Shown: piece after piece, positions 1-64,000 of the stretch
How positions within the stretch are numbered: position 1 is the stretch's first letter
How the letters are laid out: the number at the start of each line of letters is the position of its first letter
Origin: Mesodorylaimus sp. YZB2_4
Taxonomy: Eukaryota > Nematoda > Enoplea > Dorylaimida > Dorylaimidae
Length of the DNA stretch: 64,000 bases
Assembly: GCA_030248295.1 (NCBI GenBank)
Contig: JASANH010001724.1
Span: forward strand, 434,001-498,000
Direction of reading: 5' to 3'
Notes under the pieces: model-generated
What the model was told of the DNA's origin: nothing
The model's database searches: none
What the model saw: only the letters and a program-made list of their open reading frames with translations
Made by a program: the position numbers and the translations under genes

Positions 1-1278
1 TTGTTGGCCAGTGGGTTGTTCTTCGGTGTTGGGGATTTTATAACGCAGTAGGCGATTTTCCAGTATGTAATTCCTTGCAGCCTTAACTACTGCTGGGTTC
101 GGCTGGGCACCTGGTGCACGATAGTGGGTGCATGCATAGTAAACGTAAATTGGTCCTAAAAATATATCTTCTTTTTGCGCCTCGATAATTTCTCGCATTT
201 CCGGATAGATTTCGTCAGCAGGACTCGGTTGCGCGTTTGGTTCTTTCGCGCTGACTGACAAGTGGCCATGGGCAAGGGCTTCTTCGTTGGGTGGTTTAGG
301 GACACGCGAACGTGTGGAGAGCATGAGTGTCAAGCTGATGTGGTTCTGCTCAACCGACTCAGGTTGAACACGATCGACTTCTGGTGACAGTAATGGCTGG
401 ATTTCTGCCCAACGCAGCTTTGCGGTTTCCGAGTCAATGTTGGTTGGCTCATTGGTGAATGGTGGGCGAGACAACGCATCTGCATTATTCTCTTTCCCTG
501 GGCGATATTTGAAGCTCAGTTGGTATTGCTGCACAACGATGCCCCACCGGGTAATCCGTGGGTTTGGATTGGGCTTTTCAAAAATTGATTTCAGAGCAGT
601 GTTGTCGGTTATGACAGTTACTCGCTGCTCATAAATGTGTGGCCGAAAATGGTTCAAGGCTGAAACAACGGCAAGAGCTTCCAGCTCCCATGCAGCGTAG
701 TTCCTTTCAGCCTTGGTTAATGTACGGCTGTAATAGGCTACTGGGTGGTCCTTTTTATCTTCATGCTCTTAAGACAGGACTGCGCCCATTCCCTTAAAGG
801 ATGCGTCAGTCTGTAGGATCCAGGATTTCGTAAAATCGGGATGGGCCAGGAGAGGTGTTGTCGCAAGAGCCTGTTTCAGCTTCTTCAATGCTTTGCCGTG
901 TACATGTGGGAGCCAAATAAAATTGGTACCTTTTTTCACGAGGTTCAGGAGTGGTGATGCCATCTTGGAAAAAATCGGGATGAATCTCCTGTAATAGGAG
1001 AGAAGGCCATTGAATGCCAAAACTTCCTTGACGCTTTTTGGTTCGGGGCAAGCCAGGATTTTCAGAACTTTGTCTTGGTCAGGCGCTACGCCTTCTCCCG
1101 AGACGTGATGTAAAGGTGATATTGTCTCGCAGGAAACAACATTTGGAAGTTTCAATTCAAGCCCAGCGTCTGAGAACGCTTTGAAGACCTGTTCAAGGCG
1201 GTCATTGTGTTCTTGGAGTGTTCGACCATAAACGAGGACATCGTCGAAATACGCAAAAATCGTCTTATGAATAACCAA
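1..1278 (-). pseudogene. Ty3/gypsy retrotransposon pol fragment (RT-RNase H), broken
   Basis: Reverse-strand reading matches the C-terminal part of Ty3/gypsy reverse transcriptase followed by RNase H. Near the start is the YFDDVLV form of the catalytic YxDD box, then the connection region FNGLLSYYRRFIP, then QTDASFKGMGA of RNase H and, further on, TDNTAL and the YRPGKENNADALSR motif. The element is truncated at its 5' side around 1270, just upstream of the YFDD box, so the RT fingers are missing. An in-frame TAA at 769-771 interrupts RNase H, and residues are missing after GLELKLP. Downstream of that stop the frame stays open to the window edge. No LTR, integrase or gag is visible. It is a dead copy whose remaining part lies to the left of the window. 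Confidence 0.9.
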
Positions 1279-2404
1279 TTACTCTCTCATTGTCAATTCC
1301 CGAATAACATAGAAACTTCTACCTACTACGGTATCAGGGCGATTGTTCGCCAGCAATTGCTCGCAGGGCAATGGTTCGCCAGGCCAGGGCATTTTTGGTC
1401 AATGAGAGGAAGCTATTTCGTGAACTTTATCGTATGTATATGCAGTACGCTGCCCTTTACAAGACGCTGCTATCGTTCCTTTCATAGGTACCTGTCCCTG
1501 ACGTGCTTGGAGCTTGGGAATATGGGCTAGTCGAAGCATAGAGGAGCACCTGATGTCACATCCGCTAGTCTATTTCACTGCGACCGGAGGGTACTATTGC
1601 AGGCATTTTACTTCTTCTTAAGCCACTCCTAAAGTCACTTCTAAGTTCACTCCAAAGGCCAAGATACAAAATATTCGCTAAATTTCACTGACGTCTTTGG
1701 TTTTTAAACATCGGGTCAGGCAAATCAGAGAAATTTCGAAAAGAAGTGGCTGGGTTCGGCGTTTGTTGCGCATCGAAGAGGAAGAGGTTTGATTAGATCA
1801 GCACTTCTGGTGGCCCTGGTCAGCCATTGATTATAGCAAAATCACTGGCCGAATGGCTGGCAGGAATTATCGCTGTTTTAAGTTAAAGCCACAGAGCGAC
1901 TATCAGCCAATCAGCAATGGGATAAGGAAATCATGAGCTTGCCCCAAAAAATCAGGCAGTCACCCCGGATGACGGTACTAGTTTTTCTCAATGTATTGCC
2001 GACATGCTTTGTGTTTTCAGTGAAAGGATCAGGGTTTTCTGTCGACAATTTTTAGGTCCAGGGTGCTGCCTTATCTTCGCATAAAATAGGATCCTTACAA
2101 AGTTACTCAGCCAACAATCGCACAGCGAACAGTTGCCCTGGCAGACCATTGCCCGGCGGACAATCGCCCGAGAAACAATTACCCGTGATTCACCTACTGC
2201 AAAGAAATGGCATAGATAGCGCCTGCAGTGCACACAGTTACATACATACTTGTCACCAAAGGAAATAACCAGTGCAAGCAAAGCGAGACATTTTTTCAGT
2301 TTATTTTTCGATCCATATGAGGCTGATCTTAATATTTATATCGGTACCTCGGCCTCGAAAGATAGTGATAAACATAAGGATATTGATATCGACAATATGA
2401 TAGG
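1279..2404. other. Intergenic, with short degenerate inverted repeats
   Basis: No gene seen. Two patches carry related units of the type GGGCRATKGTYCGCC: 1338-1392 on the forward strand and about 2105-2185 in inverted orientation. They may be the ends of an old non-autonomous element. ORFs over these patches have no recognisable protein signature. Confidence 0.5.
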
Positions 2405-2465
2405 AAGATTGTGAACACTAATCCAAGTGTGTCGCCGCGTCTGGTTCGCGTGTGCTGCGTGTGCA

Positions 2466-2992
2466 GACAAAGTGTGCTCTAGGACTAAAGTTCCCATTTC
2501 CAAACCCTTTTTCTAGGGCGCTTACGATTAGTACCTCATCAATGAAAAATTTTGCTGAAATCCGTTTATTTTTAGACCCATCCGCTGCGGAGAAATCCAC
2601 TTCCAAACTTTTCCCGAAAAAGCGCCCGCATGTGCAGGGTTTAAACGTGGCGTAGCGCTTGTCGGAATGGTCCGTGTCAAAACTGTGCGGCATTGCGCGC
2701 CAATCTGATTGCTCGTGTGCGAAGGTAACTTTCCAAGGCGGTATTCCTTTAAAGGGCGCAAAGCGCGCGGCGCACACACTTTGCGGGAGGACCATTCCGA
2801 AAAACCGTACTCCACGTTTGAGCCCTGCATCTGCGGACACTTTTGCGGGAAAAGTTTGGAAGTGGATTTCTCCGCAGCGGAGGGGTCTGAAAAAAAAGGA
2901 TATCAGCAAAATTTTTAATTGACGAGGTACTAAGCGCCCTACAAAAGGTATTTCGACATGAGAACTTTAATCCTAGAGCACACTTCCTTTTT
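2466..2992. mobile_element. Foldback / long inverted-repeat element
   Basis: The left half (from AAGTGTGCTCTAGGACTAAA near 2469) returns as its reverse complement in the right half (TTTAATCCTAGAGCACACTT near 2968-2987). The inner parts, containing TTTTGCTGAAAT and TCCGCTGCGGAGAAATCCAC, are also mirrored. This gives an imperfect palindrome of about 520 bp with almost no spacer. Open frames on both strands translate to the same peptide, as expected of a foldback. No coding capacity is supported; this is a MITE or foldback-type non-autonomous DNA element. Confidence 0.75.
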
Positions 2993-3241
2993 AAGTCATC
3001 GTCAGCCAACGGCGCTTCCATTATCTGTGAGTTGCTGCCTTCCGCCAACCTTGTGTTTCATCTTATGTGTGCCTTGTTTGCCATCCTACATAGTGCCTGA
3101 CTCTGCACTTGCTCGATTTAGCCCTCGCATAAGCTAACGATAAGTTTGACACAAACCAAATAGGAAAACGGATGCGCGGCTTGAAACTAGCACAGTCTGT
3201 CCAACATTTTTTATGAATGAACTGCAATGCTGGTTACCTAA

Positions 3242-3257
3242 AGCGTGATTTATACTC
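3242..3257 (+). repeat. Left TIR of the Harbinger element
   Basis: AGCGTGATTTATACTC, perfect inverted match to 5598-5613, preceded by target duplication TAA. Confidence 0.93.
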
Positions 3258-3572
3258 CTGGGTGTCCGTAAACGTAACGGGTACGAGTAGGGAAATTTAC
3301 GGATAGGGGCACGCACCTGTGGGGTGAACGTTTCGGCTCCACCTACGTACACTCAAATTTTGACGGATACGTGTACGACGACGTGGACGTATTCGAAAAA
3401 ACGACAGTATGCCTGCCCGTTAAATCAGCCTGAATGTGCGCAAACGGGTATGCGAATTCGAAATTTAGTTTAGTTTTCAGCTCAAATACTCAATAGTGAT
3501 TAGATTCTTGTCATCAAAACTTTTTGTTGCTCAAAAAACCTTGCATTGTAGAATTACGGATGAAATTACAAA

Positions 3573-5095
3573 ATGTTGAAAAAAGCGAAAAAGAAGAAAG
3601 TTGCGGTATTGTCATTGACGACGATCGCCGTTTGTATCGAGGAGGAAGAAAGTCGTCGACAAATCCGAAAATACTACGTTCGTCCAATCAATCTGCTACG
3701 ACCGATACGGGGCGAGTACGAAACGTTGATCGGTGATATGAGGCAATTGAACGATGAACAATGGAGGCGAGAATATCTAAGAATGTCGGATGAGACGTTT
3801 GGGGAGTTGTTAAACATGGTTCGCCCATTGATCGAGAAACACCCAACACATTTATTGCCCATCAGCCCGGAAACAAGACTCGCATTTACAATCATGTAAG
3901 TGCACTACATCTAAGATCTTTGCGTACTGGTTGATTGGGATATTGAAGGTAGAATTAGCTAGATGGAATTTTGTCATTGTGCCAACCAGTGACATAAGAA
4001 TTTTCGTTTTTTGAAGGATGTTGGCGAGTGGTCACTTGATCAAATTCGAGCATAAACGATTTCGCATCGGATATTGTACGGCTGTCAAGATTTTCCACGA
4101 GACATGCCTAGCGATCTGGACGGTCTTGAAGGATCGCTACTTGACTCCTCCCACGCGTGATCAGTGGGAACAAATTGCTTATCGATTCCAAGAAAGGTGG
4201 AACTTTCCAGGGTGCTTAGGTGCTATCGATGGGAAGCACGTCGTATTGCAAGTAAGTAATGCAAGTTTGCTTTGTGATACAGTGCATTGCTAACTTTACC
4301 TCTTTTTGTTCTAGAAACCATCACGAGCCAGCAGCCAGTACTTCAACTACAAGAAAGACCACTCGATAGTGTTGATGGCAGTTGTGGATGCGGATTACAA
4401 TTTCATCTTCATCGATGTTGGGGCGTATGGTCGCGAAAGTGACAGCGGGGTTTTTAACCGTTCGAGATTTTCGGCAGCAGTTTATGATCCAGCAAATTCG
4501 TTAGGTCTGCCAGGCCAGTTTCGACTCCCAGGAACGGACAAGATTAGCAATCATGTATTTGTGGCAGACGACGCGTTTAGCCAAAGTAAGTTCCTGATTG
4601 CTTTCTGTTTTTGACGCGTTCTGAAACCGCATTCTATTTTCAGGCCATCGGCTATTAAACCCGTATTCGGGACAACAATCAGCATTATCAGTCAGTCATC
4701 GCGTATTTAACTATCGGCTATCTAGGGCAAGACGCATTGTGGAGAATGCTTTCGGCATTCTAGCAACAAAGTGGCGTATCTTCCGAAGACCGATAACATA
4801 TGCACCATCGAAAGCCATCAATGTGGTTAAAGCGTGTTGTGCTTTGCACAATTACATACGGAAGTTTGATCACGATCCTGACTACGTCCCACCCGGGTTC
4901 GTCGATAGCGATGGGAATGTCGAGGACGGTCAGTGGAGGTCGGCTGCATTGCCGAAATCAATTTTTGATGATCTAAATCGAACGCAAGGTTCAGAAGTGG
5001 CCAGGTCGAAATCGGGTTTAGCTTTAAGGGAAATGTTACGCGAGTATTTTGTCACCGAAACCGGTTCAGTTTCTTGGCAGATGTCAAAAATTTGA
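3573..5095 (+). CDS. PIF/Harbinger DDE transposase, four exons
   Basis: Exons 3573-3895, 4017-4251, 4315-4585 and 4644-5095 join with consistent phase into 426 aa; all introns are GT-AG (121, 63 and 58 nt). The N-terminal part has the family signature RKYYVRPIN...GEYETLI...FRMS-like (here LRMSDETFGELL). The nuclease follows: GAIDGKHV with the first Asp before the second intron, KDHSIVLMAVVDADYNF and DVGAYGRESDSGVF with the second Asp, and RIVENAFGILATKWRIF with the Glu. CCALHNYIR closes the domain. These match the DDE_4/HARBI1-type nuclease in order and spacing, with no stop or frameshift, so the protein could be functional. HARBI1-like domesticated genes would lack flanking TIRs; here TIRs are present, so this is a transposon gene. 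Confidence 0.9.
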
Positions 5096-5597
5096 GTTTG
5101 AGTGAGAATTTAGTTATCTTTAGCTTTAGCCTCTTTAGTGTATCTGTTGATTGATTGATTGGTCGATTGATTTAGTGTATCTGTTGGATGCTGTTTCTAG
5201 AATTTGTGTCTTCCTGCATTATTGTACTTCATCATCATTATTTTCATCATCCACTTTCACCCTAATTCCACCCTCGAAAATCTCCGAACTTCTCTGGCTG
5301 GGCACAACCTTCTTCATACGTTTTTCGTATACGTAATTTCTGAAATTACGGGCAGCCAAAATTACGGATACGGGCCTGTTTCGTGTCCGTTGTACGTTTA
5401 CGTGACCGGCGCGAAGAAAACGGTTTATACTTTTTGCCCGAAAAACGGTTACGCTTACGAAATCGACGTAAACGTAAAAAATAACGATTTATACTCGTCG
5501 GGTACATTTGCTTGATGCTCAGGCAAAATGTTTGTCTGCCCGACCGTTTGCGCGGCAGTTTTCGTACCCTTTACGCTTACGGGTAGCCAAACGGATA

Positions 5598-5613
5598 GAG
5601 TATAAATCACGCT
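5598..5613 (-). repeat. Right TIR of the Harbinger element
   Basis: Exact reverse complement of 3242-3257, followed by the TAA copy of the target site. Confidence 0.93.
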
Positions 5614-5901
5614 TAACTGGCACCTACTCTCGTACTACACACATCGCCTCCCCCTACTCCACGCTGCACGAATGTTTACTATGCGTCCTTCATCTGTCGG
5701 CGTTCTTCGTTGCCAAGTAGCAACTGGGACTAGGAGGCAGGTTGAAATTTCATTATACCTGTATCGACCGACGCGGCACCTGGCTGGCCCATACAACACG
5801 TTTTCGTGTCCGCCCTTTTATTGTATCTTCGCATGAAAACGTCCACCATACGAAAAACAGCATTCTTAATTTGGAATTCGGCTTTTTTATGAACATTTAA
5901 A

Positions 5902-7593
5902 ATGAATATTTCTGATCAGCGGGTTCGATATAGACAAGAGGATGGACGGCAGAGAGAAGCAACTGAAATGACATTCAGCGGGAAGATTTACCCCATGAGG
6001 TGAAACTTTTCAAAAAATTTTTAATTAATATATAATAGTTGGATTTTTATTTTAGGCATTGTCTAATGATTAGTGGTGCAGTCTTGATTGTGATCGATAT
6101 CGGATTATTCCTGGGAGGAATTGCAATAATTGCGGCTGGCATTGACATGGATACTTACGGGTAAGCGTGTTGGAAAAGGAAGTTTCACAGGATAAACTAT
6201 ATTCTACTGCACGTATCCGTCGACATGATTGGATTTTCTTGAATCAAAATTTGTCGAGCTGCCTCCTTTTACTTTTTTCGTAAGACATACTGCAGGTCAT
6301 TTTTAGTTTTTTTGGCAGAATTTTGAGAAAACCAGAGAAGCCTGCTCATAATGCGTGAAACAGATTTTCACACAGGTATGTCTAGTGATCTCGAACAATG
6401 CTGATTTGCAAGATGATCCAGTTCAAACCATATCTGACTTCTATGTTTACATTATTACACATATTCATTATGTGCACTCTTTCCACTCAATTAATTTCAC
6501 CATCGCCCACTTTTCTAAGCGTAGCTTCACCGCAATGATCGCATTTTCGGTGCTCACAATGATCTTCGCATGTGCAGCGTTAGTCTGCGGCTGTCGTGCT
6601 CAGCCACCTCGGGCATCAGTTTATGTCAGGACAAGCCAACAAATCGATCACCCAGTGCATTCTTCACCAACAATTCAAGGGTCACCGGAAAAAATTAGGA
6701 TTCACCCACCGCAGCGGCATTGGCAGCACATTGACCAGCATGTTCAGCCGTCATATCCACCTCAAGTGATTCGAGTGCAATTCCAAAGGCCTTCAATCGA
6801 TGCTTCGTTATCTGAGTGCAGGTAAATCAGTGACTGCGGGGCACTTATAAGCTCGTTGCGCATTAGATCTTTCCGATTTATTGCTCGGGCTTTTTCGCCC
6901 ATGACTTCTGAAAACCTGTGATCTATCGATAATCGATGAACATTTGTCCAGATGAATTTGTGCTCAACGTAGAAAAGGGTAGAAATAAGCAATTAAACAA
7001 GGGTAAAGTTATCCTGTGCTAATCAGTGCTTATGCGCCCGTTCAAAGCCTGCCTTTATGTCGGCATTGCCTGCAGCCAAGGGTGTTTCTGACAGACCAGA
7101 GTTAGGGCCGAACATTTTCCACCCTTGTTATTCAGGTACTGTAGCAGCGTAAGCGCAACTTGCAGTTGAACGTGTTACATCCTTACCTCGGGGCAGCATG
7201 GGCACCCCGCCATGATGTTTTGGATGGAGAAGAGAACGAAGAAAGTGGGAAACAATGTGCTGTAAGCTGAAATTCGGACATCCTTGGCTGGCTATGTCTA
7301 GGAGCAAACACGTCGGGCTGGCGACAAAAAGAAAAAAACTAGTTTTTCCACTGACATCAGGGGTCAGAATTTTTGACAATCCCGCTATGGTTGACAATGG
7401 TCGAACCTTGCATGAAATTTTATACTGTTTCCTGTAATTTAAAGATATAATATGTTATACTGTTCTTTGCAGCCACAATGCAACGTACGGTGGAAGCATT
7501 AATGGAACTGCGTACGGTAACCAGCAAGTAACACCTCCTTCCCGGCAGCAGCCAGTGCGAACAAGCATTCTAAAAAAGGTCTCTGATATCTGA
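5902..7593 (+). CDS. Small two-TM membrane protein, four exons
   Basis: Exons 5902-5999, 6056-6160, 6525-6821 and 7473-7593 connect in phase with GT-AG introns to a 206-aa product ending in ...TSILKKVSDI. Exon 2 gives a first membrane segment (CLMISGAVLIVIDIGLFLGG); exon 3 opens with a second (AMIAFSVLTMIFACAALVCG). A long Pro/His/Gln-rich tail follows. Only a very short loop lies between the two segments. The order of last TM, Cys-Gly cluster and a short SVYV-type strand resembles the end of the tetraspan gene at 37220-40143, so this may be a relative that lost TM2-TM3. The exon 3 acceptor (AG at 6523-6524) was chosen because it is the only one that preserves phase. No known family name is assigned. 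Confidence 0.6.
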
Positions 7594-8675
7594 ACTGATG
7601 CGGTGCTCTGAACGATCAAGTACAGAGGTCGCAAATCTGGCTGATTTTACTTTGTAACAACAACCGCTTCGACCTCATTCCATGCATGTTTTGTATATTA
7701 CGCTTTTTTGAAATAAAACTTTGCATTGTGAAGTTTCTCTTGTCAATTTTTGTCAGAAAACATTTTCGCCAATACATAAACAGGTCGTAAGCCTTTCCGC
7801 GGAACAGTGCTTCTGGCCCAGCATCGACCGATCCACTGATCCGACCGAACTGATCCGCCAATTTGGGGGGCTGATCGGTTCCCAATACGATCCGACTGCT
7901 AGATTGGCAACTAAAATTTTTCGCGCTCTTTTTGCTAGATAATGATAGGGTGTGGCATAGTATGATGGGAAGATACCGTTTTTTCCCTCGAATCAACCAC
8001 TAATCCAGCTTTACGCGCTGGTTAGCGCTCTTGTGTCCTTTTGAGATGACTGAAAGAAAGTGAGTGACAGCGATGAAATAGAGAAGGTTGGTGAGGACGC
8101 GGAGTCAAATACTGCGCGTCATCACCATCAATCTTAAATGTTTTGAAACTTATTGGCCGGGTCTATCCAGACCCTGGATCAGATCGGGATCAGGATTTAG
8201 GATCAGGGTCGGATCAGTCGATGCTTGATTTGATGCAGAGGCCCATAGGGGTGTTTTTTAAACATCTTTTTTCATGTTCCCAATAAAAAGTTTTGTCTTC
8301 GATACTGTTCCTGCATTTTTATATCTGCGGCCTTCACATTGACGTTTCAGTGCATGCAGTGGTCAAACAATATCTTATTCCATTTTAAATCATCTAGCAG
8401 AGGGTAAAAAATATTAAATTTTTAAGTTTGTCGTAACCAAATGTCTTAGACACATGAATTCACGACCGTAAATAGTGTACCATCCACATAGCAGATTCAG
8501 GTATGAATTAAAAATGGTAGCTCCTTTGGAGCCAGCCAATCAAAATGCATCATACCCATAAATTAAGACCCGACACTAGCTGCCTGGATTAAAGCTTCCC
8601 GCCGTTTCAGGCTTTAGTGGTTTATACCTACTGTAGCAGTGCAGTGCAGTGCCACCCTTTTTCAATCCACCAAGC
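7594..8675. other. Intergenic with GATC-rich dispersed repeat
   Basis: No gene seen. About 7825-7905 and 8165-8225 contain clusters of GATCnGATC-like words (for example TCCACTGATCCGACC, GATCAGATCGGGATCAGG), a composition that returns near 23560, 25220, 26590 and 63760. ORFs here are not convincing. Confidence 0.5.
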
Positions 8676-9692
8676 CTACTTCATTTCGATGTGCAAGACA
8701 ACGTTTTTTGTCGGAGCCGTATTTTTTCCGAGGGCAATCAACTTTTTAGTAGCTCGACGAAACTGACTACTCATGATCGCCAAGGAGACAAAATCCACAG
8801 CGCAGCTCAAAACAACCACCTGACTTCCGTATCTACTGGCCAATAATCGACCAATGCTGCCAGAAAACTTATCCATGAGAAAAATAACGAACTTTGCAGC
8901 AAGAGTGCAACTTTGTGTGATCACGATGGCGCTGATTGCTTTCAGAAATTTCATATCAGCATCCAGTTTGGCCATTTGTCGACGCACTGCAGCTGTTGTT
9001 TGACTTGGAACCACACGAATTTTTCTCTTTTGCTTTTTCACACCATAAATTAGGATAGCGTGTAAGCTGATCACAGCGACCGACATGGTGATTTGGATTG
9101 CCGTCAGGACTGACAGACTCTTCGGGGACACTGTGTCTTCGATACCACACGTTTCCAGAACCACGTCTGCACCCAACCACGAATCATTCAGATGGACTGC
9201 GAGTTGTGCCAATGCGAATAAAATGGACAAAAGGACCGATGGAAGCGTTAGCTGACAAAAAGACCAAGCTTTATATTTTATTGGGCAAAAAATGGCTATG
9301 ATGCGTTCAATAACCAAAGCGATATTCATGCCGAGCGACCATATTTGGGCAAATATGAGCAAGGCTAGTTCTTGACAGCATTGCCACACGTCAATAATTT
9401 CCCCTGTGCCCGCGAAATGGCGATGTACTCTCAAAGACGACCTGGCCAAGTAGGTCACTCCGACCAAGCAATCTGCAGCAGAATTGAATGCGAGCAGGGC
9501 GAAGCACTTTGTTCGTAGCTTCTTTGAAGCAATGATAATAACCACTGTGAGAATATTCAAAATGACTGATATGGCGCTGGACGGTAAGATTAGCAGGTTA
9601 GGAACGAGTGTCACCTCCATCAGAAATTTCGAATGATTCAACATGTCTGCGCTGACATTGAACAAAGTTGCTCCGATCGATTTTTTCGACAT
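8676..9692 (-). CDS. Rhodopsin-like 7TM receptor A (Srsx-type)
   Basis: Single-exon 338-aa receptor on the reverse strand. The ATG at 9692 is preferred because the longer frame would need a non-ATG start, and a pyrimidine-rich stretch ending in AG lies just upstream, suggesting a spliced 5' UTR. Seven hydrophobic segments are visible: TM1 about residues 30-55, TM2 with SAADCLVG, TM3 ending in IERIIAIFCPIKY (ERI at 129-131, the DRY position), and a basic third intracellular loop KKQKRKIR...RRQMAKLDADMKFLKA. TM7 lacks a clean NPxxY. A Cys pair near 105 and in extracellular loop 2 (ETCGIED) fits the class A disulfide. Its closest relative in the window is receptor B (14559-15557), transcribed divergently. 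The ligand cannot be told; chemosensory or peptide receptors of nematode-Srsx type are the nearest family I can name. Confidence 0.88.
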   Translation of the reverse strand: MSKKSIGATLFNVSADMLNHSKFLMEVTLVPNLLILPSSAISVILNILTVVIIIASKKLRTKCFALLAFNSAADCLVGVTYLARSSLRVHRHFAGTGEIIDVWQCCQELALLIFAQIWSLGMNIALVIERIIAIFCPIKYKAWSFCQLTLPSVLLSILFALAQLAVHLNDSWLGADVVLETCGIEDTVSPKSLSVLTAIQITMSVAVISLHAILIYGVKKQKRKIRVVPSQTTAAVRRQMAKLDADMKFLKAISAIVITQSCTLAAKFVIFLMDKFSGSIGRLLASRYGSQVVVLSCAVDFVSLAIMSSQFRRATKKLIALGKNTAPTKNVVLHIEMK

Positions 9693-11339
9693 GTTCGTCT
9701 GATTGTTGGAGCAGCTTCTGCCAAAAAAAAACAAAATTCAGTGTGCTCTTCTAGTTTTCTCAAATAGCAAAGCGTAAACTAGTCTCGGAATTTGTGGGTA
9801 AGGTTACAGTACGTCTTGCTGACAGAGCCAAAAAGAATAAAGACATTCGTATTTCTAGTGCGACAAATCTTTTCAGTCTACAGACGGACATTTCTTTTGG
9901 GGGGGGGGGCGATGTTCTTGAAATGTTACAAGAAATACCAAGTCAAGAGACGTCCGACCATTCAGGCATGGTCGGCATGATCGTCCGATAGCCGTGCTAC
10001 GAGGGCACAGAAGAATATTGCGAATATTTTCTAATCTTTCACTTCTCAACCTCTCCAGATCACATTATAGGTTGACCTTTTCAGGCATGTTTTAATAGTT
10101 GCGTTAGGCCCCTGTATTTATAAATGCAACAAAAGTGACGCAAAGAATGACTCATGAGCTTGTCAAAATGTCACCTTGTGGCAATTTGTAAATATAAAGT
10201 AAGGTTAGAATGATATATTAAATTCAAGATGACGCACAAGCTGCCAAGTTGGTCAATGTCTCAGAATTACTGTAGCTTTCTATGTTTCAAAACTACACTT
10301 TGCCCGACGAATAGGTTAAAAACACTTCAAACAGATTTTTTAAGAAGGCAAGAAGCTGCGAGAGCTTCCAAAATCGCTCGGGACCCATCCCACGGGTCTT
10401 AGGAACTTTAGATTCGAGTACACAGAAATGGCGCCAGGATGCTGATGGGCAATCAGAAAAAAAGGTAAAAACGGTGTTGTTAACGTAATGTCGCTCGTTT
10501 GTTTAGACGATGCGTAAGTGTGCCGCATAAGGGCGCTTGTGCGTTATGGTAGGATTCCTGGTAATGCCTGAAAGGAAGGACATAGATGGAAAATATCCCA
10601 CGATGTAGTGAGGTCCATATAATGTAGTGAGGTTGTGTTGCCCTTGTGATATGGCGCTGGCTTTGAATATGGGCCTGTTATTGTCCTGCTTATCAGTGGT
10701 GTATGCTAGTGAGCGGGTGCGCATGAGGATGAGCGACTGTGGATGGAGTTGGAGAGCTTGCTCTTACGTCAGGGCGGACTCGTGCAGCCGACCAGAGTGG
10801 CCGGTCTTTCTTTACGAGAAGGAATAAAGAGAGCCTGCACGATGTTGGGGTCATTCTTCCACGGTAAGTGGTGCTTGGGGCTCACCTAGGTTGAGTCTCC
10901 ATATACTCGATCTAGGACGTTTAGCACAGCGAGGTTAATAACGACATACAGTGCGTGCGTGTGTGTGTGTCCGTGTCGCGAACGTGCAGCTACTGTAGAA
11001 GCGGATAGCCGATCTGACTGATGAATGAATGATGAGAAGATACCATGTTTTGGGGTCTTCCAAAAACCACTGTTAAAAATCAACCAGCATGACTATAAAG
11101 TCAACCGAAGCATTTTCTCCGCGCTGTCAAACAGCAGGCAGCTACGTAGGAAATGGTAGTGAATTTTAAATAGAAAATACTGGGATTGGGTTACATGTAG
11201 ATGGACACGCCCAGCAAATTTGCGAAGGAAACAAAAATCTCTACAAAAACTCGGCAAGAGGCGCCATGTGAACTTGAATTTTCCCAAGTTTTGTGTTAAC
11301 TTATGTCTACAAATTAGATGCTGCTCCTGGTCTCGCGCT
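9693..11339. other. Intergenic; G-run and CA microsatellite
   Basis: No gene seen. A run of about 11 G lies near 9899-9909 and a GTGTGTG microsatellite near 10950-10972. Short ORFs here look like chance frames. Confidence 0.5.
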
Positions 11340-13165
11340 ATATTCATTGAATGGTTTCATAAGAACTTTCGGTGGGCCCGAGCGCCTCCCATCTCGAGCG
11401 AGAGCACAAAGCCCGATGCTCCGGATCCAACTGCATGATCTCAATAACATCCAGAACCCTGCGAACGTTCTCCGTAATATAACGACGAGCCACCAAACCA
11501 GTGTGCGTGCCCTTGATCACTTCCGTCAGATGCTTATATAGCCGCATGGCCAGGAGCTTCGCAAAAATTTTCTAGTCGCACAGTAGTTTAACAGTATAAT
11601 TGGCCTCCAATAGCTTTTCTGGGTCGGATCTTTCCCAGGCGTTGCAATCAAAGTAACAACACCTTATTTCTTGGATACAGAGTGTTCTTTGGACTTTACA
11701 TAGTGCCACGGATAAGGATGTTGCGAACAGTTCCTTGACCACCTCTGAGAACGTTCGATACCAGTCAACTGCAGTCTATCCCGACCAGTAAAGCTTTAAA
11801 ATACTCATCCATCTGCTTAGGCTGATCAAGACGCTTTTGCTTCGTCCGACAGCTTGTGCTGATCAAACACGTCGATTTTGTCAAACCACTCGTCAATCTT
11901 GTTTGGGTCAATTTTGTTAGGGTAAATTTTTGTGAGATACTGCTGCACGTCTTGAAGGATCTCCTGGGAATCTGTAATCGTCTTGTCATCAACCACGAGC
12001 TTCGCAATACTTTTCCTCACCGATTTACGTGTTTATAAGCCTGAAAATACTTTGTTGGCTTCTCATCATTTAGCAGCGAATGCGCTCGCGAGAATGGCCC
12101 GACGCATGTCCCGAATGGCCCGACTCCATTAAAACTACGAATTCCTGTTTTGTTCTTGATATGGAATCCTTTTCTGTCTCCAACAACGTGGCCTCTCTAC
12201 TTTCCGACTTATCAACTGGTACTTGCAGCTCCAGCTTGCGTTGTGTTTCCCGCCGATCTACGTAGCACAATATTGCATTAATCGATCACGTGCCATTGTA
12301 AGACGTCAGTCTCACAACAAGTCAGATGTTGATATAGATTTACTCGCCGCACCGTACGCCAAGAGTTGCACCGAGAAGACAAACTGGGATACCAACAGGA
12401 GGTTATCAGTGCAAGTCACAAAACAAAAGAAACAAGGGAAACCAGTCAGCATGACCTGTACCCGATGTTGACTTAGGCCTAACAGGCAAAGGTGGCAAAG
12501 GTAGCATGGGCACACCAGACACAGATGACATTATCATAGTGCACCAATAACAAGATCTTACATCCCCTTACACCATCACGTACATTGCAAGTACTTGCAC
12601 AGTTGCTGACTATCCCAGTCGATTGCTTCAGCCATTGCGTCTTCTATTGTTTCACACACTGCCTTCACATATGGTCCGTGCTGTAAGGCCACCGTGTTTA
12701 GGCGCCAGATACCAGGGCCCCACGAGCGGTAGTGCGTACACTTGCTCTAAAAGATAACGCATTCATGATCTGTAAGAACCAGATTTCGTGACCACCAGTC
12801 CTTAACTTGCGGTATCAGTTCAGCTGGTAGAAGCCAGTAGTCTAATCGACATTTGACTAAGGATTAGGGCGTTTCCGGGAGTACAGTCGCGTGTACGGGT
12901 GCAAGTCCAGCCAACAGTCCACCAGGTTCCAGTCCGATTGAATAAGCCGAATCGCACTGACCTCTTCGTGTAGTGCGAACCCCCTGTCTTGCCCAGCTCT
13001 GGGTCAAATGCTACGTTAAAATCACCCACAATCATGACTGGTAACTTCATATCTTGCTGTCGCTATTCCAGATGCAAATGGCCGATATCTACTACCTATC
13101 AGCCACATTTGCGCCAGCTCCCATGACCTCTCCCGCTCGATATGAGCTTCGTAAAATCGGATCAG
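11340..13165 (-). pseudogene. Decayed L1/Tx1-like LINE (endonuclease plus RT start)
   Basis: Reverse-strand pieces in shifting frames line up in the order of an L1/Tx1-type non-LTR retrotransposon. ERERSWELAQ (about 13100) and LPVMIVGDFNVAFDPEL (about 13040) belong to the APE endonuclease with its GDFN box. GPGIWRLN (about 12710) is the usual linker. A stretch reading NDEKPTKYF and then KSIAKLVVDDKTITDSQEIL (about 12080-11940) precedes RT. TGLVARRYITENVRRVLDVIE (about 11500) is the start of the RT domain. Many stops and frameshifts break it, and the catalytic RT core is missing beyond about 11340. It sits between the two divergent receptor genes. Confidence 0.85.
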
Positions 13166-14300
13166 CGGACACCGAGGCGAACAGTAGTGTAAGTGAGCGG
13201 ATATTATTGTTTGGCAGTAGGGCTTCTTAGGTGAACATCTGAGTGGTAAGGGTAGGTTCAAGAACAGGTTAGGATAACATAAACATAATCGAATTATTAG
13301 CAGAAAAATAGGGTGGTCAAAGAAAAATTGTGCATTAGTTGACATCAGCTTGAAATCTCAGATTACCTTGAAATGAACGACATCCGATCCGATCTGGACG
13401 TGAATGACAACAAAGAAGATAGTATGCCTCCAATGCCCCATTTTCCAGTCATTAATGATGATATCCCAGCGGCAAGATATATATGCATACAGTATATACC
13501 GTATCTCCTCGAAATCCTCCCCCCGTCCGGACCCAGACTGAACTTTATTCTCCCCCCTCTGGAAATCCTCTCTCGGGAAAGAATTCGAATTACCGCACAG
13601 AATCATCAGGCGAGGAAAATGTGGAGGATATGAGTGTTTGCGTGATATAAAATATGTTTTCCTTGAAGAGTCAGATTATTAGGACGAGCTTGAAGACGAA
13701 GATGTCGTGCACATTGATTGAATTCGGCTATGAGTAGCATGAATGAAAATATATCTTACGTAGTTCCATGAAGGCTTTTCTATGCAAGTAACGCTAAAAA
13801 AGTGGGCTACAGACAGTTTCAGAGGCCATTTCTAAATCGAAAAATTTTGGTCCATCTGTGAGTCCATCTGCAATCGGGGTTTTCTGGGTTCCAGAATCAA
13901 ACCCGACCCGACGCGAGCCCGACTTTTTCGGGTCGGGTCTTCGGGTAAGGGTAAGGGTCCCGATGCCGAACGTGGGAGCCCCATCAAAACTTTGAATGGG
14001 ATCTTCCATCAGAAATCGTGCTGTTCTGATCTTGAGCGAGAAAAGCCATTATGCAACTCCATGTCAGTGACGATGACGGATTTGTTGACAGTTTTTGTGC
14101 GTCATCTTGCCGTTATTGTCTTCCCGAAGGGCGCTTTATAATTTACGCATGACCTTTAAAACGCGCATGGACCATTATTTGCGTCACTTGTGCTGAATTT
14201 GCCTATCGAAAATGATAATGCAAGGCGCAACGAAAAAGCACCGACTTGAAAGACTAGGAAGAATGATTAAAAATTTTCCGTTACGCACATTTTCCATGGC
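13166..14300. other. Intergenic; degenerate MITE copy
   Basis: No gene seen. 13497-13572 (TACCGTATCTCCTCGAAATC ... TTTATTCTCCCCCCTCTGG) is a degenerate relative of the element at 27006-27573. Confidence 0.45.
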
Positions 14301-14310
14301 GAACTTGAAA

Positions 14311-14320
14311 CTATATAAAC
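14311..14320 (+). promoter_or_regulatory. TATA box for receptor B
   Basis: CTATATAAAC, a good TATA match 240 bp upstream of the receptor B ATG. The intervening stretch could be a 5' UTR, possibly with a small intron. Inferred from sequence only. Confidence 0.5.
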
Positions 14321-14558
14321 GTATGGGCCATCGGTTGGTAATCGTGAGAAGGCCGACTGGCAACTGGAGTTTTTGACTTGAATTAGAAGAATTTCTTTCT
14401 ACTTATCTTCTCTGAGTGAAATAAATAGCGTCAGCGGTCATTTATCGACTGTGTTCCATGCTAAATAAACGTTTTTGTAGTCCAGAACGCAATCACCTCG
14501 CAGCTCACTGTCAGACCAGCCAAACGTCTACTTCCAAGGCAGTGAAACTTATTCGACC

Positions 14559-15557
14559 ATGGGGTCAACGTTTGAAGCCAACTTGGACACGTCGAATCAT
14601 TCCAAAGCCCTGTTGGAATCGACACTGCCACCTAACTTGATCGTCATACCATTCAGCGCTGTATCAATCATTCTGAATATTCTCACAGTGGCCATTATTG
14701 CTTGTTCAGAAATCCTGCGCACCAAATGTTTTGTCCTGCTCGCGGTCAATTCTGCTGCGGATGGCTTGGTCGGAGTGACCTACTTGGCCACGGCATCCCT
14801 CAGAGTATATCGTCACTTTTCCAGTGTAGGGGAAGTCATGGACACGTGGCACTGCTGTATGGAATTGGCCTTGGTCATATTTGCCCAAATATGGTCGCTT
14901 GGCATGAATATCGCTTTGGTTATTAAACGCATATTGGCCATTTTCTGTCCAATCAGATACAGAACCTGGTCCTATCGCCAACTGACAATACCGCTGGTTT
15001 CTTCGGCCGTGTTATTCGCGTTGGTGCAGCTTTCAGTTCATCTCGTGAGTTCATGGCTGAATGCAGATGTCCTCTTAACATCATGTGGTATCGAAGACAC
15101 GCTGTCGACTCCGAGTCTCTCAGGCCTAACGGCTATTCAAATCACCACATCGGTCATTGTGATTGGCTTACACGCTGTTTTGGTCTATGGGGTAAGGAAG
15201 CAAAAAAAGAAAATTCGGGTGGTACCAACCCGAGCCACAGCTGTTGTTCGTCGACAAATGGCCAAGTTGGATGCTGATATGAAGTTTTTGAAAGCTGTCA
15301 GCGGCATTGTAGTCACACAAAGTTGCACAATTGCCGCAAGATTTGTGGTGTTTTTCATGGATATGTTTTCTGGTGGCACTTTTCGAGTATTATCCAGCAG
15401 ATACGGTGGTCTCGTGGTCGTGATGAGCTGCTCTGTGGGCTTTCTCTCCTTGACGGTCATGAGCAGCCAGTTTCGGCGGGCTGCTAAAAAGCTGTTTCGA
15501 CTTGAAAAGGTCATGGTATCGGCAACAAATGTGGTGCTGCATCTCGAGATGAAATAG
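14559..15557 (+). CDS. Rhodopsin-like 7TM receptor B (Srsx-type)
   Basis: Single-exon 332-aa receptor starting at ATG 14559 in a good context (GACCATGG). It is clearly paralogous to receptor A along its whole length: shared RTKCFVLLAVNSAAD in TM2, FAQIWSLGMNIALVI in TM3, SCGIEDTLS in extracellular loop 2, RRQMAKLDADMKFLKA before TM6, and a matching VVLHLEMK tail. At the DRY position it reads KRI (residues 123-125) where A has ERI and the distant paralogue C has DRL, so the usual acidic residue is replaced by Lys. TM7 lacks NPxxY. The frame is intact, so it is called functional with altered switch chemistry. A TATA box at 14311 and divergence from receptor A suggest an inverted local duplication. 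Confidence 0.88.
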   Translation: MGSTFEANLDTSNHSKALLESTLPPNLIVIPFSAVSIILNILTVAIIACSEILRTKCFVLLAVNSAADGLVGVTYLATASLRVYRHFSSVGEVMDTWHCCMELALVIFAQIWSLGMNIALVIKRILAIFCPIRYRTWSYRQLTIPLVSSAVLFALVQLSVHLVSSWLNADVLLTSCGIEDTLSTPSLSGLTAIQITTSVIVIGLHAVLVYGVRKQKKKIRVVPTRATAVVRRQMAKLDADMKFLKAVSGIVVTQSCTIAARFVVFFMDMFSGGTFRVLSSRYGGLVVVMSCSVGFLSLTVMSSQFRRAAKKLFRLEKVMVSATNVVLHLEMK

Positions 15558-17149
15558 GCCATTGAACTATGTACATAGCGCACGAAAGAATGAGCTCTCA
15601 GTGCTGCATGCGAATTCTAGAACCTGTGTATCTACACTGTACCCAATGCTAGTTTGCGGAAGGCTCTGAAAGAAGGTCCAATTGCGTTATTCGCATTATT
15701 AAGCATAAAAAGTTGCGGCAGACAGGTCTTGTAGACCATTTCACAAAAATATACGTTGCTTCTTTTGCAGACACCTATATTTAAAATGCCCTTTTGGGAA
15801 GAGTGAATTTTGTCACCGAGAGTGAATTTTGTCACTGAGCTGCGTGACAAGTGAGTCGAGTGCCTGTTCGTGGTAAGGTGCCGTGAGCAGTGATATAACT
15901 AAGACTGTTATTTCTATTCTGAAATGATGCTTCACCTGTCTTTTTCAGGTCACATACTGTATAAGTCATAAGAGCAGCCAGGGTCTGAAATTCAGACACT
16001 GAAAAAAACCAATAAAATGAATCATGTCTGCGCAAGAATGAATTTCAGCTTTTAGGTATATGGGATAGGGCATCACCCTAGTCGTCAAGGAAGAGGCTGG
16101 CGATTGATAATTGTCCGTGCGGCCACTAAGTCCAAACTTGATTAAAATTTAACTAAACCATTCTTCCTGCGGGACACCCCATCACGAATACTGTGTACTC
16201 CAAGCGTGTGTGTGGACAAGTTGACGGGGGCTGAAGCTTTGGGAAAGAGCTTGATATGCGTGATGAAATGAGATGATGTAATACATATGTAAATGTTCAA
16301 CTAATTGACAGCTGGCGCCAGGATTCGTGAGACGCATAGTCTAGACAGTACAATGTTAACAACAGTCTAGACATAACTGCTTGAGGAGCCCTACATTTGC
16401 AAATAATATATACACATGTCCCATCGAGCGTGGAGCGCATAGGTTTCCAGAGCATCTGGAGCGCCACCACGCGGACAATGCTGACGGGGCGCGGTGGAAC
16501 GGCGTGGTATCCACGCCGGCCGATATCGCGTGGTGCTCTGTTGCACAGAGAACGCATAGGAGCAACTGCTATGTCTAACGGCAATTTTTAGGAGGCTTTG
16601 ACAGAGAAGAAAAGGCGGGATCCATACTCCACTTGCTGTGCAGCATGTGAGCAGGCGTGTGTCCAGCCAGACCCAGGTAGCCTGACGTGCTCCCTTCTGG
16701 GCCCAGGGGAGTTTGGAAATATGCAGAGAAAATGTCATCTCACGCTATTCACAAGCGAACTCTAATATGAGAGGGTGCGTCAAGACCTTCGTGATATGAG
16801 AATGCAAATGCGTTCCGTAGAAATATCATATGCAAATGACGTTCCAGGAAAAAGGAGGTTGCCGATCAATAAAAAAGAAGAAGATCCATTAGAAAAAAAC
16901 ATGCGTGCCACTTGAACTTTCTCACCTAGCGCAATGCAAGGGTTTCTCTACGGTTGTCAGCCCAGATCGAGACCCAGAGGATATTTCACATAACCCGCAC
17001 GTTTTTATGGAGGCAAGGAAATCTTCATGCAAAACTCTGAATTTTTTCACGTAGGTATATTTTAATTGCACAGCTGACAAAACCTATAAATGCATTTTTC
17101 AACGGCTAAAATCAGCGCATGCTACTTGGCATTTTGTGCCGTGAAAGTT
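15558..17149. other. Intergenic
   Basis: No gene seen. A GC-rich patch at 16430-16570 contains several short palindromic words around GGCGTGGTATCCACGCC and open frames on both strands, but no protein signature. A 15-bp direct repeat (GAGTGAATTTTGTCAC) occurs at about 15802 and 15820. Confidence 0.45.
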
Positions 17150-20100
17150 TCACTCTGAATCAGCTCCGTTATCCAATTGAATCTGTTTATATCCACTTAC
17201 AAACTGTGGTTCCGACAGACAAGCTGTCTCATAAGCCGATTTATGGTTCTCTGGTTGATCTTCCCATTTTGTGTACCTATTCAAATTATGTAAGTCATCC
17301 ATTCCATCCACCCTAATCATCGGTGGACTGGGAGTTTCGTTCAGAATTGCATAGCAGGGATTCGGATGCATAGCCTTTGGGTCAATCATGTACTTGTCCA
17401 TGGAATGTGCAATCACTGGCGTCCTCTCAGCTGCGATATTTGTTCCAATCAACCGCCATGCCGCGTTCAGTTGTCGAAAAGTTGGCCGCTCAGACGGTTC
17501 TATTGCCCAGCATTGACGCATTAGCATGCACACATCTGCGGGAGCCTTTTGGGGGTTTTTGAGAGAGTGACCATTCTTCCAAAAGGCAAGAACAGTTTCG
17601 GCACTGGCTTGCCTGATCTCGGGGTATGGCGCTGGGTGGTCGGTTTCCAGAAGTGAGTACAATTCCCAAATGAATATTCCAAATGACCACACGTCGCTTT
17701 CATTGGAAAACTTTCCTTCGAATCCTTCTGGTGCAGTGGAATGGATATGACAAACCACATCTTTGTTTGAACTGCAATACATGCTCTCACGTTTTCCAAC
17801 ATCGCGAGCTAACCCGAAATCAGTCAGTTTAGCGATTTCCGGTTTTCCATTGTGAATATTTTTCCTGACGAGTACATTCCTGGCGCCGATATCTTTGTGC
17901 ACTACGCGCATGTTAGCCATGTGAACGCAAGCCTTGATGACATCTCGACATACGCGTATCAGATCAGCATGGGTCAAATGCTCTCGTTCACACTTGATAT
18001 AATCAATACAGTTCCCGCCATTCATATACTCGAGAACGAGTATCGGCGGCCGTTGCTTATAGTTCATGCATAAGCCATACGCCAAAATAATGTTGGTATG
18101 GCGAAGAAAGTTCAAAGCCACAGCTTCTTGGAAAAAACAATCGGCTGATAATAATGTCGATCGATAATTATATCCATCAGATTTTCGCATTTTTAATGCA
18201 ACTTGTATAACTTTGCCAGTCTTATGTTGTCGAGACTTTGGATCAGTGGGGCGATAATGAGCTAACCACACTTCACCAAACTCGCCCTCGCCCAACTGCT
18301 CGACCAATGACAGCTCGCTGGCGTCTATTCGTTCTCGGCGCAGAAAATCACGCACTGCTTTTCGTTTCCGATACCAGCAAAAGTAAAAGATGATCAAAAG
18401 TGCTGCGACCGCAATAATAGAAACAGCCACACCAATGGCCGCATCTCGTCCCCAATGTTTGTGCGGTACTTGAGGCATCTCCGCAACAAATGGTTCTGTG
18501 AATGTTTTGGCATACTCTTCGTTACCAAATATGGAGGCCACAATGGTGATGTTGTAATGATGACCTAAAACGAATGGACAATTTATTTATCGCTATCGCG
18601 TTCGAGGGATATGCCATGTGTTTTTTAGAGATGCAGTCAGTGCATACTTGTTCCGCACAAATTGAAAAAGCGCGCAGTGGGGGAAGATATAAGAAACCAA
18701 TCAGGTGAAAAAATCAGGCGTAGCTTAGAGGCACCCGATCAGAAATCGATTTGTGGACTTAGCAGGTGAGAAATACTCCTTAAATGCAATCAAGAACTGC
18801 ATAAAGAAACCATGATACCATGATGTTATAAATATGTTATCTTAATCTTGATGAGTGGTTATACTGTGTAATAAATCAGACATATCAAAGTGTGATTTAT
18901 CATATAGCAATATCTTGATGGGAAGACACTTTTGTCTGATGATACCTAGCACTCTTAGCGTGTCATGTGATACATCACCAGGGGCACGGCTGTCAGTAAA
19001 ACCATAACTAGGGAGGAGGAGGGGTACAAAGATATAGCATCTGCTTTCGCTATCGCTACAGTACAGCCCTTACCTCTGGGCTGGCCAGAAAATATAGGGT
19101 GGTGTGGAAAGATGTTATCATACTCCATTCATCTTACACCGCTCACCTTTCACCAGCCTTTTTAACTCGGTCGTATATCTTTCATCCCGCCCACGATACA
19201 AATTCACTCCGATCAGACAAGCTTGTTGGTTGCCATAGGATGTACACCATAGTTTCAACTGGGGTGGAGGCCTGTTAGTCCTTTGACAAATGTCGGAAGT
19301 ATTCCACACCTTCTCAATGACCACAATAGCATTGGTCACATTCGACATGGTGACCGTGACGTGTAGGTCGGGTATTAGGCATTCCATCACAAACGGGTAT
19401 GGTCGAGCTGCGGGTGTGTACTTAAATAAGCTGACCATATAGTTCATATCTTCATAAATAGGTGATGTTAAATTATGGATTTCTTCTTGCTGTTCCGCAT
19501 TATAAATTCTTAACTTATCAAATATTGTCGTATTTCCTGTTTTCCAAGCTATCGCTCGAATGTCATAAGCTGATCCATTAATCCAATAAAAATATGACCA
19601 GTCCATATCAAACTGTAAAATCTGATTTGGAATGTTGTCGATCTCTAAATCTGGTAGCCCCAAATTATCTAAATCAATAAATTTTGTACAAGTATCAGTT
19701 ATTATGTCATAGGTCCATAACTCTAATCCAGAAATGAAAACTAGTTTTGCCTGGCTGCTCAAGTTTCCATTCCAGTATGGTCTCCAATCGAAGCTTAGCC
19801 AATAATGGGATAGTGGACGGTTACAGCCTTTTGAAATTATGGACTGGTTGATGTCGACGACTAGGTGATATTTTTGGATTTTTGTGTCATAGCGAAATAA
19901 TCGATAGCTTTCAGGTGTGGTTGCGGATGAAGCGGTGAAGAACATAAGAGCTAGCGGGGAGTAGCATTGCAGGTGCAGAATTTCGGTATCAATACACCCT
20001 GCGAATAGCTCGGGTTTCATGTACAGTGTGTCGACTTTGACCAAGCAATTTCTGCTGGTGGTATTCAATCTAAACGAGAAGCGAGTGAGAAATTAAATGG

Positions 20101-20917
20101 GAGAAGTTTGCTGCGAGACTGATTTTGAGAATTTTTGCAACGTGGCGAGGTATGAGACAACTGGTATGAGAGAACGGGACACTTACCCCACTTGTCTTGC
20201 CTCCTTCTCTATGCAACCTCTGGATGCAGCCCGAAAGACTTACCTGTACTGCCAATTTGCCACCCAGTCAAAGCAGAGGGGTGTCACATAGCTAGCCAGC
20301 GCTCCTTGCCCGTTATAAGCCAAATTGCAATTCAAGTCAAATGTTTGCACATCCGTCTCGTTTGGTGTATTGGCCGAATCCACATCCAAAACTCGAATCA
20401 AGTGGGATCGACCATAATTTTCAGGCGGATACAACAGAGCCTGGCACACAACCAAGGCGGGTCTGGGAGAAATGATGGAATTTTCACAGGACAACTCAAT
20501 TTGGCCGAATTGACTCCACGATCCAAAATTAGATTGATCAAAATCGGATATCCTTGCGCGACACGAATATCGATTGATATTTAGAGGCGTGTCAAAAAAT
20601 ATGGCCTGATATGGTTTGACTTTGGTGGTTTGATTGCCTTGCCAATCAGATTTTTCACAGGATTCATTACCAAAGTTAGTCTTTGTACAATTCTTGTACC
20701 CGTAACATTCAACGTACACCCATGAGTTCAAAGGAATTTGGATGGAATCATAGTCAAATACGACTTCTAATAATCTGGTTGAATAATTCCATGGTCCAAA
20801 TTCAGGGTAGTACAAATATCCACGAACATTGGATGGCCCCCAGGTATTTGCTTTAGCTTCGATCTTTTGCCAAAATAGCAAAATTAAGATAAGGATTCTT
20901 TTATCACTGACTTCCAT
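17150..20917 (-). CDS. Receptor tyrosine kinase, three exons
   Basis: Exons (reverse strand) 20244-20917, 19147-20069 and 17150-18564 join in phase through GT-AG introns of 174 and 582 nt to a 1003-aa type I membrane protein. A signal peptide (ILILILLFWQKIEAKA) opens a roughly 570-aa ectodomain rich in N-glycosylation sites. Its middle has repeats of the style LFRYDTK, LWTYDIITD and YFYWINGSAYDIRAI, which recall degenerate YWTD propeller blades. A stretch running across the last intron into YNITIVASIFG resembles fibronectin III. One TM (about 573-595) with RKRK stop-transfer follows. The kinase has GEGEFGEV, VALK (Lys about 657), FFQEA (Glu about 679), HKDIGARN (Asp about 757), DFG (about 781) and TAPEG in place of TAPEA. 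All catalytic residues are present, so it should be active. The ectodomain hints at a Ros/Sevenless-like layout, but this is inference. Confidence 0.85.
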
Positions 20918-21488
20918 TTCATACTGCCACTGCTGAGCCAGAACTCACACGCGGCAAACAGCAAGATACGTGTTGCTTACGAGTTAGCTAGCTGACTTGA
21001 CTTTGAACGGGCAAATTTTGTATGGCGGGCCTAAACATGTCACGGCTGTTTGTCGGCGGTGGTCGTCCCACTTGCCCAGGCGGACTTTGTGAGCCTATTT
21101 CTCACTTTTGAAATTGAAACGCCTGCGTGGGTGGTAATAATACCCGTAAATATGTTGTAGTTGGTGAGTGTGACATTACACTAACATGATAGGTACGTAC
21201 CTGAAGGAAGCATAGTTCGAGCCTAGGATTGTCTTTATGTAAATACGAAGACTGTGAGATATTTTAATAGACGGAACAGCCCTACATTGGGGAAGTATCG
21301 AGCGGTCAACCAAGGCAATAAAGTCCACTACTTTCTCCACAGCCCAAAAATGTCTAACCCAATATTTACCCTTATCGATCTCATGGTACATTTTGGCAGC
21401 ACAAAACTACGTTCACGCAATCATTTCAACGCGATGTTCTTGTTTTATTGAACTCTCGGGGAATGTTATAATGATGAATGCAATGAAT
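20918..21488. other. Intergenic upstream of the kinase gene
   Basis: Probably holds the kinase promoter; no clear TATA or other element recognised. Confidence 0.4.
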
Positions 21489-21602
21489 TAAGGCCGCGTG
21501 CGACAAAAGACCGCGTTTTCATACTTTGTCACATATGAATCACTGTCACATGAGAGTAGCGCCTAGCTAGCTGGCACTTTTGATGTTTGGTCCCCACCCA
21601 AC

Positions 21603-21690
21603 ATAGGTTAGCTTAGGCTTAGGCTTAGTCTGGTATAAGACTTGAGCTTAGGCTGATATCAGGCTTCAGCCAGCCTCATACTAGCCTTTG
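21603..21690 (+). repeat. Degenerate TTAGGC-rich repeat
   Basis: Contains TTAGCTTAGGCTTAGGCTTA and further AGCTTAGGCTGA words. Similar GGCTAA-rich sequence recurs at 35410-35710. It resembles but is not a regular telomeric array. Confidence 0.6.
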
Positions 21691-21754
21691 CCTGGGGACC
21701 ATGCAGCAAAAGCGCCTAGCCAGGTTCAGTCAGCTGGTACTCACGAGGAATGAT

Positions 21755-21777
21755 TAATACCCCCCCCCCCCCCCCCA
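21755..21777. repeat. C homopolymer run
   Basis: About 18 consecutive C. Similar G/C runs occur near 9899, 28051, 40429, 47149 and 52318. Confidence 0.8.
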
Positions 21778-21899
21778 GCGACCGCGGAGTTGCCAGACTT
21801 CCCCGATGCCGCGTTCTTTGTACAATACCGTACATTTCAGCGACGGCACTCACGCCACTGCACCTTTCACTGTGTCTGATAATCCAACAGTTACCACTG

Positions 21900-22214
21900 C
21901 AACATGTTTTTGCTTTTTTCCTTGAGAAGCAGAAGCTTATTTTTCCTTTTCCAACACGATACTTTTCATCTGTTTTAGCTGTATCAGGAGCTGTGTGCGA
22001 ATAATGACTCCTTTGTGACTGCGTCGTTAGCCCTCTGCATCCGAGCAGGACACTTCGCCTTCTTATAAAATATGCATTTCCTGAAAATCTTTCCCTCTTT
22101 CCTTCTTGACCAATCATTCAGGTATCCGTGATGAAGGAACGAATCGCAGTCTTTCTGACTCTCGATAACAGCCAAAGGCAATTCATAATAACATCGGAAA
22201 ACTAGCAACATCAA
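21900..22214 (-). pseudogene. FLYWCH zinc-finger fragment of a MULE transposase
   Basis: The reverse-strand reading (SQKDCDSFLHHGYL ... GKIFRKCIFYKKAKCPARMQ) fits the FLYWCH finger found at the N terminus of the MULE at 38393. A frameshift around 21985 separates it from the continuation APDTAKTDEK. No DDE part is present. Confidence 0.7.
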
Positions 22215-22504
22215 TACCCTATCTATCTGACCTCCCTTGTTTATTTTCGGTCTTTTTGTGTTCGGTCTTTTCTACACGATGTATTATGACCAGCGGTCAA
22301 TTTGTCAGGTGGTCTTATCTCGCCGCGGTCTTTTGGACGCGGTCTTTTGTCATGTAACCTAATGAACCTAGGGCCAGGTTTCACCAGGCCTCAAGCTTAC
22401 AAGTAACAAGGTAGCAAATGACGAGTCATAGTCTATCGTTTTGTGTGTCACCAAAGCAACGGGATCATAGCAGCTTCAAGTTCGCGACCACAACGGATGG
22501 GGTT

Positions 22505-22675
22505 TCGTCGGATTGGATCATATGAAGTCCTTGTAATTTTTTTGACCAATCAATAACGCCTCAACTTTTTCGAAACGGCCGTTTGAACGGGATTAACACC
22601 TGACAATAGTTTCAAGATTTTTGGATCGGATCATATGAAATACTTGTAATTTTTGGAATAAAAAATAACGCATTG
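22505..22675 (+). repeat. Two copies of a dispersed repeat
   Basis: Units TTGGATCATATGAAGTCCTT (from about 22513) and TCGGATCATATGAAATACTT (from about 22625), each followed by TGTAATTTTT and an AATAACGC word. A third copy lies at 25253-25310. Confidence 0.6.
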
Positions 22676-22725
22676 GTAATAATGATAATAATAATTGGGT
22701 TTTGAATCAAATGAAAGCACTCCAA

Positions 22726-22995
22726 AAATATCAGAGGCGTCTGACCCATTGGTCAGAAGTGGTCAGCGCCTAAATTCCGGGAAATATGACAGAATTCTTT
22801 TGGATTTTTAGGTTTTTTTTGGAAAGAAAAATTCGAAAGTTAGGTGTAGAAGGATAAACTCGAAAGCTGAGTTTTTAAAGAGCCCTGCGTGTTTTTCTTT
22901 ACGCTCGGGCTTCTTCACGCACAAATTATTAAAAAATTCTCAGGACTTTAGGCCACCGCTACTACTGATCAGTCGGCTGGACGCCTCTGATATTT
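22726..22995. mobile_element. 270-bp MITE
   Basis: AAATATCAGAGGCGTC at 22726-22741 is the exact inverse of GACGCCTCTGATATTT at 22980-22995, with further partial pairing inside. No coding capacity; non-autonomous DNA element. Confidence 0.65.
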
Positions 22996-22998
22996 CGC

Positions 22999-23342
22999 TG
23001 AGTTTTTTTGAACCTAGGAACAAATTACAATTTTTGGTTTAATGGTCATCATTGCTGCGAAATCAAACATCCATTCTTCGAATCTTACAAACAGTCTTTT
23101 TTATACTCGACACTACAACATTGGAATGCATTGACTGAGGATGTGAATTTTAGTACATTTCTTAAATTCAGGGACAAGATATGTTGTATGAAATTTTAGT
23201 GCTCTTAAACATTTTTAAGTCTTGACATTTTTTTTGACACTTCAAATTGTTTTTGTTTTTTATTATCGTATGTGTCTTTTGATGGCCTGAGTGCACAGCT
23301 AGTGCTTCGTCAAAAGTAAAGTATCAAGTATCAAGTATCAAG
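22999..23342 (+). pseudogene. 3' end of a CR1/L2-like LINE
   Basis: The ORF at 23008-23199 ends with SFLYSTLQHWNALTEDVN...FLKFRDKI, the usual C-terminal signature of CR1/L2/I-type RT proteins (Sf...a...WN.L...v.....s...Fk). A 3' UTR follows, ending in a short tandem tail (AAGTATC units, 23322-23341), typical of these LINEs. It is truncated at the 5' side. Confidence 0.7.
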
Positions 23343-24239
23343 GTTTTGTAAAGTTTGATGTTCACTTGTGAGTCATCCATGCTTTCTTTGGCCTCGAAAA
23401 AGAAGAATGAGAAGCTGACTTGCGACTCTAAATGAGCAGAAAAAAAGGAAGCATTGATGCAAAGATTGATCTCATCTCATTAATTACACTAGAGTGGTTG
23501 GAAAAGAGGAGGGCAATACTGAGTTTTCTGCAACTGGTTCTGCAAACATCCTCGACTAAGGATGTCCGTCAGATCGGATAGTTCTGATCAGATGATATGA
23601 TCCGAATTTTTAGATGGTGATCTTTTGTTCGAGCTGGATATCCAATCTGAACGGATGTAATGCTTAGGTGTACTATCTCACCTACTCGCACTAAATTGCC
23701 AAACAACCACCTTTCATTGTTTATTCACGTAGAGGTAGCTCAGAGCCGAATCCTAGCGATAGAAGAGCATGAACTAAAGCATGATTAATCCCTGCAAAGT
23801 TTCACACGGCATTCAAAAGGTAAATGTTAACTCGCGGTTTCCGCGACAGGATGGGATGCGATTTGATCCGGCCGTGACATCCAGTGTTTCTGGGTTGTCA
23901 CAAGAAGTTGCTGTACTGTTATCAGTGATCCATGGGTTCATGAACTTCCAGTGCGTCTTCAGAAGAAGTTTGGACCTGTAAGGAGACAGAGAATAGTGAG
24001 TGACCTGTAAAGAATTTCTGAAAAGACAAAAAACGTTTCCGAACACTATTCGCTTCCATCTGTTTGACCACAGATTTTACGATAACCTTTTTTTCAAATG
24101 GCTTGTGGCTTCGTGAATCATGATATTTGCGGATAGGTCACTTGAGGCGCTTGGAATACTTGTTCGTCAAGATGATCATTAGCTCAAAGGCTTTTTATAC
24201 AAACTTGCGTGAATTTCTTTCCGTGTGCTTGCATGAATC
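23343..24239. other. Intergenic
   Basis: No gene seen. 23565-23660 has GATC-rich repeat words (CAGATCGGATAGTTCTGATC). Confidence 0.45.
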
Positions 24240-24410
24240 TTGCTTGCTCGTTTGCTCGTTTGCGGTACAGGCGACGTTGTTCGAACTCTTTCAGGTCGGC
24301 TAGAAGAGCCCTCCAACTTCGAGTCCACCATTCGAGCTGCACGAACTTTCTTCGCCCCAGGCCTCGGCTTTGTGATACAAAAGCAGCACGAGGAGCAAGA
24401 AGACGAACAT
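24240..24410 (-). pseudogene. Broken copy of the secreted proprotein family
   Basis: ATG at 24410 begins a signal peptide (MFVFLLLVLLLYHKAEA) like that of the intact gene at 28760-29635. An internal deletion then joins it out of frame to DNA corresponding to the KKVRAARMVDSELEG part, and TAG follows soon. Homology ends near the RRLSRKR region. Its promoter is preserved just upstream (24448-24578), so a short transcript is still possible. Confidence 0.8.
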
Positions 24411-24447
24411 TATGGCTCAAGGAAAAGACGGCTCCAGGTTGCACGCG

Positions 24448-24578
24448 GTTGGTGGAGTTATTAACTATAAAGGTGGAATGACGGAGAGCGAGCGACCTCG
24501 GTATCGAGGGGAATGAACGAGCGACCGATAGTCAAGGGCGGAAGTTCCTGTCTGGTCAACACTGCGGCCTTGACTGCT
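24448..24578 (-). promoter_or_regulatory. Conserved promoter module, copy 1
   Basis: Matches the promoter of the intact gene: TATA-like CTTTATAG, an ACCTCGGTATCGAGG word and the block AATGAACGAGCGACC...GTCAAGGGCGGA...AACACTGCGGCCTTGACT. Confidence 0.75.
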
Positions 24579-24664
24579 GAGTGAACCCCGGCGACCGAAA
24601 GCCCAGCAATCACCTTACTCATAGGTTTCTCGTATCTTCAAGTCTTATCGTTAGTAAGGGAGTT

Positions 24665-24832
24665 TTACCGGCCTCGTGGCCTGGTGGGTTAGGCGTCTGC
24701 CTCTCACGCCAGGTGCGCAGTTACGGGCGAGTGTTCGACACGCGGGCCGGTACATTATTTCGTGCAAAATGTGTCTCTTCACTCTTGAGTGAGCATAAGC
24801 CTTTGGTGATGTGGTAAAACATGAACATGAAT
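24665..24832 (+). mobile_element. tRNA-derived SINE (family 1)
   Basis: The head GCCTCGTGGCCTGGTGGGTT...CTGCCTCTCACGCC...GTGTTCGACACGCGGG resembles a tRNA with A and B boxes and a Glu-like CTCTCAC loop. The body continues TTATTTCGTGCAAAATGTGTC and ends GGTGATGTGGTAAAACATGAAC. Other copies: 31850-32017 (forward) and a head-only copy at 34877-34972 (reverse). Confidence 0.8.
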
Positions 24833-25601
24833 ATGAAGGGCCGCAACTTGGCTACAGCCTAACTGGTTTCCCGCTGATTCATCAGCAAGTCAACATTCTT
24901 TCGATGCCTGCGACTCAGGAGGCCTGAGCACTGAGCTTCCTATCTGTGTTTTATGTGTTATGAAGTTAGCAAAAAGACAATAATCATTACTGTTCGTTGC
25001 TTCTGACCAAATCTCAGGTGTCCCTTGCCCCGGCTGACAAATGTTAAAGAATTTACGGAGAAACTTGAAGGGTTGACTTTGGTTTCATGCTAATAAAACA
25101 AACAAGCCGCCTTAACTCTAACCTGTTACAAGAAAGCAAATTGCGAGGCCTAGTCTTATCGTCAGGTGTTTTACTAAAAAAAAACCGGATCATTATCAGC
25201 TTCTACTTAGCGACCAGATCGGGTGAGGGCTTGTCAGATCAGATCAGGAAAATTTCGGATCGAATCATGAAATACATGTGATTTCTTGAAAAAAAAGCGC
25301 ATCAACTTTTTTTGAGAGGTTGCTCCCCATGATAAACATAAAGTAAATTCATTATCATGGTGCCATAACACAACCATGGCTATGGATCCTTTCTTGGATC
25401 TGATTGTGAGGTAAAAGTTGTTGAATAAGCTGCTCATAGACATTGATTTTTTATTTTTATTCCCTTAACAAAGACTGATCGCCTGCCAAAATCATATTAT
25501 CAATCACTTCACCTGTCGGAACGATCCTATCACCCTAAAAAATAAGTATTCGACATAAAAGAGTGTGAAACAGGATAGGAGTCAGAAGATGCACCCACTT
25601 T
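24833..25601. other. Intergenic
   Basis: No gene seen apart from the dispersed repeat at 25253-25310 (TCGGATCGAATCATGAAATA...GCGCATCAACTTTTT). Confidence 0.45.
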
Positions 25602-25814
25602 TTAGCCCTTTGTTTTCGATGGGCGTCGACTAACTGGAATTTGACCCTGGACCTGTTTCACGGCTTTGATAACTTTAGGCTTTATGCCACGCGTATTCAC
25701 CTCAACTAGTTCTTCTAGCTCCGCGTTATTGTTCTGCTCTGAATTGGCCATCGTATTTGGTCCCAGAAGAAGCAGAACGACGGACAGCACCAGGATCCAT
25801 GGGAGCACCTTCAT
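25602..25814 (-). CDS. Small secreted peptide precursor, 70 aa
   Basis: Single-exon ORF starting at ATG 25814. A strong signal peptide (MKVLPWILVLSVVLLLLG, cleavage probably near residue 23) is followed by an acidic segment (NSEQNNNAELEELVEVN) and, after a single Arg, a basic segment (GIKPKVIKAVKQVQGQIPVS, then RRPSKTKG). An acidic pro-part followed by a cationic, partly amphipathic C-terminal peptide is the usual plan of many antimicrobial or neuropeptide precursors. There are no Cys residues. A TATA box lies about 80 bp upstream. No family match is recognised, so the function is only a suggestion; that this is a real gene rests on signal peptide plus promoter. Confidence 0.65.
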   Translation of the reverse strand: MKVLPWILVLSVVLLLLGPNTMANSEQNNNAELEELVEVNTRGIKPKVIKAVKQVQGQIPVSRRPSKTKG

Positions 25815-25890
25815 CTTTGCTCAGTCTATGGAGCGGTAGACTACCAGGAAAAATGTTCGAAGCAACTGACTGGCCCAGATTTCCACTTCG

Positions 25891-25900
25891 CTTATATATT
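25891..25900 (-). promoter_or_regulatory. TATA box of the 70-aa peptide gene
   Basis: AATATATAAG on the reverse strand, about 80 bp upstream of ATG 25814. Confidence 0.55.
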
Positions 25901-27005
25901 TATCAAAATAATAGTCGATATTTATCCGGTAATACAATAAATGGTTTGTCCAGCTTTCCTATCCGCTTGATAATAAGCCCAAGGTTTTTGAAAATGTTCA
26001 GCTTTACCTAGCCAAAGTAAAATTACAATCTTCCAGAAGCAAACATCAGAATACCAGGATGATGGCAGAAGTTGTCGCAGCCCTCTCAGAGAAGGACAGT
26101 ATATACTAACTAAAACGAAACTGTAGTCTTGGCAGGAGGGAGACAGCACTGTGTCGATATCGATGTCGATTTCCGCGTTGCAATTTTCTGAAAAGTCAAA
26201 AATGATGAAGTCAAGGCCGGAATGAAATGCTCATATGTGCATCTTCAGCTACGCATGCCTCTTCCCTCCTTTTGTCGATATGAAAACCAACACTCTGTTC
26301 GTTGTCGAACAAAGGTGTGTAAAGTTTTTCGTCAAGCAGTTAGCTCGATTATACAATATCCGTACGCTACACTCCCGGACACCACAGGCGCCAGGCACGC
26401 ACAGTATGCACTCGCTCGACGCGGAATGCAGGGACTTACATACTGTAGGTTAACCCGACCTGATCCTGCGTCTATACATGGTGCCGTTGCACGAGCAGCG
26501 CTTCCTGTTGATAATTGGTTGGTAAAAGATTTACAGTGATTGATAATATTTGGCATTATTGACTGTTTAAAAAAAATTCAAGTATGAAATTCACATAATC
26601 GGATCCGAAACTCATCTGATCTGAATGGTTCCAATCCGCTTCGAAACTTTCCCCATGCGATCCGATCTGACAAACCCCCATCCGGTCCAGCCAGGAGGCG
26701 CATCATGGAAGTCAGACAATAGACAGCTTCGAGGCTCGTTATCCAGTACATGCTGTCAATTCTGTGTCTACTTTCTGCTGTGGAGAAGTCGTCGCATAGC
26801 GTACGAAAAATCGTGAGTTCAATAGCAACAGTGTAGATGCGGACGTTATTATGGTGACAACTTTTGCAAATAGCCTTGCTACGCAGCAAACTAATGTGAT
26901 AGATGTCATTAATCAATCGACTATGTTATAAAAAAAATTGTGAAAGTTTTTTCCTATTGAGTATATATGTTCTAGAATGCAGCCATATGAGAAGGACGGA
27001 AAATA
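25901..27005. other. Intergenic
   Basis: No gene seen. 26597-26690 is another GATC-rich patch (CGGATCCGAAACTCATCTGA, GCGATCCGATCTGAC). Confidence 0.45.
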
Positions 27006-27573
27006 CCGTATTTCCTCGAAATTCTCGCTTAGGGAGAAATTTTTTCAAATGGGCGCCAGACGGGGTAAAATAACCAGAGGGGGAGAATAAAACTCAAACA
27101 TTTACCAGATGCAAGAAATAAACTTTTCATTGCCGCACAGCGCATCATGGATCCCTGATTATTTACAACCTGACAAAGTAAAGATCGGATCCATCCTGCT
27201 CATAAGTGACTGCTAACACAGTCACAAATTTGTTCGCACGCCAGGACAAAGATATTAGGGGCGTGGGCGACTTGACTACGACGCGAAAGAAAACTTGGCA
27301 ATCACGCAGATCGCACTAACTAGCTGATTGGATGTACAAATCGAGAGAACGAATTTTCCATGCCTACGATATAAACTAGCGTCAGGTGCACCACTGAAAT
27401 GAGCAAAGACTAAACTCCTTCTCGCTCGGCCCGGCTTCTCGAAAGCACTTATAATTAAGTCGGGATTAATTTCTGGGTAATCTGGCATTAACTTTGCGAT
27501 CCGTTTTTCGAAGTGACTTAAAATTGAGGTTGGCCTTTAAATTTAGCAGCTGAGGCTCGAAAAATAAGGTACC
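27006..27573. mobile_element. Non-autonomous DNA element with TACCGTATTT-type ends
   Basis: The left end TACCGTATTTCCTCGAAATT and the right end (reverse TACCTTATTTTTCGAGCC) are similar inverted termini. A degenerate relative lies at 13497-13572. No coding region is supported. Confidence 0.5.
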
Positions 27574-27589
27574 TCCGGAGGTACCTTAT
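27564..27589. repeat. 26-bp perfect palindrome
   Basis: Left half ATAAGGTACCTCC, right half its exact reverse complement with no spacer. It lies at the right end of the element at 27006-27573 and could be two abutting element ends or a cruciform-prone site. Confidence 0.85.
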
Positions 27590-28759
27590 CCACAATAAGC
27601 CCTCATTATCGGGCTCTGTCACAGCTTTTGCTTGATCAGGTGCAAGCATTTTTAAATCTTCTCGCGATCACGCATATGAAGGAGAGCCCTGGTCGTGGCC
27701 CATCGTGCCCATCGTGCCCGTGGGATTTACTTGGAAGTCGTTGGTGACCTTTTTTGCTGTCTCTGAGGTGAGGAGGCTGCATGACTTCGTTTCTGTTCCT
27801 TATCTGATCTTAACCTCAATGGTTTTACAATCAGTGGCATGCTAGGCGTTGCTGGTGTTATCGAAGGCTGTGTGGCGCCGAAGCCAGCATTGAGCAGTGT
27901 GTGAAGTTGCAAAGTGAGGGTGTTTTTGGAGATGATGAAATCAGGAATGAAAAGGACAATTAGGACAGTCGGACTGTGGTTACCAGCGAATCTGAGGGCA
28001 CCGCTGGAAGTGGCTCGTGCTGGTACGCGCGTCAACCTTCAAAGCGGGGCCCGGGGGGGGGGGGGGCGAGCCACGCCATCTGATTATTTTTCTCCGCAGT
28101 TTGGAAAGCAAAGTCGTGCACATTTGCCGTGCAATCGAGCTATCAGGTTGATTGCTTGCAAAAGCAAGTGGATGAATATGAAGTGTAACCGAGCCTGGCA
28201 GGCGTCAGAGGAAGGTTGCCAGGACGAAAACTCCGACTAGTGCAGGCAAGTCTTGCATAAACTTGTCAACCCTAAAACCGCGAGTACATGGGACCAGCCA
28301 GTAGCCACGCAGGATCTTTCTCGATCACTTTTTGTCAGCCTGGATTAGCCTGCTGCTGAAGTTATGCTCACGCCTGTCTACGAATATGTGACCAACCAAA
28401 TAATAACGCCTTGTGGTGTCACCTGATCCCGAGTATCCACACCCAGGAGATTAATATTCCTAAACCTTGAGTGTGATCGGTTTTGTTAGAGAGTGAAGAA
28501 CGGACTGCAAATGTGCTATCATAAACAGAGTTTTCTTTGCTTTCTTGTGTTAGTCAGTTAGTTAGTTAGTTGTCTTTTTTTTGAGTAAAATCAATTTGAA
28601 CTTGCCTTTTTATTGTATATCGAATTCATAATCATATTATCTTAATTATATACGTCACAAACAAAATCAAGATTATTCAAATCATTGTATATATTATAAC
28701 CGACTTACCTTCAGAGGTCAAGAGACTAATATTAAATCCTGTCAATGAATAGAAACCAA
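27590..28759. other. Intergenic
   Basis: No gene seen. A G-run of about 14 lies near 28051-28064 and a GTTA microsatellite at 28552-28570. Confidence 0.5.
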
Positions 28760-29635
28760 TTAGCCAGGCCCCCCAAACAAAGTAAGCAACGCTTCTACGA
28801 AGAAAGGAACTTGGTTTCTCTTTTTTGCCACCAGCTCCTCACCTGTAGATTTACTAAAAGACACTGGGAAACTGTCAAGTTCCAACTGCTGCCCACCCTT
28901 ATCCAGGGGAATCACCTTCGTGACGATTGCGTAATGTTTTCCCACAGCTGCATTCGGAACATAAATGAAAAGCTGCTGCCTCGGCTGGATCGGCTCTGAA
29001 AATTGGAACAATTCGCGTCGTTCTTCCAAATCGATAATACTGCCCGAAATATTGGCGGAGCTGAATGGCAGGTCTGACGTGACAAAACGTAACGTTGCAC
29101 CACGCCGATCGAGAATGGCATTGGCATCGAGAACCCACGACGAATAAATAAATCGTGCTGGACTGATGCGGGTATCGACGCTAGCACGAACCATCGCGCA
29201 TTGAGTGCATATTCCGTCGGGATCGGTGTCAAAGTCAGCACATACGGCGTACCATCCATTCTCACGTGCCATCAGATCTGTTGTATCGAGGAGCAGATTA
29301 AAATCAAATTCATTTTCATCGAGTTGACAAGCCGGTGCGTCGCTGATTTCCGATACTCGTTTGCGGGATAGGCGACGTTGTTCGATTTCTTTCAGATCAA
29401 GACTGAAAGAGCCCTCCAACTCCGAGTCCACCATTCGAGCTGCACGAACTTTCTTCGCATGGATCGGCAATCTCAGAATCCAGTGCTTATCGTTGTCCGA
29501 ATTCGAACCATTCGAGCTGATGCCGGCGCAAATATCCATTCGCCCCGCGGCGTACTTGCATTGTGAGCTGCTCGCCAGACCCTGGACCTCGGTTTGGTGA
29601 CACAAAAACAGCACTAGAAGCAAGGAGACGAACAT
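28760..29635 (-). CDS. Secreted proprotein, 291 aa, unknown family (intact member)
   Basis: Single-exon gene with ATG 29635 and TAA at 28760. The signal peptide MFVSLLLVLFLCHQTEVQG is followed by an N-terminal region (residues 20-87) that ends in RLSRKR (88-93), a good furin-type cleavage site. The C-terminal part has Cys at 103, 132, 143 and 146 (CADFDTDPDGICTQC), an N-glycosylation site near 195, alternating hydrophobic strands (TLRFVTSD, QLFIYVPN, HYAIVTKVIP) suggesting a beta-sandwich, and a hydrophobic end (VPFFVEALLTLFGGPG). I do not recognise the family. At least three further copies of gene and/or promoter lie within 10 kb; the copy at 33672-34360 differs at about 7 of 153 aligned residues, so duplication is recent. 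A secreted, convertase-processed factor is the simplest reading; the role is unknown. Confidence 0.75.
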   Translation of the reverse strand: MFVSLLLVLFLCHQTEVQGLASSSQCKYAAGRMDICAGISSNGSNSDNDKHWILRLPIHAKKVRAARMVDSELEGSFSLDLKEIEQRRLSRKRVSEISDAPACQLDENEFDFNLLLDTTDLMARENGWYAVCADFDTDPDGICTQCAMVRASVDTRISPARFIYSSWVLDANAILDRRGATLRFVTSDLPFSSANISGSIIDLEERRELFQFSEPIQPRQQLFIYVPNAAVGKHYAIVTKVIPLDKGGQQLELDSFPVSFSKSTGEELVAKKRNQVPFFVEALLTLFGGPG

Positions 29636-29681
29636 TGTGGCTCAAGAAAAGGACGGCTCTGGATCGCACGCAGTCGGTTGA

Positions 29682-29807
29682 CTTATTATAAAGGTAAAAA
29701 TATACACTGCAAATGACCTCGTAATCGAGGGCAATGAACGAGTGACCAAGAGTCAAGGGCGGATTTTCTCGCCTGGTCAGCGAGTGCTCAACACTGCGGC
29801 CTTGACT
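29682..29807 (-). promoter_or_regulatory. Conserved promoter module, copy 2 (active gene)
   Basis: TTTATAATAAG (TATA) lies about 50 bp upstream of ATG 29635. Upstream are a CCTCG...CGAGG inverted word and the block AATGAACGAGTGACC / GAGTCAAGGGCGGATTTT / ACACTGCGGCCTTGACT. The same order occurs at 24448-24578 and, inverted, at 31103-31235. Confidence 0.8.
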
Positions 29808-30033
29808 TGTCTCCGTATTTTCATGCTTTGGACAGAATGGAGGTGCTCCTGCCCAATAAAGTCTGCCATTTTGATTTAAGTTAAAAAGAGGGCAATGAAA
29901 GTGACAAGATCCGCCAGGTGGTTTGTTTTATCAGCATGATATGATTATTGCATTAGTCAACAAAGCGGGACTCGTTGAGTTTCTCCAGAAAACCCTTTTA
30001 CATCTGTCAGCCAGGTGAGACAGTCGTTCATCC

Positions 30034-30120
30034 GGTATCGGAGGCAATGAACGAGTGACTAAGAGTCAAGGGCGGATTTTCTCGCTTGGTCAACGGGTAC
30101 ACAACACTGCAGCCTTGACT
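30034..30120 (-). promoter_or_regulatory. Orphan promoter module, copy 3
   Basis: Near-identical to the distal promoter block of the intact gene (AATGAACGAGTGACTAAGAG ... AACACTGCAGCCTTGACT), but no TATA region or coding sequence follows on its downstream side. It is the remnant of a tandem duplication placed about 300 bp behind copy 2. Confidence 0.8.
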
Positions 30121-30467
30121 GAGGAGTAAACGCCAGCACAGAAACTGCAGCAGTCGTTTGTGCTATATTAGCTGTCTTCGTATTTCTTAGGTATGGTACT
30201 ATGTAACTAATGGCCGCAAGTAGGCGAGAGTCTTGGCGATTTTTTAGTGATTCGTCGACATGCTAACCCGTTTTCTTCACCCATGACTTTGGGAGAAATA
30301 GAGTATAACAGACATAATGCAGGTAAAGACATTGTCCTGGTCGCTAACACGATAACCCATTAAACGCAAATATGTAGCGCACCAGAATAATAGGATGGAA
30401 GGCTGGTGCTTTCTAATGGATTAGTGTGGAATCAACGAGGGTCTACTTGTGGTACTTTCACTATTAT

Positions 30468-30815
30468 GTCTGTTATGACAACCTCAAAATTTTCACACCA
30501 GCTAATGAACATAAATGATAAGCAGGGCTTTGGATGGCTGGTCTACTCTACCAGTTGGCTTGCAAATATGCTTAAGGGGCTTTTTTGCATGAATATCAGC
30601 AGCACGACTGAGCAACGAGCAGATTGTCTTGCAAGATCCAACTCTGCTGGTCTACATAGTGGGCTGAGAGTGTCTGTATCTCGGCTGGGTGGCACATGTG
30701 GCATGGCAGGATGTGACACTATCCCCTCGTGGCCGAGTAGACCAGCCATCCTGAGCCCTGGTTAACCCCTACGTGCATTAGCTGGTTTAAAAGTTTTGAG
30801 TCTGTCATAACAGAC
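30468..30815. mobile_element. 348-bp MITE with GTCTGTTATGAC ends
   Basis: The left end (GTCTGTTATGACAACCTCAA, then ACCAGCTAATG) and the inverse right end (GTCTGTTATGACAGACTCAA, then ACCAGCTAATG) are inverted repeats for roughly 90 bp including CAGGGCT...GGATGGCTGGTCTACTC. Possible target duplication TAT. Same family as 31379-32316. Confidence 0.75.
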
Positions 30816-31102
30816 TATTCTAGAAATACAAGTTTCTAAACCTTTTCCGTTTTTTTATTCGTACTGTTTCCGACCAAAACACCCCGCGCCAATACATATA
30901 TCAAATAAGAAAACTAGTTGGCAAGCACACTATTTTTTAAACCTCTGTAAAACATCAGCCTGGGTTTGGAAAGCGCATTTTAGCTTGGCGCAGGACAGTC
31001 AGTGCCAAGAGACTTTTTGCCACGAGACATTTAGTCAGGCAGGAAAGCACCTTTGCTCCTTATTAGCCAGCACCAGAGCCGAGAGCATGAATATACACAG
31101 AA

Positions 31103-31235
31103 AAGTCAAGGCCGCATTGTAAACCACCCGCTGACCAGGCGAGAAAATCCTCTGTTGACTCTTGGTCACTCGTTCATTGCCCTCGATAGCGAGGTCGTTC
31201 GCTGTCCAGTTTCACCTTTATAATAAGTCAACCGA
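31103..31235 (+). promoter_or_regulatory. Conserved promoter module, copy 4
   Basis: Inverse orientation of copies 1-3: AAGTCAAGGCCGCATTGT ... TGACTCTTGGTCACTCGTTC ... CCTTTATAATAAGTCAACCG, ending about 40 bp before the ATG at 31273. Confidence 0.8.
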
Positions 31236-31378
31236 CTGCTGCAATCGAGTGCTGTCTTTTCCTTGAGCCATAATGTTCGTCTTCTTGCTTCTCTTGCTGT
31301 TTTTTTATCACCAAACTGGCTCAGGGTCTGGCGAACAGCTCAAAATGCAAGTACGCCCTGGGGCGAATGGATATTGTT

Positions 31379-32316
31379 TCCAAAAAGTCTGTTATGACAG
31401 ACTCGAAACTATTAGACAAGCCAATGCGCACAGTGGAACCAGGGCTTGGGATGGCGTGTACTCGGCCACTAGAAAAAGGAGAGGTGGCCCAACATGCCAG
31501 GCACTGCACACAGCGTGTAATATTCGCTGGCACACACATACTGTATGTATGCATTGAGAGGTAAGCAAGCAAGCAGTAGAGCCAAATAGTTTGTGTTCTA
31601 TGTACTGCTGCTGTTCAGACAGGTTCCCTAAAGGATACCAGTTGTGCTGTTACACATGAGCAACCTTAATAAGCCGAAGCTGTAGCGCTGCCAGTAAAGT
31701 GATATGGCTTATCGTTAGATGCCTAAGCCTCGAGAGACACTGAAAAATCTCCCCCAACCCTTCTTCCAGCTTTATGTTCATGCTCATGGTTGATCATATC
31801 AGTAATGACACTCTCGAGGATGAAGGGAACATTGACAAAAAATGATTCACATGCGCCTCGTGGCCTGGTGGGTTGGGCGACTGCCTCTCACGCCAGGTGC
31901 GCAGTTACGGGCGAGTGTTCGACTCGCGGGGCAGTAAATCATTTCGTGTAAAATGTGTCCCTTCACCCTCGAGTGCGCATAAGCGTTTGGTGATGTGGTA
32001 AAACATGAACATGAACACGGGTCGAACACTCCCTACTAAGAATATACGAGCAAGTGCTACTACGCATAGCCCGGGAGTTAGACACTCCTAGCCCACTATG
32101 TGGACCCCGAGCTCACGTTTTCATCAGCCTCTGCTCGTTTCCAGGATCAGTCGTCCTGTTGATAATCATGAAGAGAAAGCAGCTTCTGCTCAGACATTTT
32201 TCAAACCGTGGTTGCGTTTAACAGCGGCCGAGTAGACCAGCCACCCTAAGCCCTGGTTCCACCGTGTGCATTGGCCGGTCTAAAAGTTTTGAGTCTGTCA
32301 TAACAGACTTTTTTTG
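31379..32316. mobile_element. MITE of the GTCTGTTATGAC family, large copy
   Basis: The left end AAAAAGTCTGTTATGACAGA and the inverse right end share about 85 bp, including CCAATGCRCAC, GGTGGAACCAGGGCTT-like and TACTCGGCC words. The SINE at 31850-32017 sits inside, so insertions are nested. Confidence 0.75.
31850..32017 (+). mobile_element. tRNA-derived SINE (family 1), second copy
   Basis: GCCTCGTGGCCTGGTGGGTT...GAGTGTTCGACTCGCGGGG and the shared body GGTGATGTGGTAAAACATGA; close match to 24665-24832. Confidence 0.8.
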
Positions 32317-33189
32317 ATAAGAATAAAACCATTTTTCTTTTTTGCTACAAACTAGTTCTGCTGAAAAAAGCACGTCCTCACATAGATAAACTGAGAGAAT
32401 TCGGAGACTTGACTACTGTAAGCCTTCTTCCTAACCTCAGAAAAACAGAAACAGAAAACGTAACGTGAACCCCCGCCCATAAAATTACTCGTAAAGACCG
32501 CCTACAGATCGACCATTTCATAGTCAGAAACTCTTACCCGCACTACCGTGCCCGCTAATGAAATGCGCAGATTTTTCCAATATGTACTCAGATATACAGA
32601 CGGCAGGAAAAACAGCAAAGATATTTTTCTGATGCCTCTATCATACCCGATACCATCTTTGAGTTGGCAAAAAGTCCAAAAGTAAGACCGCTCATATTCC
32701 TTGTCCACAAAACATGCTCCATTGCAAAAATATGCTGACATTACTGACAGTACGAGAAGGCAAGCAGACGCAGACCCAGGGAACTAAAAAAAACACCCTA
32801 TCAAAGCCGGAGCCAGCCCAAAGAGAGCTAGCTCATTGCTTGGGGTGGTCTTAACTTTTTTATCCTCAGAGCATTCCATCAGAAGCTGAAACAAAACACT
32901 CAGGATCCGCAAGTTTTATCAGGTTTTAATTAGCTCTAATTTTTCTCAACAATATTACCTCCACATCAATTAAAACATGTGCTGCCCATGGAAACTCTTT
33001 CCACATCATTTATATTCGTTCACATATTCTCAATTTATTATCGGCAAATTTATTGGTGCACGCGAAATTCGTCTTCGTGAGAGCTTGCTGAGCCTAGCCA
33101 ATCAATGGAGCTGCACCTCAACCCGTTCAGTTAATTTTCTAAACTCCGCGCCGAAAAAAAAACAGAAACACTATAGTGCCAGCCACTTT
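32317..33189. other. Non-coding sequence inside the broken gene copy
   Basis: Part of the 2.3-kb stretch that separates the two halves of the pseudogene; no gene or clear element recognised. Confidence 0.4.
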
Positions 33190-33629
33190 CGATAGTCGAT
33201 AACTCAAAAACGGTTGAACCAAGGAGTAAAAATTTTGCATGCGTTGCAAAATAGGTCAGATCTGTTACTGTGTCAATTTTCATCAAGATCTGTCGAGTAC
33301 CTGACGAGCGATGGGTTGAAAAAGCCGAAAAAGCGATTATTTTCTAAAAAACTTAAGAAACTAAAGCAGATTCTGAAGGCGCGAGCTTTCAGAAAAAAAC
33401 TAACATTTACACCTGTGCGACCTCAGGTTGTTGCGCACCTGATCTTTATCCTCCTCCTCCTCCTCCTCCTCGTCTTCTCGCCCTGAACAAGAAATCGCTA
33501 TTCTGGAACAAGACAACGGCTGGACAGATTTTAATAAAACTGGCACGATTGTAGATTCAGCCGATTCTGCAACGTGTGCGAAAAATCAAAAACTTTCGTT
33601 TAACCGTTCTCGAGTTATTAACCGGCGAA
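33190..33629. mobile_element. Short inverted-repeat element
   Basis: GATAACTCAAAAACGGTTGAA (about 33198) pairs with TTTAACCGTTCTCGAGTTATTAA (about 33599). The interior has a CTC-trinucleotide run (33451-33472). The frame across it has no recognised domain. Confidence 0.5.
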
Positions 33630-34876
33630 AATCGTCCTTTAGCATTAGGCGTCTGGTTGGCTGTGCCTGCTGATTTGTGCCGGCATCAGCTCGAATGGCT
33701 CGAATTCCGACAGCACTAAATTCTGAGATTGCCGATCCATGCGAAGAAAGTTCGTGCAGCTCGAATGGTGGACTCGGAGTTGGAGGGCTCTTTCAGTCTG
33801 GATCTGAAAGACATCGAACAACGTCGCCTGTCCCGCAAACGAGTATCGGAAATCAGCGACGCATCGGCTTGTCAACTAGATGAAAATGGATTTGATTTTA
33901 ATCTGCTCCTCGATACAACAGATCTGATGGCACGTGAGAATGGATGGTACGCCGTATGTGCTGACTTTGATACCGATCCCGACGGAATATGCACTCAATG
34001 CGCGATGGTTCGTGCTAGCGTCGATACCCGCATCAGTCCAGCACGATTTATTCATTCCTCGTGGGTTCTCGATGCCAATGCCATTCTCGATCGGCGTGGT
34101 GCAACGTTGCGTTTCGTCACATCGGACCTGCCATTCAGCTTCGCCAATATTACGGGCAGTATTATCGATTTGGAAGAACGACGCTAATTGTTCCAATTCT
34201 CAGAGCCGATCCAGCCGAGGCATCAGCTTTTCATTTATGTTCCGAATGCAGGTGTGTGAAAAAATTACGCAATGGTCACGTATGTGATTTCCCTGGATAA
34301 GGGTGGGCAGCAGTTAGAATTTGATGGCGTTCCAGTGACCTTTATCAATGGACAGAGAAGGGCCAGCAAGGAAAGAAGGGTGGCCAGCAACGACATTTTC
34401 TTGTTGATGTAATACTCTGCGTGTATGACTTGTTCGGTTGAATCGATTGTCGAGACTGATGATGAGCATGAGCACACTTTTTCGCGGCATTTTGGAAACA
34501 AACAGGTTTTTTTCGGCGATAGGTAGGGTACATATATATATGTTTGGATGAGGATGGATTACTTTGATGAAAGATTAAGGCAGAACGTCTGTCATTTAAA
34601 AGTTTTTTTCATAAAATACACAACATATTTGATGTGTTTTGAAGGAGAAAGTAGAGAAGGACGCTGATAAAATGCAGTAGTTAGAAAAAGAGTAGGTTTT
34701 GGGCAATTCGATTTGTGATTTCATATTGATCATATACTGCAAAAACCCTACCGACTTATTACTACTGAGCCCTTTTTCTCGATATGGCATTTATATGGAG
34801 GTCATACTTGTCATACTTTATCCATAGCCAAGAACTATACAGCGCACTCGAGGGAAAGGAACGTGTATTTGACAAT

Positions 34877-34972
34877 CATTTTGTACCCAGGCGGGGATCG
34901 AACCCTCCCTTGTAAGTGCGCACCCATCGTGAGAGGCAGACGCCTTAACCCGCTTAGGCCACGACCTTGGTG
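34877..34972 (-). mobile_element. tRNA-like SINE head (family 1), third copy
   Basis: Reverse strand reads GGTCGTGGCCTAAGCGGGTT ... TCTGCCTCTCACGATGGGTG ... GGAGGGTTCGATCCCCGCC. Box A and B are recognisable; the SINE body is not. Confidence 0.7.
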
Positions 34973-36233
34973 CCGTCTTTCCGTCTTTGACGAGAACTAT
35001 CTTTTAGGAATGCTAGCTTTGGTTGCTTTGTGCATAAATGCAGGGTAGTTTAAGAAATGCAGAGAGTATAGTGAGATCGTAAGTATAGTGGTGGAAGCTG
35101 TGAGATTTATCGTGGTTGCTTGCGATAAAAGTTGGGCAGCTATTAGATTTTCGCTAATTACGGTTTTTTTGGTTTTGGATTATTGGTGAGTGGGATGGAC
35201 TTTTTTTAGTGGGGTTATAAAAAGGTTTTAGTATAAGTTAGAGTACAATAGTGATAGGCGAGGGGGGATGCAGTATGTTTTCAATGTATGTGCCCTGTGG
35301 AAAGCATGGTGGAGGGACTGGTGGAAGTCGGCGCAAATGGCAGTAGTATAACACGAGGTGTTTGGGATTTTGGCGTTTTTGCAGTTCGTCGCCCAATCTT
35401 GTCAATGTAGTCCATCTTAGCGTAAGGCTAAAACTAGGCTATCGTAGGTTAAGGCTAAGGCTAAGATAATGGTAAACCAGCCGACCCTAGTTTAATCCTC
35501 AAGTGCAGTCTATGATAGCCTAAGCCCTAAATGCAGCCTCACGTAGCCTAAGCTTTTCGAATTTAGCGCATTCTAGGTGGAGCGCCAAAACCAGCCTAAT
35601 CTAGCCTAAGCCTGAAGCCAGCTTACCTTAGCTCCAGCAGAAGCTGGAAATCCAGCGCATTGTAGCTAAGCTCGAAATCGTGCCTATCGTAGGCTAAGCC
35701 TAAGACATTTGGGGGACAAAGTGCAAAAGTGGCGCAAAATTAGCCGACTTCTTAGGGCAGGGGTGGGTGTTATTGCGCAATATGATGAAATGTGCAAGTT
35801 TGTTGCGTTAGAGTGGAGTTTGTATTTTATCGCAAGTTTTAAGGATGGAAGAATATAATTAAGATTGTAATAAGTTATTTTGAAGAATATTGTAGGTTAT
35901 TTACATTGTTAGTGGAAGTATTAAATGTGTAGGCGAATAGGACAAAACAGGTTGTAATCGTTAGTGCGGTAGCGGTTAGTTTAGGAATAGAGAGTATCGT
36001 TATAGGCGAGGAAAGGGGCGGGTATGTTTTGCGTGTGAGCTCTGTGGAAAGTATGGTGCGGTGTGGACACGGATGTGTTGAAGGAAAGGCGGCGGATGGC
36101 AGCGAGGAAATTATAGGATGACTGTTTTTCGGAAATTTTGAGTGCTGACATAGTTGGTTTAGATATGAAGTTTGTAGAGAAGTTTTCGCTGTACAGTAGA
36201 AAAAAAGGGTAATTTTTTTGACCAGTAAGCGAG
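34973..36233. other. Intergenic with AGGCTAA-type simple repeats
   Basis: 35405-35710 is dense in GGCTAAGG / CCTAAGCC words. Stretches near 35255-35320 and 35995-36060 share words (ATAGGCGAGG, CTGTGGAAAG) and may be an old direct duplication. No gene seen. Confidence 0.5.
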
Positions 36234-36889
36234 ACCCCCACTAAAAAAGGTCCATGAAATGGACCAACCCCTAGGTGCTTAGGAATAGAGAACACAAACC
36301 TGCCACCAAAAAACCGTGCGAAAAATTTCCCCTCTCCTCGCGCTTCTCTATTCCTAAGCCCTGACAAATGATACCGTTGTGCGTTGCTGCAGGAACGCTG
36401 AAGCTTCGTGGCATGCGGTCACTACACTCACGATCTATGTATAACGTGAAATAAACATTGCACAGGAAGCTTGCTCTTTGACACAATGAGTAACCGACAC
36501 AGCCATTATATCTGCACACTTGGCATTCTATTAATGCTTACAGCTTGCAGTCGTAACATGCCTACAGTTATAGTGACATAACGCACTGTCCATTTACAAA
36601 ATGCATAGTTTACTTGAAAAACTAAACGAATCACTGCAACGAACCCATAACAGCAAAATCTCATGCCTCCAACCATGCAAGCAATGCAGCAAATGCTTCT
36701 ATGCACTATGACCCGGCATGCAATGTATTCTCCACGCTATACCTAACGCAAGCGTATATCAGGGCTTAGGAATAAAGAAGCGCGTGGAGAGGGGAAATTT
36801 TTCGCACGGTTTTTTGGTGGCAGGTTTGTGTTCTCTATTCCTAAGCACCCAGGGGTTGGTCCATTTCATGGACCTTTTTTAGTAGGGGT
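36234..36889. mobile_element. Young foldback element, 131-bp arms
   Basis: Arms 36234-36364 and 36759-36889 are equal in length and nearly identical as inverted repeats (only a handful of mismatches). The 394-bp spacer is without a gene. The outer end reads ACCCCCACTAAAAAAGG versus ACCCCTACTAAAAAAGG, and each arm contains the small palindrome GGTCCATgaaATGGACC. No target duplication is evident. Confidence 0.85.
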
Positions 36890-37219
36890 ATTATAAGAGT
36901 TCAATTTCACTCATTATTAGTGTAGAACAGTGAACCCTCGAAAATTTTCGGTGCGGCTTTAAGTTTGAGGTGCTTTAAACTCGCGTCCAAAATTTAAAAC
37001 GTTGCGAAAAGCCAGCGTTCTAGAAATATTCTAAAAATACATCAAGAAAACTTCTAACAAACCAATCTGGCTCGTAACAGCCGCAATGCATATGTTTGTG
37101 TCCCACGCAGCCCGAACTTTCCTGCGGCGGTTCCTTCAGTCAAGTCCCAGTCTTTTATTCTAAACGTAGACAACGGATGCGCCTGCTTCGTTCTTCTTCT
37201 GCAGAAAAATACTGTAATT

Positions 37220-40143
37220 ATGCAAAAGGAGTTTCCCATCCAAACAAATCCTCAAAAAGTGCCTTTGAAATCTCTGTGGCCCTTGAGAATTATATCAATA
37301 GTTCAACTGATCTTGGGTGTTTTGATCGTACTGTTGGACAGTATTGCTTTAGGGATAGTGCATGAACATTATTTTTTGCAGCTGTTGCACATCGTTGTTA
37401 TCGCATGCTCATTTGGCACTGGAATTTGGGTCGGTGCACTGGGGATTATCGCTGGTGCATTTGGCCTCGCAGCCTATCGGACTGGACATGGGAATAAATG
37501 CTTTATGACCACTCATTTTGTACTAAGTATTTTCGCCTCAGTAGGCGATGGCATTTTGTTGATCTTCACGTCACTTTGCTTGACTGCGTTTCCTCACCTT
37601 GTCAACCGGAGTGGCCGAAATTATGGTCCAGTATACAGTGCTAAAGATGCGCAGTTATCTATATCATCTGACCTGTTGCACGGATCAATCGCTGTGGAAT
37701 CCTTTCTTATTATTTTTGGTGCAGTGCATTGTGAGTACTTCTGACTCTTTTCTTACTCGAATAGCAGCACATAGCAAAACTGGTTTTCTGGACGTGGTAA
37801 CTGAAATTATTGTTTCAATTTTAGTGAGGATCTGATATCTAGCTTTCACTTGCCAGAAAATTTTGGAAAGCACTGTATCAACGCGATTTTTTAGTGTCTT
37901 TGAAAATTCCCAAAAGGAAATTGAATTTCAATTTGTCTAAATCTCATTCGTTTTTTTTCTCGCATTTGTCTGAAGCGCATTTTTCAATGGAGGTTGTTCT
38001 TTTCCCAGACCCTTCGTTGGGACTCGTACTCATAACCCAAGCAATAAGTGGGTTGTGGGCTGGGTTAGGCCAGAAAAGTCAAGTAAATGCAGGCCTCTGT
38101 CCTAGATTGCCGATTCCATGTCAAAATATCGCAGTAAAAAGGTCGCACGACAAAAGGTCGCAACAAAAAGATCGCAAGGGCATAAAGATCGCACGACAAA
38201 AGATCGCAACTAAAAAGATCGCAAGGACAAAAGGGTCGCATGGTATAAAAGGTCGCAAGAAACAAAACCATGAAAAACAATGAAGGTGATGACAGCTCAT
38301 TTATGTCCCCCTATAAATTTAGCTGTCGATGAAGGTTTTAGCCATTTCAGCTGTTTCTTAGAGTTAGTTTGCGATTCTCTTTTTGCTGCAAGATGCCTTT
38401 AGAATTCGCAAAAAGTCAGAAAGGGAAAGATCAGCTTTGTTATCGCGGGCACTTATTCGGAAAGGAGCGGGAAAGCGGAAACAAAATCGATTGGAAGTGC
38501 GTGAATTTCAAAAACAACAGGGGAAACTGCCGATCCCGAATGCAAACTGAGAACGGACAGGTGTCGAAGGAGCCAGGCGAGCATAATCATGCCCCCGATC
38601 CAGCTAAGATAGCTGTGAAAAACGTCGTGAACAACATCAAAGATCGAGCCTCAGGAGCCCAGGAATCGACCCATCAAATTATTGCTGCAGTTCTTGCCAA
38701 ACAAGACCGAAGTTACGTACACCAAGTTATTGGCCGAGTTGAAGGAGCTGAATGCAAATCTGAATCCAACTTCCATTATGACTGATTTCGAGCAAGCGGC
38801 GATCAATGCATTCGCTTCTGAATTTCCTCAGACGGAGAGGCGTGGATGCTTTTTTCATTTTTCGCAAAGCATTTGGCGCAAAATCCAAGCTGCTGGCCTA
38901 CAACATCGCTATGAGAATGATCCGGACTTTGGATTGCAAATGAGAATGCTGCCCGCATTATCTTTCGTACCGATTCCTGCGGTGGTGGATTCGTTTGAGC
39001 AATTGGCCGCATTGTTGCCAGCAGAGGCACAACCAGTCGTCGATTATTTCGAGGACACTTGGATCGGCAGACCAAACCGCAGAGGTATAAGACGTGGCCC
39101 ATTGTTTCCAATACCACTTTGGAACTGTCGTGAATCGGTTATTAATGGAATTGCGAAGACTAATAATTCGGTGGAGGGGTGGCATCGAGGTTTTTCTGAT
39201 CTAGTTGGCGCCCATCATCCATCGATTTTCAAATTCATCGATTCGTTGAAGAAAGAGCAAAGTCTGAATGAAACCAAGATCGAACAGTATGTCGCTGGCC
39301 AGCAGCCGCCTCAAGGCTGACGAAAGTATCGGGATTGCGCGGAAAGAATCGAAAGAATCGTAAATGATTATGATAACAGAGATATCATGGATTATTTGCG
39401 CGGTGTCGCTCATAATTACAACTTCTAAAATATGTTTTTAATGCAACCTACTCGTATTATGTTCCACGTTTCATGACAGTGGGTGTAAAATGTAAAATTA
39501 TGGTATTTCTGGCCATTTTCGACATGTTATGAGAGTGAAAATAAATTTTTTTAACGCAGTGCTCTAATTTGCTTAAAAATTTATATATGCGATCTTTTTA
39601 GTTGCGATCTTTTGTCGTGCGACCTTCTTGCCTTTGCGATCTTTTTGTTGCGATCTTTTGTCGTGCGACCTTCTTGCCTTTGCGATCTTTTTGTTGCGAC
39701 CTTTTGTCGTGCGACCTTTTTCCCGCGATCTTTTGACGTGTCACGTAGATTGCCAGCCTACCTTGTTCTTCAGCGGATTTTCAAAATGACCTTCATTGTC
39801 AATATTTCGCGAATAATCAAATTTTTCTTAGAGGTTTTGTGCTGGTTGTGTTTTAGAATTCAGCGCTTATCAAGTGTCCTTTACTTTTCAGTCGTAATCA
39901 GCATCTCGTCATCTGCCTTCATCTGCCGCAACTGGTGTGGCGGTCCGACCACAAAGACTATTTCTGTCGTTTATTTGCCTCAACCAGACGCGCATGCTGG
40001 GAAAGACAGGGAACCAATATCTGTACCAGCTAACACTCAAGTAACTGGGCTTTTCTTGTCCCACTGTCCTTTCAGCACTTGCACGAAATTTGTTTCAGGT
40101 TATTTTTATACCAGGTCAGAATGCGCAATCGATTACCCAATAG
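37220..40143 (+). CDS. Tetraspan (MARVEL/CD20-like) membrane protein, three exons
   Basis: Exons 37220-37730, 39892-40040 and 40099-40143 join in phase to 234 aa. Exon 1 holds TM1 (22-46), TM2 (about 67-86, IWVGALGIIAGAFGLAA), TM3 (98-120) and the start of TM4. TM4 is completed by exon 2 (GAVH|FVISISSSAFIC), which is strong support for the join. The cytoplasmic tail begins CRNWCGG and has SVVYLPQP. An NRS glycosylation site lies in the second loop. The WxGxxxxxxG pattern of TM2 is common in MS4A/CD20-like and sarcospan-like proteins. Intron 1 (2161 nt) carries the MULE at 38112-39745. The last intron is 58 nt; if it is not removed, exon 2 runs to TGA at 40193, so the last residues are uncertain. 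Confidence 0.75.
38103..38111 (+). repeat. Target-site duplication of the MULE, left
   Basis: TAGATTGCC, identical to 39746-39754. Confidence 0.85.
38112..39745 (+). mobile_element. Mutator-like element with repeat-built TIRs
   Basis: 1634 bp between perfect 9-bp duplications. The ends are long inverted repeats made of short tandem units of the type GGTCGCACGACAAAA / GATCGCAACAAAAA (38119-38260 and, inverted, 39590-39738). It carries a FLYWCH-MULE transposase gene that is internally deleted. It sits in the forward orientation within intron 1 of the tetraspan gene. Removing it would leave an ordinary intron of about 520 nt. Confidence 0.9.
38393..39428 (+). pseudogene. FLYWCH-MULE transposase, internally deleted and frameshifted
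   Basis: From ATG 38393 a FLYWCH zinc finger is readable (LCYRGHLFGKERESGNKIDWKC... EHNHAPDPAK). At about 38690 the frame changes into the middle of a MULE transposase (LPNKTEVTYTKLLAEL, IMTDFEQAAINAF with a catalytic Asp, GCFFHFSQSIWRKI, INGIAKTNNSVEGWH). The region that should contain the first catalytic Asp is absent. A second frame change near 39315 precedes the C-terminal residues, which end at TAA 39426-39428. The encoded protein cannot be an active transposase, so this copy must have been moved by another source. Confidence 0.85.
39746..39754 (+). repeat. Target-site duplication of the MULE, right
   Basis: TAGATTGCC, identical to 38103-38111. Nine bp is the size typical of Mutator-like elements. 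Confidence 0.85.
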
Positions 40144-41344
40144 ATTTCCCAATAGATTTTACTTTTATTGAAGAAGCAGCCTGGTTTAGCTGAAACATAC
40201 TCTTGTGATGAAGCAACTATTTTCTTATCGTAACCGCACATATACGTAATTCCACAAAGGTTGCGCCTATTACTTGTCGCTTTGGAGGAAGTAATGTCCT
40301 GCTCTGCTCAGAACTGCTCGGTTCATGAATGCTAGCGGACAGTAGATGTTTCGAGTGGTCTGCTCGGCACAAGGATGCTCCAAAAAAGTTGCTGGTCACG
40401 GTTTTTATGCACTTTTTACCCGCCTTCCCCCCCCCCCCCCAAAAAATTTTTTGTGAGTACCATATGCTACCAAATACCACGCGGCTTATATTTCGCACAC
40501 TGTTTAGTTGATCGGAGGCACCTTAAGAGGAAGGGGTGCTAGGACTTGAGAACAGATAGAGTGTCATTGAGTGAGTGATCTGCGGGCAATAACTCTCTCT
40601 GTGCTTTTTTTCGAAATGAATGCATTTTTTCTGAGACCATTAAAAAAAAAAGAGTTTACAATGATCCAGCAAAGGCAAGTTCCGAAAAAAAACCGAACGA
40701 CTATGATTCTAGATATTGTACGTCAAAGTGAACCTATAGGCTGTCTTTTTCTGAAACAACCAGAACTGCAGGATAACAGAAACTAATTTTTATACAATTT
40801 TTCAGGATTTTTCAAACCTTATTGACCCAAGGCATGGTGTACGTTTTAAATATTACCAAGGCTAATGCTATTGTCCTAAGAAAATACCAAACTCTAGCTC
40901 TTGATCTGAATGCACCCGCTTTTTCTTAGTTTTGTAAGAAAAACCGTGGAATGGGTCTTGCGCTGATCCACTTCCCCATAGGACTTCCAACCCGTTTTGC
41001 CGATAGCCAGCCAGAAGTCGTGATACGATAAGCGATTGTTTCGACCCAATTATGCAAGACATGGAATCCGAGCTCGTTATGATCAGACTTACCAACATAC
41101 TGTACTGATCAGAAGACATCGTTTAAAAACCACTTTGATGGTGGACCACTGGGCGGTGTCATGATTTTTTTGTCCCTATCACACTGATAGAAATCGGATT
41201 TCGGTCTCTAGGGTGCTGTAAAATCAATCGACGCGCGGGAGTAAATTAATGCGATTGCGACATCGCATCCAAGATCAGTTTGACCTACGAAGTTTATGGG
41301 TTGCAAAGCTGGAGATGTTAAAACTCATGTCTCCACTTTAGTCT

Positions 41345-41475
41345 TCCAATGACCTGGGTTTTTCACTGTCTGACCTGACCGTGACCTTGAGCGACCCCTC
41401 AAAAAACTTTCTAACCTGACCGTTGACCTGCGAGGAATTGTAAATTTCCTGGCTCTGACTTTGACAGTGATCGGA
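41345..41475. repeat. TGACCTGACC-type dispersed repeat, copy 1
   Basis: Contains CTGTCTGACCTGACCGTGAC, CTTTCTAACCTGACCGTTGA and CTGACTTTGACAGTGATC. Second copy at 43145-43300. Confidence 0.6.
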
Positions 41476-42631
41476 CAAAAAATTTTGCTTAACCGGCACC
41501 AGCAACAAAGCTTCTCTGTGTTTGCAATTTTACCAAGAAATTTCACTACAGCTGACAATTTTCTGGCATTACGTGAAATTTTACGGGCAGACCAAGAAAC
41601 TGAATTTTTATCAAGCTCAAAAAGATATCCGAAGCTGTTTTCACGGCTTTGGGAAAACTAGAGAAGCTGACAGTGAAAATCAAAGATAAATCTCATTCGC
41701 TATACGTCAATTCCTGCTCAAACTGCCTGCTGCATGATCGATTTCCTTGCCCCGTAATCCGAGGAAAAGGTGCCTTACCAGGCTGGAATTGGCTAGTACA
41801 GCCAGAATACCTCGCTTCAATGACGCCAAGTTTGGATATGAACAAATGGGAAGAGATAGGGATGGCTAGGCCACGGATGGATGGCATTCGCAAGCACAAA
41901 CTAGGCTGGCACACAGAAGTCTATGCTGCTGGGCATGTAGGGTACTGTACGGGTAAGACAACTGCAACAGCACAAACAAGGGACGACAGAACTCACAATC
42001 AGCAGGGGCCAGTTTTACAAAGCGATTCTAATTTTTCAGAGTACGAATTGAGGGAACTATTAGACAGCAACTTGGGACAACGCTGAGACACCAATTTGGG
42101 ATGTGTCACAATAGCTGTCCTAGAAGTGCCTTATCCGTAGACTTGGGCACGTCCTACGACAGGTCTTATCTTGTTTCATAATTAAAAAGGTTGACTTCAG
42201 ACATTTTAGCAGACCACAAAATTTAATGCGCGAAATAAATACTGTACGTGTAAGCTGGGCACCCATTACTGGTCGAAGGTTGCTGCGCGATTATGACTGA
42301 ATATTTTTATATGCTCTGTAAACGTGCAAAATTAGGTTTTTTTATAAGGTTTACCATGGGTATCATGATTTGGGAATCCTCGTTTTATGCAAAAAATCTG
42401 ACCGCCGTGTCAGCAGACTGCGCGAACCACATCATTTGTTTTTTTCAAGACATAATTTTTTGTCCACAGAGTTTTGTGTTTTCTGCGACTGTTTCACAGG
42501 ATTCTTTTCCATGGGATCATGCTTGCTAGTGACTCTATCACGCGTACAAGTTTTAAATAATGATGTGTTCCCCCCTCCCCTGTCGAGTGCATGTATTTGC
42601 TTGGGTTAAGTAGGAGTAAAATGATGATAAT

Positions 42632-42685
42632 GAAATTCTGTCGTCTCTTTTTGGCCTGAATGGTTAAAAAGGACGACAGAATTTT
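42632..42685. repeat. Hairpin
   Basis: Arms GAAATTCTGTCGTC (42632-42645) and GACGACAGAATTTT (42672-42685), 13 pairing positions with a 26-nt loop. Confidence 0.6.
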
Positions 42686-42945
42686 AGTTCAGCTGAAACA
42701 GAACCATTTTTACGGCTGCAGAGAGCAAAATGCCACAATCTCAAGACGCCCAAAAAGTTGCTCTAGAAAGATCAGCTCAAAATTGCCATGGATCAAGGGA
42801 AATTGCCCTGCGCCTGACAGCGCTGCTTAGAGATAAAGACACCAGGGAGTGTCTTAGGACGTAATCGAGGTCGCCCTAAACTTACTGCATGACTGACTGG
42901 TGTCCTTGGGTGGGATACCAGGCTGATTGTGAAATGACTTATAAC

Positions 42946-43017
42946 CTGTTTTCTTTGAGAATATACACGTCCTCCACGTTACCGCAGAGGCCGCGCGTAC
43001 ATTCCCAAAGAAAACAG
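42946..43017. repeat. Hairpin
   Basis: Arms CTGTTTTCTTTGAGAAT and ATTCCCAAAGAAAACAG pair at 16 of 17 positions around a 38-nt loop; possibly the ends of a tiny MITE. Confidence 0.6.
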
Positions 43018-43144
43018 ATAGTAGGACTGTCCTAGGTTTTAGGACATGCCTTGGGATTTAGAAGTGTAAAACTGCTCCCCCCCCAGATCCCTACTCAGGA
43101 AGGCAGGAGCTTAAAATGTTTCCACCAACATTTCGTTTTCATTC

Positions 43145-43300
43145 GCTGTCAGAATGCTCTGACCGCGTGAAAGAAATTCTGACCTGACCCTGACCTTGAC
43201 AAGACCCCAAAAAATTTTCTGACTTCGACCCTGACTTTGACCAATTGTCAGTAAATCGGGGTTTTGACAGAATTCTGACCTTGACTTTGAGGTCATTTCT
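43145..43300. repeat. TGACCTGACC-type dispersed repeat, copy 2
   Basis: TTCTGACCTGACCCTGACCT, AATTTTCTGACTTCGACCCT and GACAGAATTCTGACCTTGAC; same style as 41345-41475. Confidence 0.6.
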
Positions 43301-43705
43301 AACACTACTCCACTTGTAAGGCCTCTCGTATCAATTCAAAACCTGAAGCAGCATCTCTTGAATCGGTGGATGAGATCGTGTTATACTGTAGCAGATGTTA
43401 TTACCCTCGTTGCGATCAGTAATACAAATGACCGGTCACCATGACAATATCATTTATGTTATAGAGTTTATTCTGATGACACCCCTAATCAATGTTGTTT
43501 TGTATTAATGAGAGGGTGGGAAGAAAAAAGAACCAATTTTTCACTGGTGGCTATCATTCTTCCTTTTGTGGGACGGGTACAGGTACAGCATATTTAATTT
43601 TCTTATGAGCGCTGTACCCTTCCATTCGCAGTTTGGGAAACAACCTACACTACCTCTTGTGGTCTGCCGACGAGTTCTGCTACGTATTTTCTGTGACACG
43701 CAAGG

Positions 43706-44895
43706 ATGCTCTTCATGTGCTTATGCACTTTTGCAGCGTCGCTGATTTTTCTGTCGTACAAGGTGGAAGCGCAAGGTAAAAAGCGCCCTGTCAACTTTTT
43801 TTTTGATTTCTGCAATACAGATATCATTTTTTAAGAAGTTCGAAACTGTACAGCTTTAAATGGGCTGCTTCATGGGGGTCGATGTTTCCTCATGACCAAC
43901 GTATCCTCGAATTGGACTACCGCATGGCAAAATTGCCAAAACTTAAACGCCACCCTGGCTCAAGTACATACTCAGGCGGAGCTCAGCGCACTTGTCAGCT
44001 GGATACAGGTGAGCTAGGCATGAGCTAAAGGAGCCAGTGACACCATTACGTCAATACGGATATTTTGAGTAGGTTATATAAATAATAACAAGCCGCAAGA
44101 ATTGTCGAGTTTCGCTCGAGGAGAAATTAAACAGGATTGTTTTAAAAATTTTTGAGAATAATTGAATAGCTCGCAGTGCGAGGTAGCTCACGAATAATTA
44201 CGTGCAACACAGTATTATGTGGGGAGTGATAACCTGAAAACGTGTACAAATTCAGAAAACGTGCACAAGTCAGTGATTCTTCTCTAGAGCCAAAACAATA
44301 GCGGTGTAAAAATATGGCTGGCACTTCAGCGTGATAACAATTTTGATACTAATCGATCTTGCGAAGACACGAGAAGCTTTACTTATTGGTATGATGAACC
44401 TGAAACTCCAAACTTTCACATGCCGGCTGGTCAAACATGGATTAGAAATAAAATTTGCAACGACTACGACGACGTTCCTGGCGAATTCTGCTACTTTTTT
44501 CACATCGGAGGCACTGGCGATATGACGTGCTGGGCAAAATCTCCGCTGGCTTTATGTCATTTCAATAGTATGAATCAAAGCTGTATCATAAGAAGGCTTG
44601 ACACAAAATAACTTTCTGCTTTACTTTTGCAGCGCAAGAGCAAAACTACACTCGAACCAACGTTTGCGTAACTGAAACTCCCATCGAAACAATTTACGCC
44701 CCGCAGCCGTACTCATGCTCTTGCGCATGCACGCAGCGACTCTGGTGTCGCAGTTTTAATTTTGTGCAAGATCTGGCTGGTTGCTCGACTCATCAATGCC
44801 AACTATTCACTTGGTCAGTTTTCGATAAAGCTGGTCCAAACACAATTCCAGAACCGGCTAATGGATCGTGCATCCACTACAATTTTAAAGCCTAA
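43706..44895 (+). CDS. Secreted C-type lectin-like protein, four exons
   Basis: Exons 43706-43775, 43854-44008, 44330-44582 and 44633-44895 join in phase (GT-AG introns of 78, 321 and 50 nt) to 246 aa. Exon 1 encodes a signal peptide (MLFMCLCTFAASLIFL...VEAQ). Exon 2 is the first half of a C-type lectin fold: RCFLMTNVSSNWTTAWQNCQ, then LNATLAQVHTQAELSALVSWI, the classic W..A...C....LA.v.t..E stretch. Exon 3 carries Trp/Cys-rich sequence (TWIRNKICND, MTCWAKSPLALC) that would finish the domain, though no canonical EPN/QPD carbohydrate motif is obvious. Exon 4 has a second Cys-rich module (SCSCACTQRLWCRSFNF...C...C) resembling a PAN/apple domain. It is secreted and may bind carbohydrate or protein, possibly in immunity. 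Part of exon 2 and intron 2 recurs at 48416-48571. Confidence 0.75.
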
Positions 44896-46314
44896 ACAGT
44901 CTATCTGATTTTCGTCTCGCCAATCTTTTTATGTTATCGCTTGTCTCGCTGTATAAGATCCAAAAGAGCACGCGTTGCTGAGCTGCCAAAAGCTCTCGTC
45001 GAAGCCATGTGTCTTGGGTGATCTTGTGACAATGGGTAGTTTTTCATTGTCACAGAGTAATTCTTGCCAAGGCTGCAGATATAATGGTCCTCTCAGCTAC
45101 AAAAGGCCTGTAATTCGACCTGCAACAATGAGTTGATACACCGATACACTTGCACCGGTTTTTAAAGATGCTGTTTATTTGTATTCACAAGGTTTTCGAT
45201 CCATCAATTTCGTCAGAATCGATGGCTAAATATGGATGCGTGTAGGACGCTAAGTGAAAGATTCTAGGCTGTGAAGTTTACAAGTGAATGCCATTTGCAC
45301 AAATGTTGGAGCAGGAGTCCACATTTTTTCCGCCCTGTAGCTAGCCCTCGAGTTGAATGTGCATAAAAATGTTCAACAAGAAGCCAGTCCGACCGAAGCA
45401 ACAGAGACTTTTCGCTAAATGATCAAAAAGTCTCTGCTGTAGAAATTAATCCACGGCGTATATGATTTTTAGTGGGGATTTTGCATGTGAATCTCGAGAA
45501 TCCGGAACTTGATGATTATACTGTTCTCACTTACAATTTGTGTGGTGAGTCTGAATTAAAGTACAGTATGCCTGCCCCTTCCCCTTTGTATATGTGATAG
45601 GTTTGATGATGTGGTAATACAATACGTGATATTTTCTTCATTTAATAGCAAGATTTATTTTTGTGACTTATCTTCACAGCCGAATCAATCTTACTTGAAT
45701 AGTGCTTGTGAAAATAGAGGGGAAAAAGTAGCGGTCACCACGTGCTAGAAGTTCGCGCCTTTTGAATTTCCCGCCCCACGTGCTGCTTATGACAACATAT
45801 TCTGATTTTTTTGAGGGCTCACAAATCAGTGTACGAAGAGCACAGCAGAATGACACCATGACCGTTTTGTAGAATCACCGCCAGTTTCAGCTCTCGATTA
45901 TGATCTGTTGGAATTTTGACCATTTTCAACCACGTCATGAGTGCGGGTGCGGGCATGCTCAAAGAACACCACCCACCTAATGCACTTGCTGCGCAGAGAT
46001 TTTGGCTGAATCTGGACTGGCTGTGCACGAACACTTGCAAAAACCCCACCGACACTGCTTCGAAAGGGAAACTGGCCAGAAACGGATTCTGGCCCAAACG
46101 GGTTGCTGGCTGAACCAGGATGGGGTCCTGAGAAATAATCCATGATCGAACCTAACAGATTTCTCCCCGAAGACGTTTTTTGAACTGACCATAAGCGGCA
46201 GCGACAAGTTCTGCGATGTCTTATGTCTGTTGTACTGATGTGGTGGTTGACATTTCAGTTATGGACATACAGTTAGTTAAAGTTTATGACTACATGCATC
46301 ATTAGCTATTGTAA
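44896..46314. other. Intergenic
   Basis: No gene seen. Overlapping frames on both strands at 45820-46210 are open, but no protein signature was recognised. Confidence 0.45.
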
Positions 46315-46405
46315 GAAAAATACGCAATACGCAAACTTGTATGCATACTTTGTGGAGTACGCAATTTGCGTATACGCATACGCATTCAAATCAAGTATTT
46401 TTACC
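46315..46405. repeat. Dispersed ACGCA-rich repeat, copy 1
   Basis: ACGCAATTTGCGTATACGCA with ATTCAAATCAAGTATTTTTA; an inverted relative lies at 56178-56245. Confidence 0.6.
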
Positions 46406-47979
46406 AACTGTAGTTGAGGGCATAGTGCCAAAGACGTCACCCCGATTTATATCTTATTTCTTTAGGATCTTCGATTGGGATCCACGCCGATGGTCAGATC
46501 AACTGGTGCTGGTACTGCTCAGCATTATCTCTGGCGTCCCAATGACGGAACAAATAAATGTTACCCAGGCGCCAGTGGACAATGGCGAGTGGGGAAAGTA
46601 TCGATCCTCCTTCCTGCCAGGTTCAACTGAACTAGCTTTTGCAGCTGAACCATGACCAGACGACCGAATCAGGATCGGAATAAATTGCAGCTTTCATGCT
46701 GCCAGTCAGGATGGACTAGACAAGTTGTAGCAAAGCTCAACAGCTCGCTCGATTTTAGTAAAGATCAAGGGACACCCCCGATAACTCCTAGTTTATGATT
46801 GTCCTTTCACTAAAAGGTGTCAGTCAGTGTGAAATGATACAAGGCAGCAGGCTGGCCCTGGTTCGGTTCGGTTCGACCCTAGTTCAATCGGCAGGCTCGG
46901 CGGCGGCATTCGATCTTAGTATCGTGGTAAAAACTGGAATATAATCGATCTTAGTCACCCAACGAACAGTCTTTGGATCGACGCTTGATGATTTAAATAT
47001 TGGTAATTATTTTTCTAGAACCCTTTCAGTAATAAAAATCTTGCTAATTTTGCGAGGTATCTCCCACCAATTTTGTAAAGTGAACGTCCCTTTGGCTTCA
47101 GCCTCCCCCTCCCCCCATCCGCCTCTGTCGACATTCCGCTCACCCCACCCCCCCCCCCTTCCCCCCTAGGGTGGACGTCCTTTATGGATGGCCCCATATT
47201 TTATATCAAATGCAAAGCTGAAGTATTAGACGAGACGGGTGGTCATGCTGAAAGCAAGATGGATAGGGCACATTTTAGGCTGGTCAAACCCCATCTCCCA
47301 GTTAGCATAAACGAGCAGGAGGCATAGAAGTCATAAATTTGGAGGGTACCTCCGACTTTGACGCCCAATATCTCGAGACAGGTGTAAGGTAGAAACTTTC
47401 GATTCGATTCCTTGTTCATTGGTGAACACGCTGATGTGTCGTTGATCAGGAAAGACTGAAAGATCAGTAAGTTATAGCCGATATCACCGGAGCACTTTAA
47501 AATACGTTTTTTGGATAATCCCATAAAAATCGAGTGTGCACCAAAAAAGAAAAGCATCGTTGCATCACTATGATCTCATTCGCACACCTACTAGGTAATA
47601 ATAGGTTTCAGGGATGCGTAAAACATCGGCACTTGCTAATCTTTCGTGTCCAAATATGCATCGTCTTTACGCACAACCTGAAGAACAATTTTTCGTGCTC
47701 TCTTACAATATTTCACAAAATTTCTTGACTTGACAAACGGTCTGACATGGGACACAATATACAGCACGTCGTATTGTAAACTCCAGCACTTTCATCAGTG
47801 CCATGGTATACTTGCGTAACCATACCGCAGTAGCAGTACCACGTCGAAAACGCTTGGTTAGTTTTGCCCTTCCACATAGCTCATTGACCGATAGGGTTTC
47901 ACACACACACACAGTAATCAAAAGTACTTAATTGAATAAAATCACTTTACATGTGTTTACCGAATAGGATACTCTACCA
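46406..47979. other. Intergenic
   Basis: No gene seen. A C-rich tract lies at 47100-47168. Confidence 0.45.
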
Positions 47980-48290
47980 CGTGACAGGTGTCACAGTGCA
48001 GCCCGAGAAGCCATGTCGTACCACGTGGCTACCACCATTTTCCACAATGGAAAACACTTGGAACCACGACAATCCACGCGATTCCACTAAGGTTCCATGG
48101 TGGAATCCACTCGTGGAAACCGCACCGTTCCACGTGGTTTCCAGGAATTCCATCTTGGATCCACATGGCAGGTGTGGAATCCATGTGGAGCCATGTGGAA
48201 GTATCAGGGATCCATGTGGCCAGCATGGATCCACTCGTGGATCCATCATGGCACGCCGTGGAGCATGGAATCTGGGTGCATCTAATTCAC
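47980..48290. repeat. Patch of palindromic CCACGTGG/CCATGTGG words
   Basis: More than a dozen degenerate copies of short palindromic words such as TTCCACGTGG, GTGGAATCCA and GGATCCACTCGTGGATCC, with no fixed period. Several frames on both strands are open simply because of composition. See findings. Confidence 0.7.
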
Positions 48291-48373
48291 ACATGAAAAA
48301 AGAGGTCAGAAAATTTGACTTGGCAACCTAAATATGTATCACATCGGTCGAACATTACAGAAAGCCTGTCTTA

Positions 48374-48905
48374 AAGCGGCCGCAGTGGTGCAGCGGCTAA
48401 GCATGTCTCTCCGTGGACCACCGCATGGCAGAATTGCCAAAACTTAAACTCATGGCGGAGATCAAAACACTTGTCAGCTGGATACAGGTGAGCTAGGCAT
48501 TATCTAACGGAGCCAGTGACATCAGTACGTCAAAACCAAAATTCAGAGTAGGTTTGATGAATAATAACAAGAGCAAGTGGCTGTACTCGTCCCAGGTTCG
48601 ATCCCCGGCGATGGAAGTCGGTTTGCGAGCCATAAACCCTCGCTGACCTTGCATGCCAGGCCGTGGGTGACTTACCTGGTGCTCCGAATGGAGAGACGAA
48701 ATCCGAACGAGGAGACAGTCTTCACCGACAGGGTTCACAGCCCACCCGCCACTGTCCGAGTAAGTCGGTGTCGAGTCCAGGATGCCCTCGAGTGAAATCA
48801 CGCAGAGGGAAGCTGCTGCGTGAGCAGGTCGCCTCACGGCCTCGCTCATCGTCATAACTGTTGACTGGCTATAGGCAAAACGGGTTGAAAGTCCCTTGAG
48901 GGGAC
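48374..48905 (+). mobile_element. tRNA-derived SINE (family 2) interrupted by lectin-gene sequence
   Basis: The tRNA-like head GCGGCCGCAGTGGTGCAGCG is cut at about 48415 and resumes at about 48572 with GTGGCTGTACTCGTCCCAGG and the B box GGTTCGATCCCCGGC. The SINE body follows (GGTTTGCGAGCCATAAACCC, CCAGGCCGTGG, CGACAGGGTTCACAGCCCAC). Copies without the insert lie inverted at 61970-62265 and 61500-61620. The internal 156 bp is homologous to 43914-44092 of the lectin gene. Confidence 0.75.
48416..48571 (+). pseudogene. Lectin exon 2/intron 2 fragment inside the SINE
   Basis: Matches lectin exon 2 (CCGCATGGCAGAATTGCCAA, CACTTGTCAGCTGGATACAG), its GTGAGC donor and about 85 bp of intron (GGAGCCAGTGACA, GAGTAGGTT, AATAATAACAAG). 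Some 27 bp of the exon are missing. It cannot encode a lectin by itself. Confidence 0.8.
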
Positions 48906-49387
48906 CCACAAAAATAAAAAAATGAACAAAATTGCGATTCTCGCCAGTGGCAGAACCATACTGCACGTGGCGAATTTTCTCGACATACCGGCGAAATGGA
49001 CTCGTTTCCGAAAATTAGGTGGTGACTGGAGATTCGGGCGGGACGATGTACGCGGGTCTTGACTCAATTACCCACCTTCACTTCACTTCGCAGTACCATT
49101 TGGTCTTCATTGTACCTATGAGCTGCGGCTTAGAAAAAAAAGTTAGCGAGTCTTTACGGGTTGGAAATCACCTCCGTCATCAGGGTTAGACCCTGGCAGA
49201 GCCCAGCCGCACTCTATCTTGTTACACAACTAGACAAGCGCCAAAATGCTGACACCACGTCCGCAAAATCAGCAATAAGTGTCATGCAAATGGTTCCTTC
49301 GCGATGGTGTGAGTGCGATGTAATTTGATTTACAGCGAGATAGATAACATTGAATACACACTATGCTAAACAACATTCACTTTTCAA
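48906..49387. other. Intergenic
   Basis: No gene seen between the SINE and the transporter gene. Confidence 0.45.
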
Positions 49388-50904
49388 TCATAACTCACGG
49401 TCATTAGCCGCGGGCAATGGTTCTTGTTGCAAAGCATCGTCTTTATACCCAAATCCATGCATAATCTCAACAATACTCTTGCCCTTAGTTTCTGGAAAGC
49501 AGTAGCAAGCAATCATTGAAAATATGCACAGTGGCGCAATGTACATGAAGAAGCTGTAGGCCCCAATAAGCCCGTGTAGAGGCAAAAAAGCTAATCTTGC
49601 CGCCATGGCCAACAGTAAATTTGCCGCATTAATCAATGCCAAAGCGGTGGAACGTGCATTTTGTGGCATTACCTCAGAAGTAATCGTCCATTGCAAAACT
49701 GCTGGCCCAACGCCAAAAAAGAAGATCCATACAAATTGCGTAATCACGCACAGATATCCGAACCAAACATGACCATACTTGGCATACAATAGCGTCAGGA
49801 CCATGAACAGTGTATTCGTTAAGGCGAGACCAACTGTGGTCACCAGAAGTAAGGGACGTCTTCCAACACGATCCACCATGCAACTAGAAACCAGAGCTGC
49901 AATGAATGCCTGGCACGATACTCCAATAGTCGCATATCTGGCCGCAGTTTCTGTAAATCCCACGTCCATGAAAAGACGAGTGGAAAAGAAATCAATAATT
50001 TCAATTCCACTAAAGGTGCTAATAAACCAAACGATGGCACCCAAAAACAGAGCCCGCCTAAGGTACGGTTGGTAAATCAGTTCTGTGAGGGTTACTCTGC
50101 TTTTCTGGCTCGAAATTTCTTGAATAATATCTTCTAGACTCTCTTCAGGTTTTGTGTGCCGAAAATAAAAAAGAGACTTGCGTGCTTGTTTTAGATGGCC
50201 TAAAAAATTACGAATTCGAATTAGAAGAAACAGAATTCTATCCTAAACTCACCTCTAGCCGCTAGATATTTTGGAGATTCAGGCAAGAATGGCAATCCTA
50301 CCCATAAAATTATAATTAACATAGTTTCCGTCACGTAGACATACGGCCACAATTCATCAGTGCCAAACATTTCAGGCAATGTCATCACAGCCCCAGCAAT
50401 CAGACCAAGTTCAACGAACACGCCCGTAATGCCACCACAGAGACCACGCAATTGCTTCGGGCTGCATTCACTCAAATACATGGTTTGCAAACCCACCGTC
50501 CATCCATCGCCAAGTCCCATCAAAAATCTCGCGAATGCAAACAGCTCAAATGAATTAGCCCATTTTGATGACCCTTCCAAAATGAACGACGCTCCTAGTA
50601 CGCCTGTGCTCAAGAATAAACCTTTTCTTCTTCCTAATTTTTCCGCAATAACCACCAAAAACGGCGCCCCAAGGAAATCACTCAATATGGATAAACTGAG
50701 AGTCACACTCCAAATCACTCGATACGTTTGATCATCTAAGACAGAACTAAAATGAGCGAAGTAAGAAGCATTGAGAAAACGTCTAAACACAGTTTCACTT
50801 GGATTAACACTCGTTAGCTGATATCCAAAATGAAATGTTCCACCAAAACTAATCAAAATCGATATCAATATCATTCGACATTTCCCATTTTCTTTATCCA
50901 TCAT
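49388..50904 (-). CDS. GLUT-like MFS transporter A, two exons
   Basis: Exons 50253-50904 and 49388-50199 (reverse strand) join in phase through a 53-nt GT-AG intron to 487 aa with 12 predicted TM segments. Family motifs are visible: GYQLTSVNPSE in TM1, LGRRKG after TM2, RFLMGLGDGW in TM4, SECSPKQLRG, LPESPKYL before the central loop, DRVGRRPLLLV in the second half, PQNAR, and PETKGKSI at the end. Helix 7 reads STFSGIEII where sugar transporters usually have QQxSGxNxx, and helix 10 reads GVGPAVLQW instead of GPGPIPW. The fold is secure but glucose as substrate is not. A closely related gene (53657-55299) lies in tandem with a dead third copy between. The start is the first ATG of an ATG-ATG pair. 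Confidence 0.87.
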
Positions 50905-51281
50905 CACACAAAAATATACGCTTGCGAGGACAGCCGCATGCTTGCGTCACATATTCTTTCAAAAACAAGTATAAACATCAGAGACGTGCATGCGGTGTTG
51001 ATGTTGCCGTCTGCTGGAAAATAACTAGTTTGCTTGTTTCATACAAGATCCGGGATACTAATCGATAAGAGCCATTTCCTTGCCAAGTTTATGCTAGATG
51101 TTCTCAAAGAATGCTTAGGACTCAACGCAGAATAATACGAGTCGTACGTAACGTGTTGGATAGCATTGCACAGAAAAAAACAACGCATCATCCTTTTGCA
51201 CTGTAGATGGTAGAAGTGCAATCGACGGTATTTTCCTCGCTTTGTTGCTCATAGAGCGCAGGTGCAATCATGCATTTTGTT
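50905..51281. other. Intergenic
   Basis: Upstream region of transporter A; no clear TATA or other site recognised. Confidence 0.4.
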
Positions 51282-51530
51282 CTAACATTTACAGGATTCT
51301 CTTCGAAATCCTGCAAGATGTGAGCAGCTCTTTGGTTCTTGGTTTAAGGGAAAAAACATAAGAGCAGCTCGCACAACAAGGGGTATAACATGGAGCAGAA
51401 AGCTGTAGCCGCCATTGACTCCATTTGAGAAAAGGAAAGACACTTTGTTCGCTGCAGCTAAAAAATTATAAAAGAATTTCAGAAGGCGAGGTGTCGATTG
51501 GGCGTTCTGGCATGACCGTCGACCGTAAGT
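51282..51530 (-). pseudogene. Fragment of a third MFS transporter copy
   Basis: The reverse strand reads FLAAANKVSFLFSNGVNGGYSFLLHVIPLVV, matching ATANQVSFLPLNGVIGGYSFLIYVVPLAV of transporter B, followed by a shifted relative of the PETK tail. Only TM10-TM12 remain. It shows that the tandem array once had at least three units. Confidence 0.85.
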
Positions 51531-52433
51531 AAGTGGGCTTTGGAGGTTGAAGCAGTAAATTAGTGAAAATGCGGACACCCCAGAAATTGCAAAAAGGATG
51601 GGTAGAAAACGACTTGTACAAAAAAGGGGGTAGACTGTGAAAAAAACATAAGATGAAAGAAAACGGATTGTACTTTATCCTTACTTATGAGCAAGGGGAA
51701 TGATTAGACTGAGGGGCTAGAAGTAGGAATTGAACTGAAGGTCATGAACAAATGCGGGAAATCCAGGCCTGACAAAAAGCAGCTCCCTACTGGAACTAGC
51801 CCGCCTTATCTTGCTGTCACTAACTTAAGTGTCATTGATAGCAAAAAATAGCAAGGAAGACCACAGTTTGTTTACAGAAAATCAAAAATGCGAGCTGAAA
51901 ACTGATCTCGCCACTAATTTACTCTGCCACATCGGCTGTAATCCCTTGGAACTACGATAAGGCTAGTATTTCGAAAGGATATGGGACGAGGGAAATCAAT
52001 AAGGGGATATATGCCAGGACTCACGACACAAATTTCAAAAGAATTTTCTGAAAATGTTTTTGCATTTAGCAAAAAGCATTTATTCTTATGACCCTGACAC
52101 AGAAAAGTGGTTTCTTTCTGTAAGAGAAACAACTACTGAGTGGAAAACAAAAGGAAAAATTAATCAGGATCCCTCAAGCGGCATGGCATGATCGCCCCCC
52201 ACAACTTGCCGCCATGCAACTGGCCCCCGGCCACATCTTCCCCACACCCAAATCATTTTAGGTCAGCATTTAGCCTGAGGTCAGCAAATTATCAAGCGAC
52301 AAAAGCGGGCTATGATGGGGGGGGGGGGGGGGCGGGCGATTGCCAAATGCCCATTTTGGTTGCAAATCTATTGATTGGCGCCAAACTTTTTCGAAAAGGC
52401 TGCGAGCTTAAAGAACCTTACAGAGAAAAACAA
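51531..52433. other. Intergenic
   Basis: No gene seen; a G-run of about 14 at 52318-52331. Confidence 0.45.
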
Positions 52434-52670
52434 AAGCTGGTACGTGAAAATCACGTTTTCGTGCTCTCGAAAAAGACGAAAACTGAGCTCAACGGAATAT
52501 GGGTTTGTGAAAAGCGGTCTAGCTGCAAGGGTCGAGTTTGGACGGATGGAGTCGATGGAGAAGTGGCCAAGACCGCCGCTGAACACAATCATCCTGCCGC
52601 GTCCAGAGACACTGCGAAGTTTGGAGGAAGTCGAAGCGAGCAACGACCACTTGTAAATTGTCACTCATGA
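52434..52670 (+). pseudogene. FLYWCH zinc-finger fragment
   Basis: LVRENHVFVLSKKTKTELNG then IWVCEKRSSCKGRVWTDG and AEHNHPAA show the FLYWCH spacing of W.C...C......HxH. The frame stops soon after, and no MULE domain is recognisable downstream, though other frames stay partly open to 52830. Probably a MULE remnant. Confidence 0.65.
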
Positions 52671-53656
52671 AAACGTCACTCCGCCCTTCCCAGGAAAGAT
52701 TCCTTTCGAAATGCCTGAAACAGTGCTGACACACCTGCTTTGCCAAAAAATGCCAAATAGTTATTTCCGCAGCATATCAGGAAATCACGGTAAATGGCTA
52801 GAATTAGCGTTTTTTTATGTGTGATTCTGGTTACGAACAGCTCTCACGATCAGACATTCAATTTGTTTGATAGCCAGAATACGCAATGCACGAAATTCAA
52901 GCTCACGATCAGACCAGCTTGGATGACTTGTTCTAGCCCTTGATGCAGCATGCCGCCTTGTTGCGGAATCTTTCAGCGTCGAACGACCTCGACATTTCAT
53001 GGTGTACAGATTACAACATTGCTATGCCACCAGCCTTTGCCTACTTTTTCCAAACATTACCAAAGATATGCAGAAAGTAATTGGCCAGGGTTGCTTTGGG
53101 TTTTCTGTACTTTGCCCCACTGCCTGTTGACAGAAACTTTTTCTGAGGTGTTCATATGACGTTCTAGGGAAGGAGTGAGAGTGATTTAAACAGTATGAGT
53201 TTTTTGCTGGAGCAGCGCAACCACTGGAACATAAGGCGTCAGCAGTGGCGCGGTGTTTGGACGTTTCCATGCTGCTTTCTAGCGAGTAGCTAGACATAGG
53301 CTTAATCCTCAGCGAGGTGCTCCAGGGCCGCGGGGCGTCACTAAACCGCCTCCTTATAAAGTCCGTGTGCTAGCTGGCTAAGCTCAAAAACGGGATCCGC
53401 TCGAATGGGCCGCAATTTTTTCAAGATGTTTCCCATGTTCATGTACTTTCAGACATAGAGCGCCTGCAAGAGTTTGACCTTGCTGAAAGGTTGCCATGGC
53501 TATAACCCATGGTCTAGAGCACCGTTCCAGAGCAACAAAACTGATGGACATTTCATTCGCACATGAGTACTTGAATATCTTAAAAACGATACTAACAAAA
53601 TGGCAATAGTATGAAGCAACAGATTGTTGAATCACTCTTGCCCTTCATGAAATATA
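52671..53656. other. Intergenic
   Basis: No gene supported. Reverse-strand frames at 52815-53000 and 53022-53297 are open but show no domain. Confidence 0.4.
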
Positions 53657-55299
53657 TCAATCTACAGAACTTCGCTCGTCCTCACAGATTGCAGATGGAG
53701 TGGGAACAATCGTGCTTTTTCTTCTTGGACATCGCGCAGGGCTGCTTTTGAAGTCCTGCACGATGTGGGCCGTGCTCCGGTTCTTTGTTTCAGGAAAATA
53801 GAAAAAGATGAGGACAGTCAGCACGGCGAGGGGTACGACATAGATCAAAAAACTGTACCCACCAATGACTCCATTCAAGGGGAGGAAAGACACTTGGTTA
53901 GCCGTGGCTAAAAGAATAATAAAAGAATTACAGAAGGCGATAGCTTTCGATCGGGCGTTCTGAGGCATCACTTCCGACATGACAGTCCACTGCAGCACGG
54001 CTGGCCCCACTCCATACAAGAATATCAGGGCAAACTGGACAATCACGCCGACGTACCCGAGCCAGACAAGTTTGAATTTGGAGTAGAGGACGGTAAAAGT
54101 CATGAATAGCACGTTTGTAACGAATAGGCCAGCAGATGTGACCAAAATTAGCGGACGTCGGCCCACATGGTCCACGATGAAACTGGAGAGGAATGCTGCC
54201 ATTAAGGACTGGCAGGATAGTCCAATAGTGATATAACGTGCCGCCGAGAAACTCAGTCCAACATCGGTCAGAAGGTGGGTGGAAAAAAAATCGATTGTAA
54301 TATTTCCACTGACAATCCCAACAAGCCAGACCGCAGACCCGATCAGGAAACCACGGCGCAAGTGAGGCTCTCGGAGAATATCTCGCACACTCGGATGCTC
54401 TGACTGGTGAGACACCTCATCGGTGATGTGTTTCAGGCTTTCATCCACATTCGAGTGTTGGAAAAATTTCAGTGATTCTATGGCTTTATCTTTGTGGCCT
54501 GGAACGGAAAATGGAGTAAGGATGTGGTGAATTTTCAAAAAGATATATAAATCCTCTAAAGCGTGGAATGTCTTGCAGTACATGCCACTCTCAGACCATG
54601 CTTCGTAAGCCAAACTCATTCTGAAAGCCAAATCGGTTTTCTCTAACGTTCACCTCTTGCCACAAGATATTTCGGCGATTCGTGAATAAAAATTAACGCA
54701 ATCCACGTGATCAATGTTGGTGCACACTCGACCAGGAAAAGATATGGCCATAAGTGCCTCGTCCCGAACACTTCAGGGAGGGACATGACTGCACCAAGGA
54801 TTAAACCCAATTCCACAAATACCTCAGTCACACCTCCGCACATGCCCCGCCATTCATTGGGGCTGATTTCACTGAAAAACATGGCCTGGATATCGATGGC
54901 CCAACCCTGCGCAACCCCTCGAATAAATCGTCCCACACCAAACACCTCGAAAGAGTTCAGCCACTTCGAGGATGCCTCTATGATGTAGGCCACGAGGAGC
55001 AGCAAAGTAGACAAGTACAAACCCCTCTTACGGCCAAGGCGCTCCGAAATGGTCACCAAAAGTATTACGGCTACAAAATCACCAAATAAGACGAGTCCAG
55101 TCAAAAATCCCCAAATAATACGATTCGCATTTTCATCCAGTTCGTGGCCATAATGGCTGAAAAATGACTGATTGACGAAAGAATGAAACACATCCTCGCT
55201 CGGATTGACACTGGTGGCCTGATAACCGAAATGCAAACTTCCGCTGATAGCGATCGAGGTTGTAATTAACAATAAATGCCATCGACCTTTCATCGCCAT
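53657..55299 (-). CDS. GLUT-like MFS transporter B, two exons
   Basis: Exons 54654-55299 and 53657-54498 (reverse strand) join in phase through a 155-nt intron at the same codon as in transporter A, giving 495 aa. ATG 55299 was chosen; the longer frame would require a non-ATG start. Motifs: GYQATSVNPSE, LGRKRG, SEISPNEWRGMCGG, HESPKYLVARG at the exon junction, DHVGRRPLILV, YGVGPAVLQWTVMSEVMPQNAR and PETKNRST. Helix 7 shows SGNITID in place of the sugar-type QQxSG. The C-terminal tail is basic and Ser-rich (CPRRKSTIVPTPS). It is a tandem paralogue of transporter A in the same orientation, so the two share origin and perhaps substrate. Confidence 0.87.
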
Positions 55300-56368
55300 T
55301 TTGTCGATGTAAAATAATTCGGAATATTTTAAATTCAAAAAACTGATTCAAAAATTTTAAATATAAGAGATGACAAATGGATTTTCCAACAACTTTGTAT
55401 TCTCACTCTTTCTTGAGACACGAAATTAAGAAGGCTCGATTACTGACTTAGCCATCCAACGATTCATCAGCAGATCCCGTGCAGGCGAGTGTTTTGAATT
55501 TTCGACTGGACAACAACAGTGTGCACGGCATAGGGAGCATTGACACACCTGATGTACCAAGTGCTCGAGTCCAGTTTTTGGCGTTGATCGATTACGCGCG
55601 AAAATGAAGTCTGAGACATTTATCAATAGGATGGCTGAACCTGATATTCAAAATAGCTAGCTCCTTTTGTCTTTTCATAAAGAAAACGGATAAATACTTT
55701 TTGACATTCGTCTTCGGTACATATTTCCTTGTGTTAGAACCGCACGTGTGAGAATGACCGGTTCAAATACTAAACAACAACTTGAACCTGTGAAGTCTGT
55801 TCTTCAGGGGCCTGTTTTCCATGCTTTGCCAATTTACGAGTATCGTCAGCTGACTTTTAAGCAATTTTTTATTTTGGTTTTCTAGCTTGAGCCCACTCGG
55901 GCGGGTCCCGTTTTTTCACCTCCACTAATCCTGATGGGAAAGATATTTTTCTTGACAAGGTCAGGATGAAAAGTTAGGACAGTTTTTTTAGCTTCAGCTA
56001 GCAGCCCGACTGTGTGCGCACTATGGCCTCACAGTCGGCCGTCTCGATTTCATACTGCGATATAGGCCATGGGTGAGGCAAGACTCAAAGTGAACCCTCT
56101 AGCTAGCCAGGCTAGACGGGTTATTCTTCAAGACTGCTCTAGTCTCCACATCGCGAGCGAGTATCGTGCAAGGTTGGCAAAAATACTTGATTTAAATGCG
56201 TATTCGCATTGCGTAACTCGTAAATTGCGGAATTGCGGCAGGGTTTTTCGTTGGTCAGGCCATACGTGCGACTGCACGCAACCTTCGTCAGCATGTGAAA
56301 CAGAGTGCTGTTAGAGCATGAGGGACCATCCGAATTTGAGTGAGCTGTCAGCTTTTCTCTATTCGTAA
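55300..56368. other. Intergenic
   Basis: No gene seen; 56178-56245 is the inverted relative of the repeat at 46315. Confidence 0.45.
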
Positions 56369-56437
56369 CACCGATAGCTCAGTGGTACGACATCGGGATC
56401 GCAAGCTCGCTTGCGGGATCGAATCCTGGTGGGCGTG
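56369..56437 (+). mobile_element. tRNA-like SINE head (family 3)
   Basis: CACCGATAGCTCAGTGGTAC (box A), then GGGATCGAATCCTGGTG (box B), with the 5' and 3' ends able to pair as an acceptor stem. The anticodon arm is not regular, so a SINE head or tRNA pseudogene is preferred over a working tRNA. Its body may extend to about 56570. Confidence 0.55.
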
Positions 56438-57072
56438 GTACATTTGCACTGAGCGGCGTCAATAACGCGGATATTTCCGGGGTCGCTTGTTTAGGGTTCC
56501 AGCCTTGAAGCGGTCCCTTCTAGCTACGACAGGGCCTCTCCCTGTAAAGCTTAGTGGGTTATATTATCACGTATAAGTCTTTTGTTCATTTTTGAACTTC
56601 ATGTACCGAACATATTAGGAAACCTTGCGGTTCGACTGGACATGGGTGGAAAACTGGCGGGTTTCTGTACTTATTGGAGAATTCTATCGCAGCAAATATT
56701 CGATTCCTGATGGTTGTTCTCTCATTTTACATGTGCTCATGAATTCTGATGGCGATGCTATGAGGTCAAGCTCGGGCATGGTCAAAATCCAGCCCCTCCT
56801 AGCGCCAAGAAGCACAGTTCAGATTACAGTGCAGTTCGACTCGCTTCGTGTATAATCTGTCGATTAACCGCGGGATGCGCTAACGGGAACGCGAGCATGA
56901 ACATGTGTCAACACATTTTTTATTCAAGTGAGATATTCAGATTCAGGTGCTTATGCAATATACAGTACGAGACATACAGTATGTAGAATGATAAAAATTA
57001 GCACAATCTACTACACTTTGATTCGAAATTATTACCTACTTCATGTAATCACTAAATACACAGAGCGGTCAG
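56438..57072. other. Probable SINE body, then intergenic
   Basis: No gene seen. Confidence 0.4.
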
Positions 57073-57751
57073 TCACACGAGGATACACAAATTTTCAACA
57101 CTCGCATTCAAAACAAGCCCGACAAATTTCATGCCAACTTGTAAAAGAGTAATCACTGGTGGGGTATACTTGATTGTCAACGTAAAAGTTATCCAGCTTT
57201 GATTAGCATCAAAAGAAGGATTGGCCAGATGGTGGATAATCGCAAGAATTGATCTTATTGAAACGCAAATAGTTGCTAGGAAGTTCAAAAATATGGAAAT
57301 AATTTTCTGAAATATACAGTCACCAGAAAAAATATTGCAAAGACCTTATTCCTTACTTGGACTTGAACAGCACTAGGTTTCCCACTTGAAAGATTTTTCC
57401 ATGATCTGATCTGAATGATGAACCTGAAGGGGGAAAAATTTTTTATCCAACACTAGCATACCTTATTGTAGTATCAGCATTTCCGAATGTTCCTAATTTT
57501 TTCATGGGGTGTGATCTCCTTAAAGGCCGGTTTACAAGAAAAATGTGGCCTTACTCATAGCAAAAACCGCATATAGCGATTAGAGGACAAATAATTGCAC
57601 AAATCGAAAAATATAAGTTATGACTTGTCAAATCAGGATATATAATTTCGACAGCGTTAAGTACTGACTGCATCGATCTCAATATGAGAAGGTACGGCAA
57701 TGATTTTAGCAACACACCAATTCTTTTTGCAGCATCTAAGAAAGACGCCAT
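57073..57751 (-). CDS. Small four-TM membrane protein, three exons
   Basis: Exons 57555-57751, 57357-57423 and 57073-57306 (reverse strand) join in phase with GT-AG introns of 131 and 50 nt to 165 aa. Four hydrophobic stretches are visible: SLPYLLILRSMQSVLNAVEI, LYFSICAIICPLIAICGF, IISIFLNFLATICVSIRSIL and VITLLQVGMKFVGLVLNA. There is no signal peptide and no long loop. The layout is tetraspan- or MARVEL-like, but no family motif is recognised. Confidence rests on three independent, phase-compatible splice junctions and a start codon followed by hydrophobic sequence. Confidence 0.6.
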
Positions 57752-58817
57752 TCTATAATGCCCAGCGCTGCTTGAAACAGGGCGCTTTTATGTTGCGGAT
57801 TTGAATTTTTGAGGGCACTCTTTTGGATTGCTTGGTGCTCAAAATTATTAAAGGGACAGAAAGAATGGCTGAGCCAGCAATCTCTTCTTTTTAAAGCTGG
57901 CGTATTTTGTTTATTTACAATCTCTTTTCTTTTGCGAAGTAATAAATTAAAAGGAAGAACCTAAATGATGATAAACAAGATGTAATGACATTTGGATTGA
58001 TTCACACCACGACATCGTTCAACAACACTTATGCATATGTTAGTTTACTGGCTGTGAGTGCCTTTTTCGATTGGCTGAATTAATATTTTGGATTACCGCC
58101 CATATTTTTCTGGGTACGCTTCCCTTCATTTTCTGAAGTATGTTCGGAAAGACACAGGCTGAAAATTTTCGCACAAAATAAAACTACTGCCACATCGAAT
58201 TAAAATGATTCACACCAAAAACTAAAATTTGAATTTCCCGCGATGTTCTCTTTTAATTTTTTTTGCTGCGCAGTCATAGGTATTTGTGCTGTCACATCGG
58301 TAAGAAATACTGAAAAATTAGCAGATGTTCCAGCTCGCCAAGACTAGATCGGCGGTCATGGTCATGGTCAAGATTCTTATTCGAACGCCCATTTTCTTCA
58401 TATTCCTGACTTTTTGCGTCGGTTTAGCCAGCGGTTAGTTGAAGACCATTTTCTCTCAGTATACCACGTATTTATAAAAGTGCTTCCGAACAGTTTTTTG
58501 AGTATTGGGTTATCAATGGCTTTCCATCTGATTGCCATGGGTTCATGTGCCGCTTTTAGAAGACATATCCTTTTTGTAGTTTCTTAGATATTAACCATGA
58601 TTGTTGTTGTTTTTTATTCCATGTCCTCTTCCTTATGAGTGCAAAGATAAGTGTCTGGCGTGAGAGTAAGTAGCAAATAGCAAAGCGAAAAGCATGAGAG
58701 AGAGAAAAGCTTAGAGTTCAAACTAATCACTTTGCCCTTTTCATTTAACAGAGTTCTCCTAGAGAATATGGCAACTTGAGATCGATTGACTTCTTCCTCC
58801 TTCCATTAGGGGCCATT
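57752..58817. other. Intergenic, with possible unassigned exons
   Basis: ATG 58243 and ATG 58362 each begin short hydrophobic frames followed by GT, and about 58505-58590 reads SMAFHLIAMGSCAAFRRHI. They could be exons of an undefined small membrane protein, but no phase-consistent model was found. Confidence 0.3.
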
Positions 58818-58866
58818 AGGGGAGGCCATTAGGGGGAATTCTCCCTTTCCCCTAATGGCCTCCCCT
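58818..58866. repeat. Perfect hairpin, 18-bp arms
   Basis: AGGGGAGGCCATTAGGGG at 58818-58835 and its exact complement at 58849-58866, 13-nt loop. A partial third copy of GGCCATTAGGGG lies just before (58811). Confidence 0.8.
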
Positions 58867-59143
58867 TTAGGTGTTGTTTTTTCAGGAATCTCAAGCACTG
58901 CACTGGCAGACCCAAAATCAGAGCGAGGTCCAGAAAGCTTCATAGAAATACTGATATACTGCAATGAACTAATTATGAAGACCTCGGCTGTATGTGAACC
59001 GTTTATCAATAATCGAATGTAGCATAACAAATTATGTGCCACGCCGTCATATACGCAGCATATCGAAATTTTTACATTTTGTGCCAGTCTCAACATCACA
59101 TCATCATAATCAGACATTATATAAGGCTGATTATCAGCCCAAT

Positions 59144-60223
59144 CTAAAATCTTTCCGTAACATGACCTTGTGCCGTCGCTCCGACGTTTCTCGCTTGTGT
59201 GACCAAAATATTTGAAGAATGCGCAATGCCCAAAAGCAATTTGGCTGCTCCAGCGCGAAAATCAGTGCTCATTTTCAACAGCAGGAAAAAGTGCAGGACG
59301 CTGTTTACCAATGATAATTCCCTGCCGCATCGATTGGCCAGCCGACTGCTTTGTTCCTGCTCGCATGTTGTTGCTATCACAAAAATAATAATGCGGCCAG
59401 ACAAATGTGTCACCACGTGCAATATAGCGATAGCCGTAATAGCTTTGAAGATTTTCACTTCTTTTTGATGCTTTTTCGCCACCTCTAATGCCTGTACTCC
59501 CATCGATTGGCAAGATGTAGCTACATTTTGTATTTTCACCTTATTCTTTCGTACCCCATAAGCTAATAGACCATTAAGTAGGATCACTATCAGGGATACA
59601 CTGATCTGGATGATTATAAGCACTGTTAAGTTGCTCCGCGAAACACTGTCCTCGATGCCGCAGCTGAGGAGCACAGTGTCCGGGTCCACAGCCGAATCGA
59701 CGAAATGGACTCCGACAATCATCAGACCGAACACGTTTGCCAAAATGACGAGGGGCAGAGTCAGCTGCCTGTAGCCCCACGACTTGTACTTGTAGGAGCA
59801 GAATGTGGCCAGCAGTCGGTCCACGACCAAGGCCATGGCCATGCCCAGCGTTATCATCTGAGCGTAGGTGATCAGGCAGACTTCCCAAGCGCATCGCCAT
59901 CTCGTCATCAATTCCCCATGACCCATCCGATATCGATGTATGCGGACACTGCCAGCAGACACATAGCCAGCCCCCATCGTGAAATCAGCCACCGCATTCG
60001 CCGCCAGCAGAACAAAGCATTTCGTGTGAAGTTTCTTCGATTTTTTGATCACAATGACGGTGATAAAATTGACGACCATGGCCGCCACGCCCAAAGGAAT
60101 AAACAGAGCATTCGGCACAAGTGTGAAGCCCAGAATTTGTTTGGATCTCGAGAGGTCTTCCATGGTCGTTGCATTCAGGTAAATAGAACTGGCCATGTTA
60201 GGTCCTAGAACTGTTTCACTCAT
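59144..60223 (-). CDS. Rhodopsin-like 7TM receptor C (Srsx-type)
   Basis: Single-exon 359-aa receptor with ATG at 60223. N-glycosylation site NAT near residue 17. TM1 is about 36-60, TM2 has ANAVAD, TM3 ends in VVDRLLATFCSYKYKSW with a regular DRL at 135-137, and extracellular loop 2 has SCGIEDSVS, shared with receptors A and B. The third intracellular loop is longer and basic; TM7 has no NPxxY (SVLHFFLLLKMSTDF). It is clearly the same family as A and B but more distant. An octamer-like ATGCAAAT (60302-60309) lies 80 bp upstream. The ligand is unknown. Confidence 0.87.
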   Translation of the reverse strand: MSETVLGPNMASSIYLNATTMEDLSRSKQILGFTLVPNALFIPLGVAAMVVNFITVIVIKKSKKLHTKCFVLLAANAVADFTMGAGYVSAGSVRIHRYRMGHGELMTRWRCAWEVCLITYAQMITLGMAMALVVDRLLATFCSYKYKSWGYRQLTLPLVILANVFGLMIVGVHFVDSAVDPDTVLLSCGIEDSVSRSNLTVLIIIQISVSLIVILLNGLLAYGVRKNKVKIQNVATSCQSMGVQALEVAKKHQKEVKIFKAITAIAILHVVTHLSGRIIIFVIATTCEQEQSSRLANRCGRELSLVNSVLHFFLLLKMSTDFRAGAAKLLLGIAHSSNILVTQARNVGATAQGHVTERF

Positions 60224-61499
60224 GTCTCACCTATCCAAGGGAAGTCTTACAGTGAGACTAGTTCAACTTATGTTCACGGGAATCTCGTGATATCATTTGA
60301 AATGCAAATCTATATTCTACTTATTAGCAGGATTAAACGAGGGTTCCGAAAAGCGGACATCTCTCGAAGTATCCATTTGTATAATGAAGTAGAACCTGTT
60401 TCTATGCGACAAGAATCTGACTGACTAACTGCTTTCTGCGCAGCCGTTTCGAAAAGTGCACCTGTGATTTGATAAGTTGGGGAAACATGTTTTGCCCATG
60501 TTTACGATTCACAAACAGGTGCCAGGATTCTAATTGCCTAAAACTTTGAATTGTTATCTGGAAATTTGCGTCGCAAGAAAATGACGTAAGTAGTTAAGAC
60601 TTTTCATGTTGTGTTTTTCATCTTCATTAGGACCAGGGCGGGCCAAAACTTGAACCTGTTCATGTCGAAAAGGTCAGATTTCTTGCACTTAAACTGCTTT
60701 TAGAGGAAATATGTCAAAACGCCCACACCTGCCAATAAATTCATGACGTGCCAGGCTAGCCAGCAGATGTTAATCAATTTTATATTGAATTCCTAGTCAC
60801 CTATTAGCTGCGAGTTTCTCGAGTGTATTAGGTTTTCTCTGCTAGGCGCCTCTTCGTTGTGTAAAATTCATGTTTTTGTAAAGTCCCGCCCACTCACGAA
60901 ATAACGTCCTGGCCCAACCCGGGGCTAGAAGTGGGCAGACAGGGAAGGGATAGGAGAGATGATTTCCAGGCGTACTGTAGTATTGGAACATGAGCCACAC
61001 AGCTAACATGAGCATAAAAACAGTGCAAGAACAAGGCCACGCAAATACTGTAGTGCATGTACTTATTCTTTTCCTGACTGTATTCCATGAATCATTGAAT
61101 TATTGCAGTATGTTGACTAGAATTCCTCTTTGTCTGTACATAGAGTTTTCTTCGCGTCATAGTCCCTCACTGATTTGACCCGCCAGCGCAGACATCTTTG
61201 CATTTAGTTATCGGGTTTATCTCTAACTAATGAAGGCAAGTCTATAAAGAAATGGTCGCGCACATTGAATCTACAGTAGGTACCGCTTAGGACCCTCAGC
61301 TTTGCATCTTCTAGAAATCTGCGAATCATGCGTATCATTTTTTTTCCTTAACCCTCTACATTTTTGGTTTTGGTTTGGCAATCAAACCTTTTAAGAACAT
61401 CTGTGGGTGCCAACACATATAGCAGCTTGCCTATCTGCGTTTCCATAGTAAGCTTTCCTGAATTTGACACCAACCTTCTTGGACGATTGCGGGTGGGTT
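60224..61499. other. Intergenic
   Basis: No gene seen. Confidence 0.45.
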
Positions 61500-61620
61500 G
61501 TTGTCGATGACAGACTGTGCCCTCGTTTGGATCCCGTCTCTCCATTTAGCGCATCTCGACGGTACCTTGTGATTCGCCCATGGCCTGACGTGCAAGGTCA
61601 GAGAGTTCAAAACCGTCCTT
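61500..61620 (-). mobile_element. SINE family 2, partial copy
   Basis: The reverse strand shares words with the SINE bodies at 48374-48905 and 61970-62265: CAAACGAGG...CAGTC, GAGAGACGGGATCC and GCACGTCAGGCCATGG. Confidence 0.6.
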
Positions 61621-61969
61621 AATCACGTATGGCTGGTATGGTTTCTGCTGGTATGGCTAAATAAACTCAGATTCTAAACATGATACCTTCTTAAATTTTA
61701 ATTCAAACTCGGCCGTGTCGATCCTACTGCACGAAAGAGGATGAACTCGCTCGTATCGAAACCTAGCGGTATTGGCTCACCGACTACTCTGTCCTCACAG
61801 TAGACTTCCTAGAACTGCAACCGCCTTGACCGTCACATCTATTTAGAAAATCGTTGTGGGCCCAAGCCCGTTCTGGCTCTAGCCGGCCAGCAGTCAAACC
61901 TAAGCGGGGCTGCGCGGGTACCAGCACGAACACGTCTCCACTTGAAGCACCTCCACGCGAGAGCATCCA

Positions 61970-62265
61970 CGAGGACATTGACTTCGTCGGATGATGGTGG
62001 GTGGGCTATGAACCCTGTCGGTGTTCGACAGCCGAGACTGTCTACTCGTTTGGCGTCCGTCTCTCCCCACTCGGAGCACCTCTCGGGTACCGAATGAGTC
62101 TGCCACGGCCTGGCGTGCAAGGTCATCGAAGCTTTGTGGTTCGCAAACCGATTTCCGTCACCGGGGATCGAACCTAGGACGAGTCCAGCCGCTCGCTCCC
62201 AAGCAATACAGAGTCGAATGCCAAGAGCACCACCACGGTCGCTATGACCGTCACATCGACCCAAC
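61970..62265 (-). mobile_element. SINE family 2, fuller copy
   Basis: The reverse strand has a tRNA-like head (GCGACCGTGGTGGTGCTCTT ... CCTAGGTTCGATCCCCGGTG) and the body GGTTTGCGAACCACAAAGCT, CGCCAGGCCGTGG, GACAGGGTTCATAGCCCACC. It lacks the lectin insert found at 48416-48571. Confidence 0.7.
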
Positions 62266-62830
62266 GCGTCATGAGTAAAACCAGCAGTAAAAGATGAGTT
62301 ATTCAGCTAACATCTGGAGTGGAGAGACGGAGGCCATAGAAGCAGTCAGGGGCGCACGTGTTTTGGAGTGTGTTACGTGGCTCTAGAAAAATGCTCAGTT
62401 TCAGTTAAGCTAACTGAATCTCCAGATTGATTCAGTTACAGTTGCACTTGGCGCTATCCGCTCATGCATTATTACAGGCGAAAACTATGTCCAGTTCAGC
62501 ATGGCATCAGGCATAGGCGCCCCGAATGAAGAGATTTGATGGATTCCTTCTCGGCCTCGCTTATATGAATTTTAGTCGCAGTCTACAGGCAAAACGGGCT
62601 CTCAGAAGTAGGCAAAATCAAATTCACAAAATTGAAAAGTTAGCTTACTACGATCAGGGGTCTTACCTCTTTTCTTCCGATCAGGACGAACTGTCCGTGT
62701 CCACACTGGGCGCCAAACTTCCAAGAACCAAGAACACGAATAAAAATTTGATTCAACGAAGTCTGCTGTTGAGCTACTAAACTATTGATCCCGTCAGTGT
62801 TATCGCGTTTTTCACTAATGCTTATCCGAA
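62266..62830. other. Intergenic
   Basis: An 84-aa ATG frame (62526-62780) has no recognisable feature; otherwise nothing seen. Confidence 0.4.
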
Positions 62831-63048
62831 TCATCTGAAAAACTTACATTTGGAGGTATTTTCCATGAGAAAACAATAATTGCGAGATGCTCGTTTAATT
62901 TCGTGTTGATCTCTTGCTGAATGTATTGCCATAAAATATTTTCGAGCCTCTTTGTTTAAAAGAATAAAACGGACGGTATTTTTGGCAAGGCCACCCATAT
63001 ACAACAAGTATTTTTGGAACATATGACATTTAAATCTTGGCACAAAAT
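62831..63048 (-). pseudogene. Possible receptor C-terminal exon
   Basis: After an acceptor-like CCTCATTTTAG the frame reads YLLYMGGLAKNTVRFILLNKEARKYF, similar to the end of TM7 and helix 8 of class A receptors (compare the usual N..IY...NKE.R). No matching upstream exons are visible to 64000. It could be a fragment or a terminal exon of a gene beyond the window. Confidence 0.3.
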
Positions 63049-63079
63049 GATCTAAAATGAGGAAAACATGTTTGGACAA

Positions 63080-64000
63080 AACTTATTGTTTTCTTCAACA
63101 AAACAGTTAAATAATGACTTTTCTCGAGCTGACGAACATCTTTTCATGTGACGAGCAACTCATACATTGTCAAATAAATTATCCGCTCAGATGTTCTGAT
63201 GATGTTCCATGCACATGTCACGTGCACAGTCCACTCGACGGTAATGAGGAAAACATGATTTTGTTCAAGCAGAAGTCGAATCCGCCATTGCCTTACTTCC
63301 TCGTCGTCATGGACAGAAAGAAAAAGGTTTGTTTGCAAAGAAAACTGTGAGACCTCGCACTGGCTCCTTGGCTGCCGCTAGAAGCGGTCGCGTGACTGGT
63401 GGTGTATTTCCTACGCTGGCATATTTCAAATCAAAAGAAAACAGATTACACTGGTTTTAAGTGTGCAGCCTATGATTTACATTAGTCAATGATCATGTTG
63501 TGAGGCGGTGTTGCAATTGAAGAAAAAAGGAAAGCTGGTACAGAATGAAGGACACTGCTCAATGAGCGATTTTCATGTGTGCACGCTGACTTTCAATAAA
63601 ATCCTCAGACCACCGAAAGAAACTTAATGCCAATGTGTTGCACGGCTTATGAATTTCCCCGACCCTCTACCCCTCAAATATTTCCCTCGCGAGAGAGGGA
63701 AAGCTGTAGGAAGATAGAAATCAAAAGCTCATTCCTACGTCGAAGTGTCATGGCCGATCCAAAAAATCAACGACCGAAAATTCGGATCATCCGATCTGAA
63801 CTATCCGATCCGACATTCTACGCCGATGGCGTTTGGAATGACCGCTGGCGAACAATTAATTATTGCGCAATTTTTCCCTGGCCACTCTAGTGTAATAAAT
63901 AAGATGAGATCAATATTCGCGTTGATGATTCCTTTTTACTGATCATTGGAGTGATTGTTATCTGACGTCGTGAGACCAGAGGAAACATAGACAGCCCAAA
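63080..64000. other. Intergenic with GATC-rich patch
   Basis: 63752-63824 has GGCCGATCCAAAAAATCAAC, TTCGGATCATCCGATCTGAA and CCGATCCGAC, the same style as the other GATC-rich patches. No gene seen. Confidence 0.45.

Follow-up and report, generated by a model that had tools for sequence, protein, structure and literature searches.

A GGTCA positioned before the start codon in an old, secreted-looking nematode protein family, and local duplicates of one member

The window analysed here, a whole stretch of DNA of 64 kb, holds one intact gene and, close to it, three decaying copies: one inverted and split, one old and truncated, and one reduced to an upstream fragment. The gene belongs to an old family, of which nine intact frames were found in the genome. 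We lean towards a reading in which these are local duplicates of an old family with a common upstream GGTCA, whose members are co-regulated, secreted binding proteins of two predicted sandwich domains. An earlier account of a mobile promoter is replaced by local gene duplication and decay. What emerges is a secreted-looking nematode family outside Pfam whose members share a predicted fold and a positioned element upstream of the gene.

The intact gene (28760-29635, minus strand) encodes a 291-aa frame which ORF reading and translation confirm to be free of interruption, as originally predicted. It has a signal-peptide-like start, also claimed before and recognized here by eye, and two predicted beta-sandwich domains. 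A hydrophobic N-terminal start, again judged by eye, is present in all nine intact family frames. Splice-like signals (GTAAAT, GTGAGG, then TTGACAG with AAGGTAAGT) lie near and past the 3' end of the gene at 28703-28854 on the minus strand, so the true C terminus may deviate from the 291-aa frame; as read from the blastn alignment, the similarity of the pseudogene to the intact gene ends at GTAAAT. An adjoining 70-aa frame (25602-25814, minus strand) has a hydrophobic start and may be a small secreted peptide gene; its Pfam matches are weak and all below the cut-off.

Comparison of the intact gene plus its upstream DNA with the 64-kb window by blastn gave five further pieces: 33673-34344 (plus strand, 93% DNA identity), 31084-31375 (plus, 85%), 24362-24575 (minus, 76%), 24255-24355 (minus, 89%), and 30037-30120 (minus, 89%). 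The 31084-31375 piece ends at query base 370 and the 33673-34344 piece starts at query base 368, so these two are one inverted copy with an insert. Its 5' part (31084-31375) comprises the upstream region plus roughly 34 codons and has a frameshift near the start, and its 3' part (33673-34344) has three in-frame stops by codon comparison. The older truncated copy (24255-24575, minus strand) retains the upstream region, the leader and a piece of domain 1, and both of its GGTCA places are altered. The fragment at 30037-30120 (minus strand) consists of upstream DNA alone and is altered at the -112 GGTCA place. The two broken copies of the original prediction are thus real as decayed copies, with the correction that its "promoter" at 31103 and its fragment at 33.7-34.3 kb are a single inverted pseudogene. 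The open part of the 33673-34344 copy is 96% identical to the intact protein over 152 residues, in agreement with the earlier estimate of about 7 differences in 153 residues.

A search of the full genome with the 291-aa protein, the check that had been proposed, found a multi-copy family with intact frames. At least 21 stretches matched. Those in the window are the gene itself, the pseudogene and a short piece at position 31319; another 15 stretches form eight other intact frames, in one or two pieces per frame. These eight paralogues have 268-378 aa and are 29-40% identical to the window protein. A distant family frame on contig C103 shows 23% identity. Further queries with a paralogue (at least 21 stretches) and with the C103 frame (at least 12 stretches) gave no new family locus. 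A family copy on contig C260 (68-70 kb; L058:1925-4306), also matched by the window protein, extends over two frames and is either broken or intron-bearing.

In the family tree the window pair is joined with full support (100/100), and five of the seven inner branches are left open. The end branches of the paralogues are long (0.82-1.4 changes per column), which indicates that the family is old and that only the window duplication is recent. The claim of recent amplification therefore holds for the window pair and fails for the eight other paralogues, and a recent genome-wide amplification is rejected. Over 220 codons the two window copies differ by 18 synonymous changes in 153 sites and 17 non-synonymous changes in 507 sites (dS 0.128, dN 0.034, dN/dS about 0.27), which does not support the fast evolution suggested earlier. 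Since this ratio covers the time after one copy broke, the earlier constraint was probably stronger.

The statement that the protein has no nameable family stood up in the libraries searched. Pfam gave no match to the window protein at E <= 1, and the fn3 and Ig families in particular matched neither the window protein at this level nor the eight paralogues and the C103 frame at E <= 5. NCBIfam matched none of nine family proteins at E <= 1, and PDB searched by sequence gave no useful match (best E 0.5 with the protein, 1.1 with the alignment). In viral contigs, searched with the nine-member alignment and a single pattern, none of eight pattern stretches was confirmed. Among other genome contigs, searched with the single protein, one relative came from 57 pattern stretches (L064, from a Christensenellaceae MAG, 32% identity over residues 50-131); it was judged a chance match, the common part being a short DENEFDF in an otherwise different open frame of 1,332 aa. 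Among the papers listed by literature searches, no title or opening of an abstract describes the family.

The region upstream of the intact gene (29636-29830, minus strand), which was copied together with the gene, carries two GGTCA on the strand of the gene, at 29743-29747 (-112) and 29714-29718 (-83), and, by eye, a TATA-like TTTATAATAA some 55 bases ahead of the ATG. GGTCA/TGACC was first spotted by eye in upstream letters and then tested. It occurs 80-114 bases before the ATG in nine of nine genes, on the gene's strand in eight and on the opposite strand in one (L050). Among the 512 5-mers in the 250 bases before the nine genes, GGTCA is the second most enriched (21 seen, 5.2 expected), after the overlapping GTCAA (23 seen, 6.05 expected). 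When 40-base bins are scanned, no other 5-mer reaches all nine genes; the best of any 5-mer reached 6/9 in 100 shuffles and 7/9 in 100 draws of random window segments. GGTCA occurs 18 times in 1,350 bases of upstream DNA, 50 times in 23,120 bases of flanking DNA (window pseudogene promoters included) and 21 times in 8,988 bases of coding DNA. The base preceding the core is mostly T; the 6-mer TGGTCA is found in five of the nine genes and 2 of 100 shuffles are equally high, so a longer form is not established. The split copy on C260 has GGTCA at -115 and -77, and the distant C103 frame has none in the interval.

The most serious alternative, possible though doubtful, is that the proteins have a structural or housekeeping role (matrix, cuticle or carrier) and that GGTCA, instead of being specific to the family, is a core-promoter element common in this nematode. 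The nearly fixed distance to the ATG (-80 to -114) would suit a core element, and the family is without a known ligand; against it, only one of nine unrelated window genes has GGTCA in the interval (a small control set in which two starts are uncertain), and GGTCA itself never exceeds 4/9 in 100 draws of random window segments. It is unlikely that the motif is a relic of ancestry and not a working element. The genes are related and their promoters accordingly share one ancestor, but over 200 bases the upstream regions align better than shuffled sequence in just 1 of 36 pairs, and among the 60 orderings of the same letters the runner-up to GGTCA reaches only 4/9. The proteins differ at 60-70% of positions, at which distance an unselected 5-mer should be gone. 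Of the three decayed copies in the window only the younger pseudogene retains the -112 GGTCA, which is changed in the oldest copy and in the solo fragment; the -83 GGTCA is changed in both decayed copies that include this place. What is new is a positioned GGTCA common to genes whose upstream DNA otherwise hardly aligns; this element has outlived almost all other upstream similarity.

Under the favoured reading of a working element, GGTCA would be bound by one regulator, perhaps of the nuclear-receptor type, and this single regulator would cause the family to be expressed together in one tissue or stage. AGGTCA is the nuclear-receptor half-site; its five-base core GGTCA is the one found here, and the preceding base differs, being mostly T here. 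Another likeness is to the DOG box (ATGCCA), described for the dorsal gland effectors of cyst nematodes: its peak lies 150 bases ahead of the start codon, it is found across 26 of 28 unrelated effector families, and for two predictions in situ hybridisation showed expression in the gland (PMC4901422). Both are short motifs on either strand, enriched upstream of nematode proteins that are secreted there and secreted-looking here; the difference is that GGTCA is known from a single gene family, in an analysis that covered this family and nine control genes.

The protein fold is predicted to consist of two Ig/FN3-like beta-sandwiches, the first of them tentatively so. In predicted domain 1 the last two strands are separated by a loop whose length ranges from 10 to 79 residues across nine family members, and there are six near-constant Cys (window residues 26, 36, 103, 132, 143 and 146) with the family pattern WYxxC...CxxC. 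Of these, C36 and C103 are expected to form a disulfide. The leader holds one Cys (12) and the C-terminal domain none, so that the four Cys formerly placed in a C-terminal part belong to the six-Cys first domain. Predicted domain 2 is a seven-strand sandwich resembling solved Ig/FN3 domains. Such sandwiches, as in the GH2 Ig-like domain, transglutaminase C-terminal domains, fibronectin and cytokine receptors, appear to be the closest fold class; the family differs from them in having no Pfam fn3 or Ig match, in sequence (2-17% identity in the alignments listed), and in its six-Cys pattern and domain 1 loop. Foldseek matches of the whole model indicate the fold class only, both to PDB (query TM 0.18-0.28 and rmsd >12 among the matches listed) and to viral structures (query TM <=0.30 among the matches listed). 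WSxWS is the motif of the class I cytokine receptor module; it is missing from the second domain in the nine aligned sequences.

It is quite improbable that the product is a secreted proprotein, cleaved at RLSRKR to release a peptide or C-terminal part. The basic stretch is present about 70 residues after the leader, and RLSR fits R-x-x-R, the loose form of the furin-type cleavage motif. The stretch called furin-like contains no R-x-[KR]-R, however, and this motif is found nowhere in the window protein nor, at the aligned place, in any of the nine members (elsewhere in the protein it occurs only in L055 and L057). The residues aligned to RLSRKR vary widely, the basic stretch is not kept in the eight paralogues, and it falls within predicted domain 1; a proprotein site is therefore rejected.

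The family members are most likely co-regulated extracellular binding proteins, although this function is inferred. The products would be secreted, with two Ig/FN3-like sandwiches each, and their binding partner may be set in part by the variable loop of domain 1. Ligand binding adjustable through this loop is a tentative guess from the fold and the loop variation, and by itself less likely than not. We consider it rather unlikely that a GGTCA some 85 bases ahead of the ATG is the mark of a co-expressed secreted set that includes the loop-variable, two-sandwich family, forming an immune or host-directed system of extracellular recognition that is specific to the lineage and unlisted in the protein libraries searched. 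If GGTCA does mark further secreted genes, it would provide a handle on the tissue-specific secretome of a little-studied nematode.

For the origin of the copies, the genome (145 Mb, 1,067 contigs) was searched at E <= 10 with the 191 bases before the ATG. The four matches, of which three are at 31084-31268 (plus strand, 85%), 30037-30120 (minus, 89%) and 24415-24575 (minus, 73%), all lie inside the window, and the upstream copies are far above chance genome-wide (E 2e-51 to 3e-20). The four promoter copies noted earlier (at 24448, 29682, 30034 and 31103) are confirmed by these matches. The intact gene as DNA also has four genome matches, all within the window, which argues for local duplication and not for a moving promoter. 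Gene and promoter were indeed copied jointly, locally and in both orientations, and nothing shows the promoter moving by itself; copies dispersed through the genome, as a mobile element or promoter would leave, were not seen, and the portable promoter is rejected. The duplicated unit extends from roughly 28855 to 29827. Alignment of its 5' flank scores 21, slightly more than the 14-19 obtained in ten shuffles, and that of its 3' flank (19) stays within the shuffled range of 18-23. The copies would have arisen by ordinary local DNA-level duplication of the gene and its upstream region. A gene-plus-promoter cassette travelling genome-wide as one unit is very improbable: several joint copies in both orientations within 10 kb would suit it, but all four upstream and all four gene-DNA matches sit in the window, the 3' flanks fail to align, no terminal repeats of its own are seen at the duplicated unit, and the sole repeat in the pseudogene was inserted there.

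This insert (31376-33672; about 2.3 kb) matches other genome loci, so the pseudogene was split by a dispersed repeat. It has terminal inverted-repeat-like arms (31382-31455 and 32240-32313), and its right part (32319-33672) has at least 75 matching genome stretches, counting the window itself, from 40 scored candidates out of 629. Three of these loci were compared: L062 has most of 31382-33674 but lacks the 31854-32017 segment, L061 has pieces of the left half in changed order, and L063 has only 32319-33674 in common. By eye, tRNA-SINE-like segments lie at 24671-24831, 31855-32015 and 34882-34950; two copies of 161 bases are 92% alike and the third match is shorter. The copy at 31855-32015 is missing from the corresponding L062 stretch, ARAGORN reported no tRNA, and L059 has a translated stretch similar to them. 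The short element at 30468-30815 has inverted arms of 86 bases (81%) and belongs to a high-copy family; with 40 of 629 candidates scored, at least 151 genome matches were found, most of them to this part of the query.

TTR-52, typical of nematodes, has 27 matches in the genome and none in 14 prokaryote controls; together with the Srsx-type receptors of the window, these matches indicate that the host is probably a nematode. The canonical nematode spliced-leader sequence, SL1, has no exact genome match to its leader pattern. An 18S gene is present, presumably enoplean, and is followed by spacer DNA; the lack of matches in a 5.8S family search thus says little. The window also encodes Srsx-type receptors, sugar transporters and a kinase. 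Remains of DDE_Tnp_4 and MULE transposases occur at 4739-5095 and 38682-39320, and a frame at 769-1278 (minus strand) resembles, by eye, a reverse transcriptase.
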